Assembly (NCBI RefSeq): GCF_008124835.1
Contig: NZ_VNHW01000011.1
Span: forward strand, 1-64,000
DNA: 64,000 bases
Direction: 5' to 3'
Source: Blastococcus xanthinilyticus
GTDB taxonomy: Bacteria; Actinomycetota; Actinomycetes; Mycobacteriales; Geodermatophilaceae
The notes beneath the pieces are model-generated. The model was not told the origin of the DNA. It saw nothing but the letters and a program-made list of their open reading frames with translations, and made no database searches. Of the stretch, positions 1-64,000 are shown in pieces (positions within the stretch are counted from its first letter, which is position 1; each line of letters begins with the position of its first letter). Position numbers and translations under genes: made by a program.

Positions 1-391
1 TGGGGGCGTCGGCCTTGGGGGGGTCGGCCTTGGGGGGGTCGGCCTTGGGGGGGTCGGCCTTGGGGGCGGGCTGGCTGGTCTTCTGCACGTCCGAGCTCCC
101 CGTCGGCTGGGACCCGGGGCCCGGGCGCTGGACGTCGGGCTTCGGCGCGGCGGGCGCAGCCGGGGCCGCCTGCTGCTGGGCAGCCTGCTGCGGGGCCGCC
201 TGGCCGCGTTCGCCACCACCGGACGGGCCGCCCGGCCGGTAGTCGGCGAAGAACTCGTGCCACGCCTGATCGACGCTGGACGGGTCGGCGAGGAACTGCT
301 GGTACATCTCCTCGACCAGCCACTCGTTGGTGCCGAAACCGGCGACGGGGGACGAGGTGGACGACGGTCGGGATGAACTCACGCTTGACAC
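1..391 (-). CDS. kgd: Multifunctional 2-oxoglutarate decarboxylase/dehydrogenase E1 (Kgd/SucA), N-terminal part only
   Basis: The first ~130 residues of a minus-strand gene that leaves the window at base 1. After about 20 Ser/Pro-rich residues comes [15 protein letters not shown] followed by [14 protein letters not shown], the short N-terminal helix that opens actinobacterial Kgd and E1o proteins and binds partners of the 2-oxoglutarate dehydrogenase complex. Next is a long Ala/Pro/Gln-rich linker ending in DPPKA repeats, like the linker before the E2-like domain of mycobacterial Kgd. Catalytic domains lie outside, so activity cannot be judged. The GTG at 391 has AGAAGG about 11 bases upstream; a second GTG at 382 is possible. 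A TAGACT -10-like box lies at 454-459 on the minus strand. The enzyme oxidises 2-oxoglutarate in the TCA cycle. Confidence 0.88.
11..70. repeat. Four tandem copies of a 15-base repeat inside kgd
   Basis: The unit GGCCTTGGGGGGGTC starts at 11, 26, 41 and 56 with no change. Read on the minus strand it encodes repeated Asp-Pro-Pro-Lys-Ala in the disordered linker of Kgd. Because the unit is 15 bases, copy-number change keeps the frame and only alters linker length. Confidence 0.9.
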
Positions 392-520
392 GGGGTCGAG
401 TGCCTTCTTCGTCTGGGGGCTGCGTCTACGGGGCGTCGCTGGACCGGGTATCGAGTCTACGCCCGCACCGGGCGGTCGACCCGGTGCGCGCGGCGGGGCC
501 TGCCGCGGCCCCCGTGGGGA

Positions 521-1330
521 TCAATGGGTGGCGCCGTGGGCCACGAGCAGCTCGACCAGCGCGTCGTTGCCGCTGGCCCGCCCCTCGTCCGCCCGCCGGT
601 GGCGCGCGGCCGCCACCCGGCCGATGTCCAGGGCGCTGGCGCCGTCGTGCGTGGTGGCGTCGACGTCGGCGCCGGCGTCCAGCAGCAGCTGCACGATCTC
701 CGGCGAGGCCGCGGTGGCTCCCGCCGACACCGCCGCGTGCAGCGGCGTGCGGCCGGTGTCCGGGTCGTGGCGGTCCACGTCGGCCCCGGCTCCGAGCAGG
801 AGGCGGACCAGGTCGGGGCTGCCGCCGGCGGCCGCCGCGTGCAGCGCCCCGCCGTCGGGGTCGGCGCCCCGGGCCAGCAGGAGGCGGGCCGTGCCCACCG
901 CGCCGCCCAGCGCGGCCCAGGCGAGCAGGTCCATCCCGGTGGCCGGGTCGGTCAGGTCGGCACCGGCGTCGAGCTCGGCGGTGAGCCGGTCGGCGTCGTC
1001 GAGGTAGGCGGCGCTCGGTGCGTCGACGACCGCGCCCTTCTCCACGAGCAAGGGGACCAGGTCCGGGGCATGCTCGAGGGCCAGGTGCAGCGGGGTGCGG
1101 TGCTGGTCGGTGCGGGCGGACAGGTCGGCGCCGGCCGCGACCAGCACGTCGACGACGTCCGGCCGGTCGCAGGCCACGGCCAGGTGCAGCGGCGTCCAGC
1201 CGCCCTGCCCCTCGCGCTCCAGGGTGCCCGACAGCAGGCGGGGTGCCTCGCTGACGGCGCTGCGGACCTCGTCGGCGGTCCCCTCGACGATCAGCCGGCC
1301 GAGTCGTTGGACGGTCATGCGGGTGGTCAA
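521..1330 (-). CDS. Ankyrin-repeat protein
   Basis: A 269-residue soluble protein with about five to six ankyrin repeats. Typical TPLHLA and VxxLLxAGADV elements begin near residues 45, 79, 130, 161 and 192, and the last repeat ends near the C terminus. No signal peptide, membrane segment or enzyme domain is seen, so its role is probably protein binding; the partner is unknown. The TTG at 1330 has GGGAG about 7 bases upstream and is preferred over the ATG at 1318. It is separated by about 100 bases from the ABC permease upstream and by about 130 bases from kgd downstream, so it may be transcribed alone. Confidence 0.8.
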   Translation of the reverse strand: MTTRMTVQRLGRLIVEGTADEVRSAVSEAPRLLSGTLEREGQGGWTPLHLAVACDRPDVVDVLVAAGADLSARTDQHRTPLHLALEHAPDLVPLLVEKGAVVDAPSAAYLDDADRLTAELDAGADLTDPATGMDLLAWAALGGAVGTARLLLARGADPDGGALHAAAAGGSPDLVRLLLGAGADVDRHDPDTGRTPLHAAVSAGATAASPEIVQLLLDAGADVDATTHDGASALDIGRVAAARHRRADEGRASGNDALVELLVAHGATH

Positions 1331-1433
1331 GCGGTCTCCCGTCGTCGTGCCGGTCGGGGCGGCCGGGTCCCGGACGCCGTCCCGGGGGAGGCCGGAGCGG
1401 CGAGGAACGCGGTCCTCGTCCAGACGATGTCGT

Positions 1434-2183
1434 TCAGACGATGTCGCGGCGCACGGCCAGGAGCGTGCCCAGCACGGCCGCCACCAGACCGTAACCGAGG
1501 AGGAGTACCCCGCCCTGCCACGCCTCCAGGAGGTCCGGGCCCTCGAACGTCGCGGTGAGCGCCTCCAGGCCGCCCCCGGGCAGCCACTTGTACGCCCCGC
1601 CGATGAACTGGCGGATGAGGGCCTCGATCACGAACAGGTAGACGAGCGCACCGACGATCGCCCCGACCTGGTTGCGGATCAGGGCGCCCAGACCCACGCC
1701 GATGACGGTGTAGATCACCAGGGCCAGCGCAGCGGTGAGGACCACACGGAGGTTGTCCCCGGTGAGTCCCGGGACGGCGCCACGGGCGCCGGCGTAGACC
1801 GCCAGGACGGCGTAGTTCACGGCGGTCACCACGAGCGCGAACGGCACGGCCACCAGCGCGTAGGCGAGGACCTTGGCGGCCACCACACGGCCGCGCTGCG
1901 GGGTGGCGAGGAACGTGGGGGTGGCCGTGCGGTGGCGGTACTCCTGGGTCGTCCCGATGACCCCGAGCACCAGCATGAGCACCACGGAATTGGACGGGCC
2001 GGCCAGCGCGAGCTGCTCGTAGAGGGGCGTGCCCACCGCCGGGATGCCGACCTCCGGATCGCCGGCGAAGGCGGTGAGGATGACCGAGGACAGCACCGCC
2101 AGCGCGACCGCCCCGAGCAGCAGCCCGATCCAGACGCGGGTGGTGAACAGCTTGGTCCACTCGGCACGGACGAGGCGCATCAT
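1434..2183 (-). CDS. ABC-2 type transporter permease
   Basis: A 249-residue membrane protein with six predicted helices, starting MMRLVRAEWTKLFTTRVW, the cytoplasmic entry helix typical of ABC-2 permeases of the NatB/BcrB kind. The ATG at 2183 has AGGAGG seven bases upstream and overlaps the stop of the ATPase gene by four bases (ATGA), so the two form one exporter operon. The substrate cannot be told; related pairs export peptides, antibiotics or ions. Just before its stop codon there is a short direct repeat, CAGACGATGTCG, near 1420-1445. Confidence 0.85.
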   Translation of the reverse strand: MMRLVRAEWTKLFTTRVWIGLLLGAVALAVLSSVILTAFAGDPEVGIPAVGTPLYEQLALAGPSNSVVLMLVLGVIGTTQEYRHRTATPTFLATPQRGRVVAAKVLAYALVAVPFALVVTAVNYAVLAVYAGARGAVPGLTGDNLRVVLTAALALVIYTVIGVGLGALIRNQVGAIVGALVYLFVIEALIRQFIGGAYKWLPGGGLEALTATFEGPDLLEAWQGGVLLLGYGLVAAVLGTLLAVRRDIV

Positions 2184-3220
2184 CGGGTGGCCTCCTGGGC
2201 GACCGGGTCGGCCGACGGCGCGGCGAACTGCCCGCGCCCGGCGGTGAGCTGGAAGTAGATCTCCTCGAGCCCGCTGGTCTTCGAGCGGAGCTCGTGCAGC
2301 TCCACCCCGGCGGCGAACGCCCGGGCCCCGATCTCCGCCGTGGTCCGACCGCTCACGGTGAGCGCGTCGCCGTCCACCGCGACCTGGATGCCGTCGGCCT
2401 GCAGGGCGTCGGCCAGCCGGACCGGCTCCGGACTGCGCACCAGGACGGTCCCGGCGCCGTCGGCCCCCGACCGCAGCTGCTCCATCGAGCCCTCGCGGAC
2501 CAGCTGCCCGGCGCCGACGATGACGACCCGGTCGACGGTCTGCTCGACCTCCGACAGCAGGTGGCTGGAGACCAGCACCGTCCGGCCCTGCTCGTGCGCG
2601 AGGTGCCGGATGAATCCGCGCAGCCACTGGATGCCCTCGGGGTCCAGGCCGTTGGCCGGCTCGTCGAGCACGAGGACGGCGGGGTCGCCGAGCAGCGCCG
2701 TGGCCAGCGCTAGCCGCTGGCGCATGCCGAGGGAGTAGCCGCCGGCCCGCCGGTTGCCGGCGTCTGTCAGGCCGACCTGGGCGAGCACGTCGTCGGCGCG
2801 CTCGACGGGGAACCCGGCGGCGCGGCAGTAGACGCGCAGGTGGTTGCGCCCGGAGCGGGCCGGGTGGAAGGCGGTCTCCAGCACGGCGCCGACGGTGCGG
2901 AGCGGCTCGGCGAGCTCGGCGTAGGTCCGGCCGTTGAACGTGGCCGTGCCCGCGTCGGGCTGCATGAGCCCGAGGACCATGCGCAGGGTGGTCGTCTTGC
3001 CGGCGCCGTTGGGCCCCAGGAAGCCGGTGACCGTGCCCGGCTCGACGGTGAAGCCGAGGTCGGCGACGGCCCGGACGTTCCGGAAGCTCTTGGTGAGGCC
3101 GCTGATCTCGACCTGGACCGGCTCGACCCTCTGCGTCCCGGCGCCGGGCCTCGGGGCGCTGGACGTTCTGGCGCTGGAAATGGCGGGCTCCCTCGTCCGT
3201 GCTCGCGAGCTCCCATCCAA
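2180..3220 (-). CDS. ABC transporter ATP-binding protein with no ordinary start codon at the expected N terminus
   Basis: An ABC ATPase of the multidrug/antibiotic exporter class, partner of the permease that overlaps its 3' end. Motifs in order: Walker A GPNGAGKTT, the signature variant YSLGMRQRL, Walker B VLVLDEPANGLDPEG and the switch His in SSHLL, followed by a ~90-residue C-terminal extension as in CcmA/DrrA proteins. The conserved region starts VQVEISGLTKSF, but the codon at that position (3118) is GTC and no ATG, GTG or TTG occurs nearby in frame. Options are TTG at 3220 (346 aa, no clear ribosome site), GTG at 3226, or an ATT at 3181 that has GAGGGAG six bases upstream. The coordinates use TTG 3220; the true start is uncertain. 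Confidence 0.8.
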   Translation of the reverse strand: MDGSSRARTREPAISSARTSSAPRPGAGTQRVEPVQVEISGLTKSFRNVRAVADLGFTVEPGTVTGFLGPNGAGKTTTLRMVLGLMQPDAGTATFNGRTYAELAEPLRTVGAVLETAFHPARSGRNHLRVYCRAAGFPVERADDVLAQVGLTDAGNRRAGGYSLGMRQRLALATALLGDPAVLVLDEPANGLDPEGIQWLRGFIRHLAHEQGRTVLVSSHLLSEVEQTVDRVVIVGAGQLVREGSMEQLRSGADGAGTVLVRSPEPVRLADALQADGIQVAVDGDALTVSGRTTAEIGARAFAAGVELHELRSKTSGLEEIYFQLTAGRGQFAAPSADPVAQEATR

Positions 3221-3376
3221 GCGCACCCGGCGGCCCCGCGGGACCCCCGCGCCGGGCGACGGGCGCCGGTTCCCCGGTCGTCGTCCCCGGTGCACCGGAT
3301 CGTCGCCCCCGCGCCACCGCCCGGCCGGCCGTGACCCCGGGCACACGGCGGGTCGCGGTCCCCTAGAGTGCGGCGC

Positions 3377-4492
3377 GTGAGCGAGCCCGGAGAGGTCCCG
3401 GGGCCCGACGCGCGGGAGGCGCTCGAGCGGCTGCTGCTCGACGGCCCCCGCCGGTACACCCGGCTGGACGTCGGTCGGCTGGCGGGCATGCCGCCGGAAC
3501 GGACCCAGCGGCTGTGGCGCGCCCTCGGTTTCCCGGACGCCGCCGACGACGACCCCGCGTTCACCGACGCCGACATCGCCGCGCTCGGGGTGCTCTCCAC
3601 CCTCATCGACTCCGGGTTCGTCGACGAGGACACCGAGGCGTCCATCGCCCGGGCGATGGGCCAGTCGCTGTCCCGGCTGGCCGACTGGCAGACCGACATG
3701 CTGGCCGACGCCCTCCTGCGCGGCGCGCGGCAGGGGGACACCGCCGAGGTGACCACCGAGCGCGCGGTCGCCGCCGCGCAGGCCCTCCTGCCACGGCTGC
3801 GCGAGGTGCAGGACTACGTATGGCGCCGGCATCTCGCCGCCAACGTCGACCGGCTCCTCGCGGCCACCGGCCCCGGCGACCGGCGCGAGCTCGCGGTCGG
3901 GTTCGCCGACCTGGTCGGCTACACCTCGCGCAGCCGGGGCATGGGCGGCCGCGAGCTCGGCGCGATGGTCGAGGACTTCGAGAGCATCGCCGCCGAGGTC
4001 ATCGCCCGGCACCACGGGCGGGTGGTCAAGACGGTCGGGGACGGCGTGCTGTTCACCGCCCGGTCGGCCACCGACGCCGCCGACATCGGGCTCGAGCTCC
4101 CCGGCACGTGGGGCACGGCGGAGCGGCCGCCGCTGCGGGTCGGCGCCGCCTACGGCCGGGTGCTCACCCGGCTGGGCGACGTCTACTCGCCGGTGGTCAA
4201 CCTGGCCAGCCGGCTGACCTCGCTCGCCCGGCCGGGGGCGCTGCTGGTCGACCGCGACCTGGCCGACCGGCTGCGCGGGCTGCCCGGGTACCGGGTGCGG
4301 CCGCTGCGCCGGGTGTCGGTGCGCGGCTACGACCACCTCCAGCCCTGGCTGGTCCGCCGGCCGAAGGGCGCGGCGGGGGAGCCCGAGGGCGACGGCGGCT
4401 ACGACGAGGACGCCTTCGACCAGGAGGCGCCCGACATGGATCCGCTCGACCAGGACGCGCCCGACGAGGGCGGGGAGCGCCCCGGCGGGTGA
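3377..4492 (+). CDS. Class III adenylate cyclase with N-terminal regulatory domain
   Basis: A 371-residue soluble cyclase making cAMP from ATP. Residues 1-165 are a helical regulatory region like the pH-sensing or autoinhibitory halves of mycobacterial cyclases; residues 172-325 are the catalytic domain. Visible active-site residues: metal-binding Asp178 in VGFADLVGYT and Asp222 in VGDGV, adenine-selecting Lys218 and Asp268, and Asn275/Arg279 in VNLASR. All six positions are filled, so it should be active and ATP-specific. The last 40 residues are acidic and low in complexity. A TAGAGT box at 3364-3369 lies seven bases before GTG 3377, suggesting a leaderless mRNA; GTG 3368 is an alternative. 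Divergent from the ABC exporter. Confidence 0.85.
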   Translation: MSEPGEVPGPDAREALERLLLDGPRRYTRLDVGRLAGMPPERTQRLWRALGFPDAADDDPAFTDADIAALGVLSTLIDSGFVDEDTEASIARAMGQSLSRLADWQTDMLADALLRGARQGDTAEVTTERAVAAAQALLPRLREVQDYVWRRHLAANVDRLLAATGPGDRRELAVGFADLVGYTSRSRGMGGRELGAMVEDFESIAAEVIARHHGRVVKTVGDGVLFTARSATDAADIGLELPGTWGTAERPPLRVGAAYGRVLTRLGDVYSPVVNLASRLTSLARPGALLVDRDLADRLRGLPGYRVRPLRRVSVRGYDHLQPWLVRRPKGAAGEPEGDGGYDEDAFDQEAPDMDPLDQDAPDEGGERPGG

Positions 4493-4555
4493 CCCGCCCG
4501 GCGCGTCGGTGACGGCGGCCGCGGGCCGCCGCGGCGGCCTTGGCAGGCTGTGGGG

Positions 4556-6193
4556 GTGAGCGCCACCCTCGTCGCCCGCGGACTGGCTGCCGGACACGGC
4601 GCCCGCGTGCTCTTCTCCGGCCTCGATCTCGTGGTCGCCCCCGGCGACGTCGTCGGGCTCGTGGGGGTGAACGGCGCGGGCAAGTCCACGCTGCTGCGCA
4701 CCCTCTCCGGGCACCTGCCGGCCGAGGCCGGGAGCATCGTCCTCAGCCCGCCCGGCGCGACCCTCGGCTACCTGCCGCAGGAGCACGAGCGACGGGAGGG
4801 GGAGACGGTCCTGGCCGCGCTGGCCCGGCGGACCGGTGTCGCCGCTGCCCAGTCGGCCATGGAGGCCGCGACCGAGGCACTCACCGCGGGCGCAACGGGC
4901 GCCGACGACGACTACGGCGACGCGCTGGAGCGGTGGCTCGCCCTGGGCGGGGCCGACCTGGACGAGCGGGCCGCCGAGGTGGTGGCCGAGGTGGCGCCCG
5001 GCGTCGCGCTCGACGCGCCGACCGCGGGGCTCTCCGGCGGGCAGGCCGCCCGCGTCGGGCTGGCCGCGCTGCTGCTGTCCCGGTACGACGTCCTGCTCCT
5101 CGACGAGCCGACCAACGACCTGGACCTGGCCGGGCTGGACCAGCTGGAGCGGTTCGTGACCGGGACCCGCGCCGGGGTGGTCGTGGTCAGCCACGACCGG
5201 GAGTTCCTGGCCCGCACCACCAACCGGATCGTGGAGCTCGACCTCGCCCAGCAGCTCGTCCGGGTGCATGACGGGGGCTACGAGGCCTACCTGGTGGAGC
5301 GGGAGGTGGCCCGCCGGCACGCGCGCGAGGAGTACGACGAGTTCGCCGACACGAAGGCCTCGCTCGAGGCGCGGGCCCGGATGCAGAAGAACTGGATGGC
5401 CAAGGGCGTCCGCGACTCGATCAAGAAGTCCAAGGACGGCGACAAGCACATCAAGGCCGCCAACCGGGCGTCCTCGGAGAAGCAGGCGGCCAAGGCCAAG
5501 CAGACCCAGCGGATGATCGAGCGGCTCGACGTCGTCGAGGAGCCCCGCAAGGAGTGGGAGCTGCGGCTGGAGATCGCCGTCGCCCCGCGCGCGGGCGCCG
5601 TCGTGGCGACCCTGCGCGGCGCCGTCGTCCGCCGGGGCGGGTTCACCCTCGGCCCGGTCGACCTGCAGGTGGACTGGGGGGACCGGGTGGCCATCACCGG
5701 GGCCAACGGGTCCGGGAAGTCGACGCTCCTCGCGGCGCTGCTGGGCCGGGTGCCGCTCGAGGAGGGCTCCGCGGCGGTGGGCCCGGCGGTGCGGGTCGGC
5801 GAGATCGACCAGGCGCGGGGGCGCTTCCTCGGCTCGGGGCAGCTGCTGGACACCTTTGGAGCGGAGGTGCCCGACCGGCCGACGGCCGAGGTGCGCACGC
5901 TGCTGGCCAAGTTCGGGCTCACCGCCGACCACGTGCTGCGGCCGGCGGTCACGCTCTCGCCCGGGGAGCGGACCCGCGCGGCGCTGGCGCTGCTGCAGGC
6001 GCGCGGGGTCAACGTGCTGGTGCTCGACGAGCCGACCAACCACCTGGACCTGCCGGCCATCGAGCAGCTGGAGCAGGCGCTGGCCGACTACCCCGGCACG
6101 CTGCTGCTGGTGACCCACGACCGCCGGATGCTCGAGGCGGTCGCGACCACCCGGCGGTTCGAGGTCGAGGTCGGCCGGGTCACCGAGCGCTGA
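4556..6193 (+). CDS. ABC-F family ATPase (Ettlinger type, ribosome-associated)
   Basis: A 545-residue protein with two ABC modules and no membrane domain. Module 1: GVNGAGKST, LSGGQAARVG, LLLDEPTNDLD. Module 2: GANGSGKST, LSPGERTR, VLDEPTNHLD. The linker at about residues 235-330 is Lys/Arg-rich and coiled-coil-like, as expected for the arm that reaches the ribosomal E site. Family members act as translation factors or protect ribosomes from antibiotics; which applies here cannot be told. CAGGCT at 4544-4549 lies six bases before GTG 4556, so the mRNA may be leaderless; GTG 4550 is two codons upstream. Confidence 0.88.
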   Translation: MSATLVARGLAAGHGARVLFSGLDLVVAPGDVVGLVGVNGAGKSTLLRTLSGHLPAEAGSIVLSPPGATLGYLPQEHERREGETVLAALARRTGVAAAQSAMEAATEALTAGATGADDDYGDALERWLALGGADLDERAAEVVAEVAPGVALDAPTAGLSGGQAARVGLAALLLSRYDVLLLDEPTNDLDLAGLDQLERFVTGTRAGVVVVSHDREFLARTTNRIVELDLAQQLVRVHDGGYEAYLVEREVARRHAREEYDEFADTKASLEARARMQKNWMAKGVRDSIKKSKDGDKHIKAANRASSEKQAAKAKQTQRMIERLDVVEEPRKEWELRLEIAVAPRAGAVVATLRGAVVRRGGFTLGPVDLQVDWGDRVAITGANGSGKSTLLAALLGRVPLEEGSAAVGPAVRVGEIDQARGRFLGSGQLLDTFGAEVPDRPTAEVRTLLAKFGLTADHVLRPAVTLSPGERTRAALALLQARGVNVLVLDEPTNHLDLPAIEQLEQALADYPGTLLLVTHDRRMLEAVATTRRFEVEVGRVTER

Positions 6194-6224
6194 GGCCACG
6201 GCACCGGGAGGGCGGCCGAGCCGG

Positions 6225-6773
6225 TCAGCCGGCCGGCGCGCCCAGCTCGTCGGCGACGCCCACGGTGTCCATGCCGGCCCACGTGTCGGAGACGTGGTGC
6301 GCCAGCACCATCAGGTCGCGCAGCTCGCCGCCGCGGTCGCGGATGTGGTCGCGGAGCAGGGCCTCGCCGCTGAAGCCGAGGTCGCTGAAGAGCGCCAGCG
6401 CCGACCCCTGTTCGGCCACCACCTCGACGACGATCTTCCGCAGCCCCGACCGCACCCCCTCGACGAGCCCGTGGCGGGCCAGCTCGCGGCCCAGCCCGCT
6501 GCCCCGCCGGCCCGGTGCGACCACCAGCCGCAGCTCGCCCACGTGGTCCGACCAGCCCGGGAGCGGGCGCACCGCCAGATAGCCGGTCACCTCGTCCGTG
6601 CCGTCGTCCACGGCCACCCAGCGGCCGCCCGCGGTGCCGTCTGCCGCCCACGAGCGGACCGCGTCGGGATCGGTGACCTCCTCCTTGATGAAGGTCAGGT
6701 CGCCCTCGGGCAGCTCGCGGAAGAACCGCAGCAGCGCGTCGCAGCGCTCCGGTCCGAGCTCCACCACCGTCAT
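6225..6773 (-). CDS. GNAT-family N-acetyltransferase
   Basis: A 182-residue acetyltransferase. The acetyl-CoA-binding motif is seen in LRLVVAPGRRGSGLGRELARH (R/Q-x-x-G-x-G/A type loop), with a strand-helix pattern typical of GNAT proteins before and after it. The substrate is unknown. The ATG at 6773 has GGGAGG six bases upstream and lies one base after the stop of the PhaC-like gene, so it is the last gene of that operon. It faces the ABC-F gene across 31 bases. Confidence 0.8.
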   Translation of the reverse strand: MTVVELGPERCDALLRFFRELPEGDLTFIKEEVTDPDAVRSWAADGTAGGRWVAVDDGTDEVTGYLAVRPLPGWSDHVGELRLVVAPGRRGSGLGRELARHGLVEGVRSGLRKIVVEVVAEQGSALALFSDLGFSGEALLRDHIRDRGGELRDLMVLAHHVSDTWAGMDTVGVADELGAPAG

Positions 6774-6774
6774 G

Positions 6775-7899
6775 TCAGGCCTCCCGGCTGGTCTCGGCGG
6801 CATCGAGCGGGTCGCTGCGCCGGCGGACGAAGTCGATGATCGTGGGCACGGTCGTCTTCGCCGCGGTGCGGCCCACGACCAGCCCCATGTGCCCGGCGTC
6901 GAGGCAGAGCTCGTGCTTGTCGGGGGAACCGACCAGGTCGATCAGCGGCGCGGTCGCGTCCGGCGGCACGATGTGGTCGCGGTTGGCCCGCACGGTCAGG
7001 AACGGCACCTGGATGTCGGAGAGGTGCACCCGGTCCCCGCCGACGGTGAGCCGGTCGTTGACCATGCCGTTGCCCCGCACCAGCATCTCCGCCGTCTGCC
7101 TCGCGGCGGCGCCGGGAAAGGGCACGTGGTCGTCGGACCAGCCGGTCATGGCCTGGTACGAGGCGACGTACTCGTCGTTCCAGAGCCGCTCCCACAGGGT
7201 GACGTAACGGGTCACCTCCGCGGTGGGGGTCAGTGCCCGGAAGCCCTGGACGACGATCGAGGGCGGGACGTTGCCGTCCGAGTCGAGGACCGAACCGACA
7301 TCCATCCCGCCGACGGCGAAGATGTCCGCCAGCGGGCCCATGTGCCGGAAGTCGACCGGGGTCGCCAGCACGGTGAGGCTCCGCAACGGCGCGTCGGGGT
7401 GGTGCGCGGCGTAGAGCAGGGCCAGGTCCCCGCCGAAGCAGTAGCCGAAGAGGTTGACCTCGTCGGCACCGGAGAGCTCGAGGACGCGGTCGACGCCGGC
7501 GGGGATGTAGTCGTCGACGTAGTCCTCCAGCCCGTTGTTCGCGTCGCGCTCGTCCGGCTCCCCCCAGTCGAGCATGTACACGTCGAAGCCGGCCGTGAGC
7601 AGCTGCTCCACGAAGCTGTTGCCCGGGGTGAGGTCGAGGATGTAGCTGCGGCTCACCATGCTGAAGACGATCAGCAGCGGCGGCCCGTAGCGGACGCCGC
7701 CGTGGATCTCGGGGTCGTTGCGGTAGTGCCAGAGCTGGGTGCGCCCCCGCTGCCAGACGACGTCCTTGGGCGTCTGCCCGACGCCGGGCCGGTCGACGCC
7801 GGCGACCATCTTGATCCCGTTGCGGGCACGGAGGGTGTTGCGCTCGACGTCGCGCCGGACGCGGTCGAGCACCGTCTGCGGGCTAGGCACCGTCGGCAT
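6775..7899 (-). CDS. phaC: Polyhydroxyalkanoate synthase PhaC-like alpha/beta-hydrolase (type III like)
   Basis: A 374-residue cytosolic alpha/beta-fold protein. The nucleophile box is GYCFGG with Cys154 in place of the serine of lipases, the hallmark of PHA synthases; Asp308 (NRDHIVPP) and His337 (DAGHMG) complete the triad, and the DWGEPD segment at 111-116 is also typical. Length fits type III PhaC (about 355-375), which works with a PhaE subunit, and a PhaE-like gene overlaps it upstream by 17 bases. The ATG at 7899 has GGAGG six bases upstream. It would polymerise hydroxyacyl-CoA into storage granules; a related acyltransferase role is possible. Confidence 0.82.
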   Translation of the reverse strand: MPTVPSPQTVLDRVRRDVERNTLRARNGIKMVAGVDRPGVGQTPKDVVWQRGRTQLWHYRNDPEIHGGVRYGPPLLIVFSMVSRSYILDLTPGNSFVEQLLTAGFDVYMLDWGEPDERDANNGLEDYVDDYIPAGVDRVLELSGADEVNLFGYCFGGDLALLYAAHHPDAPLRSLTVLATPVDFRHMGPLADIFAVGGMDVGSVLDSDGNVPPSIVVQGFRALTPTAEVTRYVTLWERLWNDEYVASYQAMTGWSDDHVPFPGAAARQTAEMLVRGNGMVNDRLTVGGDRVHLSDIQVPFLTVRANRDHIVPPDATAPLIDLVGSPDKHELCLDAGHMGLVVGRTAAKTTVPTIIDFVRRRSDPLDAAETSREA

Positions 7900-8278
7900 C
7901 GCTGTCCTCCGTGGTCTGCGCGTCGGTCGGACGGGGGGCACCGCGGCGGCGGGACGGGGAGCTGCGTCGCCGCTCCTGCTCCAGCTGGATGGTCAGCCGG
8001 CGCACCTCGCGGTCGAGCGAGCCGATCTGGGCGCGCAGCCGGCTGATGTCGCTGCCGGCGGGCAGGTTCAGCAGGTGCCAGGCGCGGGCGCTGAGGCTCT
8101 GCACCGATCCGCCCGCGACGCTCTGCGCGCGGCGGACCAGCGCGGTGGCCAGCGCGAAGTACTCGTTGCGCACCACGTCCTCGGCTCGCGGGGCGACCGC
8201 ACGCTCGGCGGCGTCGAACGCCTGTCGCCACAGCGGCGGGGCCGGCGGGGGAGTGCGCGGGGCCGGGGGCCGGCTCAT
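7883..8278 (-). CDS. Small PhaE-like subunit
   Basis: A 131-residue protein with a Pro-rich N terminus, a central helical region and a segment [27 protein letters not shown] that resembles the C-terminal PhaC-contacting helix and coiled coil of PhaE and other poly-hydroxyalkanoate granule proteins. The tail is basic and then acidic. It is much shorter than classical PhaE (over 300 residues), so the assignment rests mainly on this motif and the overlap with the PhaC-like gene. The ATG at 8278 has AGGAGGT upstream and overlaps the stop of the acyl-CoA ligase gene by four bases. Confidence 0.6.
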
Positions 8279-9777
8279 CGGGTGCCCACCTCCTGCGGGA
8301 CCTCCACGGCGCGGCGCAGGATCTTCCCGGTCGGCCCCTTGGGCAGGGTCTCGACCAGCCAGAGGTGCCGCGGGTACTTGTAGGCGGCCACCCGCGCCTT
8401 GACGAACTCGCGCAGCTCGTCGGGCTCGGCCGCGGCGCCGGGCTTCAGGGCGACCGCCGCGGCGACCTCCTCGCCCAGCTCGGGGTGCGCGATGCCGACC
8501 ACGGCCACCTCGGCCACCGCCGGGTGCTCGTACAGCGCCTCCTCGATCTCCCGCGGGTAGACGTTGTAGCCGCCGCGGATGATCATCTCCTTCTTGCGGT
8601 CGACGATGAAGAAGTAGCCGTCCTCGTCGGTGCGGGCGAGGTCGCCGGTGCGGAACCAGCCGTCGGGGATCGCCTTCGCCGTCTCCTCGGGCCGCTCCCA
8701 GTAGCCGCGCATCACGTTCTCGCCGCGGATGGCGATCTCGCCGACCTCGCCGGCGCCCACCGCGTTGCCGTCGTCGTCGACCAGGCGCATCTCCACGCCG
8801 CGGATGGGGGTGCCGATGGAGCCGGGCTTGCGCTCGGCGTGCGGGTGGTTGAAGGAGGCCACCGGGGAGGTCTCGGACAGGCCGTAGCCCTCCAGGATCG
8901 TGCAGCCGAACCGCTCCTCGAACGACCGCATGATCTCCACCGGCATGGCCGAGCCGCCGGAGACGCACAGCCGCAGGCTGGAGACGTCGTGCTCGCCGTC
9001 GCCGGGGGAGTGCAGCATCGCGGCGAACATCGTCGGGACGCCCTCGAAGATGGTCACCCGGTCGCGCGCGATGACCGAGAGCGCCTTCGCGCCGTCGAAC
9101 CGGGGGATGAGCGTGAGCAGCGAGCCGCGCAGCACCGCGGTGTTCAGCCCGCAGGTCAGGCCGAAGACGTGGAACAGCGGCAGGCAGCCCATGATCACGT
9201 CGTCGGCGGTGTTCTCCGCCAGGGTGTCGGCGGTGGTCAGCGCGTTGCCGCTCAGGTTGGCGTGGGTGAGCTCGGCGCCCTTGGGCTGCCCGGTCGTCCC
9301 CGAGGTGTAGAGGATGACGGCGAGGTCCTCGCCGTCCCGCTCCACCGGGGCGTCCAGCGGCTCGGCGGCCATCAGCTCGGCGGGGGAGGCCGGCCCCACC
9401 ACGACGGCCTCGGCGCCGACGACGTCGGCCGCCTCGCGCACCGGTCCGGCGGTGGCCTCCAGCGTGACGACGACGCGCGCCCCGGAGTCCTCGAGGAAGT
9501 ACTGCACCTCGCGCGCCTTGAGCAGCGGGTTCATCGGGACGACCGCGGCGCCGGCGAGGAGCGCGCCGTAGAAGGCGACCGGGAAGGCGAGCACGTTGGG
9601 CAGGACCAGCCCCACCCGGTCGCCGGGCTGCACGCCGCGCTCCCGCAGCGACGCGGCCACCCCCAGGGCGGCGTCCCGGAACTCGCCGTAGCTCAGCTCG
9701 GCGTCGTCCATCCGGAGGGCCGGGCGCTCCGGGTGCTGGCTCGCGGAGTCGAGCAGGTTCTGCGCGAGGTTGGTCAT
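8275..9777 (-). CDS. Long/medium-chain acyl-CoA ligase (AMP-binding)
   Basis: A 500-residue adenylate-forming ligase that activates a carboxylic acid to its CoA thioester. Motifs: the P-loop-like [11 protein letters not shown] at about 175-185, EGYGLSE at about 300, the hinge [12 protein letters not shown] and [16 protein letters not shown] near 405-440, and the catalytic Lys in [11 protein letters not shown] near 485. The acid substrate is not readable, but the operon with PhaE-like and PhaC-like genes suggests it feeds hydroxyacyl- or fatty acyl-CoA into polymer synthesis. The ATG at 9777 follows GGGGGA. It is divergent from the short-chain dehydrogenase. Confidence 0.88.
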
Positions 9778-9824
9778 GGTGGGTCCCCCCTGGCCCGACG
9801 GCTGGACTCCGGCCCCCTACCCGC

Positions 9825-9859
9825 TCACCGGGTGATCTACCGCACAGGACGGATACGGT
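9825..9859 (+). promoter_or_regulatory. Palindrome plus -10-like box in the ligase/dehydrogenase divergent region
   Basis: TCACC-G-GGTGA at 9825-9835 is a perfect 11-base palindrome. A TACGGT -10-like box for the dehydrogenase lies at 9854-9859, so the palindrome would fall over its -35 position. The site lies between two divergent lipid genes and could be a regulator site; no regulator gene is adjacent. Confidence 0.4.
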
Positions 9860-9901
9860 GACGCGACCGCCCCGCCGTCCCCCCGAGGGAGAACACCGCT
9901 C

Positions 9902-10672
9902 ATGGCCGACCGCTCGATCCTCGACCTGTTCCGCCTCGACGACCGCGTCGCCGTCGTGACCGGCGCCTCCTCCGGGCTCGGTGCGGTCTTCGCCCGGACC
10001 CTGGCCGAGGCCGGCTGCGACGTCGTCCTGGGCGCGCGCCGCGCCGACCGGCTGGCCGACACCCAGCGGGCCGTGGAGGCGACGGGTCGGCGGGCGATCA
10101 GCGTGGCCACCGACGTCTCCCGGCCGGAGGACTGCCAGGCGCTGGTCGACGCGGCGATGGCCGAGTTCGGCAAGGTCGACATCCTGGTCAACAACGCGGG
10201 GGTCGGCACCGCCGCGCCCGCGACGCGGGAGACCCCCGAGCAGTTCCGGCAGGTCATCGACGTCAACCTCAACGGCTGCTACTGGATGGCCCAGGCGTGC
10301 GGCCGGGTGATGCAGCCGGGGAGCTCGATCGTCAACATCTCCAGCGTCCTGGGGCTGACCACGGCCGGCCTGCCGCAGGCGGCGTACGCGGCCAGCAAGG
10401 CCGCTCTCATCGGGCTCACCCGCGACCTGGCGCAGCAGTGGACCGGGCGCAAGGGCATCCGGGTCAACGCCCTGGCGCCGGGCTTCTTCACCTCCGAGAT
10501 GACCGACCAGTACCCCGAGGGCTACATCGAGTCGCAGCTGACGCGGGTGCTGGTCGGGCGCAAGGGCGAGCCCGAGGAGCTCGCCGCCGCGCTCGTCTTC
10601 CTCGTCAGCGACGCCGGCGGGTACGTCACCGGCACCACCATCCCGGTCGAGGGCGGGATGCTCACCAGCTGA
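9902..10672 (+). CDS. Short-chain dehydrogenase/reductase
   Basis: A 256-residue classical SDR. The cofactor loop TGASSGLG sits at residues 20-27, the NNAG motif near 99, and the catalytic Ser, Tyr and Lys are in NISSVLG (about 145) and YAASKAAL (about 161-165). Arg residues after the second strand (GARRADRL) suggest NADP(H). The C terminus, PVEGGMLTS, is typical of 3-oxoacyl reductases. It is divergent from the PHA-type operon, so a role in acetoacetyl-CoA or 3-oxoacyl reduction is possible but unproven. Its 3' end overlaps the next, convergent gene by 11 bases. Confidence 0.85.
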   Translation: MADRSILDLFRLDDRVAVVTGASSGLGAVFARTLAEAGCDVVLGARRADRLADTQRAVEATGRRAISVATDVSRPEDCQALVDAAMAEFGKVDILVNNAGVGTAAPATRETPEQFRQVIDVNLNGCYWMAQACGRVMQPGSSIVNISSVLGLTTAGLPQAAYAASKAALIGLTRDLAQQWTGRKGIRVNALAPGFFTSEMTDQYPEGYIESQLTRVLVGRKGEPEELAAALVFLVSDAGGYVTGTTIPVEGGMLTS

Positions 10673-11081
10673 CCGGCGAACCGCCGGCGGCGAGATCGGT
10701 CCGCGCGGTGCACGGGCGCACCCGGTCGGCGTCCGGGTCCGGTTCCGGCAGCGCCGCCGCACCGCTGCCCCGCACCGGGCGCGGGTGCCGGGGTTGGCGG
10801 CTGCCGCTGCCGCCGCCCCGGTGCGGGTAGACGAGGACGCCGTTGACCGGGTCGGGCGCGGCGTCCAGCGCCGCCCGCACCGCGGGGGAGTCGCGGAACC
10901 CGTCGCGCTGGGTCTCCTCGTCGAACACGAACTCGAGGACGACGCCCCAGCGGTGCTCGTGCTCGTCCCAGAAGCGGGCTCCCGAGGTCACCGCGGTCTC
11001 GACGAGCAGGTCGTGCCAGGCACGCAGCCATCCGGCGGCCGGTGTGCCGCCGTCGAAGACCTCGATCGTGACCCAGTTCAC
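10662..11081 (-). CDS. Hypothetical protein
   Basis: A 139-residue protein that I do not recognise. The first 95 residues (VTIEVFDGG..., AWHDLLVETAVTSGARFWDEHEH..., RDSPAVRAALDAAPDPVNGVLVYPHRGG) look folded, with alpha/beta alternation; the last 45 are Pro/Arg/Gly-rich. GTG 11081 follows GAGGAA closely, and TAGCGT lies nine bases upstream on the minus strand. The convergent 11-base overlap with the dehydrogenase means the last residues may be poorly conserved. Confidence 0.6.
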   Translation of the reverse strand: MNWVTIEVFDGGTPAAGWLRAWHDLLVETAVTSGARFWDEHEHRWGVVLEFVFDEETQRDGFRDSPAVRAALDAAPDPVNGVLVYPHRGGGSGSRQPRHPRPVRGSGAAALPEPDPDADRVRPCTARTDLAAGGSPVSW

Positions 11082-11137
11082 AGTTCCTCGACGCTACGCC
11101 GACCCCCCGGCCGTGGGGAGCCCCGCCGGAGCGGCGG

Positions 11138-12034
11138 TCACGCTCGGCGTTCGACGCCCTCGATCAGTGCGGTGATCCGGTCGGTGAGCTGCGGCCACAC
11201 CTCGCGGGGCAGGTCGTGGCCCATGCCGTCGACCACCAGCAGCTCCGCGCCCGGCACCGCCGCCGCCGTCGCCCGGCCGCCCGAGACGTTCACCAGGCTG
11301 TCCTGCGCGCCGTGGATCACCAGGGTGGGCACGGTCAGCCGGCCGAGGTCGGCGGTGCGGTCGTGCGTGGTCAGGATCGCGGCGAGCTGGCGGGCGACCC
11401 CGGCCGGGTCGTAGGCGCGGTCGAAGGAGAGCCCGGCGCGGTCGCGCACGGCCGTCTCGTCGAACTCGAAGCCGGGGGAGCCGATCACCCGATAGGTGTC
11501 GACGACCCGCTGGATCGCGCCCTCGCGGTCACCGGCGGGAGCGGCGAGCAGCACACCCATCGCCGCCTCGTCCGGCGCGCCGACGGCCGGGTCGCCGGTG
11601 GTGGACATGATCGAGGTGAGGCTGCGCACCCGCTCCGGGTGGGCGATCGCGACCAGCTGGGCGACCATGCCGCCCATCGAGGCGCCGACCACGTGCGCGC
11701 TGTCCAGGCCCATGGCGTCGAGCAGCCCGACGGTGTCCTCGGCGAGGTCGGCCAGCGCGTAGGCGGCGGCGGACCGGTCGCCGCCCAGGACCGCCATGAC
11801 GTCGGGGGCGCCGAGGGAGTCCAGGTGCGTGGAGAGCCCGATGTCGCGGTTGTCGAACCGGACGACGAACAGGCCGCGGTCGGCCAGGCCCCGGCAGAAG
11901 TCGTCGGGCCAGCCGATCATCTGCGTGGCCAGGCCCATCACCAGCAGGACCGGCGGGTTCGCCGCGTCGCCGAAGGTCTCGTAGGCCAGCTCGAGCTCAC
12001 CGACACGGGCCCGCTGGATCTCGCTGGTCGCCAT
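11138..12034 (-). CDS. Alpha/beta-hydrolase
   Basis: A 298-residue hydrolase. The oxyanion region VLLVMGLATQMIGWP is near residue 30, the nucleophile Ser is in GASMGGM near 115, the acid in HGAQDSLV near 235 and the His in GMGHDLP near 270. The family includes esterases, haloperoxidase-like enzymes and lactonases; the substrate is unknown. A TAGCGT box on the minus strand (12042-12047) lies seven bases before ATG 12034, so the mRNA is probably leaderless. It is followed downstream by a convergent-side gap of about 57 bases. Confidence 0.85.
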   Translation of the reverse strand: MATSEIQRARVGELELAYETFGDAANPPVLLVMGLATQMIGWPDDFCRGLADRGLFVVRFDNRDIGLSTHLDSLGAPDVMAVLGGDRSAAAYALADLAEDTVGLLDAMGLDSAHVVGASMGGMVAQLVAIAHPERVRSLTSIMSTTGDPAVGAPDEAAMGVLLAAPAGDREGAIQRVVDTYRVIGSPGFEFDETAVRDRAGLSFDRAYDPAGVARQLAAILTTHDRTADLGRLTVPTLVIHGAQDSLVNVSGGRATAAAVPGAELLVVDGMGHDLPREVWPQLTDRITALIEGVERRA

Positions 12035-12109
12035 GCCGCGGACGCTAGCCCAGTGCGGGAGGCTCGGGATCACCGGCCTGGAGGACGTCGGGCGGGTGGT
12101 GCGGAAGGG

Positions 12110-12181
12110 TGCCCCCGGCAGGATTCGAACCTGCGCACCCGCCTCCGGAGGGCGGTGCTCTATCCCCTGAGCTACGGGGGC
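12110..12181 (-). tRNA. tRNA-Arg (anticodon CCG)
   Basis: A full cloverleaf on the minus strand, 72 bases with discriminator A. Acceptor GCCCCCG pairs with CGGGGGC, D stem GCTC with GAGC, anticodon stem CCGCC with GGCGG around the loop CTCCGGA, T stem GCAGG with CCTGC around TTCGAAT. The anticodon CCG reads CGG, a common Arg codon in this genome. CCA is not encoded. Confidence 0.97.
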
Positions 12182-12251
12182 TCGGTGGTGGGGCAGGAGA
12201 GAAGTTACCAGCCCCCCACGACGGCCCGGGACGCAGGTTCCCGGGCCGGGG

Positions 12252-12923
12252 TCACGGCGCCGGGAGCGGGGCGCCGCCCCGGGCGGCGAGCATGTCGGTC
12301 ATCGTCTCGGTCTCGACGCCCTGCGACTGCTCGATGGACCGGGCGAGGTCGCGCACGGCCTGCTCCTCGGCGTTCGCCGCGGCGTACTCGGCCATCTCGA
12401 ACCCGCCCTGGTGGTGCCGGATCATCAGCTGCAGGAACTCGACGTCGAAGGCACGGCCGGACAGGCCGCGGAGCTCGGCCAGCTCGTCCTCGGTGGCCAT
12501 GCCGGGCATCAGCGCGCCGGCGCCCATGGACATCCCGGCCATGTCGTGCCCGGCGTGGCCCTCGCCCTCGGGCATCCAGGCCATCGTCTCGCCGCCGGTG
12601 AGCGGCACGTCCCAGAGCGCCAGCCAGCCCTGCATGCGGCCGGCCTGGTTGGTCTGCGTCGCGGAGATGTCGAAGGCCAGCTGCTCCACCTCCGGGTCCT
12701 CGCTGCGCTCGGCGACGAGGTTGGCCATCTCCACCCCCTGGAGGTGGTGGCGGGACATGTCCCGGGCGAAGCCGGCGTCCACCGAGTCGGCCGCGGGGTC
12801 GGCGTCCCCGCCCAGGCCCAGCGCGACGGCCAGCCCCCCGCCGAGGAGGAGCAGGCCGACGCCGATCACGGCGAGCAGGGCGACGCGGAGCGGGCTGCGG
12901 CGGGATGCGGTCGGATCGGTCAC
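12252..12923 (-). CDS. DUF305 exported metal-linked protein
   Basis: A 223-residue protein with one N-terminal membrane helix (residues 12-37) and the rest outside the cell. It carries DUF305 signatures in two halves: DAGFARDMSRHHLQGVEMA and AFDVEFLQLMIRHHQGGFEMA, with paired His and Met residues. Between them is a Met/His/Gly-rich stretch (GHAGHDMAGMSMGAGAL). Family proteins are often next to copper or silver resistance genes, and the His/Met content suggests metal binding, but no metal gene is nearby. GGAGG lies seven bases before GTG 12923. It follows the DUF3105 gene by 48 bases. Confidence 0.85.
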   Translation of the reverse strand: MTDPTASRRSPLRVALLAVIGVGLLLLGGGLAVALGLGGDADPAADSVDAGFARDMSRHHLQGVEMANLVAERSEDPEVEQLAFDISATQTNQAGRMQGWLALWDVPLTGGETMAWMPEGEGHAGHDMAGMSMGAGALMPGMATEDELAELRGLSGRAFDVEFLQLMIRHHQGGFEMAEYAAANAEEQAVRDLARSIEQSQGVETETMTDMLAARGGAPLPAP

Positions 12924-12971
12924 GGGATCACCTCCGCGAGGGCGGGTCGGACGGCGGTCAGGAGGTGCTGC

Positions 12972-13724
12972 TCACTGGTTGGTCACGGCGCCGTCGGTGT
13001 CGGTGTCCGTGCCGGCCGAGCTCGGCGCGCCCGCGACCAGCGGGTCGGCGAGGAACGCGGGGTTCTCGCAGGTGGCGCCGGGCTCCGGGAAGTCGCCGGA
13101 CTTGTACGTCATCAGGTCGGCGAACTGCTTGATCCGCTGGTCGTCGGCGCTGTCGACCTTCACCTGCTCGCCCCAGGACTGCACGCTCACGGCGGAGTCG
13201 AGCCCCTCGTAGGGGGAGAGCATCCGGCCGGAGACGCCGTCGACCAGCTCGGCGAGCGTCGCGACGTCGTCGTCGGAGACCTCGTCGGGGTTGTAGGTGA
13301 TCCACACCGCGCCGTGCTCGAGGCTGTGCACGGCGTTCTCGTGCCGGATGTCGACGTCGTAGACGCTGCCGGTGCAGTCGGCCCAGTAGGGGTCGTGCTC
13401 CCCGCCGACCGGCGGCGACTGCTCGTACTCGACCGGGGTGGTCACGTGCTGGCCACCCTCGTACTCGTAGACCCCGGCCCCGGCGATCTCGTCGATCGAC
13501 TCGACGTTGAGGGCGTCGGCCTCGCGCACCTGCACGACGGCGTAGCCGATGACGGCGGCGGCGAACACCACCACGGCGATGGCGCCGGCGATGAGCCCCC
13601 ACGGGCGCTGGTGGGCGACCACCTGCGTCGGTGGCCTGGTCCGGCCGCCCGTGCCGCGCCCGCCGGCGCGGGAGGCCCCACCGCCGGTCGCTCGGCTCTT
13701 GTCGGGCGTGCGGTCCTTGGCCAA
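12972..13724 (-). CDS. DUF3105 membrane-anchored protein
   Basis: A 250-residue protein: basic cytoplasmic tail, one membrane helix (about residues 43-66), then an outer domain with the DUF3105 features [29 protein letters not shown] and ATCENPAF. The function of the family is unknown. It is often found with DUF305 proteins, as here, so the two probably act together at the cell surface. TTG 13724 is used because GAGGAG lies just upstream. It is divergent from argS; TAGACT at 13796-13801 on the minus strand may be its -10 box. Confidence 0.85.
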
Positions 13725-13864
13725 GGCCTCTCCTCGTCACAGGGCGCGTCCGCGCCGGGCGTGCGGGGCCCGGACAGCCCCTCGTACCGGCGGCGAGTCT
13801 AGGTCGCGCACCTGTGCGTCGGCTGGGAGGCGGGCGGCCCGACGGGGCGTCATCATGCGGTCAG

Positions 13865-13879
13865 TACGCTCGCCGGGTG
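13865..13879 (+). promoter_or_regulatory. Leaderless -10 box of the argS operon
   Basis: TACGCT at 13865-13870 lies six bases before the GTG at 13877, with no ribosome-binding site between. This spacing places the transcription start at or next to the start codon, as in many actinobacterial leaderless mRNAs. Confidence 0.6.
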
Positions 13880-15538
13880 ACACCGGAGCAGCTTCAGGAC
13901 GCCGTTCGCACCGCCGTGGCCGCGGTGGTCGAGCGAGGCGCGCTGCCCGTCGACGTGCCCGCCGGCGTCGTGGTGGAGCGCCCGAAGAACCCCGAGCACG
14001 GTGACTACGCGACCAACGTGGCCCTGCGCCTGGCCAAGCCGGCCGGGCGGCCGCCGCGCGAGGTGGCCGAGCTGCTGGCCGCGGAGCTGCGCACGCACCC
14101 GGGGATCGCGACGGTCGACATCGCCGGCCCGGGCTTCCTCAACATCACCCTCGCCCAGGGTGCGCTGGGCCGGATCGCCGTCGACGCGGTGACGGCGGGG
14201 GAGGCCTACGGCCGCACGACCTCGCTGGCCGGGCAGAAGCTCAACCTGGAGTTCGTCTCGGCCAACCCGACCGGGCCGGTGCACATCGGGGGCACCCGGT
14301 GGGCGGCCGTCGGTGACGCGATCGGCCGGCTGCTGCAGGCCAGCGGTGCCGACGTGACCCGCGAGTACTACCTGAACGACGCCGGGGCCCAGATCGACCG
14401 GTTCGCCCGCAGCCTGCAGGCCGCGGCGAACGGCCGCGCGGTGCCCGAGGACGGGTACGCCGGCAGCTACATCGGCGACATCGCCACCCAGGTCGTCGCG
14501 GCCGAGCCCGGCCTGCTCGACCGGCCGGAGGACGAGCAGCTGCCGGTCTTCCGCGCCCGGGGCGTGGAGCTCATGGTCGACGAGATCCGCAGCACCATGG
14601 CGGGCTTCGGCGTCCACTTCGACGTCTGGTTCTCCGAGACGTCGCTGCACGAGGCCGGCGCCCTGGAGAAGGCGGTGGCCCGGCTGCGCGAGCAGGGCCA
14701 CGTCTACGAGTCCGAGGGCGCGGTGTGGCTGCGCACCACCACGTTCGGCGACGACAAGGACCGCGTCCTGGTCAAGGCCGACGGCGAGTCGACCTACTTC
14801 GCGGCCGACTGCGCCTACTACCTGGACAAGCGCGGCCGCGGCTTCGACAAGGTCGTGATCATGCTCGGCGCCGACCACTCCGGGTACGTCGGCCGGTACA
14901 AGGCGCTGGTGGCCGCGGCCGGTGACGACCCCGCGACGCACCTGGAGATCCTGCTCGGTCAGCTGGTGAACCTGCTCCGCGACGGGGAGCCGGTCCGGAT
15001 GAGCAAGCGCGCCGGCACCGTGGTCAACCTGGAGGACCTGGTCGACGCGATCGGGGGCGACGCCGCCCGCTACGCGCTGGCCCGCGCCTCGGTCGACCAG
15101 CAGATCGACATCGACATCGACCTCTGGACCCGGAAGACCAACGACAACCCGGTCTTCTACGTGCAGTACGCGCACGCCCGCATCTCCTCGGTGCTGCGCA
15201 ACGCCGGCGACCTCGGCCTGGCCCTCGGCGAAGCCGGGGACGTCGACGTCGCCCAGCTCACCCACGAGCGGGAGAACGACCTGCTGCGGGCGCTCGGGGA
15301 GTTCCCGCGGGTGCTCACGTCGGCGGCCGAGCTGCGGGCGCCGCACCGGGTGGCCCGCTACCTGGAGGAGCTGGCCGGCACCTACCACCGCTTCTACGAC
15401 TCCTGCCGGGTGCTGCCCCGCGGTGACGAGGAGGCCACGGTGCTCACCACGGCCCGGCTGTGGCTGTGCGCCGCCACCGCGGTGGTGCTGCGCAACGGGC
15501 TGGCCGTGCTCGGCGTCTCCGCGCCGGAGCGGATGTGA
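13877..15538 (+). CDS. argS: Arginyl-tRNA synthetase
   Basis: A 553-residue class I synthetase that charges tRNA-Arg. The N-terminal tRNA-core domain is followed by [19 protein letters not shown], carrying the HIGH-type motif as HIGG, and [10 protein letters not shown], the KMSK-type motif; the C-terminal DALR domain begins near residue 440 with [12 protein letters not shown]. Length is normal. It is the first gene of an argS-lysA-hom-thrC-thrB string joined by four-base overlaps, an order conserved in actinobacteria. Confidence 0.97.
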
Positions 15539-17028
15539 GGGCCCACCCCGCGGGTCCCCTGCACGGGAACATCACCCCGCCGACGGCCGCCGGCGCGCCC
15601 CCGGCCGAGCTCGGCTCCCTCGACCCGCACGTCTGGCCCCGCTCGGCGGAGCGGATCGACGGCGAGCTGCACCTCGGCGGCCGGGCGGTCACCGACCTGG
15701 CGCGGGCGCACGGCACCCCGCTGTTCGTCCTCGACGAGGGCGACTTCCGCGGCCGGGCCGCGGAGTTCGCCACGGCCTTCGCGGGCGCCGACGTCCACTA
15801 CGCGTCGAAGGCCTTCCTCTGCGGCCAGGTGGCCCGGTGGATCGCCGACGACGGCCTGCACCTGGACGCCTGCAGCGGCAACGAGCTGGCCGTGGCCCTG
15901 GCCGCCGGGTTCCCCGCCGAGCGGATCGCGCTGCACGGCAACAACAAGTCGCTGGTCGAGCTGCGGCTCGCCGTCGACTCGGGGATCGGGCTGGTCGTCC
16001 TCGACTCCTTCGACGAGATCGACCGGCTGGTCCCGCTGGCCGCGGCGCGGGTCGCCGGGGGAGGGGCGCCGGTGGGGGTCCTCATCCGCGCGACCGTCGG
16101 CATCGAGGCGCACACCCACGAGTTCATCGCCACCGCGCACGAGGACCAGAAGTTCGGCTTCTCGCTGGCCACCGGCGACGCGCTCGAGGCGGCCCGCCGG
16201 GTGACCGCCGAGCCCGCGCTGCACCTGGCCGGGCTGCACAGCCACATCGGCTCGCAGATCTTCGACACCGCCGGGTTCGAGGCCGCCGCGCACCGGGTCG
16301 TCGGCCTGATGGGCGCCGTCCGCGACGCCACCGGGCAGGTCGTCGGCGAGCTCAACCTCGGCGGCGGCTTCGGCATCGCCTACCTGCCCGAGGACGACCC
16401 GGTCACCCCGGCCGACCTCGCGGCGAAGCTGCGCACCGTCGTCGCCGCGGAGTGCGCGGAGCTCGGCCTGCCGGTGCCGCGGCTGGCGGTGGAGCCGGGC
16501 CGGGCCATCGCCGGTCCGGGCACGGTCACGCTCTACGAGATCGGGACGATCAAGCCCGTCCGGCTCGGGGCCTCCGGCGCGCCGGGCACGCCGCTGGTGC
16601 GCAACTACGTCTCCGTCGACGGCGGGATGAGCGACAACATCCGCACCGCCCTCTACGACGCGGCCTACACCTGCGTGCTGGCCAACCGGGTCTCCGACGC
16701 CCCGCCGGCGCTGTGCCGGGTGGTGGGCAAGCACTGCGAGAGCGGCGACATCCTGGTCCGCGACCTGTGGCTGCCCTCCGACGTCGTCCCCGGAGACCTG
16801 CTCGCCGTGGCCGCCACCGGCGCCTACTGCTGGTCGATGGCGAGCAACTACAACTACCTGCTCAAGCCGCCGGTGGTCGCCGTCCGGGGGGGCGCGGCCA
16901 CCGAGATCGTGCGACGTCAGACACTGTCCGACGTGTTCGCCCTCGACGCGGTCCTCGCCGACCGCCCCGCCCCTTCGCCGGCGATCGACCAGCCGGCGCC
17001 CGAGCACCCCGCGGGAGCGACCTCGTGA
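15535..17028 (+). CDS. lysA: Diaminopimelate decarboxylase
   Basis: A 497-residue PLP enzyme making L-lysine from meso-diaminopimelate. The PLP lysine is in HYASKAFLC, the His of the barrel in LHSHIGSQI, the phosphate loop in [10 protein letters not shown], and the dimer-site Cys in GKHCESGDI. The start GTG 15535 overlaps the argS stop (GTGA). The N terminus is about 35 residues longer than in mycobacterial LysA, so an internal start is possible. It is translationally coupled to argS and hom. Confidence 0.96.
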
Positions 17029-18317
17029 CCGGACCCCTCAAGGTGGCCCTGCTCGGCTGCGGCACGGTCGGCAGCGCCGTCCTGCGGGTGCTGCAGGGGC
17101 AGGCCGACGAGCTCGGCGCCCGCATCGGCCGCCCGGTGGAGGTGGCGGGGGTGGCCGTGCGCCGCCCCGCGCACCACCCGGACGTGCCGGCGCACCTGCT
17201 CACCACCGACGCGCACGCCCTGGTCACCCGGGACGACGTCGACCTCGTCGTGGAGGTCATCGGGGGCATCGAGCCGGCGCGCTCGCTCATGCTGGCGGCG
17301 TTCGAGGCCGGCAAGTCGGTGGTCAGCGCCAACAAGGCGCTGCTGGCCGACGACGGCGTGGCGCTGCACGCCGCGGCCGCGAAGGCCGGCGTGGACCTGC
17401 ACTACGAGGCCGCCGTCGCCGGCGCGATCCCGATCCTCCGGCCGCTGCGCGAGTCCCTCGTCGGCGACCAGCTCTCCCGCATCGTGGGCATCGTCAACGG
17501 CACCACCAACTACATCCTGTCCCGCATGGCCGAGACCGGCGCGGGCTTCGGCGAGGCGCTGGCCGAGGCCACCGAGCTCGGCTACGCGGAGGCCGACCCG
17601 ACCGCCGACGTCGACGGCTTCGACGCGGCCGCGAAGGCCGCGATCCTCGCGTCGCTGGCGTTCCACACGCCGGTGTCGGCCGCCGACGTCCACCGCGAGG
17701 GGATCTCCACGGTCACCGCCACCGACGTCGCCCGGGCGGCGGAGATCGGCTGCACGGTGAAGCTGCTCGCCATCTGCGAGCGGGTCCCGGGCGAGGACGG
17801 CGACTCGGTCGCGGTCCGGGTGCACCCGGCGATGATCCCGACGTCCCACCCGCTGGCCTCGGTGGGCGGCGCGTTCAACGCCGTCTTCGTCGAGGCCGAG
17901 GCGGCCGGGCAGCTGATGTTCTACGGCCAGGGTGCGGGCGGGGAGCCCACCGCCAGCGCCGTGCTGGGCGACCTGGTCGCCGTCGCGCGCAACCGGATGA
18001 CCGGCGCTCCGGGGCCCGGGGTCACCGGCTACGCCAACCTCGCCGTGCGACCCATGGCCGAGACGCCGACGCGGTACCACGTCAGCCTCGACGTGGCCGA
18101 CAAGCCGGGTGTGCTCGCCGCCGTCGCGCAGGAGTTCGCCACGCACGACGTGAGCATCTCCACCGTCCGCCAGACCGGCCGCGGCGACGCCGCCACGCTG
18201 GTCATCGTGACCCACAGCGCCCCGGACGCGGCGCTGTCGGCCACGATCTCCGCGTTGCGGGAGATGCCCGCCGTCCGGGGGGTCACCAGCGTGCTGCGCG
18301 TGGAGGGTCTGTCATGA
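17025..18317 (+). CDS. hom: Homoserine dehydrogenase
   Basis: A 430-residue enzyme reducing aspartate semialdehyde to homoserine. The nucleotide loop [11 protein letters not shown] is at the N terminus, the catalytic core follows with VNGTTNYIL and [15 protein letters not shown], and residues from about 345 form an ACT domain ([21 protein letters not shown]) that usually gives threonine feedback. GTG 17025 overlaps the lysA stop by four bases. In operon with thrC and thrB. Confidence 0.97.
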
Positions 18318-19387
18318 GCGTGTCCCCGGTCTGGCCGGGCCTCATCGAGGCCTACCGCTCCCGGCTGCCGGTCTCGGAGTCGACCCCGGTGGTCACCCTC
18401 CAGGAGGGGGCGACGCCGCTCGTGCCGGCCCGGGAGCTCTCCCGCCGCACCGGTTGCGAGGTCTTCCTCAAGGTCGAGGGGGCCAATCCGACCGGCTCCT
18501 TCAAGGACCGCGGCATGACGATGGCCATCACCAAGGCCCTCGAGGAGGGCGCGCAGGCGGTCATCTGCGCCTCCACCGGGAACACCAGCGCCAGCGCCGC
18601 CGCCTACGCCGCGCGGGCCGGCATGACCTGCGCCGTCCTCGTGCCGCAGGGCAAGATCGCGATGGGCAAGCTCGCCCAGGCGCTGGTGCACGGCGCCCGG
18701 CTGCTCCAGGTCGAGGGCAACTTCGACGACTGCCTGGCCCTGGCCAGCAAGCTGGCCATCGACTACCCGGTGAGTCTGGTCAACAGCGTCAACCAGTTCC
18801 GCATCGAGGGGCAGAAGACCGCCTCCTTCGAGATCGTCGACGCGCTCGGCGATGCTCCGGACATCCACTGCCTGCCGGTCGGCAACGCCGGCAACATCAC
18901 CGCCTACTGGCAGGGCTACCGCGAGTACTGCGACACGTCGGAGGACCCCGGGCCCGCCTCGCACACCCCCCGCATGTGGGGCTTCCAGGCCGCCGGCGCC
19001 GCACCGATCGTGAGCGGCCAGGTGGTGGAGAACCCGAGCACCATCGCCACCGCCATCCGGATCGGCAACCCCGCGTCCTGGACCAAGGCGCTGGCCGCCC
19101 GTGATGAGTCCGGCGGCCGCATCGACGCGGTGACCGACCGGGCGATCCTCGCCGCGTACCGGCTGCTGGCCCGCAGCGAGGCAGTGTTCGTCGAGCCGGC
19201 GTCCGCGGCGTCGGTGGCCGGGCTCCTGCAGGTCGCCGCCGCGGGGGAGCTCGAGCCGGGGCAACGGATCGTCTGCACCGTCACCGGCAACGGCCTGAAG
19301 GACCCCGAATGGGCGATCTCGGGTGCCCCCGCGCCGGTCACGATCCCGGTCGACGCCGCGGCCGCCGCCGCCCAGCTCGGCCTGTGA
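18314..19387 (+). CDS. thrC: Threonine synthase
   Basis: A 357-residue PLP enzyme converting O-phosphohomoserine to threonine. The PLP lysine is in [12 protein letters not shown], the substrate loop in [20 protein letters not shown], and the phosphate loop in VGNAGNIT. Its length matches actinobacterial short-form ThrC. The ATG at 18314 overlaps the hom stop (ATGA). Confidence 0.97.
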
Positions 19388-20334
19388 CCGGGGTGGTCCG
19401 GATCCGGGTCCCCGCCACGAGCGCCAACCTCGGACCCGCCTTCGACTGCGCCGGGCTGGCGCTCGCGTGCCACGACGTCCTCGACTTCTCCCTGCTCGAG
19501 CGGGGCTCGACCGAGATCGTGGTGCGCGGCGAGGGCGCCGGGACGCTGGCGCCGGACGAGTCGCACCTGGTGGCACGGGCGTTCCGCGCCGGGTGCGCGG
19601 AGCTGGGGTGGGACGCCCCGGGGCTCCGGATCGAGGCGGACAACGGCATCCCGCAGGGGCGGGGGATGGGGTCCTCCGCCGCGGCGGTGGTCGCCGGGCT
19701 GCTCGCGGCATGGTCGCTGTGCCCGGACGTGGACGCCGTCGACGGCGACGCGGTCCTGCGGCTGGCCGACGCCCTGGAGGGCCACCCGGACAACGTCGCC
19801 CCGTGCCTGCTCGGCGGCGCCACGCTGTCGTGGTCGACGGCCGGCGGTGCCCGGGCCGATCGGCTGGACGTCTCCGACGAGGTGCTCGCGGTCGTGCTCG
19901 TGCCGGAGCTCGTGCTGCCCACGCACGTGGCGCGCACCCTGCTGCCCGGGTCCGTGCCGCACGGCGACGCCGCCTTCAACGCCGGCCGCGCCGCGCTCCT
20001 GGTGCATGCGCTGACCAGGGAACCGGGCCTGCTCCTCGAGGCCACGGAGGACCGGCTGCACCAGCGGCAGCGGGCGGCGGCGATGCCGGAGTCGCTGGCG
20101 GTGATCGACCGGCTGCGCGACGCGGGGCACGCGGCCGTGGTGTCCGGCGCCGGACCGAGCGTCCTCGTGCTGACCCGCAGGCACCCCGACGACCCCGCCG
20201 GGGACCCCGCCGCCGCGCTGCGGGTGCGGGAGGTCGCCGCGCTGGTGCCGGCCGGCTGGCGCGTGCTCCCGCTGCCGATCGACCTGGCCGGCGCGCGGGT
20301 GCTGCGCGAGGCTCCGGAGGTATCGTCTCGGTAA
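19384..20334 (+). CDS. thrB: Homoserine kinase
   Basis: A 316-residue GHMP kinase phosphorylating homoserine for ThrC. The motifs are [16 protein letters not shown] near the N terminus, the ATP loop [12 protein letters not shown] near 95-106, and the C-terminal [10 protein letters not shown] loop. GTG 19384 overlaps the thrC stop by four bases. This closes the five-gene argS-thrB string; the rho promoter follows about 30 bases after the stop. Confidence 0.97.
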
Positions 20335-20361
20335 CGGGGAACACGCCGAGATCATCCGGTG

Positions 20362-20390
20362 TTGTCCTGCCCGTGAGCTGGGACTAGGCT
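20362..20390 (+). promoter_or_regulatory. Promoter of rho
   Basis: TTGTCC at 20362-20367, a 17-base spacer, and TAGGCT at 20385-20390 form a good housekeeping-type promoter. Transcription would start near 20397, giving a leader of about 190 bases before the rho start. Confidence 0.65.
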
Positions 20391-20540
20391 CACGGCGTAG
20401 CCGCCCACTCGGGCGAGCCTCGCGCGGGGCCGAAGCAGATGACCGAACCTCTTCGCCGCTGATCCGCCTCGCACCTCTCGACCTGTCTCCTGACGCGCAC
20501 CCGTCCACTCCCAGGGCCGGTCCGCCGGGGACCGGGCACC

Positions 20541-20576
20541 CCCTGCGCTGAGACGCGCAGGTCACCGCAGGGAAGG
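20541..20576 (+). promoter_or_regulatory. Two mutually exclusive hairpins over the rho ribosome site
   Basis: CCTGCGC (20542-20548) can pair with GCGCAGG (20555-20561) around a six-base loop. The same 5' arm, CCCTGCG (20541-20547), can instead pair with CGCAGGG (20566-20572), whose end covers the start of the Shine-Dalgarno stretch GGAAGG (20571-20576) before GTG 20585. Only one form can exist at a time, so the leader could switch rho translation. Confidence 0.45.
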
Positions 20577-20584
20577 ACCTGTAC

Positions 20585-22795
20585 GTGAGCGAAACCACGG
20601 ACCTCGGCGGAAACGGCGCGCCTACCGACGCACCGTCCACCGAGGGCACTGCCGCTCCTGGGACGGCGGGCCGACCCCGCCGCCGCGGCAACGGACTCTC
20701 GGGCATGCTGCTGCCCGAACTGCAGCGCCTCGCCGGCGAGCTCGGCATCGCCGGCACCGGCCGGATGCGCAAGAGCGATCTGGTCGCAGCCATCTCGGCC
20801 CGCCAGATCGGCGGGGACGCCGAGGCCGGCGCCCCGGCGCCGCGCACCGAGCCGGCCGGCACCGACGGCGCCGACACCGCTCGCGGTGTGGCGGCGTCGT
20901 CCGCGCCGCTCGAGGCCCCGGTCAGCGGGGGCGCCAACGGCGGCCCGCTCACCGGCGAGAGCACGCCTGCGCCCACGCGGGCGCGGCGCGGGGCCAGCCG
21001 GCCGGCCGGCTCGCCCACCACCACGAGCGAGCCCTCCGCCGAGCAGGCCCCCGCGGCCGACTCCGCCCCCGTCCAGGACTCCGCGCCGGTCCAGGGCTCC
21101 GCGCCCGCCGAGGCCCCCGCCCCGGCCGGCACCGAGCCCCGCGACGGCGAGGACGGCGGCCGCCCGCAGCGCAACCGCGACCGCAACCGCGGCCGCGGCG
21201 AGCGGGAGGGCAACCGCGAGAGCGGCAACCGCGACGGTGACGACCGCGGCAGCCGCGACCGGAACGACCGGGACGCCGGCCGGGACCGGAACGACCGGGA
21301 CAACGGCCGCGACAACGGTCGGGACCGCACCGACCGCGACGCCAACCGGGACCGCGCCGACCGCGACGCCAACCGGGAGCGCAGCGACCGTGACAGCGGT
21401 CGCGACCGCAACGACCGGGACCGCACCGAGCGCGACGGCAACCGCGGGCCCGACCGCGACCGCAACGACCGCGGCGGCCGGCCGGACAACCGGACGGACA
21501 ACCGCAACGACGGTGGTCGCGGGCCCAACCCCGCCGACGAGGACGACGACGACTTCGAGGGCGGCCGCGGCCGTCGCGGGCGCAGGTACCGGGACCGCAA
21601 CAAGCGCGGCACCGGCCGGGACCGCTTCGACCAGGGCGAGCCCACGGTCAGCGAGGACGACGTCCTCCTGCCGGTCGCCGGCATCCTGGACGTGCTCGAC
21701 AACTACGCCTTCGTCCGCACCTCGGGCTACCTGACCGGGCCGAACGACGTCTACGTCTCGCTGTCGCAGGTCCGCCGCTACGGGCTGCGCCGCGGTGACG
21801 CGATCACCGGCGCCGTCCGGCAGCCCCGGGAGGGCGAGCGCAAGGACAAGTACAACGCGCTCGTCCGGCTCGACTCGGTCAACGGCCTGGACCCCGAGCA
21901 GGCGCGCAACCGGCCGGAGTTCACCAAGCTCACGCCGCTCTACCCGCAGGACCGCCTGCGGCTGGAGACCGAGCCGCACCTGCTCACCACCCGGGTGATC
22001 GACCTGGTCATGCCGATCGGCAAGGGGCAGCGCGCGCTGATCGTGTCGCCGCCCAAGGCCGGCAAGACGATGGTGCTGCAGTCGCTGGCCAACGCGATCA
22101 CGACGAACAACCCCGAGTGCCACCTGATGGTCGTCCTCGTCGACGAGCGTCCGGAGGAGGTCACCGACATGCAGCGCTCGGTGAAGGGCGAGGTCATCGC
22201 CTCGACCTTCGACCGGCCGCCGTCGGACCACACCACGGTCGCCGAGCTCTCCATCGAGCGGGCCAAGCGCCTGGTCGAGATGGGCCACGACGTCGTCGTC
22301 CTGCTGGACTCGATCACCCGCCTGGGCCGCGCCTACAACCTGGCGGCCCCCGCCAGCGGGCGGATCCTGTCCGGTGGTGTCGACTCCACGGCGCTCTACC
22401 CGCCCAAGCGCTTCCTGGGTGCCGCCCGCAACATCGAGAACGGCGGCTCGCTGACGATCATCGCCTCGGCGCTGGTCGAGACCGGCTCCACGATGGACAC
22501 GGTCATCTTCGAGGAGTTCAAGGGCACCGGGAACGCCGAGATCAAGCTGGACCGCCGGCTGGCGGACAAGCGGGTCTTCCCGGCCGTCGACGTCAACGCG
22601 TCGGGCACGCGCAAGGAGGAGATCCTCATGTCGCCCGACGAGCTGGCCATCGTCATCAAGCTGCGCCGGGTGCTCGCCGCACTGGAGCCCCAGCAGGCGC
22701 TGGAACTGCTGCTCGACAAGCTGAAGAAGACCCGCAACAACGTCGAGTTCCTCATGCAGATCCAGAAGACCACGCTGGGACCGGACAAGGACTGA
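20585..22795 (+). CDS. rho: Transcription termination factor Rho with long disordered Arg/Asp/Asn-rich insert
   Basis: A 736-residue hexameric RNA-dependent ATPase that ends transcription. Residues ~38-80 are the Rho N helix bundle ([30 protein letters not shown]). Residues ~80-350 are disordered: first Ala/Pro-rich, then (192-315) dominated by Arg, Asp, Asn and Gly in repeats such as RDRNDRD. The RNA-binding cold-shock fold follows ([20 protein letters not shown]), then the ATPase with Walker A PPKAGKT (Lys494), VLVDERPEE and [12 protein letters not shown]. coli Rho is 419 residues, so about 300 are extra. Such inserts are known in actinobacterial Rho and can aid RNA binding or condensates. 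Confidence 0.97.
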
Positions 22796-22802
22796 CGGAC
22801 TC

Positions 22803-22844
22803 GTCCAGGGCCCACCCTTCGCGAGCCGGGGGCGGGCCCTGGAC
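22803..22844 (+). terminator. Hairpin after rho
   Basis: GTCCAGGGCCC (22803-22813) pairs perfectly with GGGCCCTGGAC (22834-22844), eleven base pairs with a 20-base loop, just after the rho stop. No U-run follows, as is common in high-GC actinobacteria. Confidence 0.65.
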
Positions 22845-22976
22845 GGGGCCCGTTCCAGCACTTCTCGGCGATCTGGGAGACTGGTCGACCGAGCCCCTCC
22901 CGCGGCGCGGAATACCACCCGCCGCCCGGCGTTCCACCAAGCGAACCGCACAGACTTCTCGGAAGAGGCAATCGGC

Positions 22977-23213
22977 ATGAAGCCCGACATCCACCCCGCG
23001 TACCACGAGACCACCGTGACCTGTGGTTGCGGGAACACCTTCACCACCCGCAGCACGGCGCCCAGCGGTCAGCTGACCGTCGAGGTCTGCTCGGCCTGCC
23101 ACCCCTTCTACACCGGCAAGCAGAAGATCCTCGACACCGGCGGTCGCGTCGCCCGCTTCGAGAAGCGCTTCGGCAAGCGCAACGCCGGCGCAGCGGCGGC
23201 CGACGCCCAGTAG
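22977..23213 (+). CDS. rpmE: Ribosomal protein L31 (zinc-binding form)
   Basis: A 78-residue large-subunit protein. The zinc ligands of the C+ form are all present: Cys16 and Cys18 in TCGCG, Cys38 and Cys41 in [13 protein letters not shown]. Under zinc limitation such L31 is usually replaced by a zinc-free paralogue, which is not in this window. The gene has its own leader after rho and a strong hairpin after it. Located between rho and prfA as in other actinobacteria. Confidence 0.97.
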
Positions 23214-23220
23214 CACCCCC

Positions 23221-23259
23221 GACGGCGCCCGTTCCCACCTCGGTGGGGCGGGCGCCGTC
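23221..23259 (+). terminator. Terminator after rpmE
   Basis: GACGGCGCCCG (23221-23231) pairs with CGGGCGCCGTC (23249-23259), and an inner CCCAC/GTGGG extends the stem. It starts eight bases after the rpmE stop. Confidence 0.75.
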
Positions 23260-23300
23260 GTCATGTCCGGACCCGACGCGAGCCCGAGAGGCACCCTCCG

Positions 23301-24380
23301 ATGAGCAGCACCGACACGTCGGCCCCCGACCGGCTGGCCGGGCTGCTGGCCGAGCACGCCCGGCTCGAGCAGGAGCTCGCCGACCCCGCGGTCCACGCCG
23401 ACCAGTCCCGCGCCCGCCGGATGGGCCGCCGCTACGCGCAGCTGGCCCCGCTGGTCGAGACCGCGCGCGCCCTCGACCAGGCGCGCGACGACCTGAGCGC
23501 CGCCCGCGAGCTGGCCGAGGAGGACGCGTCCTTCGCGGCGGAGGCCGCCGGGCTCGAGCGGCGGATCGCCGAGCTGACCGACCGGCTGCGCGAGCAGCTG
23601 CTGCCCAAGGACCCCGACGACGACAAGGACGTCATCCTCGAGATCAAGGCGGGGGAGGGCGGTGCGGAGTCGGCGTTGTTCGCCGGCGACCTGCTGCGGA
23701 TGTACCTGCGCTACGCCGAGCGCCGCGGCTGGGCCACCGAGGTGCTCGACGCCGTGGACGCCGAGCTCGGCGGCTACAAGGACGTCGCGGTCGCGATCAA
23801 GTCGCGCAGCGACGAGGGCATCTGGTCGCGGCTGAAGTTCGAGGGCGGTGTGCACCGCGTCCAGCGGGTGCCGGCCACCGAGAGCCAGGGGCGCATCCAC
23901 ACCTCGGCCGCCGGCGTGCTGGTCCTCCCGGAGGCCGAGGAGGTCGACGTCACGGTCGACCCGAACGACCTCCGCATCGACGTCTTCCGTTCCTCCGGCC
24001 CGGGCGGGCAGAGCGTCAACACCACCGACTCCGCGGTCCGCATCACGCACCTGCCGACCGGCATCGTGGTGAGCTCGCAGAACGAGAAGAGCCAGCTGCA
24101 GAACCGCGAGTCGGCGCTGCGCGTGCTGCGGTCGCGGCTGCTGGCCGCCGCCCGCGAGGAGGCCGCCGCCACGGCGAGCGACCAGCGGCGCAGCCAGGTC
24201 CGCACCGTCGACCGGAGCGAGCGGGTCCGCACCTACAACTTCCCGGAGAACCGGATCTCCGACCACCGCGTCGGCTACAAGTCGCACAACCTCGACCAGG
24301 TGCTCGACGGCGAGCTCGACGGCGTCATCGACGCGCTGGTCAGCGCGCACACCGCCGAGCTCCTGGCCGCCGGCTCCTGA
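23301..24380 (+). CDS. prfA: Peptide chain release factor 1
   Basis: A 359-residue RF1 that recognises UAA and UAG. The tripeptide stop-codon region is in [18 protein letters not shown] and the catalytic GGQ is in [16 protein letters not shown], where the Gln is the substrate of PrmC methylation. Its modifying enzyme is the next gene. The sequence and length are normal for RF1. Confidence 0.97.
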
Positions 24381-24382
24381 CC

Positions 24383-25246
24383 GTGCCCGCCACCTGCCGA
24401 GCGCTGCTCACCGCGGCGGTGCCTCGCCTCTCCGCGGCCGGCATCGAGTCGCCCCGGGTGGACGCCGAGCTGCTGCTGGCGCACGTGCTCGGGGTACCGC
24501 GGGCCCGGCTGCTCACCCTGGACGGTGTCGACGACGACGTCGCCGCCCGCTTCGAGGAGCTGCTCACCCAGCGGGCCGACCGGGTGCCGCTGCAGCACCT
24601 CACCGGCCGGGCTCCCTTCCGCCACCTCGAGCTCGCCGTCGGGCCGGGCGTCTTCGTGCCGCGGCCGGAGACCGAGCAGCTGGTGGGCTGGGCCCTGGAG
24701 CAGCTGCGCGGCACCGTCGCACCGGTCGTCGTCGACCTCGGCTCTGGCTCCGGCGCGATCGCCCTGTCGATCGCCTCCGAGCACCCCGGCGCGCGGGTCA
24801 CCGCGGTCGAGCGGGACCCCGGCGCCATCGAGTGGACCCGGCACAACGCCGCGGCCCGCGCCGCCGCGGGCGATGCCCGGGTGGAGGTGCTGGCCGGGGA
24901 CATGACCGACCCCGGGCTGCTGCGCGAGCTCGACGGCGACGTCGACCTGGTGGTCAGCAACCCGCCGTACGTGCCCGACGGCGCGCGCGTGCCCCGGGAG
25001 GTGGCCGACCACGACCCGCCGCTGGCGCTGTGGGGCGGCCCGGACGGTCTCGACGTCGTCCGAGGGCTGCTGGTGACCGCGGCCCGGCTGCTCCGGCCGG
25101 GCGGGGTGCTGGGCATCGAGCACGCCGACCAGCAGGGCCGCACGCTGCCGGCGCTGGTGCGCACCCGCCGCGAGTTCGCCGACGTCGACGACCACCCCGA
25201 CCTCGCCGGGCGGCCCCGCTTCACCACCGCCCGCCGCACCGGCTGA
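24383..25246 (+). CDS. prmC: Release factor glutamine methyltransferase
   Basis: A 287-residue SAM-dependent enzyme that methylates the GGQ glutamine of release factors. The N-terminal helical domain includes PLQHLTGRAPFRHLELAV; the SAM site is VVDLGSGSGAIALS; the catalytic NPPY is in VVSNPPYVPD. GTG 24383 lies two bases after the prfA stop, so the enzyme and its substrate are co-expressed. Confidence 0.96.
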   Translation: MPATCRALLTAAVPRLSAAGIESPRVDAELLLAHVLGVPRARLLTLDGVDDDVAARFEELLTQRADRVPLQHLTGRAPFRHLELAVGPGVFVPRPETEQLVGWALEQLRGTVAPVVVDLGSGSGAIALSIASEHPGARVTAVERDPGAIEWTRHNAAARAAAGDARVEVLAGDMTDPGLLRELDGDVDLVVSNPPYVPDGARVPREVADHDPPLALWGGPDGLDVVRGLLVTAARLLRPGGVLGIEHADQQGRTLPALVRTRREFADVDDHPDLAGRPRFTTARRTG

Positions 25247-25267
25247 GCACTGCGGGAGACTCTGCCC

Positions 25268-25909
25268 GTGGCCGAGTTCTACGACTGTTCCGATGCCGGG
25301 ACCCGCACCACCGCCCTGGACGCCGCCGCGGCGGCGATCGGCCGCGGGGAGCTGGTCCTGCTGCCCACCGACACCGTCTACGGGGTGGCCGCCGATGCGT
25401 TCACCCCGGCGGCGGTCGGCCGGCTGCTGGCGGCGAAGAACCGAGGGCGGGCCATGCCGGTCCCGGTCCTGATCGGGGAGGCCTCGACCCTGGCCGGTCT
25501 GGTGCTCCAGACCCCGGAGACGGCCACCCGGCTGGCCCAGGAGTTCTGGCCCGGCGGCCTCACCCTCGTGCTCGAGCACGCCCCTTCCCTGGCCTGGGAC
25601 CTCGGCGACGCCGAGGGGACGGTCGCCGTCCGGCTGCCGGGCGACGAGCTGACCCGGGACCTGCTGCGGCGCACCGGGCCGCTCGCCGTCTCCAGCGCGA
25701 ACCGCTCGGGGCGCCCGGCCGCGACGACCGCGCAGGAGGCCGACATGCAGCTGGGCGCGCACGCGGCCGTCGTCCTCGACGGCGGGCCCCGCACGGGCTC
25801 GGCGGCGAGCACCATCGTCGACTGCACCGGCCCGGTGCCCCGGGTGCTGCGGGTGGGCGCCGTCCCGGTCGAGCGGCTGCAACAGGTCGTCCCCGAGATC
25901 ACCGACTGA
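25268..25909 (+). CDS. tsaC: L-threonylcarbamoyladenylate synthase (Sua5/YrdC family)
   Basis: A 213-residue YrdC-fold enzyme making threonylcarbamoyl-AMP for the t6A37 tRNA modification. The family signature LLPTDTVYGVAADAFTPAAV is at residues 35-54, followed by KNRGRAMPVPVLI and the SSANRSGRPAATTA loop. The C-terminal Sua5 domain is absent, so it is the short form. GTG 25268 lies 21 bases after prmC with GGGAG upstream. This gene follows prmC in Mycobacterium too. Confidence 0.93.
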   Translation: MAEFYDCSDAGTRTTALDAAAAAIGRGELVLLPTDTVYGVAADAFTPAAVGRLLAAKNRGRAMPVPVLIGEASTLAGLVLQTPETATRLAQEFWPGGLTLVLEHAPSLAWDLGDAEGTVAVRLPGDELTRDLLRRTGPLAVSSANRSGRPAATTAQEADMQLGAHAAVVLDGGPRTGSAASTIVDCTGPVPRVLRVGAVPVERLQQVVPEITD

Positions 25910-25933
25910 GTACGACGAGCAGGCCCCGGAGGA

Positions 25934-26080
25934 GTCCGCGAGGAGTGCTCGACCGCCGGCCGACGGGCAGGACACCGACGAGGTGGGGGGTCCGCGAGGA
26001 GTGTTCGACCGCAGGCCGAAGGGCAGGGCACCGACGAGGTGGGCCCGGAGGGTCCGGCGAGGAGCGTGCGGACACGCTCA
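25934..26080. repeat. Degenerate ~56-base tandem repeat between tsaC and glyA
   Basis: This fills most of a 307-base stretch without a gene. GTCCGCGAGGAGTG starts a unit at 25934 and again at 25990 (56 bases apart, with about six differences across the unit), and a shortened third copy starts at 26052 with GTCCGGCGAGGAGCG. The third ends in a hairpin, GAGCGTG-CGGA-CACGCTC, at 26062-26079. No open frame here looks coding. It may be a dispersed intergenic element or a terminator remnant. Confidence 0.7.
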
Positions 26081-26110
26081 GCGCAGCAGGGGAACGGCAC
26101 GTGGCAGCGG

Positions 26111-26129
26111 TGCAACGCGGAGCGTTGCA
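26111..26129 (+). promoter_or_regulatory. Inverted repeat upstream of glyA
   Basis: TGCAACGC-GGA-GCGTTGCA is a perfect eight-base inverted repeat about 90 bases before the glyA start. A TACCGT -10-like box lies at 26142-26147, so the repeat would sit over the -35 region and could be a repressor or activator site. It does not resemble a glycine riboswitch. Confidence 0.5.
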
Positions 26130-26216
26130 AGGTCATAGCGCTACCGTTGGGCGACCGCCGCGCCGCCCGAGCCCGGGCATCGCGGGCGCCCGCACCGACC
26201 ATGGAGTGCGCCTGAG

Positions 26217-27515
26217 ATGAGTACCCCCGCCATGACTCCGTTCTGGGGGCCGGACTTCGACGCCCTGACCGCCTTCGACCCCGACATCGCCGGCGTGGTG
26301 ACCGGGGAGCTGGACCGGCTGCGCGCCGGCCTGCAGCTGATCGCCAGCGAGAACTTCACCAGCCCCGCGGTGCTCGCGGCCCTGGGCAGCACGCTGTCGA
26401 ACAAGTACGCGGAGGGTTACCCGGGCCGGCGCTACTACGGCGGGTGCGAGGTCGTCGACGTCGCCGAGGAGATCGGCATCGCGCGCGCCAAGGAGCTGTT
26501 CGGCGCCGAGCACGCCAACCTCCAGCCGCACTCGGGGGCCAACGCCAACCTGGCGGCGTACGGCGCGTTCATGCAGCCGGGGGACACCCTGCTGGCGATG
26601 GCGCTCCCGCACGGTGGGCACCTCACCCACGGCGCGAAGGTCTCGTTCTCGGGCAAGTGGTTCAACGCCGTGCAGTACGGCGTGAACCCGGAGACCGAGC
26701 ACATCGACTACGACCAGGTCCGAGACCTGGCGCGCGAGCACCGGCCGAAGATGATCGTCTGCGGTGGCTCGGCCATCCCGCGGCTGATCGACTTCGCGGC
26801 CTTCCGCGAGATCGCCGACGAGGTCGGGGCGATCCTGATGGTCGACGCGGCGCACTTCATCGGCCTGGTCGCCGGCAAGGCGATCCCGAGCCCGGTGCCC
26901 TACGCCGACGTGGTCACCTTCACCACGCACAAGGTCCTGCGCGGCCCGCGCGGTGGCGCGATCGTCTGCAAGGCCGAGCACGCCAAGGCCATCGACAAGG
27001 CGGCCTTCCCGATGATGCAGGGCGGGCCGCTCATGCACGCCATCGCCGCCAAGGCGGTCAACTTCAAGGAGTGCCTGCAGCCCGAGTACCAGGCCTACGC
27101 CCGGCAGGTCATCGCCAACTCCCAGGCGCTGACCGAGGGCCTGGCCGCGGAAGGGCTCCGCCCGGTCGCCGGTGGCACCGACACCCACCTGGCCCTGCTG
27201 GACCTGCAGGCCGTCGAGGACACCGCCGGCGCCCTCGTGACCGGGGCGGTCGCCGAGGCCCGGTGCGGCGCGGCGGGCATCGTCCTCAACAAGAACGCGA
27301 TCCCGTTCGACCCGCAGCCGGCCTCGGTCGCCTCGGGCATCCGGGTCGGCAGCCCCGCGGTGACCACCCAGGGCATGACCGAGCCGGACATGAAGTCGAT
27401 CGCCTCGCTGATCGGCGCCGCGATCCGGGACGCCGACGGCAGCCGCACCTCCGAGGTCGCCGCCGGCGTCCGCGAACTGGTCGGCGACCACCCCGCCTAC
27501 CCCCGGCCCGCCTGA
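26217..27515 (+). CDS. glyA: Serine hydroxymethyltransferase
   Basis: A 432-residue PLP enzyme interconverting serine and glycine with tetrahydrofolate. Seen: ENFTSPAVLAALGSTLSNKYAEGYPGRRYYGG near the N terminus, the substrate region HLTHGAKVSFSGKWF, DAAHFIGLVAGK, and the PLP lysine in VTFTTHKVLRGPRGG. Length is normal. It has its own upstream region with an inverted repeat, and a WecA-like gene follows after four bases. Confidence 0.96.
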   Translation: MSTPAMTPFWGPDFDALTAFDPDIAGVVTGELDRLRAGLQLIASENFTSPAVLAALGSTLSNKYAEGYPGRRYYGGCEVVDVAEEIGIARAKELFGAEHANLQPHSGANANLAAYGAFMQPGDTLLAMALPHGGHLTHGAKVSFSGKWFNAVQYGVNPETEHIDYDQVRDLAREHRPKMIVCGGSAIPRLIDFAAFREIADEVGAILMVDAAHFIGLVAGKAIPSPVPYADVVTFTTHKVLRGPRGGAIVCKAEHAKAIDKAAFPMMQGGPLMHAIAAKAVNFKECLQPEYQAYARQVIANSQALTEGLAAEGLRPVAGGTDTHLALLDLQAVEDTAGALVTGAVAEARCGAAGIVLNKNAIPFDPQPASVASGIRVGSPAVTTQGMTEPDMKSIASLIGAAIRDADGSRTSEVAAGVRELVGDHPAYPRPA

Positions 27516-27519
27516 GCCC

Positions 27520-28734
27520 GTGCGCGAGTACGTCGTCGTCCTGCTCACCGCGGGGCTGGTCACCTACCTGGCCACCCCCGTGGTGCGCATGGCGGCGATC
27601 CGGCTGCGCATGATGGCCGCCCCGCGGGAGCGCGACGTGCACGTCATCCCGACCCCGCGGGGCGGTGGCGTGGCCATGTACCTGGGCGTGGTGGCCGCGG
27701 TGCTCGTGGCCTCCCGCCTGCCGGCGCTGCAGCGGACGTTCGACGACACCCAGGTCTACGCGGTGCTGGTCGCCGGCGGGCTGATCTGCCTGCTCGGCGT
27801 GCTGGACGACAAGTGGGGCCTGGACGCCCTGACGAAACTCACCGGCCAGATCGCGGCGGCCGGGGTGATGGTCCTGCTGGGCGTGCAGCTGGCCTTCCTG
27901 TTCCTGCCGGTGGCCGACATCGGCACGCTGGTCCTCGGCTCGCAGGTGGGCGTGCCGGCGACGATCCTGCTGACCGTCTTCGCCGTGAACGCGCTGAACT
28001 TCATCGACGGCCTCGACGGCCTGGCGGCGGGGGTGTCGGCGATCGCGGCGCTGGCCTTCTTCGCCTACAGCTACCACCTCGGGCTGACCGGGTACGACGA
28101 CGTCGCGAGCACCCCGGCGCTGATCACCGCCGTGCTGGCCGGCGCCTGCCTGGGTTTCCTGCCGCACAACTTCAGCCCGGCCCGCATCTTCATGGGCGAC
28201 TCCGGCTCGATGCTCGTGGGCCTGATGCTGTCGGCCGCCGCGGTGACCGCGACGGGGGGAGTGGACGCCCAGACCTTCGGCTCCGCGGCCAGCCTGCTGC
28301 CGCTGACGCTGCCGCTGCTGGTGCCGATCGCCATCCTGTTCATCCCGTTCACCGACCTGGTGCTGGCGGTCGTGCGCCGGACCAGGAAGGGCCGCTCCCC
28401 GTTCTCCCCGGACAAGATGCACCTGCACCACCGGCTGCTGTCCATCGGCCACTCGCACCGGCGGGCCGTGCTGGTCATGTACTTCTGGGCGGCGCTGCTG
28501 TCGTTCGGGGCGGTCGGACTGTCCATCACCGGCGGCCGGGCGGAGCTGCTGGTGGTGATCGCCGTGCTGCTCGTCATCGGGGTCGTCGTGGTGCTGAGCC
28601 CCCGTGCGCGCCGGGCGGCCCGGGAGGCCCGGGCGGCCGAACTCGAGGCCCAGCGCCGGCGCAGCCGGGCCGACCACCCGACGTCCCGGGCGCGCAGCGC
28701 GCCCGCCGTCGGGCAGCGCGAGCCCGTCCCCTGA
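27520..28734 (+). CDS. wecA: Undecaprenyl/decaprenyl-phosphate sugar-1-phosphate transferase (WecA/Rfe-like)
   Basis: A 404-residue membrane protein of the MraY/WecA family that starts polysaccharide (probably arabinogalactan-like or other wall glycan) synthesis by moving a GlcNAc-1-phosphate to a polyprenyl phosphate. About ten to eleven helices are visible. Conserved loops: LGVLDDKWGLDAL, NALNFIDGLDGLAAGV, NFSPARIFMGDSGSM and DKMHLHHRLL. The last 45 residues are Arg/Ala-rich and cytoplasmic. The position before the atp cluster matches rfe in Mycobacterium. Confidence 0.9.
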   Translation: MREYVVVLLTAGLVTYLATPVVRMAAIRLRMMAAPRERDVHVIPTPRGGGVAMYLGVVAAVLVASRLPALQRTFDDTQVYAVLVAGGLICLLGVLDDKWGLDALTKLTGQIAAAGVMVLLGVQLAFLFLPVADIGTLVLGSQVGVPATILLTVFAVNALNFIDGLDGLAAGVSAIAALAFFAYSYHLGLTGYDDVASTPALITAVLAGACLGFLPHNFSPARIFMGDSGSMLVGLMLSAAAVTATGGVDAQTFGSAASLLPLTLPLLVPIAILFIPFTDLVLAVVRRTRKGRSPFSPDKMHLHHRLLSIGHSHRRAVLVMYFWAALLSFGAVGLSITGGRAELLVVIAVLLVIGVVVVLSPRARRAAREARAAELEAQRRRSRADHPTSRARSAPAVGQREPVP

Positions 28735-28792
28735 CCCGGTGGCGGCGCTCCGTGGCCGGCCGGACGGGGCAGCGGTCCAGGTACCGTGAGGC

Positions 28793-29239
28793 GTGTCCTC
28801 CGAACGCAACCCGTCCGCGCGCCCCGACCCCTACGCCGCGATGCTCCGCGGTGGCGCGGTGCCCTCGATCGCCGTCGCCGTCGTAGCCATCGCGGTGTTC
28901 ACGCTGGTCGACGGCTCGCTCGGGCTGGCCGGCAGCGCCCTCGCGTCGGTCCTCGTCGTGCTGAGCACGGTCTCGACCATGCTCATCCTGCGGAAGATGG
29001 CCGGCCTGGACCCGCGCGTGGTCTTCCTGGGCGCGATGGTCAGCTACTTCTTCAAGGTCATGCTGCTCGGGGTCTTCCTGATCCTGTTCCGGAACGCCGA
29101 GTGGCTCTCGCCGATCGCCTTCGCCGTCACCGCGATCGTCGTGTCCCTGGCGGGGACCATCGGCGAGGTCGTCGCCTTCACCAGGGTGAAGACCTACATC
29201 TACGACGAGCCGACGACGGCCTCCGGAGCAGCGCGTTGA
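28793..29239 (+). CDS. AtpI-like ATP synthase-associated membrane protein
   Basis: A 148-residue protein with four hydrophobic helices, lying two genes before atpB, where mycobacteria carry Rv1303. AtpI-family proteins help assemble the c-ring or carry Mg2+. The helix pair TMLILRKMAG and MVSYFFKVMLLGVFLI is like ATP synthase I proteins. TACCGT at 28782-28787 lies five bases before GTG 28793, so this is probably the leaderless first gene of the atp operon. Confidence 0.75.
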   Translation: MSSERNPSARPDPYAAMLRGGAVPSIAVAVVAIAVFTLVDGSLGLAGSALASVLVVLSTVSTMLILRKMAGLDPRVVFLGAMVSYFFKVMLLGVFLILFRNAEWLSPIAFAVTAIVVSLAGTIGEVVAFTRVKTYIYDEPTTASGAAR

Positions 29240-29487
29240 CCGACGCCGGCGACGGTGCGGGGGAGCGGCCGGCGCCGGTCCACACCCAGATGGTCGCGGG
29301 CGCCCACCTGCGGCAGGGCTGGGACGCCCTGGGCATGCTGCTGTCGGGGATGCTCGTCTTCGGGCTGCCGGCGTGGTGGCTCAGCGAGGCCACCGGGCAG
29401 GTGTGGATCCTCCCGGTCGCCCTGGTGCTGGGGATGGCCGCCGCGATCTACGCGGTGTGGGTCCGTTACAGTGACCCCGGCCCGTGA
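29236..29487 (+). CDS. AtpZ-like small membrane protein
   Basis: An 83-residue protein with two helices separated by a short polar turn (GMLLSGMLVFGLPAWWL and VWILPVALVLGMAAAIYAVW). This is the pattern of AtpZ/putative F0F1 subunits encoded before atpB. It starts at TTG 29236, overlapping the previous stop (TTGA), with GGAG upstream. A TACAGT sequence near its end (29467-29472) might be an internal -10 box for atpB. Confidence 0.72.
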   Translation: MTDAGDGAGERPAPVHTQMVAGAHLRQGWDALGMLLSGMLVFGLPAWWLSEATGQVWILPVALVLGMAAAIYAVWVRYSDPGP

Positions 29488-29570
29488 GGCGCGCCTCTCC
29501 GCTGGAGGTGGGCGACCCTCCGGGCCGTGGCACGAATCCACCCGCAGCAGTTCTTGACGGAGGCTGAGTA

Positions 29571-30353
29571 GTGACGACCGAGGTCTCGGCCGCCGAGGAG
29601 TTCGTCCCGCCGAGCGCGCCAGACTTCTGGCAGCCGCTGGTCGGTGACGGCGCCTTCGCCCTGACGCGCTCGATGGTCGTGATGGTGCTGGTGACCATCG
29701 GCCTCGCCGTCGTCATGATGCTCGTGACGCGTCGGCTCGCGGTGGTCCCCGGGCGGGGTCAGTTCCGCCTGGAGGGCATGTACGGCCTGGTCCGGAACTC
29801 GATCGGCCGCGACATCATCGGGTCGGCGCACTTCAAGCCCTACATCCCGCTGCTGTTCACCCTCTTCACGCTGATCCTGGTGAACAACCTGATGGGCATC
29901 ATCCCGCCCATCCAGTTCCCGACGATGAGCCGGATCGGTTTCCCGCTGGCGCTCGCGCTCGGGGTCTACGTCGTCTACCTGGTCGCCGGCGTCCGCCGCC
30001 GCGGGATCGGGGGCTTCCTGAAGAACCTGGTGCCCAGCGGGCTGCCCCTCTTCGTCGTGCCGGTCGTCTTCGTCCTGGAGCTCGTGACCTTCCTGATCAC
30101 CCGCCCGGTCACCCTCACGCTGCGACTCTTCGGCAACATGTTCGCCGGCCACATCCTGCTGCTGCTGTTCGCGCTCGGCGGGGAGTTCCTGCTCCTGCAC
30201 GGCGATGGTCTGCTGAAGCTGGTCTCGATCCCCGCCTTCCTGATGTTCTTCCTGTTCAGCGCGTTCGAGATCCTGATCGCGTTCCTGCAGGCCTACGTCT
30301 TCATCCTGCTCGCCTCGATCTACATCGCCGAGGTCTACGCGGACGACCACTGA
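29571..30353 (+). CDS. atpB: ATP synthase subunit a
   Basis: A 260-residue Fo subunit with six helices forming the proton half-channels. The essential Arg is in TLTLRLFGNMFAGH, and the last helices FEILIAFLQAYVFILLASIYI complete the a/c interface. GTG 29571 has GGAGG about nine bases upstream. Confidence 0.97.
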   Translation: MTTEVSAAEEFVPPSAPDFWQPLVGDGAFALTRSMVVMVLVTIGLAVVMMLVTRRLAVVPGRGQFRLEGMYGLVRNSIGRDIIGSAHFKPYIPLLFTLFTLILVNNLMGIIPPIQFPTMSRIGFPLALALGVYVVYLVAGVRRRGIGGFLKNLVPSGLPLFVVPVVFVLELVTFLITRPVTLTLRLFGNMFAGHILLLLFALGGEFLLLHGDGLLKLVSIPAFLMFFLFSAFEILIAFLQAYVFILLASIYIAEVYADDH

Positions 30354-30418
30354 CGTCCGCGGGGCCCCACCCCAGCTGTAAGACCCGTGTGAGCCAGCCG
30401 GCCGCACAGACCGACTGA

Positions 30419-30646
<228 letters not shown>

Positions 30647-30672
30647 CCGAGGACCGGGAAGGAGCACATCTG

Positions 30673-31284
30673 ATGGCGATCGACAACGCGGTCGGCGTCC
30701 TGGCCGCCGAGGGCGGCGAGGGCGGTTTCTGGGAGGACACCTACCCGGTCATCCCGCACCCGGGTGAGCTGATCGTCGGCATCATCTCCTTCGCCGCCCT
30801 CTACTTCCTCTACAAGAAGTACGTGGTCCCGCGCCTGGAGACCATGCTCGCCGAGCGCCAGCGCACCATCGAGGGCGGCATCGAGCGCGCCGAGGCCATG
30901 CAGGCCGAGGCGAAGGCGGCCCTCGAGCAGTACCGCGCCCAGCTCGCCGAGGCCCGCAACGAGGCCGCGCAGATCCGTGACCAGGCCCGTGCCGAGGGGC
31001 AGCAGATCCTCGAGGAGCTGCGGACCCAGGCGCAGGAGGAGTCGGCGCGGATCGTCGCCCGCGGCGAGGAGCAGATCGCTGCCTCCCGCCAGCAGGTGAT
31101 CAACGAGCTGCGCGGGCAGATCGGCGCGCTCGCCGTCGACCTCGCCGGCCGGGTGGTCGGGGAGTCCCTCGCCGACGACGCCCGCCGGAACGGGACCGTG
31201 GACCGCTTCCTCGACCAGCTCGACGGGATGGTCGGCGCCGGCGGACGCGGGGGCGCCACCGCAGCATCCGAGGGCACCCGCTGA
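30673..31284 (+). CDS. atpF: ATP synthase subunit b
   Basis: A 203-residue stator subunit. One membrane helix at about residues 35-52 (ELIVGIISFAALYFLYKKYVVP) is followed by a long Ala/Glu/Gln-rich coiled coil to residue ~185. Unlike in mycobacteria, where b and delta are fused, delta is a separate gene here whose ATG shares one base with this stop codon. Confidence 0.95.
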   Translation: MAIDNAVGVLAAEGGEGGFWEDTYPVIPHPGELIVGIISFAALYFLYKKYVVPRLETMLAERQRTIEGGIERAEAMQAEAKAALEQYRAQLAEARNEAAQIRDQARAEGQQILEELRTQAQEESARIVARGEEQIAASRQQVINELRGQIGALAVDLAGRVVGESLADDARRNGTVDRFLDQLDGMVGAGGRGGATAASEGTR

Positions 31285-32156
31285 TGGAGGCGTCGAGCCG
31301 GGTAGCGCTCGCCGTCGCCCGCGAGCGCCTGGAGGAGCTGACCCGCGACCCCTCGGGGCTGCTGGGCAGGGCGCGCGACGTGGTGACCCGGCAGTCCCGG
31401 GCCACCACCGCCGACGAGCAGCTCACGCTCGCGGAGGAGCTGTTCGCCGTGGCCCGGCTGCTCGAGTCCCAGCCCTCGCTGCGCCGGGCCCTGTCCGACC
31501 CCTCGGGCAAGCCCGAGGAGCGGGCGGCGCTGGCGCAGCGGCTCTTCGGGGCCCGGCTGTCGCCGGTGGCGAACGACGTCGTCGAGGTCAGCGTCCGGCA
31601 GCGCTGGTCGCGGCCGTTCGACCTCGTCGACGCGGCCACGGAGCTGGCCAGCGAGGCCGCGCTGGACGCCGCGGACGCCCGCGGCGAGCTGGACAGCGTG
31701 GAGGACGAGCTGTTCCGCTTCGGGCGGATCGTCGGTGCCGACCAGGAGCTCTCCCGCATCCTGAGCGACCGGAAGGGTCCGGCGGCGGGCAAGTCGGCGC
31801 TGCTGGACCAGCTGCTCTCCGGCCGGGTCAGCCCGGTCACCGAGGTGCTGCTGCGCAACGTCCTCACCGGCTCGCACGTCGGGACGGCGGGGGTCGCCAT
31901 CGAGCGGCTCTCGGAGTTCGCCAGCCGCCGTCGCGGTCAGTCGGTGGCCCGGGTGACCACCGCGGTGCCGCTCACCGCCGGCCAGGAGCAGCGGCTCGCC
32001 GACGTGCTCGGCCGCCTCTACGGGCGGACCATCGGGCTGCAGGTGACCGTGGACCCGAGCATCCTCGGTGGTCTCGTCGTCCAGGTGGGCGACGAGCTCA
32101 TCGACGGCAGCATCGCCCACCGGCTGGAAGCCGCCCGCCGGCAGCTCGCCGGCTGA
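31284..32156 (+). CDS. atpH: ATP synthase subunit delta
   Basis: A 290-residue stator subunit, about 100 longer than the E. coli form, as usual in actinobacteria. The C-terminal part carries the conserved [18 protein letters not shown] and [21 protein letters not shown] signature. It links b to the F1 head. The ATG overlaps the atpF stop by one base. Confidence 0.95.
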
Positions 32157-32202
32157 CCGCACCACCCCAGATCACGACCCCGCAGGGAAGAGGATTCACG
32201 CC

Positions 32203-36305
<4,103 letters not shown>

Positions 36306-36381
36306 GAGAAGGGAGACCCTTCCTCCCACGCCTCGCAGGCTCGGCGCGGGTTCCTGGAGGGTCGCCGTTCCAGGACGTTCC

Positions 36382-36414
36382 GACGGCCGGGTTCCCGCAG
36401 GGGGCCCGGCCGTC
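36382..36414 (+). terminator. Hairpin between atpD and atpC
   Basis: GACGGCCGGG (36382-36391) pairs perfectly with CCCGGCCGTC (36405-36414) around a 13-base loop. It stands 76 bases after the atpD stop, inside what is normally a continuous operon. Confidence 0.6.
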
Positions 36415-36533
36415 GGCGTCGACGGCGCCGGTCGCCTGATCGGGTGTTTCTGCCCCGGGATGTCTCCAGTACCGCGCGGCAGGTGCCGACCATCTCTGCG
36501 GACGCACCCGGAGCGACGGGTGCAGGAGCGAAG

Positions 36534-36728
36534 GTGGACGACGTGGAGCGGGACAGCGCGGAGCTGCGGTCCGTGGGCCGCGGTGCGGACTGGACCTGGC
36601 CGCCGTACGCGCCGGTGGAGGCCCCGGTGGCCGCCTTCGACACCGATCACTGGGCGTCGGCCGCCTGCGTCCGCCACCCGTGGGTGCGGGTCGGGCGCTG
36701 GACCGTGCTGTACCGCCGCGCCGCCTGA
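36534..36728 (+). CDS. Small uncharacterised protein between atpD and atpC
   Basis: A 64-residue soluble protein that I do not recognise. It begins VDDVERDSAELRS and has a Trp-rich core (DWTWPPYAPVE, DTDHWASAACVRHPWV, GRWTVLYRRAA). Almost all third codon positions are G or C, as in the neighbouring real genes, and CAGGAGCGAAG before GTG 36534 is a plausible ribosome site. Both points favour a real gene. It has no membrane helix. Its place inside the ATP synthase cluster, with a hairpin before it, is unusual. The following 186 bases up to atpC hold a TACAGT -10-like box at 36828-36833. Confidence 0.6.
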   Translation: MDDVERDSAELRSVGRGADWTWPPYAPVEAPVAAFDTDHWASAACVRHPWVRVGRWTVLYRRAA

Positions 36729-36914
36729 CCCGGGTCCCCTCCTCCTGGACCGCGAAGGCGCCCGCCGTGCCGCGGGCGCTGGGGGCGGCTTCCGGACGGG
36801 GGCGGCGGACGCTCCGCGACACGCCGCTACAGTGGACCCACCTGACGCCGTTCCGCTGGACGGCGTCCCGCATGCACCGCACCCCTCCGTGGAGGGGCGA
36901 CCCCGAGGAGTGTC

Positions 36915-37304
36915 GTGGCGACCCTGCAGGTCGAGTTGGTGGCCGTCGAGCGCAAGATCTGGTCCGGCGAGGCCACGAGCGTCATCGCCCGCACCACCGA
37001 GGGTGAGCTCGGTGTCCTGCCGGGGCACACGCCGCTGCTGGGCCAGCTCGCCGACGGCGGCGTGGTGACCATCCACACCGACTCCGGTGAGGACCTCGTC
37101 GTCGCCGCGCACGGAGGCTTCCTCTCGGTCACCGAGCGCGGGGTGTCGATCCTCGCCGAGACGGCCGAGATCTCCTCCGAGATCGACGTGCCGCGCGCCC
37201 GCGAGGCGCTCAGCCGGGCCGAGGGCGAGGGTGACTCCCCGGAGGCACAGGCAGCCGCCCGCCGCGCGCAGTCCCGGCTCCGGGCGGCCGGCGAGACCGT
37301 CTGA
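36915..37304 (+). CDS. atpC: ATP synthase subunit epsilon
   Basis: A 129-residue subunit: beta-sandwich ([39 protein letters not shown]) and a C-terminal helical hairpin ([16 protein letters not shown]...). It regulates ATPase activity and binds the stalk. GTG 36915 has GAGGAG upstream. It is separated from atpD by a hairpin and a small gene and may have its own promoter (TACAGT at 36828-36833). Confidence 0.95.
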
Positions 37305-37325
37305 CCCACCGGGCGAGCGCGCGGG

Positions 37326-37727
37326 ATGACCACGGCCCTGCTGGTCGTGATCGGCGTCCTGCTGCTGCTCGTCGTCGTGGTCTTCCTGCTCCGCCGCCGG
37401 TTCCTGCTGTTCGGCCTGGGCGCGGTGACGATGTGGCTCCGCCCGGAGGGATCTCCGCGCTGGTCGGTGGGGGTCGCCTGGTACGGCGGTGACGCGCTGC
37501 TGTGGTACCGGGCGCTGTCGCTGTCGGTGCGTCCGCAGCAGCGGCTGGCGCGCGCCGGTTTCCGGGTCCTGTCCCAGCGGCCCGCCGGGCGCGACGACCT
37601 GGCGCTCCCGGGGGACGTGCTCGTCCTGTCCTGCAGCACGACCGGCGGGCGCCGGGAGATCGCGATGGAGCCCTCGACCCTCACCGGCTTCCTGTCGTGG
37701 GTGGAGTCCGCCCCGCCGGGCAGCTGA
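37326..37727 (+). CDS. DUF2550 membrane-anchored protein
   Basis: A 133-residue protein with one N-terminal membrane helix (residues 4-22), a basic stop-transfer segment (LRRRF) and a cytoplasmic-looking domain ending EIAMEPSTLTGFLSWVESAPPG. It corresponds in position and type to Rv1312 next to atpC in Mycobacterium. The function is unknown. It lies 21 bases after atpC, so is probably co-transcribed with it. Confidence 0.85.
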   Translation: MTTALLVVIGVLLLLVVVVFLLRRRFLLFGLGAVTMWLRPEGSPRWSVGVAWYGGDALLWYRALSLSVRPQQRLARAGFRVLSQRPAGRDDLALPGDVLVLSCSTTGGRREIAMEPSTLTGFLSWVESAPPGS

Positions 37728-37776
37728 GGAAGGACCCCCTCCCCACCCTCGCCCGCTCGGGGCCGTCAGTCCTTCC
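37728..37776. terminator. Shared terminator between convergent DUF2550 and adenosyltransferase genes
   Basis: GGAAGGAC (37728-37735) pairs with GTCCTTCC (37769-37776). The arms flank a C-rich loop of 33 bases and overlap the end of the adenosyltransferase gene, so the hairpin could serve both strands. The loop is long, which lowers confidence. Confidence 0.4.
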
Positions 37777-38377
37777 GGGCCGCCGCCTCGCGCTGGGCGT
37801 GGACACCGCTGTGCGCGCCGGGCTCCCAGAGGATGTCGCCGTCGGGGTTGGCCACCCGCCCGAGGATGAACACCAGGTCCGACAGGCGGTTGAGGTAGCG
37901 CGCCGTCTCGGGGTTGGTCCGCTCGGCATCGGCCTCCAGCAGCGCCCACACGCTCCGCTCGGCCCGGCGGACGATCACCCGCACCTGGTGCAGCAGCGCC
38001 GCCAGCGGGGTGCCCCCGGGCAGGATGAAGCTGGCCAGCTTGGGCAGCGTCTCGTTGTAGGTGTCGCAGGCCGCCTCGAGCCGCTCGGTGTAGGCGGGGG
38101 TGATCCGCAGCGGCGGGTACTCCGGGTCCGGGGCGATCGGCGTGCAGAGGTCCGCGCCGACGTCGAACAGGTCGTTCTGGATGCTCCGGAGCAGCTCGCC
38201 CACCTCGGGGCCGGCCGCGCCGAGGGCCAGGGCCACCCCGATCGCGCTGTTGGCCTCGTCGACGTCGGCGTAGGCGACCAGGCGCGGGTCGGTCTTCGAC
38301 ACCCGGCTCATGTCGCCCAGGTGCGTCTGGCCGGCGTCGCCGGTCTTCGTGTAGATGCGGGTCAGCCGGACCGTCAT
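37766..38377 (-). CDS. Cob(I)alamin adenosyltransferase (PduO type)
   Basis: A 203-residue enzyme that makes adenosylcobalamin from ATP and cob(I)alamin. The ATP-site TRIYTKTGDAGQTHLGD is at the N terminus, followed by VDEANSAIGVAL, the conserved Arg/Asp set in VIVRRAERSVWAL and RYLNRLSDLVFILGR. Adenosylcobalamin is the cofactor of the two mutases at 40172 and 62870, and MeaB is also in the window, so this gene likely supplies them. TAGGCT (38384-38389, minus strand) lies six bases before the ATG: leaderless. The same gene precedes murA in Mycobacterium. Confidence 0.94.
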   Translation of the reverse strand: MTVRLTRIYTKTGDAGQTHLGDMSRVSKTDPRLVAYADVDEANSAIGVALALGAAGPEVGELLRSIQNDLFDVGADLCTPIAPDPEYPPLRITPAYTERLEAACDTYNETLPKLASFILPGGTPLAALLHQVRVIVRRAERSVWALLEADAERTNPETARYLNRLSDLVFILGRVANPDGDILWEPGAHSGVHAQREAAARKD

Positions 38378-38472
38378 CCCCGCAGCCTAATGACATCCCT
38401 CCGCCGGTCCACGCCCGCGGCGGGCCCCGGCAGCCGGCCGTGCCGGCAGGCGGTCCGCCGTAGGCTGGGCCG

Positions 38473-39750
38473 GTGGAGTGCTTCGAGGTCACCGGGGGAG
38501 CGAGGCTCGCGGGCCGGGTGCGGGTCACCGGCGCGAAGAACAGCGCCCTGAAGCTCATGGCGGCCGCGCTCCTGGCGCCCGGCCGGTCGACGATCCACGA
38601 GGTCCCCGACATCCTCGACGTCTCGATCATGAGCGAGGTGCTCCGGCGGCTGGGCTGCGACGTGTCCTACGAGCGGGCGCCGGGCACCGGGGGTGGCCGG
38701 CTCACCATCGAGGTGCCCGAGCAGCCGTCGACGGAGACCGACTACGACCTGGTCCGCCGGATGCGCGCCTCGATCAGCGTGCTCGGCCCGCTCGTCGCCC
38801 GGTGCGGCAGCGCACGGGTCGCCCTGCCCGGCGGTGACGCCATCGGCTCCCGCGGGCTCGACATGCACATCTCCGGGCTGGAACGGCTCGGGGCCACCAT
38901 CGTCAGCGAGCACGGCTTCCTCGTCGCCACCGCCCCGCGCCTCACCGGGACGTCGATCTGGCTGGACTTCCCGTCCGTCGGGGCGACCGAGAACCTGGTC
39001 ATGGCGGCGGTGCTCGCGCAGGGGACGACCGTGGTGGACAACGCCGCCCGCGAGCCGGAGATCGTCGACCTGTGCCGGATGCTCGTCGAGATGGGGGCCC
39101 GGATCGACGGCGCCGGCACCTCGACGATCACCGTGGAGGGCGTCGACTCCCTCCAGCCGGTCGAGGTCACCACGGTGGCCGACCGCATCGTGACCGGCAC
39201 CTGGGCGATCGGCGCGGTCATGACCCGCGGCGACGTCGTCATCGAGCGCGGCGTCGCCGAGCACCTCACCGTCGCCCTGGACAAGCTCATCGACGCCGGC
39301 GCGACCGTCGAGGCGCTGCCCGACGGCATCCGGGTGGCGATGGAGGGCCGGCCGCGCTGCGTCGACGTCGTCACGCTGCCCTTCCCGGGGTTCCCGACCG
39401 ACCTGCAGCCGATGGCCGTCGCCCTGGCCGCGGTCTCCACCGGGACGGCGCTGATCACCGAGAACGTGTTCGAGGGCCGGTTCATGTTCGTCAACGAGCT
39501 GGTCCGCCTGGGCGCCGACGTCCGCATCGACGGGCACCACGCCGTCGTCCGTGGCCGGGAGCGGTTCTCCAGCGCCCCGGTGCTGGCCACCGACATCCGG
39601 GCCGGGGCCGGGCTGGTGCTCGCCGGGCTGTGCTCCGACGGCGTGACCGAGGTGCAGGACGTGCACCACGTCGACCGCGGCTACCCCGACTTCGTCGACC
39701 AGCTGCGCGGGCTGGGCGCCCGGATCGACCGGGTCACCCGGCCGGCCTAG
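38473..39750 (+). CDS. murA: UDP-N-acetylglucosamine 1-carboxyvinyltransferase, Asp form
   Basis: A 425-residue enzyme for the first committed step of peptidoglycan synthesis. The N-terminal [15 protein letters not shown] and later [13 protein letters not shown] and DLQPMAVAL segments are typical. The catalytic loop reads [11 protein letters not shown] with Asp122 where most bacteria have the Cys that fosfomycin alkylates, as in mycobacterial MurA; intrinsic fosfomycin resistance is expected. TAGGCT at 38461-38466 lies six bases before GTG 38473, so the mRNA is leaderless. Its TAG stop shares the palindrome CCTAGG with the stop of the convergent gene. Confidence 0.96.
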
Positions 39751-40079
39751 GTCCCACCGCCGACGTCGAAGGACGCCACCAGCGCGGCTGCCCGGCCGGC
39801 GTCGTCGGGGAAGACCAGCACCTCCGTGCGGTGCGCCGTGGGGGTGCGGACGGTGGAGCGGATGCCGGCGGCGGCGAGGTGCGCCTGCAGGGGCGCGGCC
39901 CAGTCCCGCCGGCTCAGCGTCGCGACGCGGACGAGCAGGCCGTCATCGGCGGCCGAGGGCGTGCCGCGGCCCCGCCCGGAGCCGAAGGCCCAGCGGAGGA
40001 AGAGCGCCAGCAGGGCCACCACGACCAGGACCACCGCCGGCGCGAGCACGTAGTGCAGGTCGCCCACGCCGACCAGCAT
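39747..40079 (-). CDS. Small membrane protein with a DUF2007-like tail
   Basis: A 110-residue protein: one N-terminal helix (about residues 8-27, [19 protein letters not shown]), a polar linker and a small C-terminal alpha/beta domain ([30 protein letters not shown]... [20 protein letters not shown]). The tail looks like a signal-transducing PII-like/DUF2007 module, which is uncertain. ATG 40079 has GGGGAGG upstream and is preferred over the ATG at 40112. It converges on murA with a four-base overlap. Confidence 0.65.
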
Positions 40080-40136
40080 CGTCCTCCCCGTCGCCCCGAT
40101 CGAGTGTGCCATCCCACACGTCGACCGGACGGGGCT

Positions 40137-40163
40137 GCTACTGGCCGGTAACCGCCCTACACT
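40137..40163 (+). promoter_or_regulatory. ecm promoter with palindrome-like element shared with ccr
   Basis: GCTACTGGCCGGTAAC at 40137-40152 is an imperfect palindrome five bases before the -10 box TACACT (40158-40163) of the ethylmalonyl-CoA mutase gene. Twelve of its 16 bases match the palindrome GTTACCGGTGGGTAAC at the ccr promoter (55211-55226). Confidence 0.5.
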
Positions 40164-40171
40164 CCGCTGGC

Positions 40172-42226
40172 ATGCCGTTCCCGCACACGCCGGCGGAGCG
40201 CGACCGCCCCTGGGTCATGCGCACCTACGCCGGCCACTCCTCGCCGGCCGAGTCCAACGCCCTGTACCGCCGCAACCTGGCGAAGGGGCAGACCGGCCTC
40301 TCGGTCGCGTTCGACCTGCCGACGCAGACCGGCTACGACCCGGACGACCAGCTCGCCGTCGGCGAGGTCGGCAAGGTCGGCGTGCCCGTCACGCACATCG
40401 GGGACATGCGGGCGCTCTTCGACGGCATCCCGCTCGACGAGATGAACACGTCGATGACCATCAACGCGACGGCGATGTGGCTGCTCGCGCTCTACCAGGC
40501 CGTCGCCATCGAGCAGGCGGAGGAGGCGGGCGCCGACCCGGACGAGGTCGTGCGCCGGCTCGCCGGGACGACGCAGAACGACATCATCAAGGAGTACCTG
40601 TCGCGGGGGACCTACGTCTTCCCGCCGGCGCCCTCGATGCGGCTGATCACCGACATGGTCGCCTACTCGGTGACGACGATGCCCAAGTGGAACCCGATCA
40701 ACATCTGCAGCTACCACCTGCAGGAGGCCGGGGCCACGCCGGTGCAGGAGATCGCCTACGCGATGAGCACCGCGATCGCCGTCCTGGACTCGGTGCGGGA
40801 CTCGGGTCAGGTGCCGCAGGAGCGGTTCGGCGAGGTCGTCGCCCGCATGTCCTTCTTCGTCAACGCGGGCGTGCGATTCGTCGAGGAGATGTGCAAGATG
40901 CGCGCCTTCACCCAGCTCTGGGACGAGCTGACCGAAGAGCGCTACGGCGTCACGGACGCCAAGCACCGCCGGTTCCGCTACGGCGTGCAGGTCAACTCCC
41001 TCGGCCTCACCGAGGCGCAGCCGGAGAACAACGTCCAGCGGATCGTGCTGGAGATGCTCGCGGTGACCCTCTCCAAGGACGCCCGCGCCCGCGCCGTGCA
41101 GCTGCCGGCCTGGAACGAGGCCCTCGGGCTGCCCCGCCCGTGGGACCAGCAGTGGTCGCTGCGGCTGCAGCAGGTGCTCGCCTACGAGACCGACCTGCTC
41201 GAGTACGAGGACCTGTTCACCGGGTCCGTGGTCGTCGAGAAGAAGGTCGCCGAGATCGTCGAGGGCGCGCGGGCCGAGATCGCCCGCGTGCAGCAGATGG
41301 GCGGGGCCGTGGCCGCCGTCGAGTCCGGCTACATGAAGGGCGAGCTGGTCGCCTCGCTGGCCGAGCGCCGGCGCCGGATGGAGAGCGGCGAGGACGTCGT
41401 GGTGGGCGTCAACCGGTTCGCCACCACCGAGCCCAACCCGCTGACCGCCGACCTGGACGCCGCGATCATGGTGGTGGACCCCGCCGTCGAGGCCGCCGCC
41501 CAGGAGGCGGTGCAGAAGTGGCGCGCCGAGCGGGAACCGGAGCCGGTCCGCGCCGCCCTGGCCGCGCTGCGCGAGGCGGCGTCCTCCGGCGTCAACCTCA
41601 TGCCGGCCACGCTCGACTGCGCCCGCGCCGGTGTGACGACGGGGGAGTGGGCCGGGGTGCTGCGCGAGGTGTTCGGCGAGTACCGGGCGCCCACCGGCGT
41701 CGCCGCGGCCACCGGCGGTGGAGAGGCCGATGAGACGCTCACGGCGGTCCGCGCGCGGGTGCGGTCCACCGGCGAGGAGATCGGTGGCCGGCTGCGGTTC
41801 CTGGTGGGCAAGCCCGGCCTGGACGGGCACTCCAATGGCGCCGAGCAGATCGCGGTGCGCGCCCGGGACGCGGGCTTCGAGGTCGTCTACCAGGGCATCC
41901 GGCTCACCCCCGAGCAGATCGTCTCCGCCGCGGTCGAGGAGGACGTGCACGTCGTGGGCCTGTCGGTGCTCTCCGGCTCGCACCTGCAGGTGGTGCCGGC
42001 CGTGCTCCGCGGGCTCCGGGCGGCCGGGCTGGACGACGTCCCGGTCGTCGTGGGTGGCATCATCCCCGACAGCGACGCCCGGCGGCTGCGCGAGCAGGGG
42101 GTGGCCCGCGTCTTCACCCCCAAGGACTTCGGGCTGAACGACATCATGGGCCAGGTCGTCGACGTGGTCCGCGACGCCCACGGCCTGCCCGGCACGGCCG
42201 AGCAGCCGGTGCCCGCCCCGGCCTGA
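40172..42226 (+). CDS. meaA: Ethylmalonyl-CoA mutase (MeaA/Ecm)
   Basis: A 684-residue adenosylcobalamin enzyme that isomerises (2R)-ethylmalonyl-CoA to methylsuccinyl-CoA. Catalytic barrel and B12 domain are in one chain, as in Ecm. The N terminus is short (PWVMRTYAGHS) like MeaA of methylotrophs. Tyr19 (MRTY) and Arg145 (KEYLSRGTY) match the carboxylate-binding Tyr/Arg of methylmalonyl- and ethylmalonyl-CoA mutases. The B12 domain has KPGLDGHSNG with the cobalt ligand His553 and Asp551. Close likeness to MeaA (GTTQNDIIKEYLSRGTYVFPPAPS) and the presence of ccr support Ecm over methylmalonyl-CoA mutase. A TACACT box lies eight bases before the ATG. Confidence 0.92.
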   Translation: MPFPHTPAERDRPWVMRTYAGHSSPAESNALYRRNLAKGQTGLSVAFDLPTQTGYDPDDQLAVGEVGKVGVPVTHIGDMRALFDGIPLDEMNTSMTINATAMWLLALYQAVAIEQAEEAGADPDEVVRRLAGTTQNDIIKEYLSRGTYVFPPAPSMRLITDMVAYSVTTMPKWNPINICSYHLQEAGATPVQEIAYAMSTAIAVLDSVRDSGQVPQERFGEVVARMSFFVNAGVRFVEEMCKMRAFTQLWDELTEERYGVTDAKHRRFRYGVQVNSLGLTEAQPENNVQRIVLEMLAVTLSKDARARAVQLPAWNEALGLPRPWDQQWSLRLQQVLAYETDLLEYEDLFTGSVVVEKKVAEIVEGARAEIARVQQMGGAVAAVESGYMKGELVASLAERRRRMESGEDVVVGVNRFATTEPNPLTADLDAAIMVVDPAVEAAAQEAVQKWRAEREPEPVRAALAALREAASSGVNLMPATLDCARAGVTTGEWAGVLREVFGEYRAPTGVAAATGGGEADETLTAVRARVRSTGEEIGGRLRFLVGKPGLDGHSNGAEQIAVRARDAGFEVVYQGIRLTPEQIVSAAVEEDVHVVGLSVLSGSHLQVVPAVLRGLRAAGLDDVPVVVGGIIPDSDARRLREQGVARVFTPKDFGLNDIMGQVVDVVRDAHGLPGTAEQPVPAPA

Positions 42227-42303
42227 GCCCGGGGCCGAGCGCGCCCGTCCCGCCGGGCCGGTACCGGTTGCCGGACCGGTCGCGGGCGTGGTGGGGTCGG
42301 CGC

Positions 42304-43077
42304 ATGAGCAGCGAGGGTGCGCCGCGGGTCGAGCGGGACGGGGACGTCGTCCGGATCACCATGACGCGGGCGGCCCGCCGCAACGCGCTGTCGCGGGAGC
42401 ACCTGGGCCAGCTGCTCGCCGCGGTGACCGAGGCGGGGGAGTCCGACGCGACCGGCATCGTGCTGGCCGCCGAGGGACCGGTGTTCAGCGCCGGGCACGA
42501 CTTCGCCGACGTGGCCGGCGCGGCCCTGCCGGAGGTGCGCAGCCTGCTGGCGCTGTGCACCGAGCTCATGCAGACGATCCAGGACGTGCCCCAGGTCGTG
42601 CTCGCGCGGGTGCACGCGCTCGCCACGGCGGCGGGCTGCCAGCTGGTCGCCTCCTGCGACCTGGCGGTGGCCGCCGAGTCGGCCGGCTTCGCCGCACCGG
42701 GGGGCAAGGGCGGCTGGTTCTGCCACACGCCCATGGTCGCCATCGCCCGCAACGTGGGGCGCAAGCGCGCGATGGAGCTGGCGCTCACCGGGGACGTCAT
42801 CGACGCCGCCACCGCCCTGGACTGGGGGCTGGTGAACCGCGTGGTACCCGACGCGGAGCTGGACAGCGCGGTCGCCGACCTCATCGGCCGGGCCACCCGC
42901 GGCTCGCGGGCCAGCAAGGCATGGGGCAAGCAGACCATGTACGCCCAGCTGGACCGGCCCGAGCGGGACGCGTACACGACGGCGATCGAGGTGATGGCCG
43001 CGGCCAGCCAGCTCCCTGGCGCGGTCGAGGGCATGTCGGCGTTCCTGGAGAAGCGCCGTCCGGTCTGGACCGACTAG
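42304..43077 (+). CDS. Crotonase-superfamily protein (ECHDC3-like), catalytic Glu residues missing
   Basis: A 257-residue enoyl-CoA hydratase-fold protein. CoA-binding GPVFSAGHDFADV and the oxyanion Gly in ATAAGCQLVASCDLAVA are seen, plus KRAMELALTGDVIDAATALDWGLVNRVV. The two Glu residues of true hydratases are replaced: Gln113 in GCQL, and Gly/Lys in the FAAPGGKGGWF loop (133-136). The same pattern is known in ECHDC3-like proteins, whose reaction is unclear, so simple crotonyl-CoA hydration is doubtful. It lies 77 bases after the mutase gene, in the same direction, and may be part of the same transcript. Confidence 0.8.
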   Translation: MSSEGAPRVERDGDVVRITMTRAARRNALSREHLGQLLAAVTEAGESDATGIVLAAEGPVFSAGHDFADVAGAALPEVRSLLALCTELMQTIQDVPQVVLARVHALATAAGCQLVASCDLAVAAESAGFAAPGGKGGWFCHTPMVAIARNVGRKRAMELALTGDVIDAATALDWGLVNRVVPDAELDSAVADLIGRATRGSRASKAWGKQTMYAQLDRPERDAYTTAIEVMAAASQLPGAVEGMSAFLEKRRPVWTD

Positions 43078-43141
43078 CCACGGACGGGTGAAAGCCGCCA
43101 CAACCGGGATGGTGGCGGGCGGCCCCGGCATTGATCCCGCC

Positions 43142-43228
43142 GTGCAGAACGTGTGGGACCTGACGCGCCGGCGGGCGCTGGACTTCGGGCGGGTGACGAC
43201 CGCCGCCTGTCCGGGGCGCGCGCACTGA
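43142..43228 (+). CDS. Cys-containing leader peptide (LTRRR...VTTAAC type)
   Basis: A 28-residue open frame from GTG 43142 (or 25 from GTG 43151), ending 37 bases before the symporter. It contains LTRRRALDFGRVTTAACPG, which fits the short actinobacterial leader-peptide pattern LTRRxxVDLxRVxTAxC found upstream of sulfur and cysteine genes, where ribosome stalling at the Cys codon reports cysteine supply. The single Cys codon is TGT at 43208-43210. There is no other gene-like feature in this 188-base gap. It suggests that the next gene is under cysteine control. Confidence 0.65.
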   Translation: MQNVWDLTRRRALDFGRVTTAACPGRAH

Positions 43229-43265
43229 CGTCCCCCGCCCGCACGCCCCCGAAAGGCACATCCCC

Positions 43266-44612
43266 GTGCTCGCTCGTCTCCGCCGCGTCCCGTTCGCGGC
43301 GCAGGTCCTCCTCGCGCTCGTCCTGGGCGTCGTCCTCGGTCTGGTCGCCCGCGACATGGGTCCGGTCGGCCCCGAGGACCCCAACTGGCTGACCAGCACC
43401 CTGCAGACCATCGGCGCCACGTTCGTCACCCTGCTGAAGGCGCTCGTCCCGCCGCTGATCGTCACCGCGGTGATCGTCAGCATCGCCAACCTCAAGCAGG
43501 TCTCCAACGCCGCCCGGCTGGCCGGCCAGACGCTGCTCTGGTTCGCCATCACCGCGCTGATCGCCGTCTCGATCGGCATCGGCCTCGGCCTGCTCACCGA
43601 CCCGGGCCGGAACAGCTCGGTCGACGCCGCCGCCGCCGAGTACGACGGCACGACCGGTGGCTGGTGGGACTTCCTCACCGGGCTCGTGCCCGGGAACATC
43701 CTCGGCCTCCAGGGCTCGGCCGAGGGCGCGCTGTCGTTCAACGTGCTGCAGCTGATCGTCATCTCGGTGGCGATCGGGGTCGCCGTCCTCAAGGTCGGCG
43801 AGGCCGCAGAGCCGTTCCTGGCCGTGGTGCGCTCCGCGCTCGCGATCGTGCAGAAGGTCCTCTGGTGGGTCATCCTGCTCGCGCCGCTGGGCACCGTCGG
43901 CCTGATCGGCAACGCGGTGGCCAGCTACGGCTGGGAGTCCCTCGGCTCCCTCGGTGCCTTCGCCGGGGCCGTGTACGCCGGGCTCGCGCTGGTGCTCTTC
44001 GTCGTCTACCCGGTGCTGCTGAAGCTCCACGGCCTCTCGCCGCTGCGCTGGTTCGCCGGCGCCTGGCCGGCCATCCAGCTCGCGTTCGTCTCCCGCTCCT
44101 CCATCGGCACGCTCCCGGTGACCGAGCGGGTGACCGAGCAGAGCCTCGGCGTCCCGCGGTCCTACGCGTCCTTCGCCGTCCCGTTCGGCGCCACGACCAA
44201 GATGGACGGCTGCGCGGCGATCTACCCGGCGCTGGCCGCGATCTTCGTGGCGGGCTTCTTCGACGTCGATCTCTCGATCACCGACTACCTGCTGATCGCG
44301 CTGGTCTCCGTCGTCGGGTCGGCGGCCACCGCGGGGGTCACCGGCGCGGTCGTCATGCTGACCCTCACCCTCTCGACCCTCGGGCTGCCGCTGGCCGGGG
44401 TGGGGCTCCTGCTGGCGGTCGACCCGATCCTCGACATGGGGCGCACCGCGGTGAACGTCGCGGGGCAGGCCCTGGTGCCGACGATCGTGGCCAAGCGCGA
44501 GGGCATCCTCGACCTCGACCGGTTCCGCGGCGTCTCCAGCGCCGAGCCGCTCGCCCCGGTGGAGGAGCGGAACGGCGTGGACGCCGACCTGCGGGCGACG
44601 CAGCCGGCGTAG
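43266..44612 (+). CDS. Dicarboxylate/amino acid:cation symporter (DAACS family), possibly for cystine
   Basis: A 448-residue transporter with eight helices and two hairpins. The first hairpin Ser motif is SRSSIGTLPVT and the helix-7 motif is GATTKMDGCAAIYPAL; the C-terminal helix ends in DPILDMGRTAVNVAGQA. The family covers glutamate, aspartate, C4-dicarboxylate and the cystine carrier TcyP. The GCAxIYPA segment resembles TcyP, and the leader peptide upstream has the cysteine-responsive pattern, so cystine is a reasonable but unproven substrate. GAAAGG lies about ten bases before GTG 43266. Confidence 0.85.
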   Translation: MLARLRRVPFAAQVLLALVLGVVLGLVARDMGPVGPEDPNWLTSTLQTIGATFVTLLKALVPPLIVTAVIVSIANLKQVSNAARLAGQTLLWFAITALIAVSIGIGLGLLTDPGRNSSVDAAAAEYDGTTGGWWDFLTGLVPGNILGLQGSAEGALSFNVLQLIVISVAIGVAVLKVGEAAEPFLAVVRSALAIVQKVLWWVILLAPLGTVGLIGNAVASYGWESLGSLGAFAGAVYAGLALVLFVVYPVLLKLHGLSPLRWFAGAWPAIQLAFVSRSSIGTLPVTERVTEQSLGVPRSYASFAVPFGATTKMDGCAAIYPALAAIFVAGFFDVDLSITDYLLIALVSVVGSAATAGVTGAVVMLTLTLSTLGLPLAGVGLLLAVDPILDMGRTAVNVAGQALVPTIVAKREGILDLDRFRGVSSAEPLAPVEERNGVDADLRATQPA

Positions 44613-44625
44613 GCCGCGATCCACT

Positions 44626-44661
44626 GGCGGGCCCGGACCTCGACGGAGGTCCGGGCCCGCC
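44626..44661. terminator. Strong bidirectional terminator
   Basis: GGCGGGCCCGGACCT (44626-44640) and AGGTCCGGGCCCGCC (44647-44661) form a perfect 15-base stem with a six-base loop between the convergent symporter and lipoprotein genes. Confidence 0.85.
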
Positions 44662-44662
44662 G

Positions 44663-45574
44663 TCACTCCGGCAGCAGGTCCACGCAGCCGGACTCGTGCG
44701 GCAGCAGCGGGCGCAGGACGATCGACCAGCGCGAGCCGTCCTCCGACGTCCACGGGGTGGCCGAGGACGCCGACGCGGCCGCCTCCAGCACCGCGTCGGC
44801 CTGCTCGCCGGTGGCGGTCACGCAGGTGACCCCCGGGGCGATCGGCTCGCCGGGCAGGGCCGGCCCGGGCCAGGGCACCTCCGACTGGGGCAGGTCCTCG
44901 GCCGGGTCCACGTAGGGGCTGACCAGCGCGGCCACCGCCTCGGGCACGTACGGCTCCGGCCCGGACACCTGGTCGGGGCCCAGAGCGCCGGCCGGGTCGT
45001 GCAGCGCGCCGGCCAGCTCGGCCAGGCGGGCCCGGGCCTCCTGCTGCTCCTCCGTCAGGCCGGACGCGTCGTCGGCCGGCTCGGCCGGGTCGCCGCCCGG
45101 GGGCCGGGAGGCGCCGAAGCCGAGGGCGTAGACCTCGCGGGTGACCGTCTCCCCACCGGTGCGGACGAGGAACCGGGTGCTGGTCACGTCGGCCACCGGC
45201 GGGCTGCCCAGGTCGGTCGTCCCGTTGACGCCCGCGGCGAGCGCCAGGTCGACGAGCTCCTGCACCCCGCCGTCGGCGAGGTGGTGCACCTGCAGGTTCG
45301 GGAGCGCGGGAGCGGGCCAGATGGCCGGCACGGGTCCGGTGGTGATCACCCGGCCGTCGGCGTACACGGTGGCGCCCGGGACCCGGCCGGCCAGGAGCGC
45401 GGGCGTGGTGTAGCCACCGACCTCGCTCACCTGGAGGACGACGGTCGCCGGGTCCGGTTCCGGAGCCGGTGACGGGTCCGTCGGGGAGCCGGTTTCCCCG
45501 ACGCGGGCGGCGCAGGCGCTGAGCACCAGGGCCAGCACCACGGCGGCTGCGGCACGCGGCAGAAATGTCGTCAT
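44663..45574 (-). CDS. Lipoprotein of unknown function
   Basis: A 303-residue secreted lipoprotein. The signal peptide ends in the lipobox LVLSAC, so Cys21 should be lipid-modified. A Pro/Ser linker is followed by a domain with VLQVSEVGGYTTPAL, VYADGRVI and PVADVTSTRFLV; two more Cys (in PGVTCVT and ESGCVDL) could form a disulfide. I do not recognise the domain; similar lipoproteins are common in this phylum. Confidence 0.8.
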   Translation of the reverse strand: MTTFLPRAAAAVVLALVLSACAARVGETGSPTDPSPAPEPDPATVVLQVSEVGGYTTPALLAGRVPGATVYADGRVITTGPVPAIWPAPALPNLQVHHLADGGVQELVDLALAAGVNGTTDLGSPPVADVTSTRFLVRTGGETVTREVYALGFGASRPPGGDPAEPADDASGLTEEQQEARARLAELAGALHDPAGALGPDQVSGPEPYVPEAVAALVSPYVDPAEDLPQSEVPWPGPALPGEPIAPGVTCVTATGEQADAVLEAAASASSATPWTSEDGSRWSIVLRPLLPHESGCVDLLPE

Positions 45575-45629
45575 ACGGGAATGACGGTGTTCGGGGGCCC
45601 CGGGGTTCCGCTGCCCGCCGGATCGCGTC

Positions 45630-46849
45630 CTAGCCGCCCGACGCGGCGAGCACGAGGTCGGCGGGCCGGGGCCGGCCGAAGAGGTAGCCCTGCCCGTAGC
45701 GCACCCCGCGGGCGAGCAGCGCGTCCCGCTCGGCGGCGTCCTCGACCCCCTCGGCCACCAGCCGGGCCCCCGTCTCGGCGGCGAAGGCGACCATCGCCGA
45801 GGTCAGGGCCTGCCGTGCCGGGTCGGTGTGCAGGCCCATGACCAGGCCGATGTCGAGCTTGATGACGTCGGGGCTCAGCCGCAGGATGTGCCGCAGGCTG
45901 GCGTACCCGGCACCCGCGTCGTCGACGCTGACGGTGATGCCCGAGGCCCGCAGCCGGCTGGTGACCGCCAGGACGGCCGGGTAGTCGTCGATCCGGCTGT
46001 GCTCGGTGATCTCGACGGCCAGCGGGGTCTCGCCGCGCCCGAGCAGCAGGTCGACGACCGTGGGGCACAGCAGCGCATCGGGGAGAGGTTCACCGCGATC
46101 GGCACGGCGCTCGGCGCATTCCGGGCCGCACCCAGGGCCGCCCGCGTCGCCCGCTCCTCCAGCTCGACGCCGAGCCCCACCGCCAGGGCCTCCGAGAACA
46201 CCGTCGCCGGTCCGCCGTCGACCCACCCGGGGAAGCGGCTGAGCGCCTCGTGGCAGATCACCGCACCGTCGACCATGTCGACGACCGGCTGCAGGTAGGT
46301 CGTCACCGCGGCTCCGGTGGCGAGGTAGGCCCGGAGCCGGTCGCGTCGGCGGGGGAGGTCGCCCAGCGCCGCGGCACGGCCCTGCCGCACGTGGTCGCTG
46401 ATCAGGTCGGCCAGCAGCTCCACGGTGCGCACGGACTCGTGGTCCAGCTGGACCCCCGGCTCGCGGCTCAGGCAGCAGAGCATGCCGAGGGGACGGGAGT
46501 CGGCGTCGAGCAACGGGGCGCCGACGTAGGACCCGATACCCAGGTCGCTGGTCACCGGCAGGTCACGGGTGCGGGGATCGCGCCCGGCCCCGGTGACCAC
46601 CGGCGGCAGCTGGCCGCTCAGCACCCGCACGCAGAAGGAGGACTCCAGCGGTGTGCTCATGCCCTCGCGGACGTTCATGGCGTCGAGGTCGCCGGTGGCC
46701 GAGGCGATCAGCTGCTGGTCGCCGGAGAACAGCGAGACCCAGGCGATGTCCATGCCCAGCCGGCCGCGGGCGGTGTCGAGCAGCCAGCGCACCCACTCGC
46801 CCCCGAGTCCGGAGTCGTCCACGGTCGCGGTCATCCCGAGGTCAGACAC
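45630..46849 (-). pseudogene. GAF-EAL c-di-GMP phosphodiesterase gene with a -1 frameshift
   Basis: Two frames together encode one ~405-residue protein: a GAF sensor domain (about residues 15-165, with [11 protein letters not shown] and [23 protein letters not shown]) and an EAL domain that degrades c-di-GMP (HEALSRF, VNLSP, EITEHS, VDDAGAGYASL, KLD, EGVE, QGYLFGRP). The reading frame breaks in the EAL domain at VNLSP, where the minus strand has CTCTCCCCGATG (G-run 46080-46083 on the plus strand). One more C would restore it exactly. The catalytic residues on both sides are intact, so this is a very recent mutation, a phase-variable tract or a sequencing error. GTG 46849 is the likely start; ATG 46834 is possible. 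Confidence 0.85.
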
Positions 46850-46955
46850 GTGCTCATTGTCCGGTCCTGAGACGTCCGTCACCACATTCCGGGCGGCCTG
46901 TTTCCGTATCTCCCCGCGGTGGCGCTCCGGCCCCCGGCCGGTACCGTCGTCGCCC

Positions 46956-47627
46956 GTGCGCCTGGTCATCGCCCGCTGCTCCGTCGACTACATCGGTCGG
47001 CTCACCGCCCATCTCCCCATGGCGAACCGCCTGCTGCTGGTGAAGGCCGACGGCTCGGTGTCCGTGCACGCCGACGACCGCGCCTACAAGCCGCTGAACT
47101 GGATGACGCCGCCCTGCACGCTCAAGGACGAGCTCACCGACGGCGCGGGGACCTGGACGGTCACGAACAAGGCCGGCGAGCAGCTGGTGATCACGATCGA
47201 GTCGGTGGAGCACGACTCCTCGCACGAGCTGGGCATCGACCCGGGGCTGCAGAAGGACGGCGTCGAGGCCGAGCTGCAGCGGCTGCTCGCCCTGCACGTG
47301 GAGACCTTCGGGGCGGGCTGGTCGCTGGTCCGCCGCGAGTACCCCACCGCGATCGGCCCGGTGGACCTGCTGTGCCGGGACGCCTCGGGTGCGGTGGTGG
47401 CCGTGGAGATCAAGCGGCGGGGGGAGATCGACGGGGTCGAGCAGCTGACCAGGTACCTGGAGCTGCTCAACCGCGATCCGCTGCTGGCGCCGGTGAAGGG
47501 CGTCTTCGCCGCGCAGGAGATCAAGCCGCAGGCCCGCGTCCTGGCCGCCGACCGGGGGATCGACTGCGTGACCGTCGACTACGCCGTCCTGAAGGGCACC
47601 GACGACCCGACGCAGCGTCTCTTCTGA
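46956..47627 (+). CDS. nucS: Mismatch-specific endonuclease NucS/EndoMS
   Basis: A 223-residue nuclease that cuts at mismatches and replaces MutS/MutL repair in actinobacteria. The N-terminal beta domain is [20 protein letters not shown]; the C-terminal nuclease core has [33 protein letters not shown] and the [11 protein letters not shown] region, giving Asp, Glu and Lys of a PD-(D/E)xK site. TACCGT lies eight bases before GTG 46956. It is divergent from the GAF-EAL gene. Confidence 0.95.
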
Positions 47628-47701
47628 CAGAGGGGCCGGGGGACGTCGGCCGCCGTGATGAGAGACTTCCCGCGATCACCACCGCTGGGAGGAGATGGCT
47701 C

Positions 47702-49483
47702 GTGGCCAGGGAACTGAACGAGGTCGGCGTCGTGGGGCTGGGCACCATGGGGGCCGGCATCGCCGAGGTACTGGCCCGCGCGGGGCTGTCGGTCACCGCG
47801 GTGGAGATCTCCGACGACGCGCTCGCGCGCGGTCGCGGCCACCTGGAGCAGTCGACCGACCGCGCCGTGGCCCGCGGGAAGCTCGACCCGGCCGAGCGCG
47901 ACGCCATCTTCGAGCGGGTCCGGTTCACCACCTCGCTGGAGGATCTCGGCACGGCCGAGCTGGTCATCGAGGCCGTGCCCGAGCGGATGGAGCTCAAGGC
48001 CGACCTGTTCACCAAGCTGGACAAGATCTGCCCGCCGGACACCATCCTGGCCACCAACACCTCGAGCCTGTCGGTCACCGAGCTGTCGGTGGTCACCGGC
48101 CGGCCGAGCAAGGTCATCGGGATGCACTTCTTCAACCCGGCCCCGGTCATGAAGCTGGTCGAGGTGGTCCGCACCGTCGTCACCGAGCCCTCGGTGGTCG
48201 AGGACGTCGAGGCCCTGGCCGAGCGGCTGGGCAAGGTGGACGTCACGATCGGTGACAAGGCCGGCTTCATCGCCAACGCGCTGCTGTTCGGCTACCTCAA
48301 CCACGCCGTCTCGATGTACGAGAACCGGTACGCCAGCCGCGAGGACATCGACGCCGCCATGCGGCTGGGCTGCGGCCTGCCGATGGGCCCGCTCTCGCTG
48401 ATGGACCTCATCGGCATCGACACCGCCTACGAGATCCTCGACACGATGTACAAGCAGTCGCGCAACCGGCTGCACGCGCCGAGCCCGGTCATCAAGCAGA
48501 TGATGACGGCCGGGCTGCTGGGCCGGAAGTCCGGCCGCGGCTTCTACACCTACGCCGAGCCGGGCTCCGCGGAGGTCGTGGCCGACGCCGCGACGCCCCC
48601 CGCAGGCGGGGCCGCCGAAGGCGCGCGCGAGGTGCGGACGGTCGGCGTCGTCGGCTCCGGGACCATGGCCACCGGGATCATCGAGGTGGTGGCCAAGGGC
48701 GGCTACGACGTCCGGTTCGTCGCCCGGTCGCCCGAGAAGGTGGCGGCCGTCAGCACGGCGCTCACCAAGTCCCTGGACAAGCAGGTGGTGCGCGGCCGGC
48801 TCGAGCAGGCCGCCCGGGACGAGATCCTCGCCCGGGTCTCGGGGACGACGTCGCTCGACGAGCTCGCCGACCGCGACCTGGTCATCGAGGCGGTCGTGGA
48901 GTCGCTGCCGGTCAAGGAGGCGCTCTTCGCCAACCTCGGCGAGATCGCCAAGCCCGGCGCGGTGCTCGCCACCACCACCTCCAGTCTGCCGGTCATCGAG
49001 TGCGCCAAGGCCAGCGGGCGCCCGGCCGACGTCGTCGGGATGCACTTCTTCAACCCGGCGCAGGTCATGAAGCTGGTCGAGGTCGTCTCCACCATCTCCA
49101 CCGCGCCGGACGTCGCAGCCACCGCGCACGCGGTCAGCGCGCAGCTCGGCAAGCACGCGGTGTCGTGCACCGACCGGGCGGGCTTCATCGTCAACGCCCT
49201 GCTCTTCCCGTACCTGAACGACGCCGTGAAGATGCTCGAGGCGCACTACGCCACCGCCGACGACATCGATGCGGCCATGAAGGTCGGCTGCGGCTACCCG
49301 ATGGGGCCCTTCGAACTGCTGGACGTCGTCGGTCTGGACGTCTCGCTGGCCATCGAGCGGGAGCTCTACACCGAGTTCCGCGAGCCCGGGTTCGCCCCCG
49401 CGCCGCTGCTCGAGCACCTCGTCACCGCCGGCTACCTCGGCCGCAAGACCGGCCGCGGGTTCCGGGACCACGCCCGCGCCTGA
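47702..49483 (+). CDS. Tandem-fused 3-hydroxyacyl-CoA (3-hydroxybutyryl-CoA) dehydrogenase
   Basis: A 593-residue protein made of two full 3-hydroxyacyl-CoA dehydrogenases. Copy 1 is residues ~5-290: GLGTMGAG, NTSSLSVTEL, HFFNPAPVMKLVE and GRKSGRGFYTY. Copy 2 is residues ~315-593: GSGTMATG, TTSSLPVIE, HFFNPAQVMKLVE and GRKTGRGFRDH. Both keep the catalytic His and Glu, but the third Gly of the NAD loop is Ala in copy 2. It interconverts (S)-3-hydroxyacyl-CoA and 3-oxoacyl-CoA, a step in fatty acid breakdown and before Ccr in the ethylmalonyl-CoA pathway. GGGAGGAG lies seven bases before GTG 47702. Confidence 0.92.
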   Translation: MARELNEVGVVGLGTMGAGIAEVLARAGLSVTAVEISDDALARGRGHLEQSTDRAVARGKLDPAERDAIFERVRFTTSLEDLGTAELVIEAVPERMELKADLFTKLDKICPPDTILATNTSSLSVTELSVVTGRPSKVIGMHFFNPAPVMKLVEVVRTVVTEPSVVEDVEALAERLGKVDVTIGDKAGFIANALLFGYLNHAVSMYENRYASREDIDAAMRLGCGLPMGPLSLMDLIGIDTAYEILDTMYKQSRNRLHAPSPVIKQMMTAGLLGRKSGRGFYTYAEPGSAEVVADAATPPAGGAAEGAREVRTVGVVGSGTMATGIIEVVAKGGYDVRFVARSPEKVAAVSTALTKSLDKQVVRGRLEQAARDEILARVSGTTSLDELADRDLVIEAVVESLPVKEALFANLGEIAKPGAVLATTTSSLPVIECAKASGRPADVVGMHFFNPAQVMKLVEVVSTISTAPDVAATAHAVSAQLGKHAVSCTDRAGFIVNALLFPYLNDAVKMLEAHYATADDIDAAMKVGCGYPMGPFELLDVVGLDVSLAIERELYTEFREPGFAPAPLLEHLVTAGYLGRKTGRGFRDHARA

Positions 49484-49486
49484 CGC

Positions 49487-49804
49487 GTGCCCCGTCGCCG
49501 GCCCCGTCCCGGGGCAGCATCCGGTCCCCGGTCAGCCGGCCGGGGGCCGGTCCGTCGCGCCGACCCGGTCGAGGAGGCCGACGACGGTGACTGGGTGGTC
49601 CGGACGATCACCGGGTCGGCCACGTCCAAGACCTACCGCTGCCCGGGCTGCGACCAGGAGATCCGCCCCGGGACGCCGCACGTGGTGACCTGGCCGGCCT
49701 ACGCCCGCGACTCCGACCTCGACCCGTGGGACGTCGACTCGGCCGCGGACCGGCGCCGGCACTGGCACGCCACCTGCTGGCGGGCCCGCGACCATCGCCG
49801 CTGA
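49487..49804 (+). CDS. Small zinc-motif protein, widespread in actinobacteria
   Basis: A 105-residue protein with a basic, Pro/Arg-rich start and a compact domain GDWVVRTITGSATSKTYRCPGCDQEI...PHVVTWP...RRHWHATCW. CxxC, with the later His and Cys, looks like a zinc site (an HNH-like or treble-clef fold is possible). Proteins of this type occur in most actinobacteria, often named only as ATP/GTP-binding; the function is unknown. It starts three bases after the dehydrogenase stop, so the two are co-transcribed. Confidence 0.75.
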   Translation: MPRRRPRPGAASGPRSAGRGPVRRADPVEEADDGDWVVRTITGSATSKTYRCPGCDQEIRPGTPHVVTWPAYARDSDLDPWDVDSAADRRRHWHATCWRARDHRR

Positions 49805-49819
49805 CGTCGTGGGCGGCCG

Positions 49820-50440
49820 TCAGCCGAGGACGGCGGTGACCACGACGTTGTCGCGATAGCTGCGCCGGTCGGCGTCGAACTCCCCGCCGCAGGTGATCAG
49901 CTTCAGCTCGGCGCGTGGCGTCGGACCGTAGACCTCCTGGGTCGGGAACCGGTCCTTGGGGAACCGCTCGGTGCTCGTGACGGTGAATCGGGCCGTCGTG
50001 CCGTCGACGCGGTCGACGAGGACCTCGTCACCGGCGACCAGCTGGTCCAACCGGAAGAACACCGCGGGTCCGTCCCGGGAGTCGACGTGACCGGCGATCA
50101 CGGACGGCCCGACCTCACCGGGGGTCGGTCCCGCGGCGAACCAGCCGGCACGGGCGAAATCGGTCGGCGGCACCAGGACGCCCTCGCCGTCCACGCCGAG
50201 CTCGACCAGCGCGCTGTCCACGCCGATCGCCGGGAGACGCACCCGGACCGGCAGCGTCGCCGTTCCGGCACTGCCGTGCTCGGCCACCACCGGGACCGGC
50301 GCGGCCGCGGTGGCCCCCACCGCCGGGACGTCCGTGCCGGGGGAGATCAGCGCGACCGTGCCGGCCACCCCCAGCACGCCGGCGGCGAGCAGCCGCAGCA
50401 GCGGCTGCGCCGGCCGCCGCGGCCGACGGTGGGAGCCCAC
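49820..50440 (-). CDS. Class F sortase
   Basis: A 206-residue sortase: an N-terminal membrane helix (about residues 13-33), a linker and a sortase barrel. The catalytic His118 is in IAGHVDS, Cys184 in LKLITCGG (TLxTC-type) and Arg196 in RRSYRDN. Class F enzymes are actinobacterial and their substrates are poorly known. The gene begins 14 bases after the DUF4397 gene, whose product is probably a surface protein, but that protein has no clear LPxTG motif. Confidence 0.88.
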   Translation of the reverse strand: MGSHRRPRRPAQPLLRLLAAGVLGVAGTVALISPGTDVPAVGATAAAPVPVVAEHGSAGTATLPVRVRLPAIGVDSALVELGVDGEGVLVPPTDFARAGWFAAGPTPGEVGPSVIAGHVDSRDGPAVFFRLDQLVAGDEVLVDRVDGTTARFTVTSTERFPKDRFPTQEVYGPTPRAELKLITCGGEFDADRRSYRDNVVVTAVLG

Positions 50441-50454
50441 GGGGCGCGCGCGAC

Positions 50455-51309
50455 TCAGGAGCGGGCGGCGTGCCGGGCCGGACCGCGGCGCGACCGCCGG
50501 GCCACCAGCAGGCCGGTGAGGATCGTCAGGCCCACGGCGCCGCCCACCACGGCCGGGTCGGGCTCGCCGGCCGCGGTCCCGCCGGCTCCCGCCTCCACGC
50601 CGCCGGCCGGCACCACGCCCGAGCCGGCGGCGTCCAGGACCGTGCGCACGGTCAGCCCGCCCTCGGGCCGGTCCAGGACGAAGAGGCTGTACACCGAGCC
50701 CGCGGCCAGGTCCAGCGGCAGCTCGGTGGGCTTGCCGCCGACCGTGACCTGCAGCGCGCCGGCGTCGCCGGGGACGGTGGCGTAGTCACCGGCCTCGGCG
50801 AAGGCCAGACCGGTGGCCAGCTCGGTGCCGCCGACGGCGGCGTCCAGGGTCGGTGCCGTGCCTGCCGCGGAGACGACCCGCACCCGGGCCTGACCGGACG
50901 GCGCGAGCGTGAGGTCGTCCTCCAGCACCTCCAGGCCGAGGTCGGCGAAGCGGCCGACGCCGGCGACGGTGCGGGCGTCCCCGGTGCCGATCTCTACGGT
51001 GGTCGACAGCACCGGCGGGGCGGTCGGTTCGGCACCGGCCTGCCGCATGCTCACCGTGTAGACCCCCGCGGGGACGTCCTGGTACTCGGAGATGGTGCCG
51101 TAACCGACGCCGGGCACCGTGAGCAGCGCCGTCCCGTCGCCGGGGTCGGCGACGGAGTCGACGTACACGTCGACCGACGGGGTGTCCGGTGAGAGGTGGG
51201 CGAGACGCAGCAGCCCGTCGTCCTCGGAGGCGCCCGCGCCGGCGGGGACGACGAGCAGGAAACCGGCACTCAGCGCGGCCACGGACATCACACGGGTCAA
51301 CCGGTGCAC
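50455..51309 (-). CDS. DUF4397 surface protein with C-terminal anchor
   Basis: A 284-residue exported protein. A signal peptide (residues ~1-26, ending VPAGAGASE) leads to a DUF4397 domain (LLRLAHLSPDTPSVDVYVD... VPAGVYTVSMRQ... ARVRVVSAAGTAPTLDAAVGG), then a Gly/Ala linker and a final helix (VVGGAVGLTILTGLLVARRSRR) with a basic tail. This is the layout of sortase substrates, though no canonical LPxTG is seen before the helix. DUF4397 and class F sortase genes often occur together. GGAGG lies just before GTG 51309. Confidence 0.85.
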   Translation of the reverse strand: MHRLTRVMSVAALSAGFLLVVPAGAGASEDDGLLRLAHLSPDTPSVDVYVDSVADPGDGTALLTVPGVGYGTISEYQDVPAGVYTVSMRQAGAEPTAPPVLSTTVEIGTGDARTVAGVGRFADLGLEVLEDDLTLAPSGQARVRVVSAAGTAPTLDAAVGGTELATGLAFAEAGDYATVPGDAGALQVTVGGKPTELPLDLAAGSVYSLFVLDRPEGGLTVRTVLDAAGSGVVPAGGVEAGAGGTAAGEPDPAVVGGAVGLTILTGLLVARRSRRGPARHAARS

Positions 51310-51394
51310 GGTTCCTCCAGCAGATCGGACGCGGACCGGGAAGAGGTCCTGGGGTCCATTCGCCCACTCCACGCGACTCCTGTCCAACTGAGCG

Positions 51395-52300
51395 TCACGG
51401 GGACGCCTCGGCGACCAGCGCGTCGGGGTCCGATGCGTAGTGGTAGGACAACAGAACGCCGTCGTCCGTTACCTCGACGCGGTCGGGGGCGAAAGGTGGG
51501 AGCTGGGCCTCCAGCCAGGTGCGCAGTTCCGCGGTGGCCGCTTCGCCCGCGCCGACCGGCGCGTTCCCCACGGCGTCGAGCAGCACGCTGCGCGCCGGCC
51601 CCTCGGCTCCCTCGGCCCGAGGGAAGGCGGCCACGCCGAGGCCCTGGCGCGCGGTGAGCACCGCCAGCAGGGACAGCAGCCGCATGTCCACGTCGGCCGA
51701 CCGCAGCACCTCGGCGGCCTGCTCCGGCGCGCGCGTCGTGGGGTTCGCCAGGATGGCCCCGGCCAGCGAGCGTCGCCGGTCGAGCTGGTCGACCGTGGGC
51801 GTGCCGGGGGCGGGGTCGCGCAGCGCGAGGCCGTCGAAACGGGCGATCACCCGACCGCCGGGCTCGGCGGAGCGGTCGGTCACCGTGAGGACGAGGTCGT
51901 CCGGGCCGGTGGGCCGGTCGGTCGCCACCAGGTCATCGGGCGCTCCGGCGGCGAGCAGGTCGTCGCGCACGTCTCCTTCGGCGCGCAGCTGCGTGCGCGG
52001 AGGCAGTTCGCGGTCGGCCCAGTCCAGCAGGGCGGCCGCGGCCGGAGCGCCCGTCCGGCCGGCGGCGCCGGTGTCCGTCGCCGGGGCGCTGTCCGGGGCG
52101 GGCGTCGTCCCCCCGGCGCTGGACCGGTCCGCCCGCTCCGGCCGCGTCACCAGGGCGATCGTCGCCGCGGCCAGCACCGCCACGAGCACGATGGCGAGGA
52201 CCAGGACGAGCTGCCCGCGACGGTTGCCGACGATCGCGTCGAGCGGTCCCCCGGCGCGGTGCCGGTGCCGGTGCCGGTGCCGTGGGCTGCGGAAAGGCAC
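51395..52300 (-). CDS. Membrane-anchored extracellular protein with an His-Arg repeat N terminus
   Basis: A 301-residue protein. Residues 7-15 alternate His and Arg (RHRHRHRHR), a membrane helix spans about 28-51, and a Ser/Thr/Pro linker is followed by an Ala-rich alpha/beta domain (LLDWADRELPPRTQLRAEGDV... DMRLLSLLAVLTARQGLGVAAFPR). I do not recognise the domain. AGGAGG lies before GTG 52300. It sits between the DivIVA-like and DUF4397 genes in the same direction and probably belongs to the same surface operon. Confidence 0.7.
   Translation of the reverse strand: MPFRSPRHRHRHRHRAGGPLDAIVGNRRGQLVLVLAIVLVAVLAAATIALVTRPERADRSSAGGTTPAPDSAPATDTGAAGRTGAPAAAALLDWADRELPPRTQLRAEGDVRDDLLAAGAPDDLVATDRPTGPDDLVLTVTDRSAEPGGRVIARFDGLALRDPAPGTPTVDQLDRRRSLAGAILANPTTRAPEQAAEVLRSADVDMRLLSLLAVLTARQGLGVAAFPRAEGAEGPARSVLLDAVGNAPVGAGEAATAELRTWLEAQLPPFAPDRVEVTDDGVLLSYHYASDPDALVAEASP
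52258..52281. repeat. Four tandem copies of a hexanucleotide
   Basis: GGTGCC repeats four times without change. On the minus strand it encodes alternating His and Arg at the N terminus of the anchored protein. Six-base steps keep the frame. Confidence 0.85.
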
Positions 52301-52405
52301 CGCACCTCCTACCCGGCGTCCGTGGAGCGCTCCGTCGCAGGGCCGCCGGTCGGCCCGCGCGCGGTCGCGCGAGGGCTCGCTACCGCGGGTGGTGGGCTAC
52401 GGGGG

Positions 52406-53617
52406 TCAGCCCCGCGCCCGGACCGGCTGGTCGATGGACTGGGTGGAGGAGGTCGCCGCCGGTGTGTCGGTGGACCCCGCCCCGGACTCCGCGGGGGGAC
52501 CGGCCGGGGTGGGGGTCGGGCGGGGTGGGAGGGGCAGCTGCCGGGTCGTCGGCTCCCCGGGGCGCGCGGCGGCGGGGAAGGTGGCCGTCACCGGGTCCGG
52601 ACGGGTGGGCTGCCGTGCCGCCGCGGCCTCGCTCTCACCGCGGGTCACCTGGACGGCCGGCTGTTGACCGGTCTGGGGCCCGGTGACCTGGGCGGGGGAC
52701 TCGGCCCGGGGCCGTTCCGCCGCCGGGGCCGGCTGCGCGGCGGGGGTCTGCTGTTCCGCCGCGGCAGGAGCCGGCTGGGAGCGGCGGTCGGAGGCGGCCT
52801 GGTCCCGGGACTGCTGCGAGCGGTCACCGAGGTCGGGCAGGCTGTCGAGCAGGCGGCGGGCCTGGACCAGCCGGCTGGTCAGCTCGTCGCGCACCTCGCG
52901 GATCGCCTCGGCGCGCGCCTCGGCCTCGGCGACCAGCTGGGTCGCGTGCTGCTCGGCGGCGGAGATCCGCTGGCGGGCGGCCTGCGTGGAGACGCGCTCC
53001 CGCTCCTCCTCGGCGCGGGCCGCCTCGGCGCGGCGGGCGCGCTGGGCGATGTCGAAGTCCTCCTCGACCTTGGCCCGCCGGGCCTGGGACTCGGCGTCCA
53101 GCCGGGCCACCCGCTCCTGGGCCTTGGCCACCAGCTCGTCGGCCCGGATCTGGGCCTTCTGCGCGATCTGCTCCGCGCCCTGGCGGGCCTCGGCGATCAT
53201 CCGCTCGATCTCGGCCTGCCCGGCGGCGTGCCGCTCCAGCAGCGCCCGCTCCTCGGCGGCGGTCTGCTCGCGCACGGCCATGGCGTCGGCCTCGGCGGCG
53301 CGGCGGATGTCCGCCGCCTCCTCCTCGGCGAGCTGCAGCATGTGCTGGATGCGCTCGCTGATGTTCTCGAAGGTCGGCGCGGCGGCGGTGGCGGCCTTGC
53401 GGCGCAGCTGCTCGATCTCGCCGTGCAGCGCCGACAGCTGACCGGCCAGGTCCGCGGACCGCGCGGCGGCGGCGTCGCGGTCGGCCAGCGCGATGCGGAA
53501 GTCGGCCTCGAGCCGCTCGATCGTGTCGGCGACCTGGTTGCGGTCGTACCCCCGCAGCACGACGTCGAAGGAGTGCTGCGCCTCGTGGACCGGGAGATCG
53601 TGGCGGGGGTCGTTCAT
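52406..53617 (-). CDS. DivIVA-like coiled-coil protein
   Basis: A 403-residue cytoplasmic protein. Residues 10-40 (FDVVLRGYDRNQVADTIERLEADF) are the membrane-curvature-sensing start of DivIVA-domain proteins. A coiled coil rich in Ala, Glu, Gln and Arg runs from about 45 to 280, and the last 120 residues are a Pro/Ala/Gln-rich disordered tail. Such proteins organise polar growth or cell division in actinobacteria. ATG 53617 has GAGG eight bases upstream. It heads the string of surface genes 49820-52300, linking them to cell-pole or wall organisation. Confidence 0.82.
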   Translation of the reverse strand: MNDPRHDLPVHEAQHSFDVVLRGYDRNQVADTIERLEADFRIALADRDAAAARSADLAGQLSALHGEIEQLRRKAATAAAPTFENISERIQHMLQLAEEEAADIRRAAEADAMAVREQTAAEERALLERHAAGQAEIERMIAEARQGAEQIAQKAQIRADELVAKAQERVARLDAESQARRAKVEEDFDIAQRARRAEAARAEEERERVSTQAARQRISAAEQHATQLVAEAEARAEAIREVRDELTSRLVQARRLLDSLPDLGDRSQQSRDQAASDRRSQPAPAAAEQQTPAAQPAPAAERPRAESPAQVTGPQTGQQPAVQVTRGESEAAAARQPTRPDPVTATFPAAARPGEPTTRQLPLPPRPTPTPAGPPAESGAGSTDTPAATSSTQSIDQPVRARG

Positions 53618-53716
53618 GGCTCCATCCTCGCAGAAGGGGAAGGGCTCGTCACCGTTCCGGGGTCGTGGGATACCACGCGCCCCGGCCGTCCCTGCTGACA
53701 CGCCGGGTGACGCGCC

Positions 53717-53753
53717 GACAGGGGCCGGGCCGCAGCGCGGCCCGGCCCCTGTC
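53717..53753. terminator. Seventeen-base-pair hairpin after ccr
   Basis: GACAGGGGCCGGGCCGC (53717-53733) and GCGGCCCGGCCCCTGTC (53737-53753) pair perfectly around a three-base loop, 20 bases beyond the ccr stop on the minus strand. Confidence 0.85.
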
Positions 53754-53773
53754 GACCCCGAGCGGGTCGTCGT

Positions 53774-55105
53774 TCAGATGCCGCGGAAGCGGTTGATCGC
53801 GTCCAGGTGCTTCGCCCGCTTCTCGGCGTCCTTCACGCCCAGGCCCTCCTCGGGAGCGAGGGTGAGGACGCCGACCTTGCCCTGGTGGGCGTTGCGGTGG
53901 ACGTCGAGCGCGGCCTGGCCGACCTCGGCCATCGGGTACACCTTCGACAGGGTCGGGTGGATGAGGCCCTTGTCGATCAGGCGGTTGGCCTCCCACGCCT
54001 CCTTGTAGTTGGCGAAGTGCGAGCTGACGATCCGCTTGAGGTTCATCCAGAGGTAGCGGTTGTCGTACTCGTGCATGTAGCCGGTGGTGGAGGCGCAGGT
54101 GACGATCGTGCCGCCCTTCTTGGCGACGTAGACGCTGGCGCCGAAGGTCTCCCGGCCGGGGTGCTCGAACACGATGTCGACGTCGTCGCCGCCGGTGAGC
54201 TCACGGATCTTCTTGCCCAGGCGCTGCCACTCCTTGGGGTCCTGGGTCCGCTCGTCCTTCCAGAAGCGGTAGCCCTCGGCGGAGCGGTCGATGACCAGCT
54301 CGGCGCCCATGTTCCGGACGATCTCGGCCTTCTCCGGGCTGCTCACCACGCAGACCGGGATCGCCCCGCCGTTGAGCGCCATCTGGGTGGCGTAGGAGCC
54401 CAGGCCGCCGGAGGCGCCCCAGATGAGCACGGTGTCGCCCTGCTTCATGGCCGCGCCGTTCCGGCTCACCAGCTGCCGGTAGGCGGTGGAGTTGACCAGC
54501 CCGGGGCTGGCCGCCTCCTCCCAGGACAGGTGGGCGGGCTTGGGCATGAGCTGGTTGCTCTTGACCAGCGCCAGCTCCGCGAGGCCGCCGAAGTTGGTCT
54601 CGAAGCCCCAGATCCGCTGCTGCGGGTCCATCATCGTGTCGTCGTGGCCGGCCGGGTCCTCGAGCTCCACCGAGAGGCAGTGCGCGACGACCTCGTCGCC
54701 CGGCTTCCACTTGTTCACGCCCGGGCCGACCCGCAGGACGACGCCGGCGAGGTCGGAGCCCACCACGTGGTAGGGCAGGTCGTGCCGCTTGGTCAGGTCG
54801 TTCTGCCGGCCGTAGCGCTCCAGGAAGCCGAAGGTCGAGACCGGCTCGAAGATCGACGTCCACACGGTGTTGTAGTTCACCGAGGACGCCATGACGGCCA
54901 CGATCGCCTCGCCCGGGCCGAGCTCGGGGGTGGCGACCTCCTCGACGTGGAGGGACTTGCGGGGGTCCTTGTCCTTGGTGGGGATCCCCTCGAACATGTC
55001 CTGCTCGTCCTTGCGGACCAGCACGGCCCGGTAGGACTCCGGCACGGCCAGGCCTCCCAGCGCGTCCAGCTGGTCGGCGAGGATGGCGTCCCTGATCTCG
55101 TTCAC
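53774..55105 (-). CDS. ccr: Crotonyl-CoA carboxylase/reductase
   Basis: A 443-residue medium-chain dehydrogenase that reductively carboxylates crotonyl-CoA with NADPH to (2S)-ethylmalonyl-CoA. The NADPH loop is WGASGGLGSYA. The four CO2-site residues known from Kitasatospora Ccr (Asn81, Phe170, Glu171, His365) are all present with a constant shift of two: Asn79 in NYNTVW, Phe168-Glu169 in WGFETNFG, and His363 in SSHFANY. It is therefore a true carboxylase, not a simple enoyl reductase. Its product goes to the epimerase encoded next to it and to the mutase at 40172. GGGAG precedes GTG 55105. Confidence 0.95.
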   Translation of the reverse strand: MNEIRDAILADQLDALGGLAVPESYRAVLVRKDEQDMFEGIPTKDKDPRKSLHVEEVATPELGPGEAIVAVMASSVNYNTVWTSIFEPVSTFGFLERYGRQNDLTKRHDLPYHVVGSDLAGVVLRVGPGVNKWKPGDEVVAHCLSVELEDPAGHDDTMMDPQQRIWGFETNFGGLAELALVKSNQLMPKPAHLSWEEAASPGLVNSTAYRQLVSRNGAAMKQGDTVLIWGASGGLGSYATQMALNGGAIPVCVVSSPEKAEIVRNMGAELVIDRSAEGYRFWKDERTQDPKEWQRLGKKIRELTGGDDVDIVFEHPGRETFGASVYVAKKGGTIVTCASTTGYMHEYDNRYLWMNLKRIVSSHFANYKEAWEANRLIDKGLIHPTLSKVYPMAEVGQAALDVHRNAHQGKVGVLTLAPEEGLGVKDAEKRAKHLDAINRFRGI

Positions 55106-55153
55106 GCGTACTCCCGGGTCATCGGTGGCCGGAGTCGGCCGGGCTCGGAGGGC

Positions 55154-55192
55154 GGTGGTGCGGCGGGGTGGTGCGGCGGGGTGGTGCGGCAG
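55154..55192. repeat. Three 13-base direct repeats in the ccr leader region
   Basis: GGTGGTGCGGCGG occurs at 55154, 55167 and, with one change near its end, at 55180. The array lies between the ccr start and its presumed promoter, inside the 5' leader of ccr. No function is evident. Confidence 0.7.
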
Positions 55193-55208
55193 AGCGAGCG
55201 GTGGCGCG

Positions 55209-55226
55209 ATGTTACCGGTGGGTAAC
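55209..55226 (-). promoter_or_regulatory. ccr operator-like palindrome over a -10 box
   Basis: GTTACC-GGTG-GGTAAC at 55211-55226 has perfect six-base arms. On the minus strand TAACAT (55214 down to 55209) is a good -10 box for ccr, so a protein bound at the palindrome would cover it. The size and symmetry suit a TetR-type repressor. A related element precedes ecm at 40137-40152. Confidence 0.6.
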
Positions 55227-55242
55227 CAATCGCGGGAGGGGG

Positions 55243-55719
55243 TCAGTGCGCGCCCGGCGCGGCGGGCTGCACGAGCTCGACGAGGACGCCGCCGGCGTCC
55301 TTGGGGTGGACGAAGTTGACCCGGCTGCCGGCGGTCCCGCGCTTGGGGACGTCGTAGAGCAGCCGGAGCCCGCGCTCGCGCAGGGTGGCGCTCACCGCCT
55401 CGACGTCCTCGACGCGGAACGCGAGCTGCTGCAGGCCGGGCCCGGAGCGGCCGATGAACGTCGCGATCGTCGACTCGGGGGTCAGCGGCGCGAGCAGCTG
55501 GATCCGGGTCTCGCCGTCCCCGACCGCGAGCATGGCCTCGCGGACGCCCTGCTCCTCGTTGGTCTCCTCGTGCACCGACTGCACGCCGAAGGCGCGGGAG
55601 TAGAAGGCGATCGCCTCGTCCAGGTCGGGGACGGCGATGCCGACGTGGTCGATGGTGGTGAACAGCCCGGCGGGCAGACCCGGGGGGCTGCTGGTGTGAT
55701 CGGCGTCGTTGGTGGTCAC
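55243..55719 (-). CDS. mce: Methylmalonyl/ethylmalonyl-CoA epimerase
   Basis: A 158-residue glyoxalase-fold enzyme that swaps the 2R and 2S forms of (ethyl/methyl)malonyl-CoA. The first metal His is in TIDHVGIAV, then MLAVGDGETRIQLLAPL, the second in QLAFRV (His replaced by Ala-Phe context; metal residues only partly clear), and the last Glu in VLVELVQP. It joins Ccr, which makes the 2S form, to Ecm, which uses the 2R form. CACTAT on the minus strand (55731 to 55726) lies six bases before GTG 55719: leaderless. A CCGGTAAG half-element like that of ccr and ecm is at 55732-55739. Epimerase followed by thiolase is also the order in Mycobacterium. Confidence 0.88.
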   Translation of the reverse strand: MTTNDADHTSSPPGLPAGLFTTIDHVGIAVPDLDEAIAFYSRAFGVQSVHEETNEEQGVREAMLAVGDGETRIQLLAPLTPESTIATFIGRSGPGLQQLAFRVEDVEAVSATLRERGLRLLYDVPKRGTAGSRVNFVHPKDAGGVLVELVQPAAPGAH

Positions 55720-55926
55720 CCGGGCATAGTGCCGGTAAGACGTCTGAGACGACACGTGGATGTGGCACGCTTCACGGCCGGGTGACCGGCATCCCCCGCC
55801 CGGTCCGCTCGTTGCACCCCGCAGAAGAGCACGGTCCTATCCTGGTGGGCAGCCCGAACCGCGCGGCCTGCGCGGTCTGCCCTGTTGAACGGTCGCCGGA
55901 GCCGGCGGCCCGGCACTGGAGGCCTC

Positions 55927-57117
55927 ATGTCCCGCTCGGTCATCGTCGGCGGCGCCCGCACCCCCATGGGGCGGCTGCTCGGCTCGCTCAAGGACTTCTC
56001 GGCGGCCGACCTCGGCGGCGTCGCGATCAAGGCGGCCCTGGAGCGGGCCGGCATCTCCGGCGACCAGGTCGACTACGTGATCATGGGCCAGGTCATCCAG
56101 GCCGGCGCCGGCCAGAACCCCGCCCGCCCGGCCGCCGTCGCCGGGGGCATCCCCATGTCGGTGCCGTCCTTCACGCTGAACAAGGTCTGCCTGTCGGGCC
56201 TGGACGCCATCGCGCTGGCCGACCAGCTGATCCGCGCCGGGGAGTTCGACGTCGTCGTCGCCGGGGGCATGGAGTCGATGACCCAGGCGCCACACCTGCT
56301 GGCGAACTCGCGCACCGGCACGAAGTACGGCGACACCGCGCTGGTCGACTCCATGGCCCACGACGGGCTGTCGGACACCTTCGACCAGGTGGCGATGGGG
56401 GTGCTCACCGAGCAGGCCAACAGCCGCTACGACCTCACCCGCGAGGAGCAGGACCAGTTCGCCGCCGAGAGCCACCAGAAGGCGGCCCGGGCGGCGAAGA
56501 ACGGCATCTTCGACGAGGAGATCACCCCGGTCCTCATCCCGCAGCGCAAGGGCGACCCGATCGAGTTCCGCGAGGACGAGGGCATCCGCCCCGACACCAC
56601 CGCCGAGAGCCTGTCGAAGCTCCGGCCGGCGTTCGCCAAGGACGGCACGATCACCGCGGGCACTGCGTCGCAGATCTCCGACGGCGCGTGCGCGGTCGTG
56701 GTCATGAGCGCCGAGAAGGCCGCCGAGCTCGGCTGCACGGTGATCGCCGAGATCGGCGCCCACGGCGTCGTCGCCGGGCCCGACGCCACGCTGCAGAGCC
56801 AGCCGTCGCGGGCGGTCCAGAAGGCCTGCGCCCGCGAGGGCATCGACCCCAAGGACCTCGACCTGGTCGAGCTCAACGAGGCCTTCGCCGCCGTCGGCAT
56901 CGTCTCCACCCGTGAGCTCGGCATCGACCCGGAGAAGGTCAACCCCAACGGCGGTGCGATCGCCCTGGGCCACCCGGTCGGCATGAGCGGCGCCCGGATC
57001 GTCCTCGACCTGGCGCTGGAGCTGCGCCGCCGCGGTGGTGGCGTCGGTGCCGCGGCGCTGTGCGGCGGCGGCGGCCAGGGCGACGCCCTGATCCTGCACG
57101 TCCCCGCGAAGGCGTGA
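55927..57117 (+). CDS. Acetyl-CoA C-acetyltransferase (thiolase)
   Basis: A 396-residue thiolase that condenses two acetyl-CoA or cleaves acetoacetyl-CoA. The nucleophile Cys is in [11 protein letters not shown] (residue ~89), the NEAF motif in [10 protein letters not shown], the His in [14 protein letters not shown] and the second Cys in CGGGGQG. The short family and position match FadA4 of Mycobacterium. It would supply acetoacetyl-CoA to the ethylmalonyl-CoA pathway and to PHA synthesis. ATG 55927 has GGAGG upstream. meaB overlaps its stop. Confidence 0.94.
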
Positions 57118-58145
57118 CCGGGTCCCCGGAGGGGACCGCAGTCCAGACGTCCGCGCCGTCGCGTCCCACCGGACGGCGCGGACGCCGTGCCGCCGACGTC
57201 CCCGCGCTGGTCGAGCGCGCCCGCGAGGGCGACGCCCGTTCGGTGGCCCGGCTGATCTCCCTGGTGGAGGACGCCAGCCCCGCGCTGCGCGAGGTGGCGG
57301 CGGCGCTCTCCCCGCACACCGGCTCCGCCCAGGTGATCGGGCTGACCGGCTCGCCGGGCGTGGGCAAGTCGACCTCGACGACGGCGCTGGTCCGGGCGCT
57401 CCGGGCCGACGGCAAGCGGGTCGGGGTGCTCGCCGTCGACCCGTCGTCGCCCTTCTCGGGCGGGGCGCTGCTCGGCGACCGCGTGCGCATGCAGGACCAC
57501 GCCGGGGACAGCGGGGTGTTCATCCGCTCGATGGCCTCCCGCGGCCACCTGGGCGGGCTGTCCTGGGCGACCCCGCAGGCGCTGCGGGTGCTCGACGCGG
57601 CCGGCTGCGACGTCGTCCTCATCGAGACCGTCGGCGTCGGGCAGTCGGAGCTGGAGATCGCCTCGCTGGCCGACACCACGCTGGTGCTGGTCGCCCCCGG
57701 CATGGGCGACGGCATCCAGGCGGCCAAGGCCGGCATCCTCGAGGTCGCCGACGTCTTCGTCGTCAACAAGGCCGACCGGGACGGCGCCGACCAGACCGTG
57801 CGGGACCTGCGCTACATGCTGTCCCTGGGCGGCCGGCACTCCGAGGCCGGCCACTGGCGGCCGCCCATCTGCCGCACCGTCGCCGCCCGCGACACCGACA
57901 ACGGTGTTGACGAGGTGCTCGCCAGGATCGAGGAGCACCGGCAGTGGCTGGAGGCCTCGGGCGAGGGGCACCGCCGGCGCAGCGAGCGGGCGGCCCGGGA
58001 GATCGAGGCGATCGCCCTGGCCACCCTGCGCGAGCGCATGGGCGACGTGCACGGCTCCGCGGCGCTCGGGACGCTGGCCGACCAGGTGGTGGCCGGCGGC
58101 ACCGATCCCTACCGCGCCGCCGACGAGCTGCTCGGCCGGCTCTGA
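57114..58145 (+). CDS. meaB: MeaB/ArgK-type GTPase, mutase chaperone
   Basis: A 343-residue G3E GTPase that protects B12 mutases and gates cofactor loading. Walker [13 protein letters not shown] is near residue 80, Walker B-like [17 protein letters not shown], the switch ETVGVGQSE and the base motif NKAD are intact, with the C-terminal dimer helix. GTG 57114 overlaps the thiolase stop (GTGA), tying mutase repair to the pathway genes. The first ~25 residues may be extra; GTG 57138 is an alternative. Confidence 0.94.
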
Positions 58146-58161
58146 GCGCACCCCTGGCGGG

Positions 58162-59064
58162 TCAGGCGGGGGCGGGACTCGGCCGGGGGACGGGGTCGGG
58201 GTGGACCGGCGCGGGCGCCGGCGGCGCGAACCGCGCGGTGAGCCGTTCCCAGGGCAGCAGCGACAGGATCGCCACGCAGTGCGGCAGGAAGATGATCTGC
58301 ACGCCGGCGTAGACCATGACGTGGAAGCCGAGCAGGAACACGGCGAGGGCGATCCGGGCCCGGTCGCTGCGCACCAGCAGCATCAACGGCGCGGCGAACT
58401 CCAGCGCGAGCATCACCCACTGGGCGGCCGCCAGCAGGTAGGGGACGTCGAGGGTCCACTCCGACAGGTCGGTCCCGCGGCGGACCAGCGCCCGGGTCAG
58501 CGTGGCGCCGGTCGGCCAGTCCAGGCCGCCGAACCGGATCTTGGCCCAGGCGGCCAGGAAGTACGTGAGCATGATGGTCACGAACACCGCGGCCATCGCC
58601 CAGCCGGCGGCCTCGGACGACCGCCGGTCGCGGAGCCGGGCCCGGCCGATGGTCGGGAGCACCGCGAGGGCGACCAGGAAGGCGATCCGGTCGTGGTCCA
58701 CCTTGCCGTAGCTCATCGCGATCACCATCCACTCCGCGTAGAGGAGGAAGACGGCGGTCCCGAGCAGCCGGGGTGCCCGGCCGGTCGCCGCGGCCAGCGC
58801 CGCGGCCAGCAGCGCCCATTGGACGACGAGCACCACGGTGGTGGTCGGGGTGGGCAGGGGCAGCAGGCGGCCGATGAGCAGCGGGTCGTACCACTCCGTG
58901 GGCACGTGCGCGTGCGCCTTGGCCCAGGCGGTGGTGAGGAAGACGTCGACCGGGATGAAGAGGTAGACGAGCACGCGGAACACCGCGATCCGGGCCAGCG
59001 GGACCGGCCGGAACCACCAGCGGTCGGGCGCCGGCGCATCGCCGGTCGGAGCCGGTGCGGTCAT
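58162..59064 (-). CDS. HTTM-domain membrane protein (gamma-carboxylase-like)
   Basis: A 300-residue protein with about six to eight helices. It has the HTTM pattern of vitamin-K-dependent gamma-carboxylase relatives: LARIAVFRVLVYLFI near the start, WMVIAMSYGKVDHDRIAF, FLAAWAKIRFGGLDW with the Lys at the position of the carboxylase active-site Lys, and a late FHVMVYAGVQIIFLPH helix. Bacterial HTTM proteins have no established reaction. The ATG overlaps the stop of the upstream partner gene by four bases, so the two proteins probably act together in the membrane. Confidence 0.8.
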   Translation of the reverse strand: MTAPAPTGDAPAPDRWWFRPVPLARIAVFRVLVYLFIPVDVFLTTAWAKAHAHVPTEWYDPLLIGRLLPLPTPTTTVVLVVQWALLAAALAAATGRAPRLLGTAVFLLYAEWMVIAMSYGKVDHDRIAFLVALAVLPTIGRARLRDRRSSEAAGWAMAAVFVTIMLTYFLAAWAKIRFGGLDWPTGATLTRALVRRGTDLSEWTLDVPYLLAAAQWVMLALEFAAPLMLLVRSDRARIALAVFLLGFHVMVYAGVQIIFLPHCVAILSLLPWERLTARFAPPAPAPVHPDPVPRPSPAPA

Positions 59065-59549
59065 CGGTCGCCCTCCTCGAGCGCGTACTCCACCAGCACC
59101 CGGTCGGTCCGGGTCCCGGTCCGGCGGCCGTCGACCAGCTCGATCCGGCGCTGCACCACCTGCACCGTCACGAGCTCGGGCGCGGAGGGGTGCCGCTCGG
59201 CGAAGGCCTCGGCCAGCAGCCCGAGGAGCGCCGGGTTCTCCTGGACGCGGTCCAGCTGGCCCTCGAACTCCGCCCGCCGCAGCCCGACCTCGCCGCCGGA
59301 GAGCCGGACCTCCTCACCGGTCGCGGTGAGCCCGACCGTGCGGGTGGAGACGACCGGGGCGTCCGGATCGGCGCGGGTCGAGTACATCCGGAACGGGCCG
59401 AACGGGAACTCGTCGTCGTTCCCGAACAGCGTGCCGGTGAGGAACAGGGCGAGGACGACGCCCGTCGCGGCCAGGCGTCCGCGGCGGGCGGCGGGGGTCA
59501 GCCGGAGGACCGGCGACCCCGTCGGCTCGGGAGGAGGCGGGAGCGGCAC
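59061..59549 (-). CDS. Membrane-anchored partner of the HTTM protein
   Basis: A 162-residue protein with one N-terminal helix (about residues 26-43) and a probable outer domain that starts NDDEFPFGPFRMYSTR and continues with beta-strands and a helix (FEGQLDRVQENPALLGLLAEAFAERH). I do not recognise a named family. The FPFGPFRMYST segment looks like a conserved motif. TAGCCT on the minus strand (59561 to 59556) lies six bases before GTG 59549: leaderless first gene of a two-gene operon. Confidence 0.7.
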   Translation of the reverse strand: MPLPPPPEPTGSPVLRLTPAARRGRLAATGVVLALFLTGTLFGNDDEFPFGPFRMYSTRADPDAPVVSTRTVGLTATGEEVRLSGGEVGLRRAEFEGQLDRVQENPALLGLLAEAFAERHPSAPELVTVQVVQRRIELVDGRRTGTRTDRVLVEYALEEGDR

Positions 59550-59685
59550 GGGGGCAGGCTAGGACCGGAGGTGCCGCAGCGGGGGCTGCCGCGCACGGCT
59601 GCGGTCGGGGAGGGGGCGCACCCGTCACAGCCGACCCACCGGCAGCGAACTTGCGCATCCCTGGTGCGCTCGTGAGGATCGCCGG

Positions 59686-61164
59686 ATGAGCGGGGCTGCG
59701 GGACGTCCGGATGCCGTCGTCGTCGGGGCCGGACCGAACGGCCTGGCCGCGGCCCTGCGCCTGTCGGCCGCGGGACTGCGGGTGCATGTGGTGGACGCGG
59801 GCGAGCGGCCCGGTGGCGGCATGCGCACCGAGGAGCTCATGCGCCCCGGTTACCACCACGACGTCTGCTCGATCGTGCAGCCCCTCGCCGTCGCGGCGCC
59901 GTTCTTCCGGGAGTTCGACGCCGAGAGCCGCGGTGTGCGCTTCGCCCACCCGGAGATCAACTTCGCGCACCCCCTCGACGGCGGGGGCGCCGCGCTGTCG
60001 TTCCGGTCGTTGGAGCAGACCGCGGCCGGCCTGGGGGCGGACGGCGACGCGTACCGCCGGCTGTTCGGGCCGCTGGTCGAGCACGGCACCGACATCGTCG
60101 ACTTCTTCCTGACCAGCCGGCTGCGCTCGCTGCCCACGAAGAGCGTCGCCCAGGTGGTGAAGTTCGGGCTGACCGGGCTGCCGAACGTGCGCTGGCTGTC
60201 GCACCGGTACTTCGACACCGAGGAGGGGCGGGCCCTGGTCGCCGGCGCCGGGGCGCACGGGATGCTCGACCTCTCCCAGCCGCTGACCTCGGCGCTGGGC
60301 ATGCTGCTGGCGATGCTGTCCCACCACGTCGGCTGGCCGTTGATCGAGGGCGGGTCGCAGAAGCTGGCCGACGCGATGGTCACCGCGCTCGAGGAGCAGG
60401 GCGGTGAGGTGGTCACCGGGCACCGGGTGACCGACCTGCGGGAGTTCGAGGGCGTGCCCGCCGTGCTGCTCGACACCACGCCCGAGGACTTCGTGACCAT
60501 GGCGGGGGACCGGCTCAACGAGGGCTACCGCCGCTGGGTGCGCCGCTACAAGCACGGGGCGGGCGTGTTCAAGATCGACTGGATCCTGTCCGAGCCGGTG
60601 CCGTGGACCAACCCCGACGTGCGCCGGGCGGGCACGATCCACGTCGCGGGGAACCTCGAGGAGACGATCGCCGGTGAGCGGGCCCCGAACGAGGGCCGGA
60701 TCACCGACCGCCCGTACGTGCTCGCGGTCCAGCCGACCGTGCCCGATCCGACCCGCGCCCCCGCGGGCGGGCACATCTTCTGGGCCTACGTGCACGTGCC
60801 GCACGGCGCCGACGTCGACATGACCGAGGCCATCGAGAACCAGATCGAGCGCTTCGCCCCGGGGTTCAAGGACACCGTGGTCGAGCGGCACACGAAGACC
60901 GCCGTCCAGATGGAGCAGTGGAACCCGAGCTACCTGGGCGGCGACATCTCCAACGGCCAGGCCACGCTGCGGCAGATGCTGGCCCGCCCCGTGCCCCGGT
61001 GGAACACCTACAAGACCCCGGTGCGCGGCGTCTACCTCGCCTCGGCGGCGACCCCGCCCGGGCCCGCGGTGCACGGGGCGTGCGGCGACAACGCCGCCCG
61101 CGTGGCGCTGCGCGAGGTGTTCGGCGTGCGGAAGGCCCCGCCGCTGCGCCCGCCCGCGGGCTGA
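59686..61164 (+). CDS. FAD-dependent oxidoreductase (PYROXD2/phytoene-desaturase superfamily)
   Basis: A 492-residue flavoprotein. The FAD loop GAGPNG is at residues 14-19 within VVVGAGPNGLAAALRLSAAGL, followed by the acidic end of strand two and PGGGMRTEELMRPGYHHD. The C terminus VYLASAATPPGPAVHGACGDNAARVAL matches the second FAD site of this superfamily. Carotenoid desaturases are relatives, but the overall sequence is closer to PYROXD2-like proteins, whose substrate is unknown. GAGGA lies about seven bases before the ATG. Confidence 0.82.
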   Translation: MSGAAGRPDAVVVGAGPNGLAAALRLSAAGLRVHVVDAGERPGGGMRTEELMRPGYHHDVCSIVQPLAVAAPFFREFDAESRGVRFAHPEINFAHPLDGGGAALSFRSLEQTAAGLGADGDAYRRLFGPLVEHGTDIVDFFLTSRLRSLPTKSVAQVVKFGLTGLPNVRWLSHRYFDTEEGRALVAGAGAHGMLDLSQPLTSALGMLLAMLSHHVGWPLIEGGSQKLADAMVTALEEQGGEVVTGHRVTDLREFEGVPAVLLDTTPEDFVTMAGDRLNEGYRRWVRRYKHGAGVFKIDWILSEPVPWTNPDVRRAGTIHVAGNLEETIAGERAPNEGRITDRPYVLAVQPTVPDPTRAPAGGHIFWAYVHVPHGADVDMTEAIENQIERFAPGFKDTVVERHTKTAVQMEQWNPSYLGGDISNGQATLRQMLARPVPRWNTYKTPVRGVYLASAATPPGPAVHGACGDNAARVALREVFGVRKAPPLRPPAG

Positions 61165-61169
61165 CCTTC

Positions 61170-61236
61170 GGCGGGCCGGCCCGCCGGTATGCGCACGACT
61201 GCAGGTATGACGCCGGCAGAACCGCAGTCATGCGTA
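61170..61236. repeat. Palindromes between convergent genes
   Basis: GGCGGGCCGGCCCGCC at 61170-61185 is a perfect 16-base palindrome. It is followed by an imperfect inverted repeat whose arms at 61188-61205 and 61222-61236 share GACTGC/GCAGTC and a CGCA/TGCG end. The second arm overlaps the end of the DUF559 gene. It may be a two-way terminator or a dispersed palindromic element. Confidence 0.55.
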
Positions 61237-62118
61237 TCTCGGCGCATCCAGCGCAGCCCGGATCCGGGCGACGAGGATGACCGGGTCGCGCAGATCGGCC
61301 GCGGTCACGAAGATCACCGTCCAGCCGGCTGCGGTCAGCCGGTTGAGCCGCCGTCGGTCCTTGCCGACCTGCTGCGCCTCGCCGTGCCACACGCCGTCGT
61401 ACTCGACGGCGACCGCCCGCTCCGGCCAGCCGAAGTCGACCTGGGCCACGAAGCGTCCGTCGGCGTCGCACACCCTGTGCTGGGCGACCGGTCGTGGCAG
61501 GGGCGAGCCGTGCAGGAGCAGCCGCAGGCGGGTCTCCTGAGGTGACTGTGCGAGCCCGTCGGCCCGGCCGACCGCGAGGCGGATGCTGCGGCACCCCGGT
61601 CCGGTGACGCCGGCGGCCGCCGCACGGAGGTCGTCGAGGGTGATGAGCCGGGAGCCGAGGAACTGGTCGACGGCGACCACCGCGTCATCCGCCGGCTGGA
61701 TGCGCGCCAGGTCCAGCGCTGTCCGCATCGGGGTCGTGACGAGGACGCCGCGCCATCTCGTCACGTCGCCGGCCGGCAGGTGCCGGCGGGTCACGTGGAC
61801 CCCGCGGACGGCACCGCAGCGCCGCGCGGTGGGCAGCGTGCACTCGACCGGATCGTCGCTGCGCGCGGCCTCCACTCCCCAGAGCACGGCGGCGCTCCGC
61901 CCGCTGACCGTCGCGCCCGGGAGCAGTAGTCCGGCCACCGCCCGTGCGCGCCGTTCGTGGGTGACCGGCAGCGAGGCGCACGCGTAGACGTCGGGGAACA
62001 GCCGCCGCCACGCGGAACTGCGCAGGTGCCCCGGGGTCAGCAGGCCGGCGCGGACCTGCTCCGATCCGCGGAAGATCCGGCCGCGGAGCTCCGGTGGCCG
62101 GGTGGGGGTGCGGGTCAC
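61228..62118 (-). CDS. DUF559 protein with AbiEi-like N-terminal half
   Basis: A 296-residue protein. The first ~150 residues (IFRGSEQVRAGLLTPGHLRSSAWRRLFPDVYA... GVHVTRRHLPAGDVTRWRGVLVTTPMRTALDLAR) look like the winged-helix AbiEi-type antitoxin region. The C-terminal part is a Vsr/DUF559 nuclease-like fold with VDFGWPERAVAVEYDGVWHG and KDRRRLNRLTAAGWTVIFVTAADL, giving an Asp, a Glu and a His at nuclease positions. Proteins of this layout are numerous in actinobacteria and unexplained; defence or DNA repair is possible. No toxin gene is adjacent. GTG 62118 is the chosen start. Confidence 0.78.
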   Translation of the reverse strand: MTRTPTRPPELRGRIFRGSEQVRAGLLTPGHLRSSAWRRLFPDVYACASLPVTHERRARAVAGLLLPGATVSGRSAAVLWGVEAARSDDPVECTLPTARRCGAVRGVHVTRRHLPAGDVTRWRGVLVTTPMRTALDLARIQPADDAVVAVDQFLGSRLITLDDLRAAAAGVTGPGCRSIRLAVGRADGLAQSPQETRLRLLLHGSPLPRPVAQHRVCDADGRFVAQVDFGWPERAVAVEYDGVWHGEAQQVGKDRRRLNRLTAAGWTVIFVTAADLRDPVILVARIRAALDAPRYA

Positions 62119-62301
62119 CGCGGCACTCTCCCCGGTCGTGCCGTTCTCCCGTGGACGTCGTCCACAGGCCCCGCGGCGGGCAGCGCGCCCCTGCCGATTC
62201 GCGCTCATGCGCATGGACGTCGTTCTGGCGGCTGCTTTCCCGCGTCCGTGCGGATATCGGCGGGAATCGGCGCGGACGGGCGCCCCGGTAGCGTTCCGCG
62301 C

Positions 62302-62829
62302 ATGGTCCGACCGCTGGGGCTGCCCTTCGACCCGATCGAGCGGGCGGGGGAGACGTGGGAGGAGCGGTTCGGGCCGGCCTCGGCGATGCGCGCCGCGACG
62401 TCGGTCTTCCGGGTGCAGCAGATCCTGCTCGCGCGCTTCGACGGGGTGCTCAAGCCGCACGGGTTGACCTTCGCCCGCTACGAGGTGCTGGTGCTGCTCA
62501 CCTTCAGCCGGAGCGGCGAGCTGCCGCTCAAGGTGATCGGCAGCCGGCTGATGGTGCACCCCACCAGCGTCACCAACGCGATCGACCGGCTCGTGGCGGC
62601 CGGGTACGTGGACCGGCGGCCCAACCCGGCCGACGGGCGGGGCGTCCTCGCGACGATCACCGAGCGGGGGCGCGCGGTGGTCGACGCGGCGACCGCCGCG
62701 CTGATGGCCGTGGACTTCGGCCTGGCCGAGCTGTCGGAGGCCGAGCGCGACCAGCTGTTCGCCGTGCTGCGGTCGGTCCGGCTCGGGGCCGGGGACGTCG
62801 CCGACGGGGCAGGCGGACACGCAGGGTGA
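62302..62829 (+). CDS. MarR-family transcriptional regulator
   Basis: A 175-residue winged-helix regulator. The recognition helix is in VHPTSVTNAIDRLVAAGYVDRRPNPADGRGVLATIT (residues ~90-125), with the DxR wing motif (NPADGRG) and dimer helices at both ends. A TAGCGT box at 62289-62294 lies seven bases before ATG 62302, so the mRNA is leaderless. It ends 40 bases before the mutase gene, in the same direction, and the gap holds a strong palindrome, so it most likely controls that gene with an acyl-CoA or acid as signal. Confidence 0.88.
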   Translation: MVRPLGLPFDPIERAGETWEERFGPASAMRAATSVFRVQQILLARFDGVLKPHGLTFARYEVLVLLTFSRSGELPLKVIGSRLMVHPTSVTNAIDRLVAAGYVDRRPNPADGRGVLATITERGRAVVDAATAALMAVDFGLAELSEAERDQLFAVLRSVRLGAGDVADGAGGHAG

Positions 62830-62832
62830 CCG

Positions 62833-62862
62833 TCGACACACGATAGTTGGACGTCCTACTAT
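62833..62862 (+). promoter_or_regulatory. Promoter and 20-base operator of the mutase gene
   Basis: TCGACA (62833-62838), an 18-base spacer and TACTAT (62857-62862) form a good promoter with the ATG seven bases downstream (leaderless). ATAGTTGGACGTCCTACTAT (62843-62862) is a palindrome except for its two T/T flanking positions; it fills the spacer and covers the -10 box. The MarR gene just upstream is the obvious candidate ligand-responsive repressor. Confidence 0.7.
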
Positions 62863-62869
62863 TGGGTGC

Positions 62870-64000
62870 ATGACCCAGGACGCGCGGCAGCGGTGGCAGC
62901 AGCGGTACGACTCGGCGCTGGCGGCGGGTCGGGTGCGCGACGCCGACTACAGCACCCTCTCCGGGGTCGAGGTGGACCCCGTCTACGGCCCGGCCGATGA
63001 GAGCGCCGTCCCGGGCTTCGAGCGGATCGGCTATCCGGGCGAGTTCCCGTTCACCCGCGGTCTGCACGCCACCGGGTACCGCGGCCGGCTCTGGACCATC
63101 CGCCAGTTCGCCGGGTTCGGCAACGCCCAGCAGACCAACGAGCGCTACAAGATGATCCTGGCCGAGGGTGGCGGCGGGCTCAGCGTCGCCTTCGACATGC
63201 CCACCCTCATGGGCCGCGACTCCGACGACCCGCGGGCGCTCGGCGAGGTCGGGCACTGCGGCGTCGCCGTCGACACCGCCACCGACATGGACGTCCTCTT
63301 CGACGGCATCGACCTCGAGGCCACCACGACGTCGATGACGATCAGCGGCCCTGCCGTCCCGGTGTTCTGCATGTACCTGGTCGCGGCCGAGCGCCAGGGC
63401 GCCGACCTGGGCGCGCTCAACGGGACGCTGCAGACCGACATCTTCAAGGAGTACATCGCGCAGAAGGAGTGGCTCTTCCCGCCCGAGCCGCACCTGCGCC
63501 TGATCGGCGACCTGATGGAGTACTGCGCCGAGAACATCCCGGCGTACAAGCCGATCAGCGTCTCCGGGTACCACATCCGCGAGGCCGGCTCGACCGCCGC
63601 GCAGGAGCTGGCCTACACGCTGGCCGACGGCTTCGCCTACGTGGAGCTCGGCCTCTCCCGCGGCATGGACGTCGAGCAGTTCGCGCCCGGGCTGTCGTTC
63701 TTCTTCGACGCCCACGTCGACTTCTTCGAGGAGATCGCCAAGTTCCGCGCCGCGCGCCGGATCTGGGCCCGCTGGCTGCGGGACGTGTACGGGGCGCGGA
63801 CGGAGAAGGCCCAGCAGCTACGGTTCCACACCCAGACCGCCGGGGTCAGCCTGACCGCGCAGCAGCCCGACAACAACATCGTCCGGACGGCGGTCGAGGC
63901 GCTCGCCGCCGTGCTGGGCGGGACGCAGTCGCTGCACACGAACGCCCTCGACGAGGTGCTGGCGCTGCCCAGCGCCAAGGCCGCCCAGATCGCCCTGCGC
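62870..64000 (+). CDS. icmA: Isobutyryl-CoA mutase-type acyl-CoA mutase large subunit, 3' end outside window
   Basis: The first 377 residues of a B12-dependent mutase catalytic subunit. TRGLHATGYRGRLWTIRQFAGFGNAQQTNERY, VAFDMPTLMGRDSDDP and the long TIM-barrel strands are typical. The two substrate-selecting positions are Phe80 (TIRQF) and Gln198 (EYIAQKEW), the pair of isobutyryl-CoA mutase; methylmalonyl-CoA mutase has Tyr89 and Arg207 there. So the substrate is probably an uncharged branched or linear acyl-CoA (isobutyryl/butyryl or similar). Whether the B12 domain is fused or separate cannot be seen. It is likely controlled by the MarR protein upstream. Confidence 0.87.
   Translation, partial: MTQDARQRWQQRYDSALAAGRVRDADYSTLSGVEVDPVYGPADESAVPGFERIGYPGEFPFTRGLHATGYRGRLWTIRQFAGFGNAQQTNERYKMILAEGGGGLSVAFDMPTLMGRDSDDPRALGEVGHCGVAVDTATDMDVLFDGIDLEATTTSMTISGPAVPVFCMYLVAAERQGADLGALNGTLQTDIFKEYIAQKEWLFPPEPHLRLIGDLMEYCAENIPAYKPISVSGYHIREAGSTAAQELAYTLADGFAYVELGLSRGMDVEQFAPGLSFFFDAHVDFFEEIAKFRAARRIWARWLRDVYGARTEKAQQLRFHTQTAGVSLTAQQPDNNIVRTAVEALAAVLGGTQSLHTNALDEVLALPSAKAAQIALR

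Follow-up and report, generated by a model that had tools for sequence, protein, structure and literature searches.

How the expression of an actinobacterial cation symporter could be tied to the supply of an amino acid, and what that symporter carries, is the question raised by a short reading frame in Blastococcus xanthinilyticus. The DNA analysed, hereafter the window, is the whole 64,000-nucleotide stretch (contig C11 of a 4.6-Mb genome). The frame lies on the + strand at 43142..43228, starts with GTG and runs for 28 codons plus a stop, with the peptide VQNVWDLTRRRALDFGRVTTAACPGRAH. A gap of 37 bases (43229-43265) separates its stop from the GTG at 43266 that opens a 448-residue cation symporter of the DAACS/SDF family (43266..44612, + strand), a candidate importer of cystine or a related sulfur amino acid. 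Both coordinates and translation agreed on re-reading with the original prediction, which had placed a 28-residue cysteine-type leader frame 37 bases ahead of a DAACS transporter.

Identity of the leader frame

Taken alone, the window's leader sequence is only suggestive of a cysteine-type leader. The peptide fits the core R-x-x-[VIL]-D-x-x-R followed by a cysteine six residues past the last arginine (LTRRRALDFGRVTTAAC); this is its one cysteine, and the contiguous run of Cys codons near the stop is absent. Against the NCBIfam models the frame scores 17.4 bits for NF042933 (cut-off 45) and 13.7 bits for NF042934, 'putative leader peptide' (cut-off 27), and being under both it is missed by a single-sequence test at these cut-offs. 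Pfam and PHROGs searches returned no match to the leader, and the one Rfam match in 42900-43400 was below threshold and taken as chance. Orthologous leaders before the same transporter do pass the NF042934 cut-off in at least four genomes (G174, G192, G208 and G245), at the very places of the leaders L180, L179, L183 and L184 of our own set.

The likeness to the leaders of NF042934 and NF042933 (Ms5788A group; M. smegmatis polycysteine leaderless short ORFs) extends over a common core L-T-x-R-x-x-V-D-L-x-R, a +6 cysteine encoded as UGU, a place before sulfur genes and a GTG or ATG start without a Shine-Dalgarno (SD) sequence. In contrast to these, the window leader has a single Cys codon and falls under the curated cut-offs, 36 of 157 relatives have no +6 cysteine, the downstream gene is a DAACS symporter, a probable hairpin lies over the key codon and SD masking is without a clear sign. 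The window leader is related to the actinobacterial cysteine leaders and has diverged from them, in line with the original prediction, which had noted leader peptides of this pattern as known upstream of sulfur and cysteine genes; it is of a known kind, and the fixed UGU, the stop replacement and the undiminished core constraint described below make it a variant. The uORFC-8-2 motif of Rhodobacterales cysS is described as likewise a Cys-codon uORF attenuator, but one with tandem Cys codons, mostly UGC, and an intrinsic terminator, in alpha-proteobacteria (PMC8632094).

Three further leaders of this kind occur in the window's genome, and the genes behind them, named by reading their translations, are a rhodanese-type sulfurtransferase, a TauE/SafE-type exporter and a ferredoxin-dependent sulfite/nitrite reductase. 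These siblings before sulfur genes in the same genome lend the cysteine link good support, in agreement with the mycobacterial cysteine leaders as described in PMC1262725 and PMC4633059. Leaders with cysteine runs are described before mycobacterial cys operons that have no terminators, with Rho suggested (PMC1262725), and in M. smegmatis such leaders give cysteine-dependent attenuation (Canestrari 2020, as cited in PMC9031893 and PMC13236596). The immediate neighbourhood of the symporter adds no recurring sulfur gene among ten neighbouring proteins from nine orthologue loci (biotin carboxylase, DUF885 twice, MCP, an EryCIII-like domain, a citrate/sulfate-type transporter, a penicillin-binding protein and three unmatched). 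In the window, the genes upstream of the leader read as methylmalonyl-CoA mutase-like (40106-42226) and as an enoyl-CoA hydratase that is below the best model's cut-off (42268-43077), with no evident sulfur link for either.

Conservation of the peptide core and of the +6 codon

The orthologue set began with 245 rows (25 from relatives, 80 named and 140 further), took in 92 of 106 additional class genomes that had a transporter match, and came to 220 after removal of duplicates. A profile scan of the upstream regions found a homologous leader before 157 of the 220, that is 142 of 165 in the genome set and 15 of 55 among the named extras. Leader and non-leader rows are separated by a wide gap in score, the lowest leader row standing at 15.6 and the next row at -6.8, and the reverse complement of the same regions, used as a null, reached -4.5 at best; the comparison across orthologues excludes a chance origin of the leader. 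In the window's own family the transporter is present at E 1e-150 or better in 70 of 112 genomes, and the leader precedes it in 70 of 70. Conservation upstream of orthologous transporters, which the original prediction had named as a check on itself, is therefore borne out.

The best named transporter orthologues belong to Blastococcus and other Geodermatophilaceae, and the leader is found also in Nocardiopsis, Jiangella, Kineococcus, Cellulosimicrobium and others. The scan did not find it at Rhizobiales orthologues such as those of Agrobacterium and Devosia, nor at several Micrococcales orthologues such as those of Arthrobacter and Cryobacterium. The Rhizobiales transporters without a detected leader (L077, L079, L083-L089, L091, L092, L095, L096, L098 and others) are orthologues of 65-72% identity, which suggests that the gene has moved between phyla and that the leader was lost or gained. 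One record, L120 from Streptomyces sp. NP160, may be misnamed; its transporter and leader cluster with those of Quadrisphaera (Kineosporiaceae).

The conserved core, defined on the alignment of the 157 leaders, comprises the codons for L-T-x-R-x-x-x-D-x-x-R (columns 0-10; 43160..43192, + strand), in which leucine is kept in 154, the two arginines in 154 and 153 and aspartate in all 157. The core is under purifying selection: dN/dS, computed from pooled pairwise counts without a tree and with shifted frames as the control, is about 0.23 in frame and 0.9 to 3.4 in the shifted frames (1.12 and 2.79 in the family set, n=71, made up of the 70 family leaders and L042). Codons 11-15, just after the core, have an in-frame dN/dS of about 1.1 in the family set.

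Six residues past the core arginine lies the putative pause codon, TGT in the window (43208..43210, + strand). At this place the 157 leaders have TGT in 119, TGC in 2, TGA in 30, TAG in 4 and TGG in 2, hence cysteine in 121, a stop in 34 and tryptophan in 2; the scan profile omits this column (column 16), yet its seed pattern demanded Cys, stop or Trp there. Where cysteine stands at +6, its codon is UGU in 119 of 121 leaders, as against 91 TGC and 23 TGT among the other Cys codons of these leaders counted from the core onward, and 180 TGC and 4 TGT among those of the transporters. Leader columns 0-15 have G or C at 89% of third codon positions. By place, the TGC:TGT ratio is 54:3 in column 9, 10:10 in column 11 and 19:6 in the tail after +6; the four Cys codons of column 13 are all TGT.

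The same preference holds for leaders that precede other genes. In a first batch TGT stands at +6 in 57 of 57 parsed rows (53 distinct places; 3 of 60 loci were unparsed and four places were found twice), their other Cys codons being TGC in 106 and TGT in 28; a second batch of 30 has 29 TGT and 1 TGC; and nine hand-fetched leaders, mostly short or weak matches, have 5 TGT, 2 TGA and 2 GGC. The total is TGT in 87 of 92 distinct places, and, as the profile behind these other-gene leaders contains the +6 cysteine, the Cys state is biased here and the choice between TGT and TGC is not. The two GGC cases, L366 and L367 (genomes G106 and G112), are exceptions to the +6 rule, with glycine at +6 and cysteine at +8; the translation of the gene behind them resembles an FAD/NAD(P)-binding protein. 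Cysteine leaders are described as acting via runs of Cys codons (PMC1262725; PMC9031893, PMC13236596), and no +6 UGU rule was found in the literature searched, a search outside which most subscription papers fell. The comparison of relatives suggests that the ribosome is held at one exact codon and not along a Cys run.

The replacements of this codon are restricted as well. Among the 157 importer leaders the +6 cysteine gives way to a stop or tryptophan only, never to Ser, Arg, Gly, Tyr or Phe. The window's family accounts for nearly all cases, with 33 stop, 2 Trp and 36 Cys among its 71 leaders, and the Kineococcus leader is the one stop-type case outside it. Mapped on a tree of the 157 transporters, the state at +6 (Cys, stop or Trp) requires 10 changes, or at least 5 if only the starred branches are trusted. 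Counted from the usual start, cysteine is entirely absent from 31 of the 34 stop-type leaders, and 3 keep one inside the core. The window leader itself retains its +6 Cys codon; a cysteine response is not to be assumed in every relative, since 34 of the 157 leaders have a stop there. A leader before a MetN-like ABC gene (named by reading) ends in RVASTL and a stop in G120 and G133 (L362, L363), and in the relatives G130 and G028 (L325, L326) it reads RLAGTLCR, with the +6 cysteine kept. Selenocysteine at the +6 UGA was considered and dropped because 4 of the 34 stops are TAG, and so was a genome-wide recoding of Cys to stop, as other leaders in the mostly stop-type genomes keep the +6 cysteine (30 of 30; L332-L361).

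Because the cysteine is often last or nearly so, with 0-2 residues after it in 86 of the 121 leaders, truncation by one codon would also be a simple neutral change, and the argument for a function at +6 is drawn from the unchanged core constraint and the lack of other replacements. The dN/dS of the core is 0.23 in the Cys-type set (36 leaders) and 0.24 in the stop-type set (33 leaders). This equality bears on a different reading of the leader, to which we give some tentative weight: that of nascent-chain arrest, in which the core itself slows the ribosome at +6 whether the A site holds a Cys or a stop codon, in the manner of TnaC at its UGA, and in which termination is the regulated step in the stop-type leaders. 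The 36 leaders without a +6 cysteine being 34 stop and 2 Trp, the repeated changes of state on the tree and the same Cys/stop switch at the MetN-like gene all speak in its favour. So does the spacing: when +6 occupies the A site, the Arg, Asp and Arg of the core fall at -12, -8 and -5 from the P-site residue. TnaC is described as having critical Trp12, Asp16 and Ile19 at -12, -8 and -5 from Pro24, the A site holding UGA and a rut site following downstream (PMC8429421). The stop-type leaders would likewise have a stop codon in the A site, and a rut-like stretch comes after the leader, but TnaC's critical Trp12, Asp16, Ile19 and Pro24 are not matched in the leaders beyond the Asp at -8; Arg takes the place of Trp12 and of Ile19, and no sequence homology is claimed. 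The match was noticed after the fact and Asp alone is identical, which makes it a lead, not a test. Against nascent-chain arrest also stand the neutral truncation that a stop near the end of the frame could represent, and the one other-gene group (2 loci) with Gly at +6 and Cys at +8. It is conceivable, if less probable than not, that the actinobacterial cysteine leaders are arrest peptides with one fixed pause site, a wobble-read UGU tuned to Cys-tRNA that can be swapped for a stop; the Cys-to-stop swap would then turn a starvation sensor into a termination-arrest sensor of TnaC geometry with the rest of the peptide unchanged.

The symporter and its predicted substrate

The transporter matches the Pfam SDF model PF00375 at 336.5 bits (E 2.8e-100). 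It is the one DAACS gene found in the window's genome, where an E. coli TcyP query returns this gene alone, and it shares 30% identity with E. coli TcyP and likewise 30% with GltP. A likeness of its GCAAIYPAL segment to the cystine carrier TcyP had been proposed, and it proves real: GCAxxYPA is common to E. coli TcyP and missing in E. coli GltP, DctA and SstT. The motif contains a one-residue insertion in TM7 that is shared with TcyP/YdjN; it is present in the window, in 12 subfamily members and in E. coli TcyP, and absent in five paralogues. The SRSS of HP1 is shared with TcyP/YdjN as well and is not specific, as TRSS occurs also in SstT and GltPh. The differences from TcyP/YdjN are an identity of only 30%, the absence of the NG before the insertion (KMDG in the window, GQNG in E. 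coli TcyP) and a subfamily distributed over Actinobacteria and Rhizobiales. KMDG in place of GQNG together with the low identity weakens a direct analogy with TcyP. In the tree the transporter's subfamily makes up one side of a branch (77/99), and TcyP is a long branch of unsure placement; judged by sequence, the transporter is of a separate subfamily. The original prediction of a cysteine-regulated transporter for cystine or a sulfur compound is thus supported, with refinements: from the TcyP-like segment and the cysteine leader, cystine or a related sulfur amino acid is our best guess at the substrate.

The family annotation would have the transporter carry dicarboxylates or acidic amino acids, and we regard this as rather unlikely. 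Its best NCBIfam matches are DctA (188 bits) and GltP (174 bits), but these scores are far under the respective cut-offs of 513 and 638. The best PDB matches are aspartate/glutamate transporters, and the MDG and the D-x-x-x-D-M-G-R-T segment of acidic-amino-acid carriers are kept; set against this are the TcyP-like GCAxxYPA insertion and the cysteine-type leader before 157 of the 220 orthologues.

RNA features and the proposed control

The region around the leader contains several elements through which its translation might act on the symporter gene. A GGGATG box (43106..43111, + strand), a candidate -35-like element whose first two G are kept at 75% and 92% in the family profile, lies 18 bases before an ATTGAT box (43130..43135, + strand), a candidate -10-like element 6 bases before the leader GTG. 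TTGA occurs at a distance of 5-15 nt upstream of the GTG in 35 of 64 family leaders and YTGA in 42 of 64. An SD-like motif precedes 4 of 64 family leader GTGs as against 62 of 71 transporter starts, where in the window it takes the form of GAAAGG (43251..43256, + strand). The spacing of the ATTGAT box would fit a leaderless transcript. A stretch of the form GGTGA..CACA..GGxATG (43086-43111) upstream of the leader looks similar in many relatives on visual inspection; ECF-type promoter readings, likewise judged only by eye, were set aside.

In the window's family a hairpin probably forms over the key codon (43188..43237, + strand), with codons 10-15 in core numbering as its left arm and the spacer as its right. 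Local folding from -20 to +30 around the key codon gives a family mean z of -1.44, and the two arms pair better within species than when permuted (mean -22.7 versus -21.4 kcal/mol), none of 200 permutations being as low. The Cys set likewise gave 0 of 200 and the stop set 6 of 200, in a permutation that leaves relatedness in. None of the other leader segment pairs tested paired better within species than permuted, folding of the whole leader region does not exceed that of its shuffles (mean z -0.04), and RNAalifold found no consensus structure around the key codon on the family alignment, which is ungapped and in which the arm spacing seems variable. Between leader stop and SD lies a C-rich, G-poor spacer (43229..43250, + strand), a candidate loading stretch for Rho. 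C exceeds twice G in 65 of 71 family spacers as against 4% of random length-matched windows of the transporter genes, and the same holds for all stop-type leaders in the complete set (34 of 34); beyond the family the excess is less marked, at C 0.47 and G 0.28 over the 80 nt past the key codon (78 leaders). The C-rich spacer fits Rho-dependent control of the kind proposed for the mycobacterial cys leaders (PMC1262725).

A further mechanism, which we judge unlikely here, is that the stalled ribosome keeps leader RNA off the transporter SD, the SD-masking translation attenuation that is reportedly at work in the M. smegmatis sibling system studied by Canestrari. That report, as cited in PMC9031893 and PMC13236596, speaks for it, as does a dip of the mean unpaired probability to 0.24-0.36 at 8-12 nt before the start. 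No species-specific pairing of the leader with the SD or start was seen, however, in three segments and three sets (z -1.2 to 0.4), and pairing of the SD with the early coding sequence is weaker than permuted (z 2.4 to 5.2). Quite improbable is a leader that, in the window's family, is merely a constitutive translational coupling or 5'-end element with decaying cysteine sensing: most family leaders have no polycysteine tract and the +6 cysteine has been lost to a stop in 33 of 71 and to Trp in 2, but purifying selection on the core persists in stop-type leaders (0.24) and the cysteine yields to stop or Trp and to no other one-step neighbour.

Our best reading takes the leader as a position-specific ribosome-pausing attenuator that acts at one fixed pause codon and is a variant of the cysteine leaders of mycobacteria. 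Its translation would probably begin right at the mRNA 5' end. Under a shortage of Cys-tRNA the ribosome would wait with the UGU at +6 (43208-43210) in its A site, and during the wait the nascent L-T-x-R-x-x-x-D-x-x-R would occupy the exit tunnel. The waiting ribosome would hold the straddling hairpin open and shield the C-rich spacer, and RNA polymerase would thereby continue into the symporter gene and allow its expression; with plentiful cysteine the ribosome would leave and the message be shut off, most likely via Rho acting on the C-rich spacer. The symporter would most likely import cystine or another sulfur amino acid. We consider it probable that a cis-acting attenuator leader of this kind ties the expression of the symporter to the supply of cysteine.

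With a core equally conserved whether a stop or cysteine stands at +6, the question arises whether the leader is an arrest peptide and not only a counter of codons. For the bacteria that have it, the prediction is that of a cysteine-controlled importer of the cystine type across many actinobacteria, one whose annotation would read as a carrier of dicarboxylates or glutamate.
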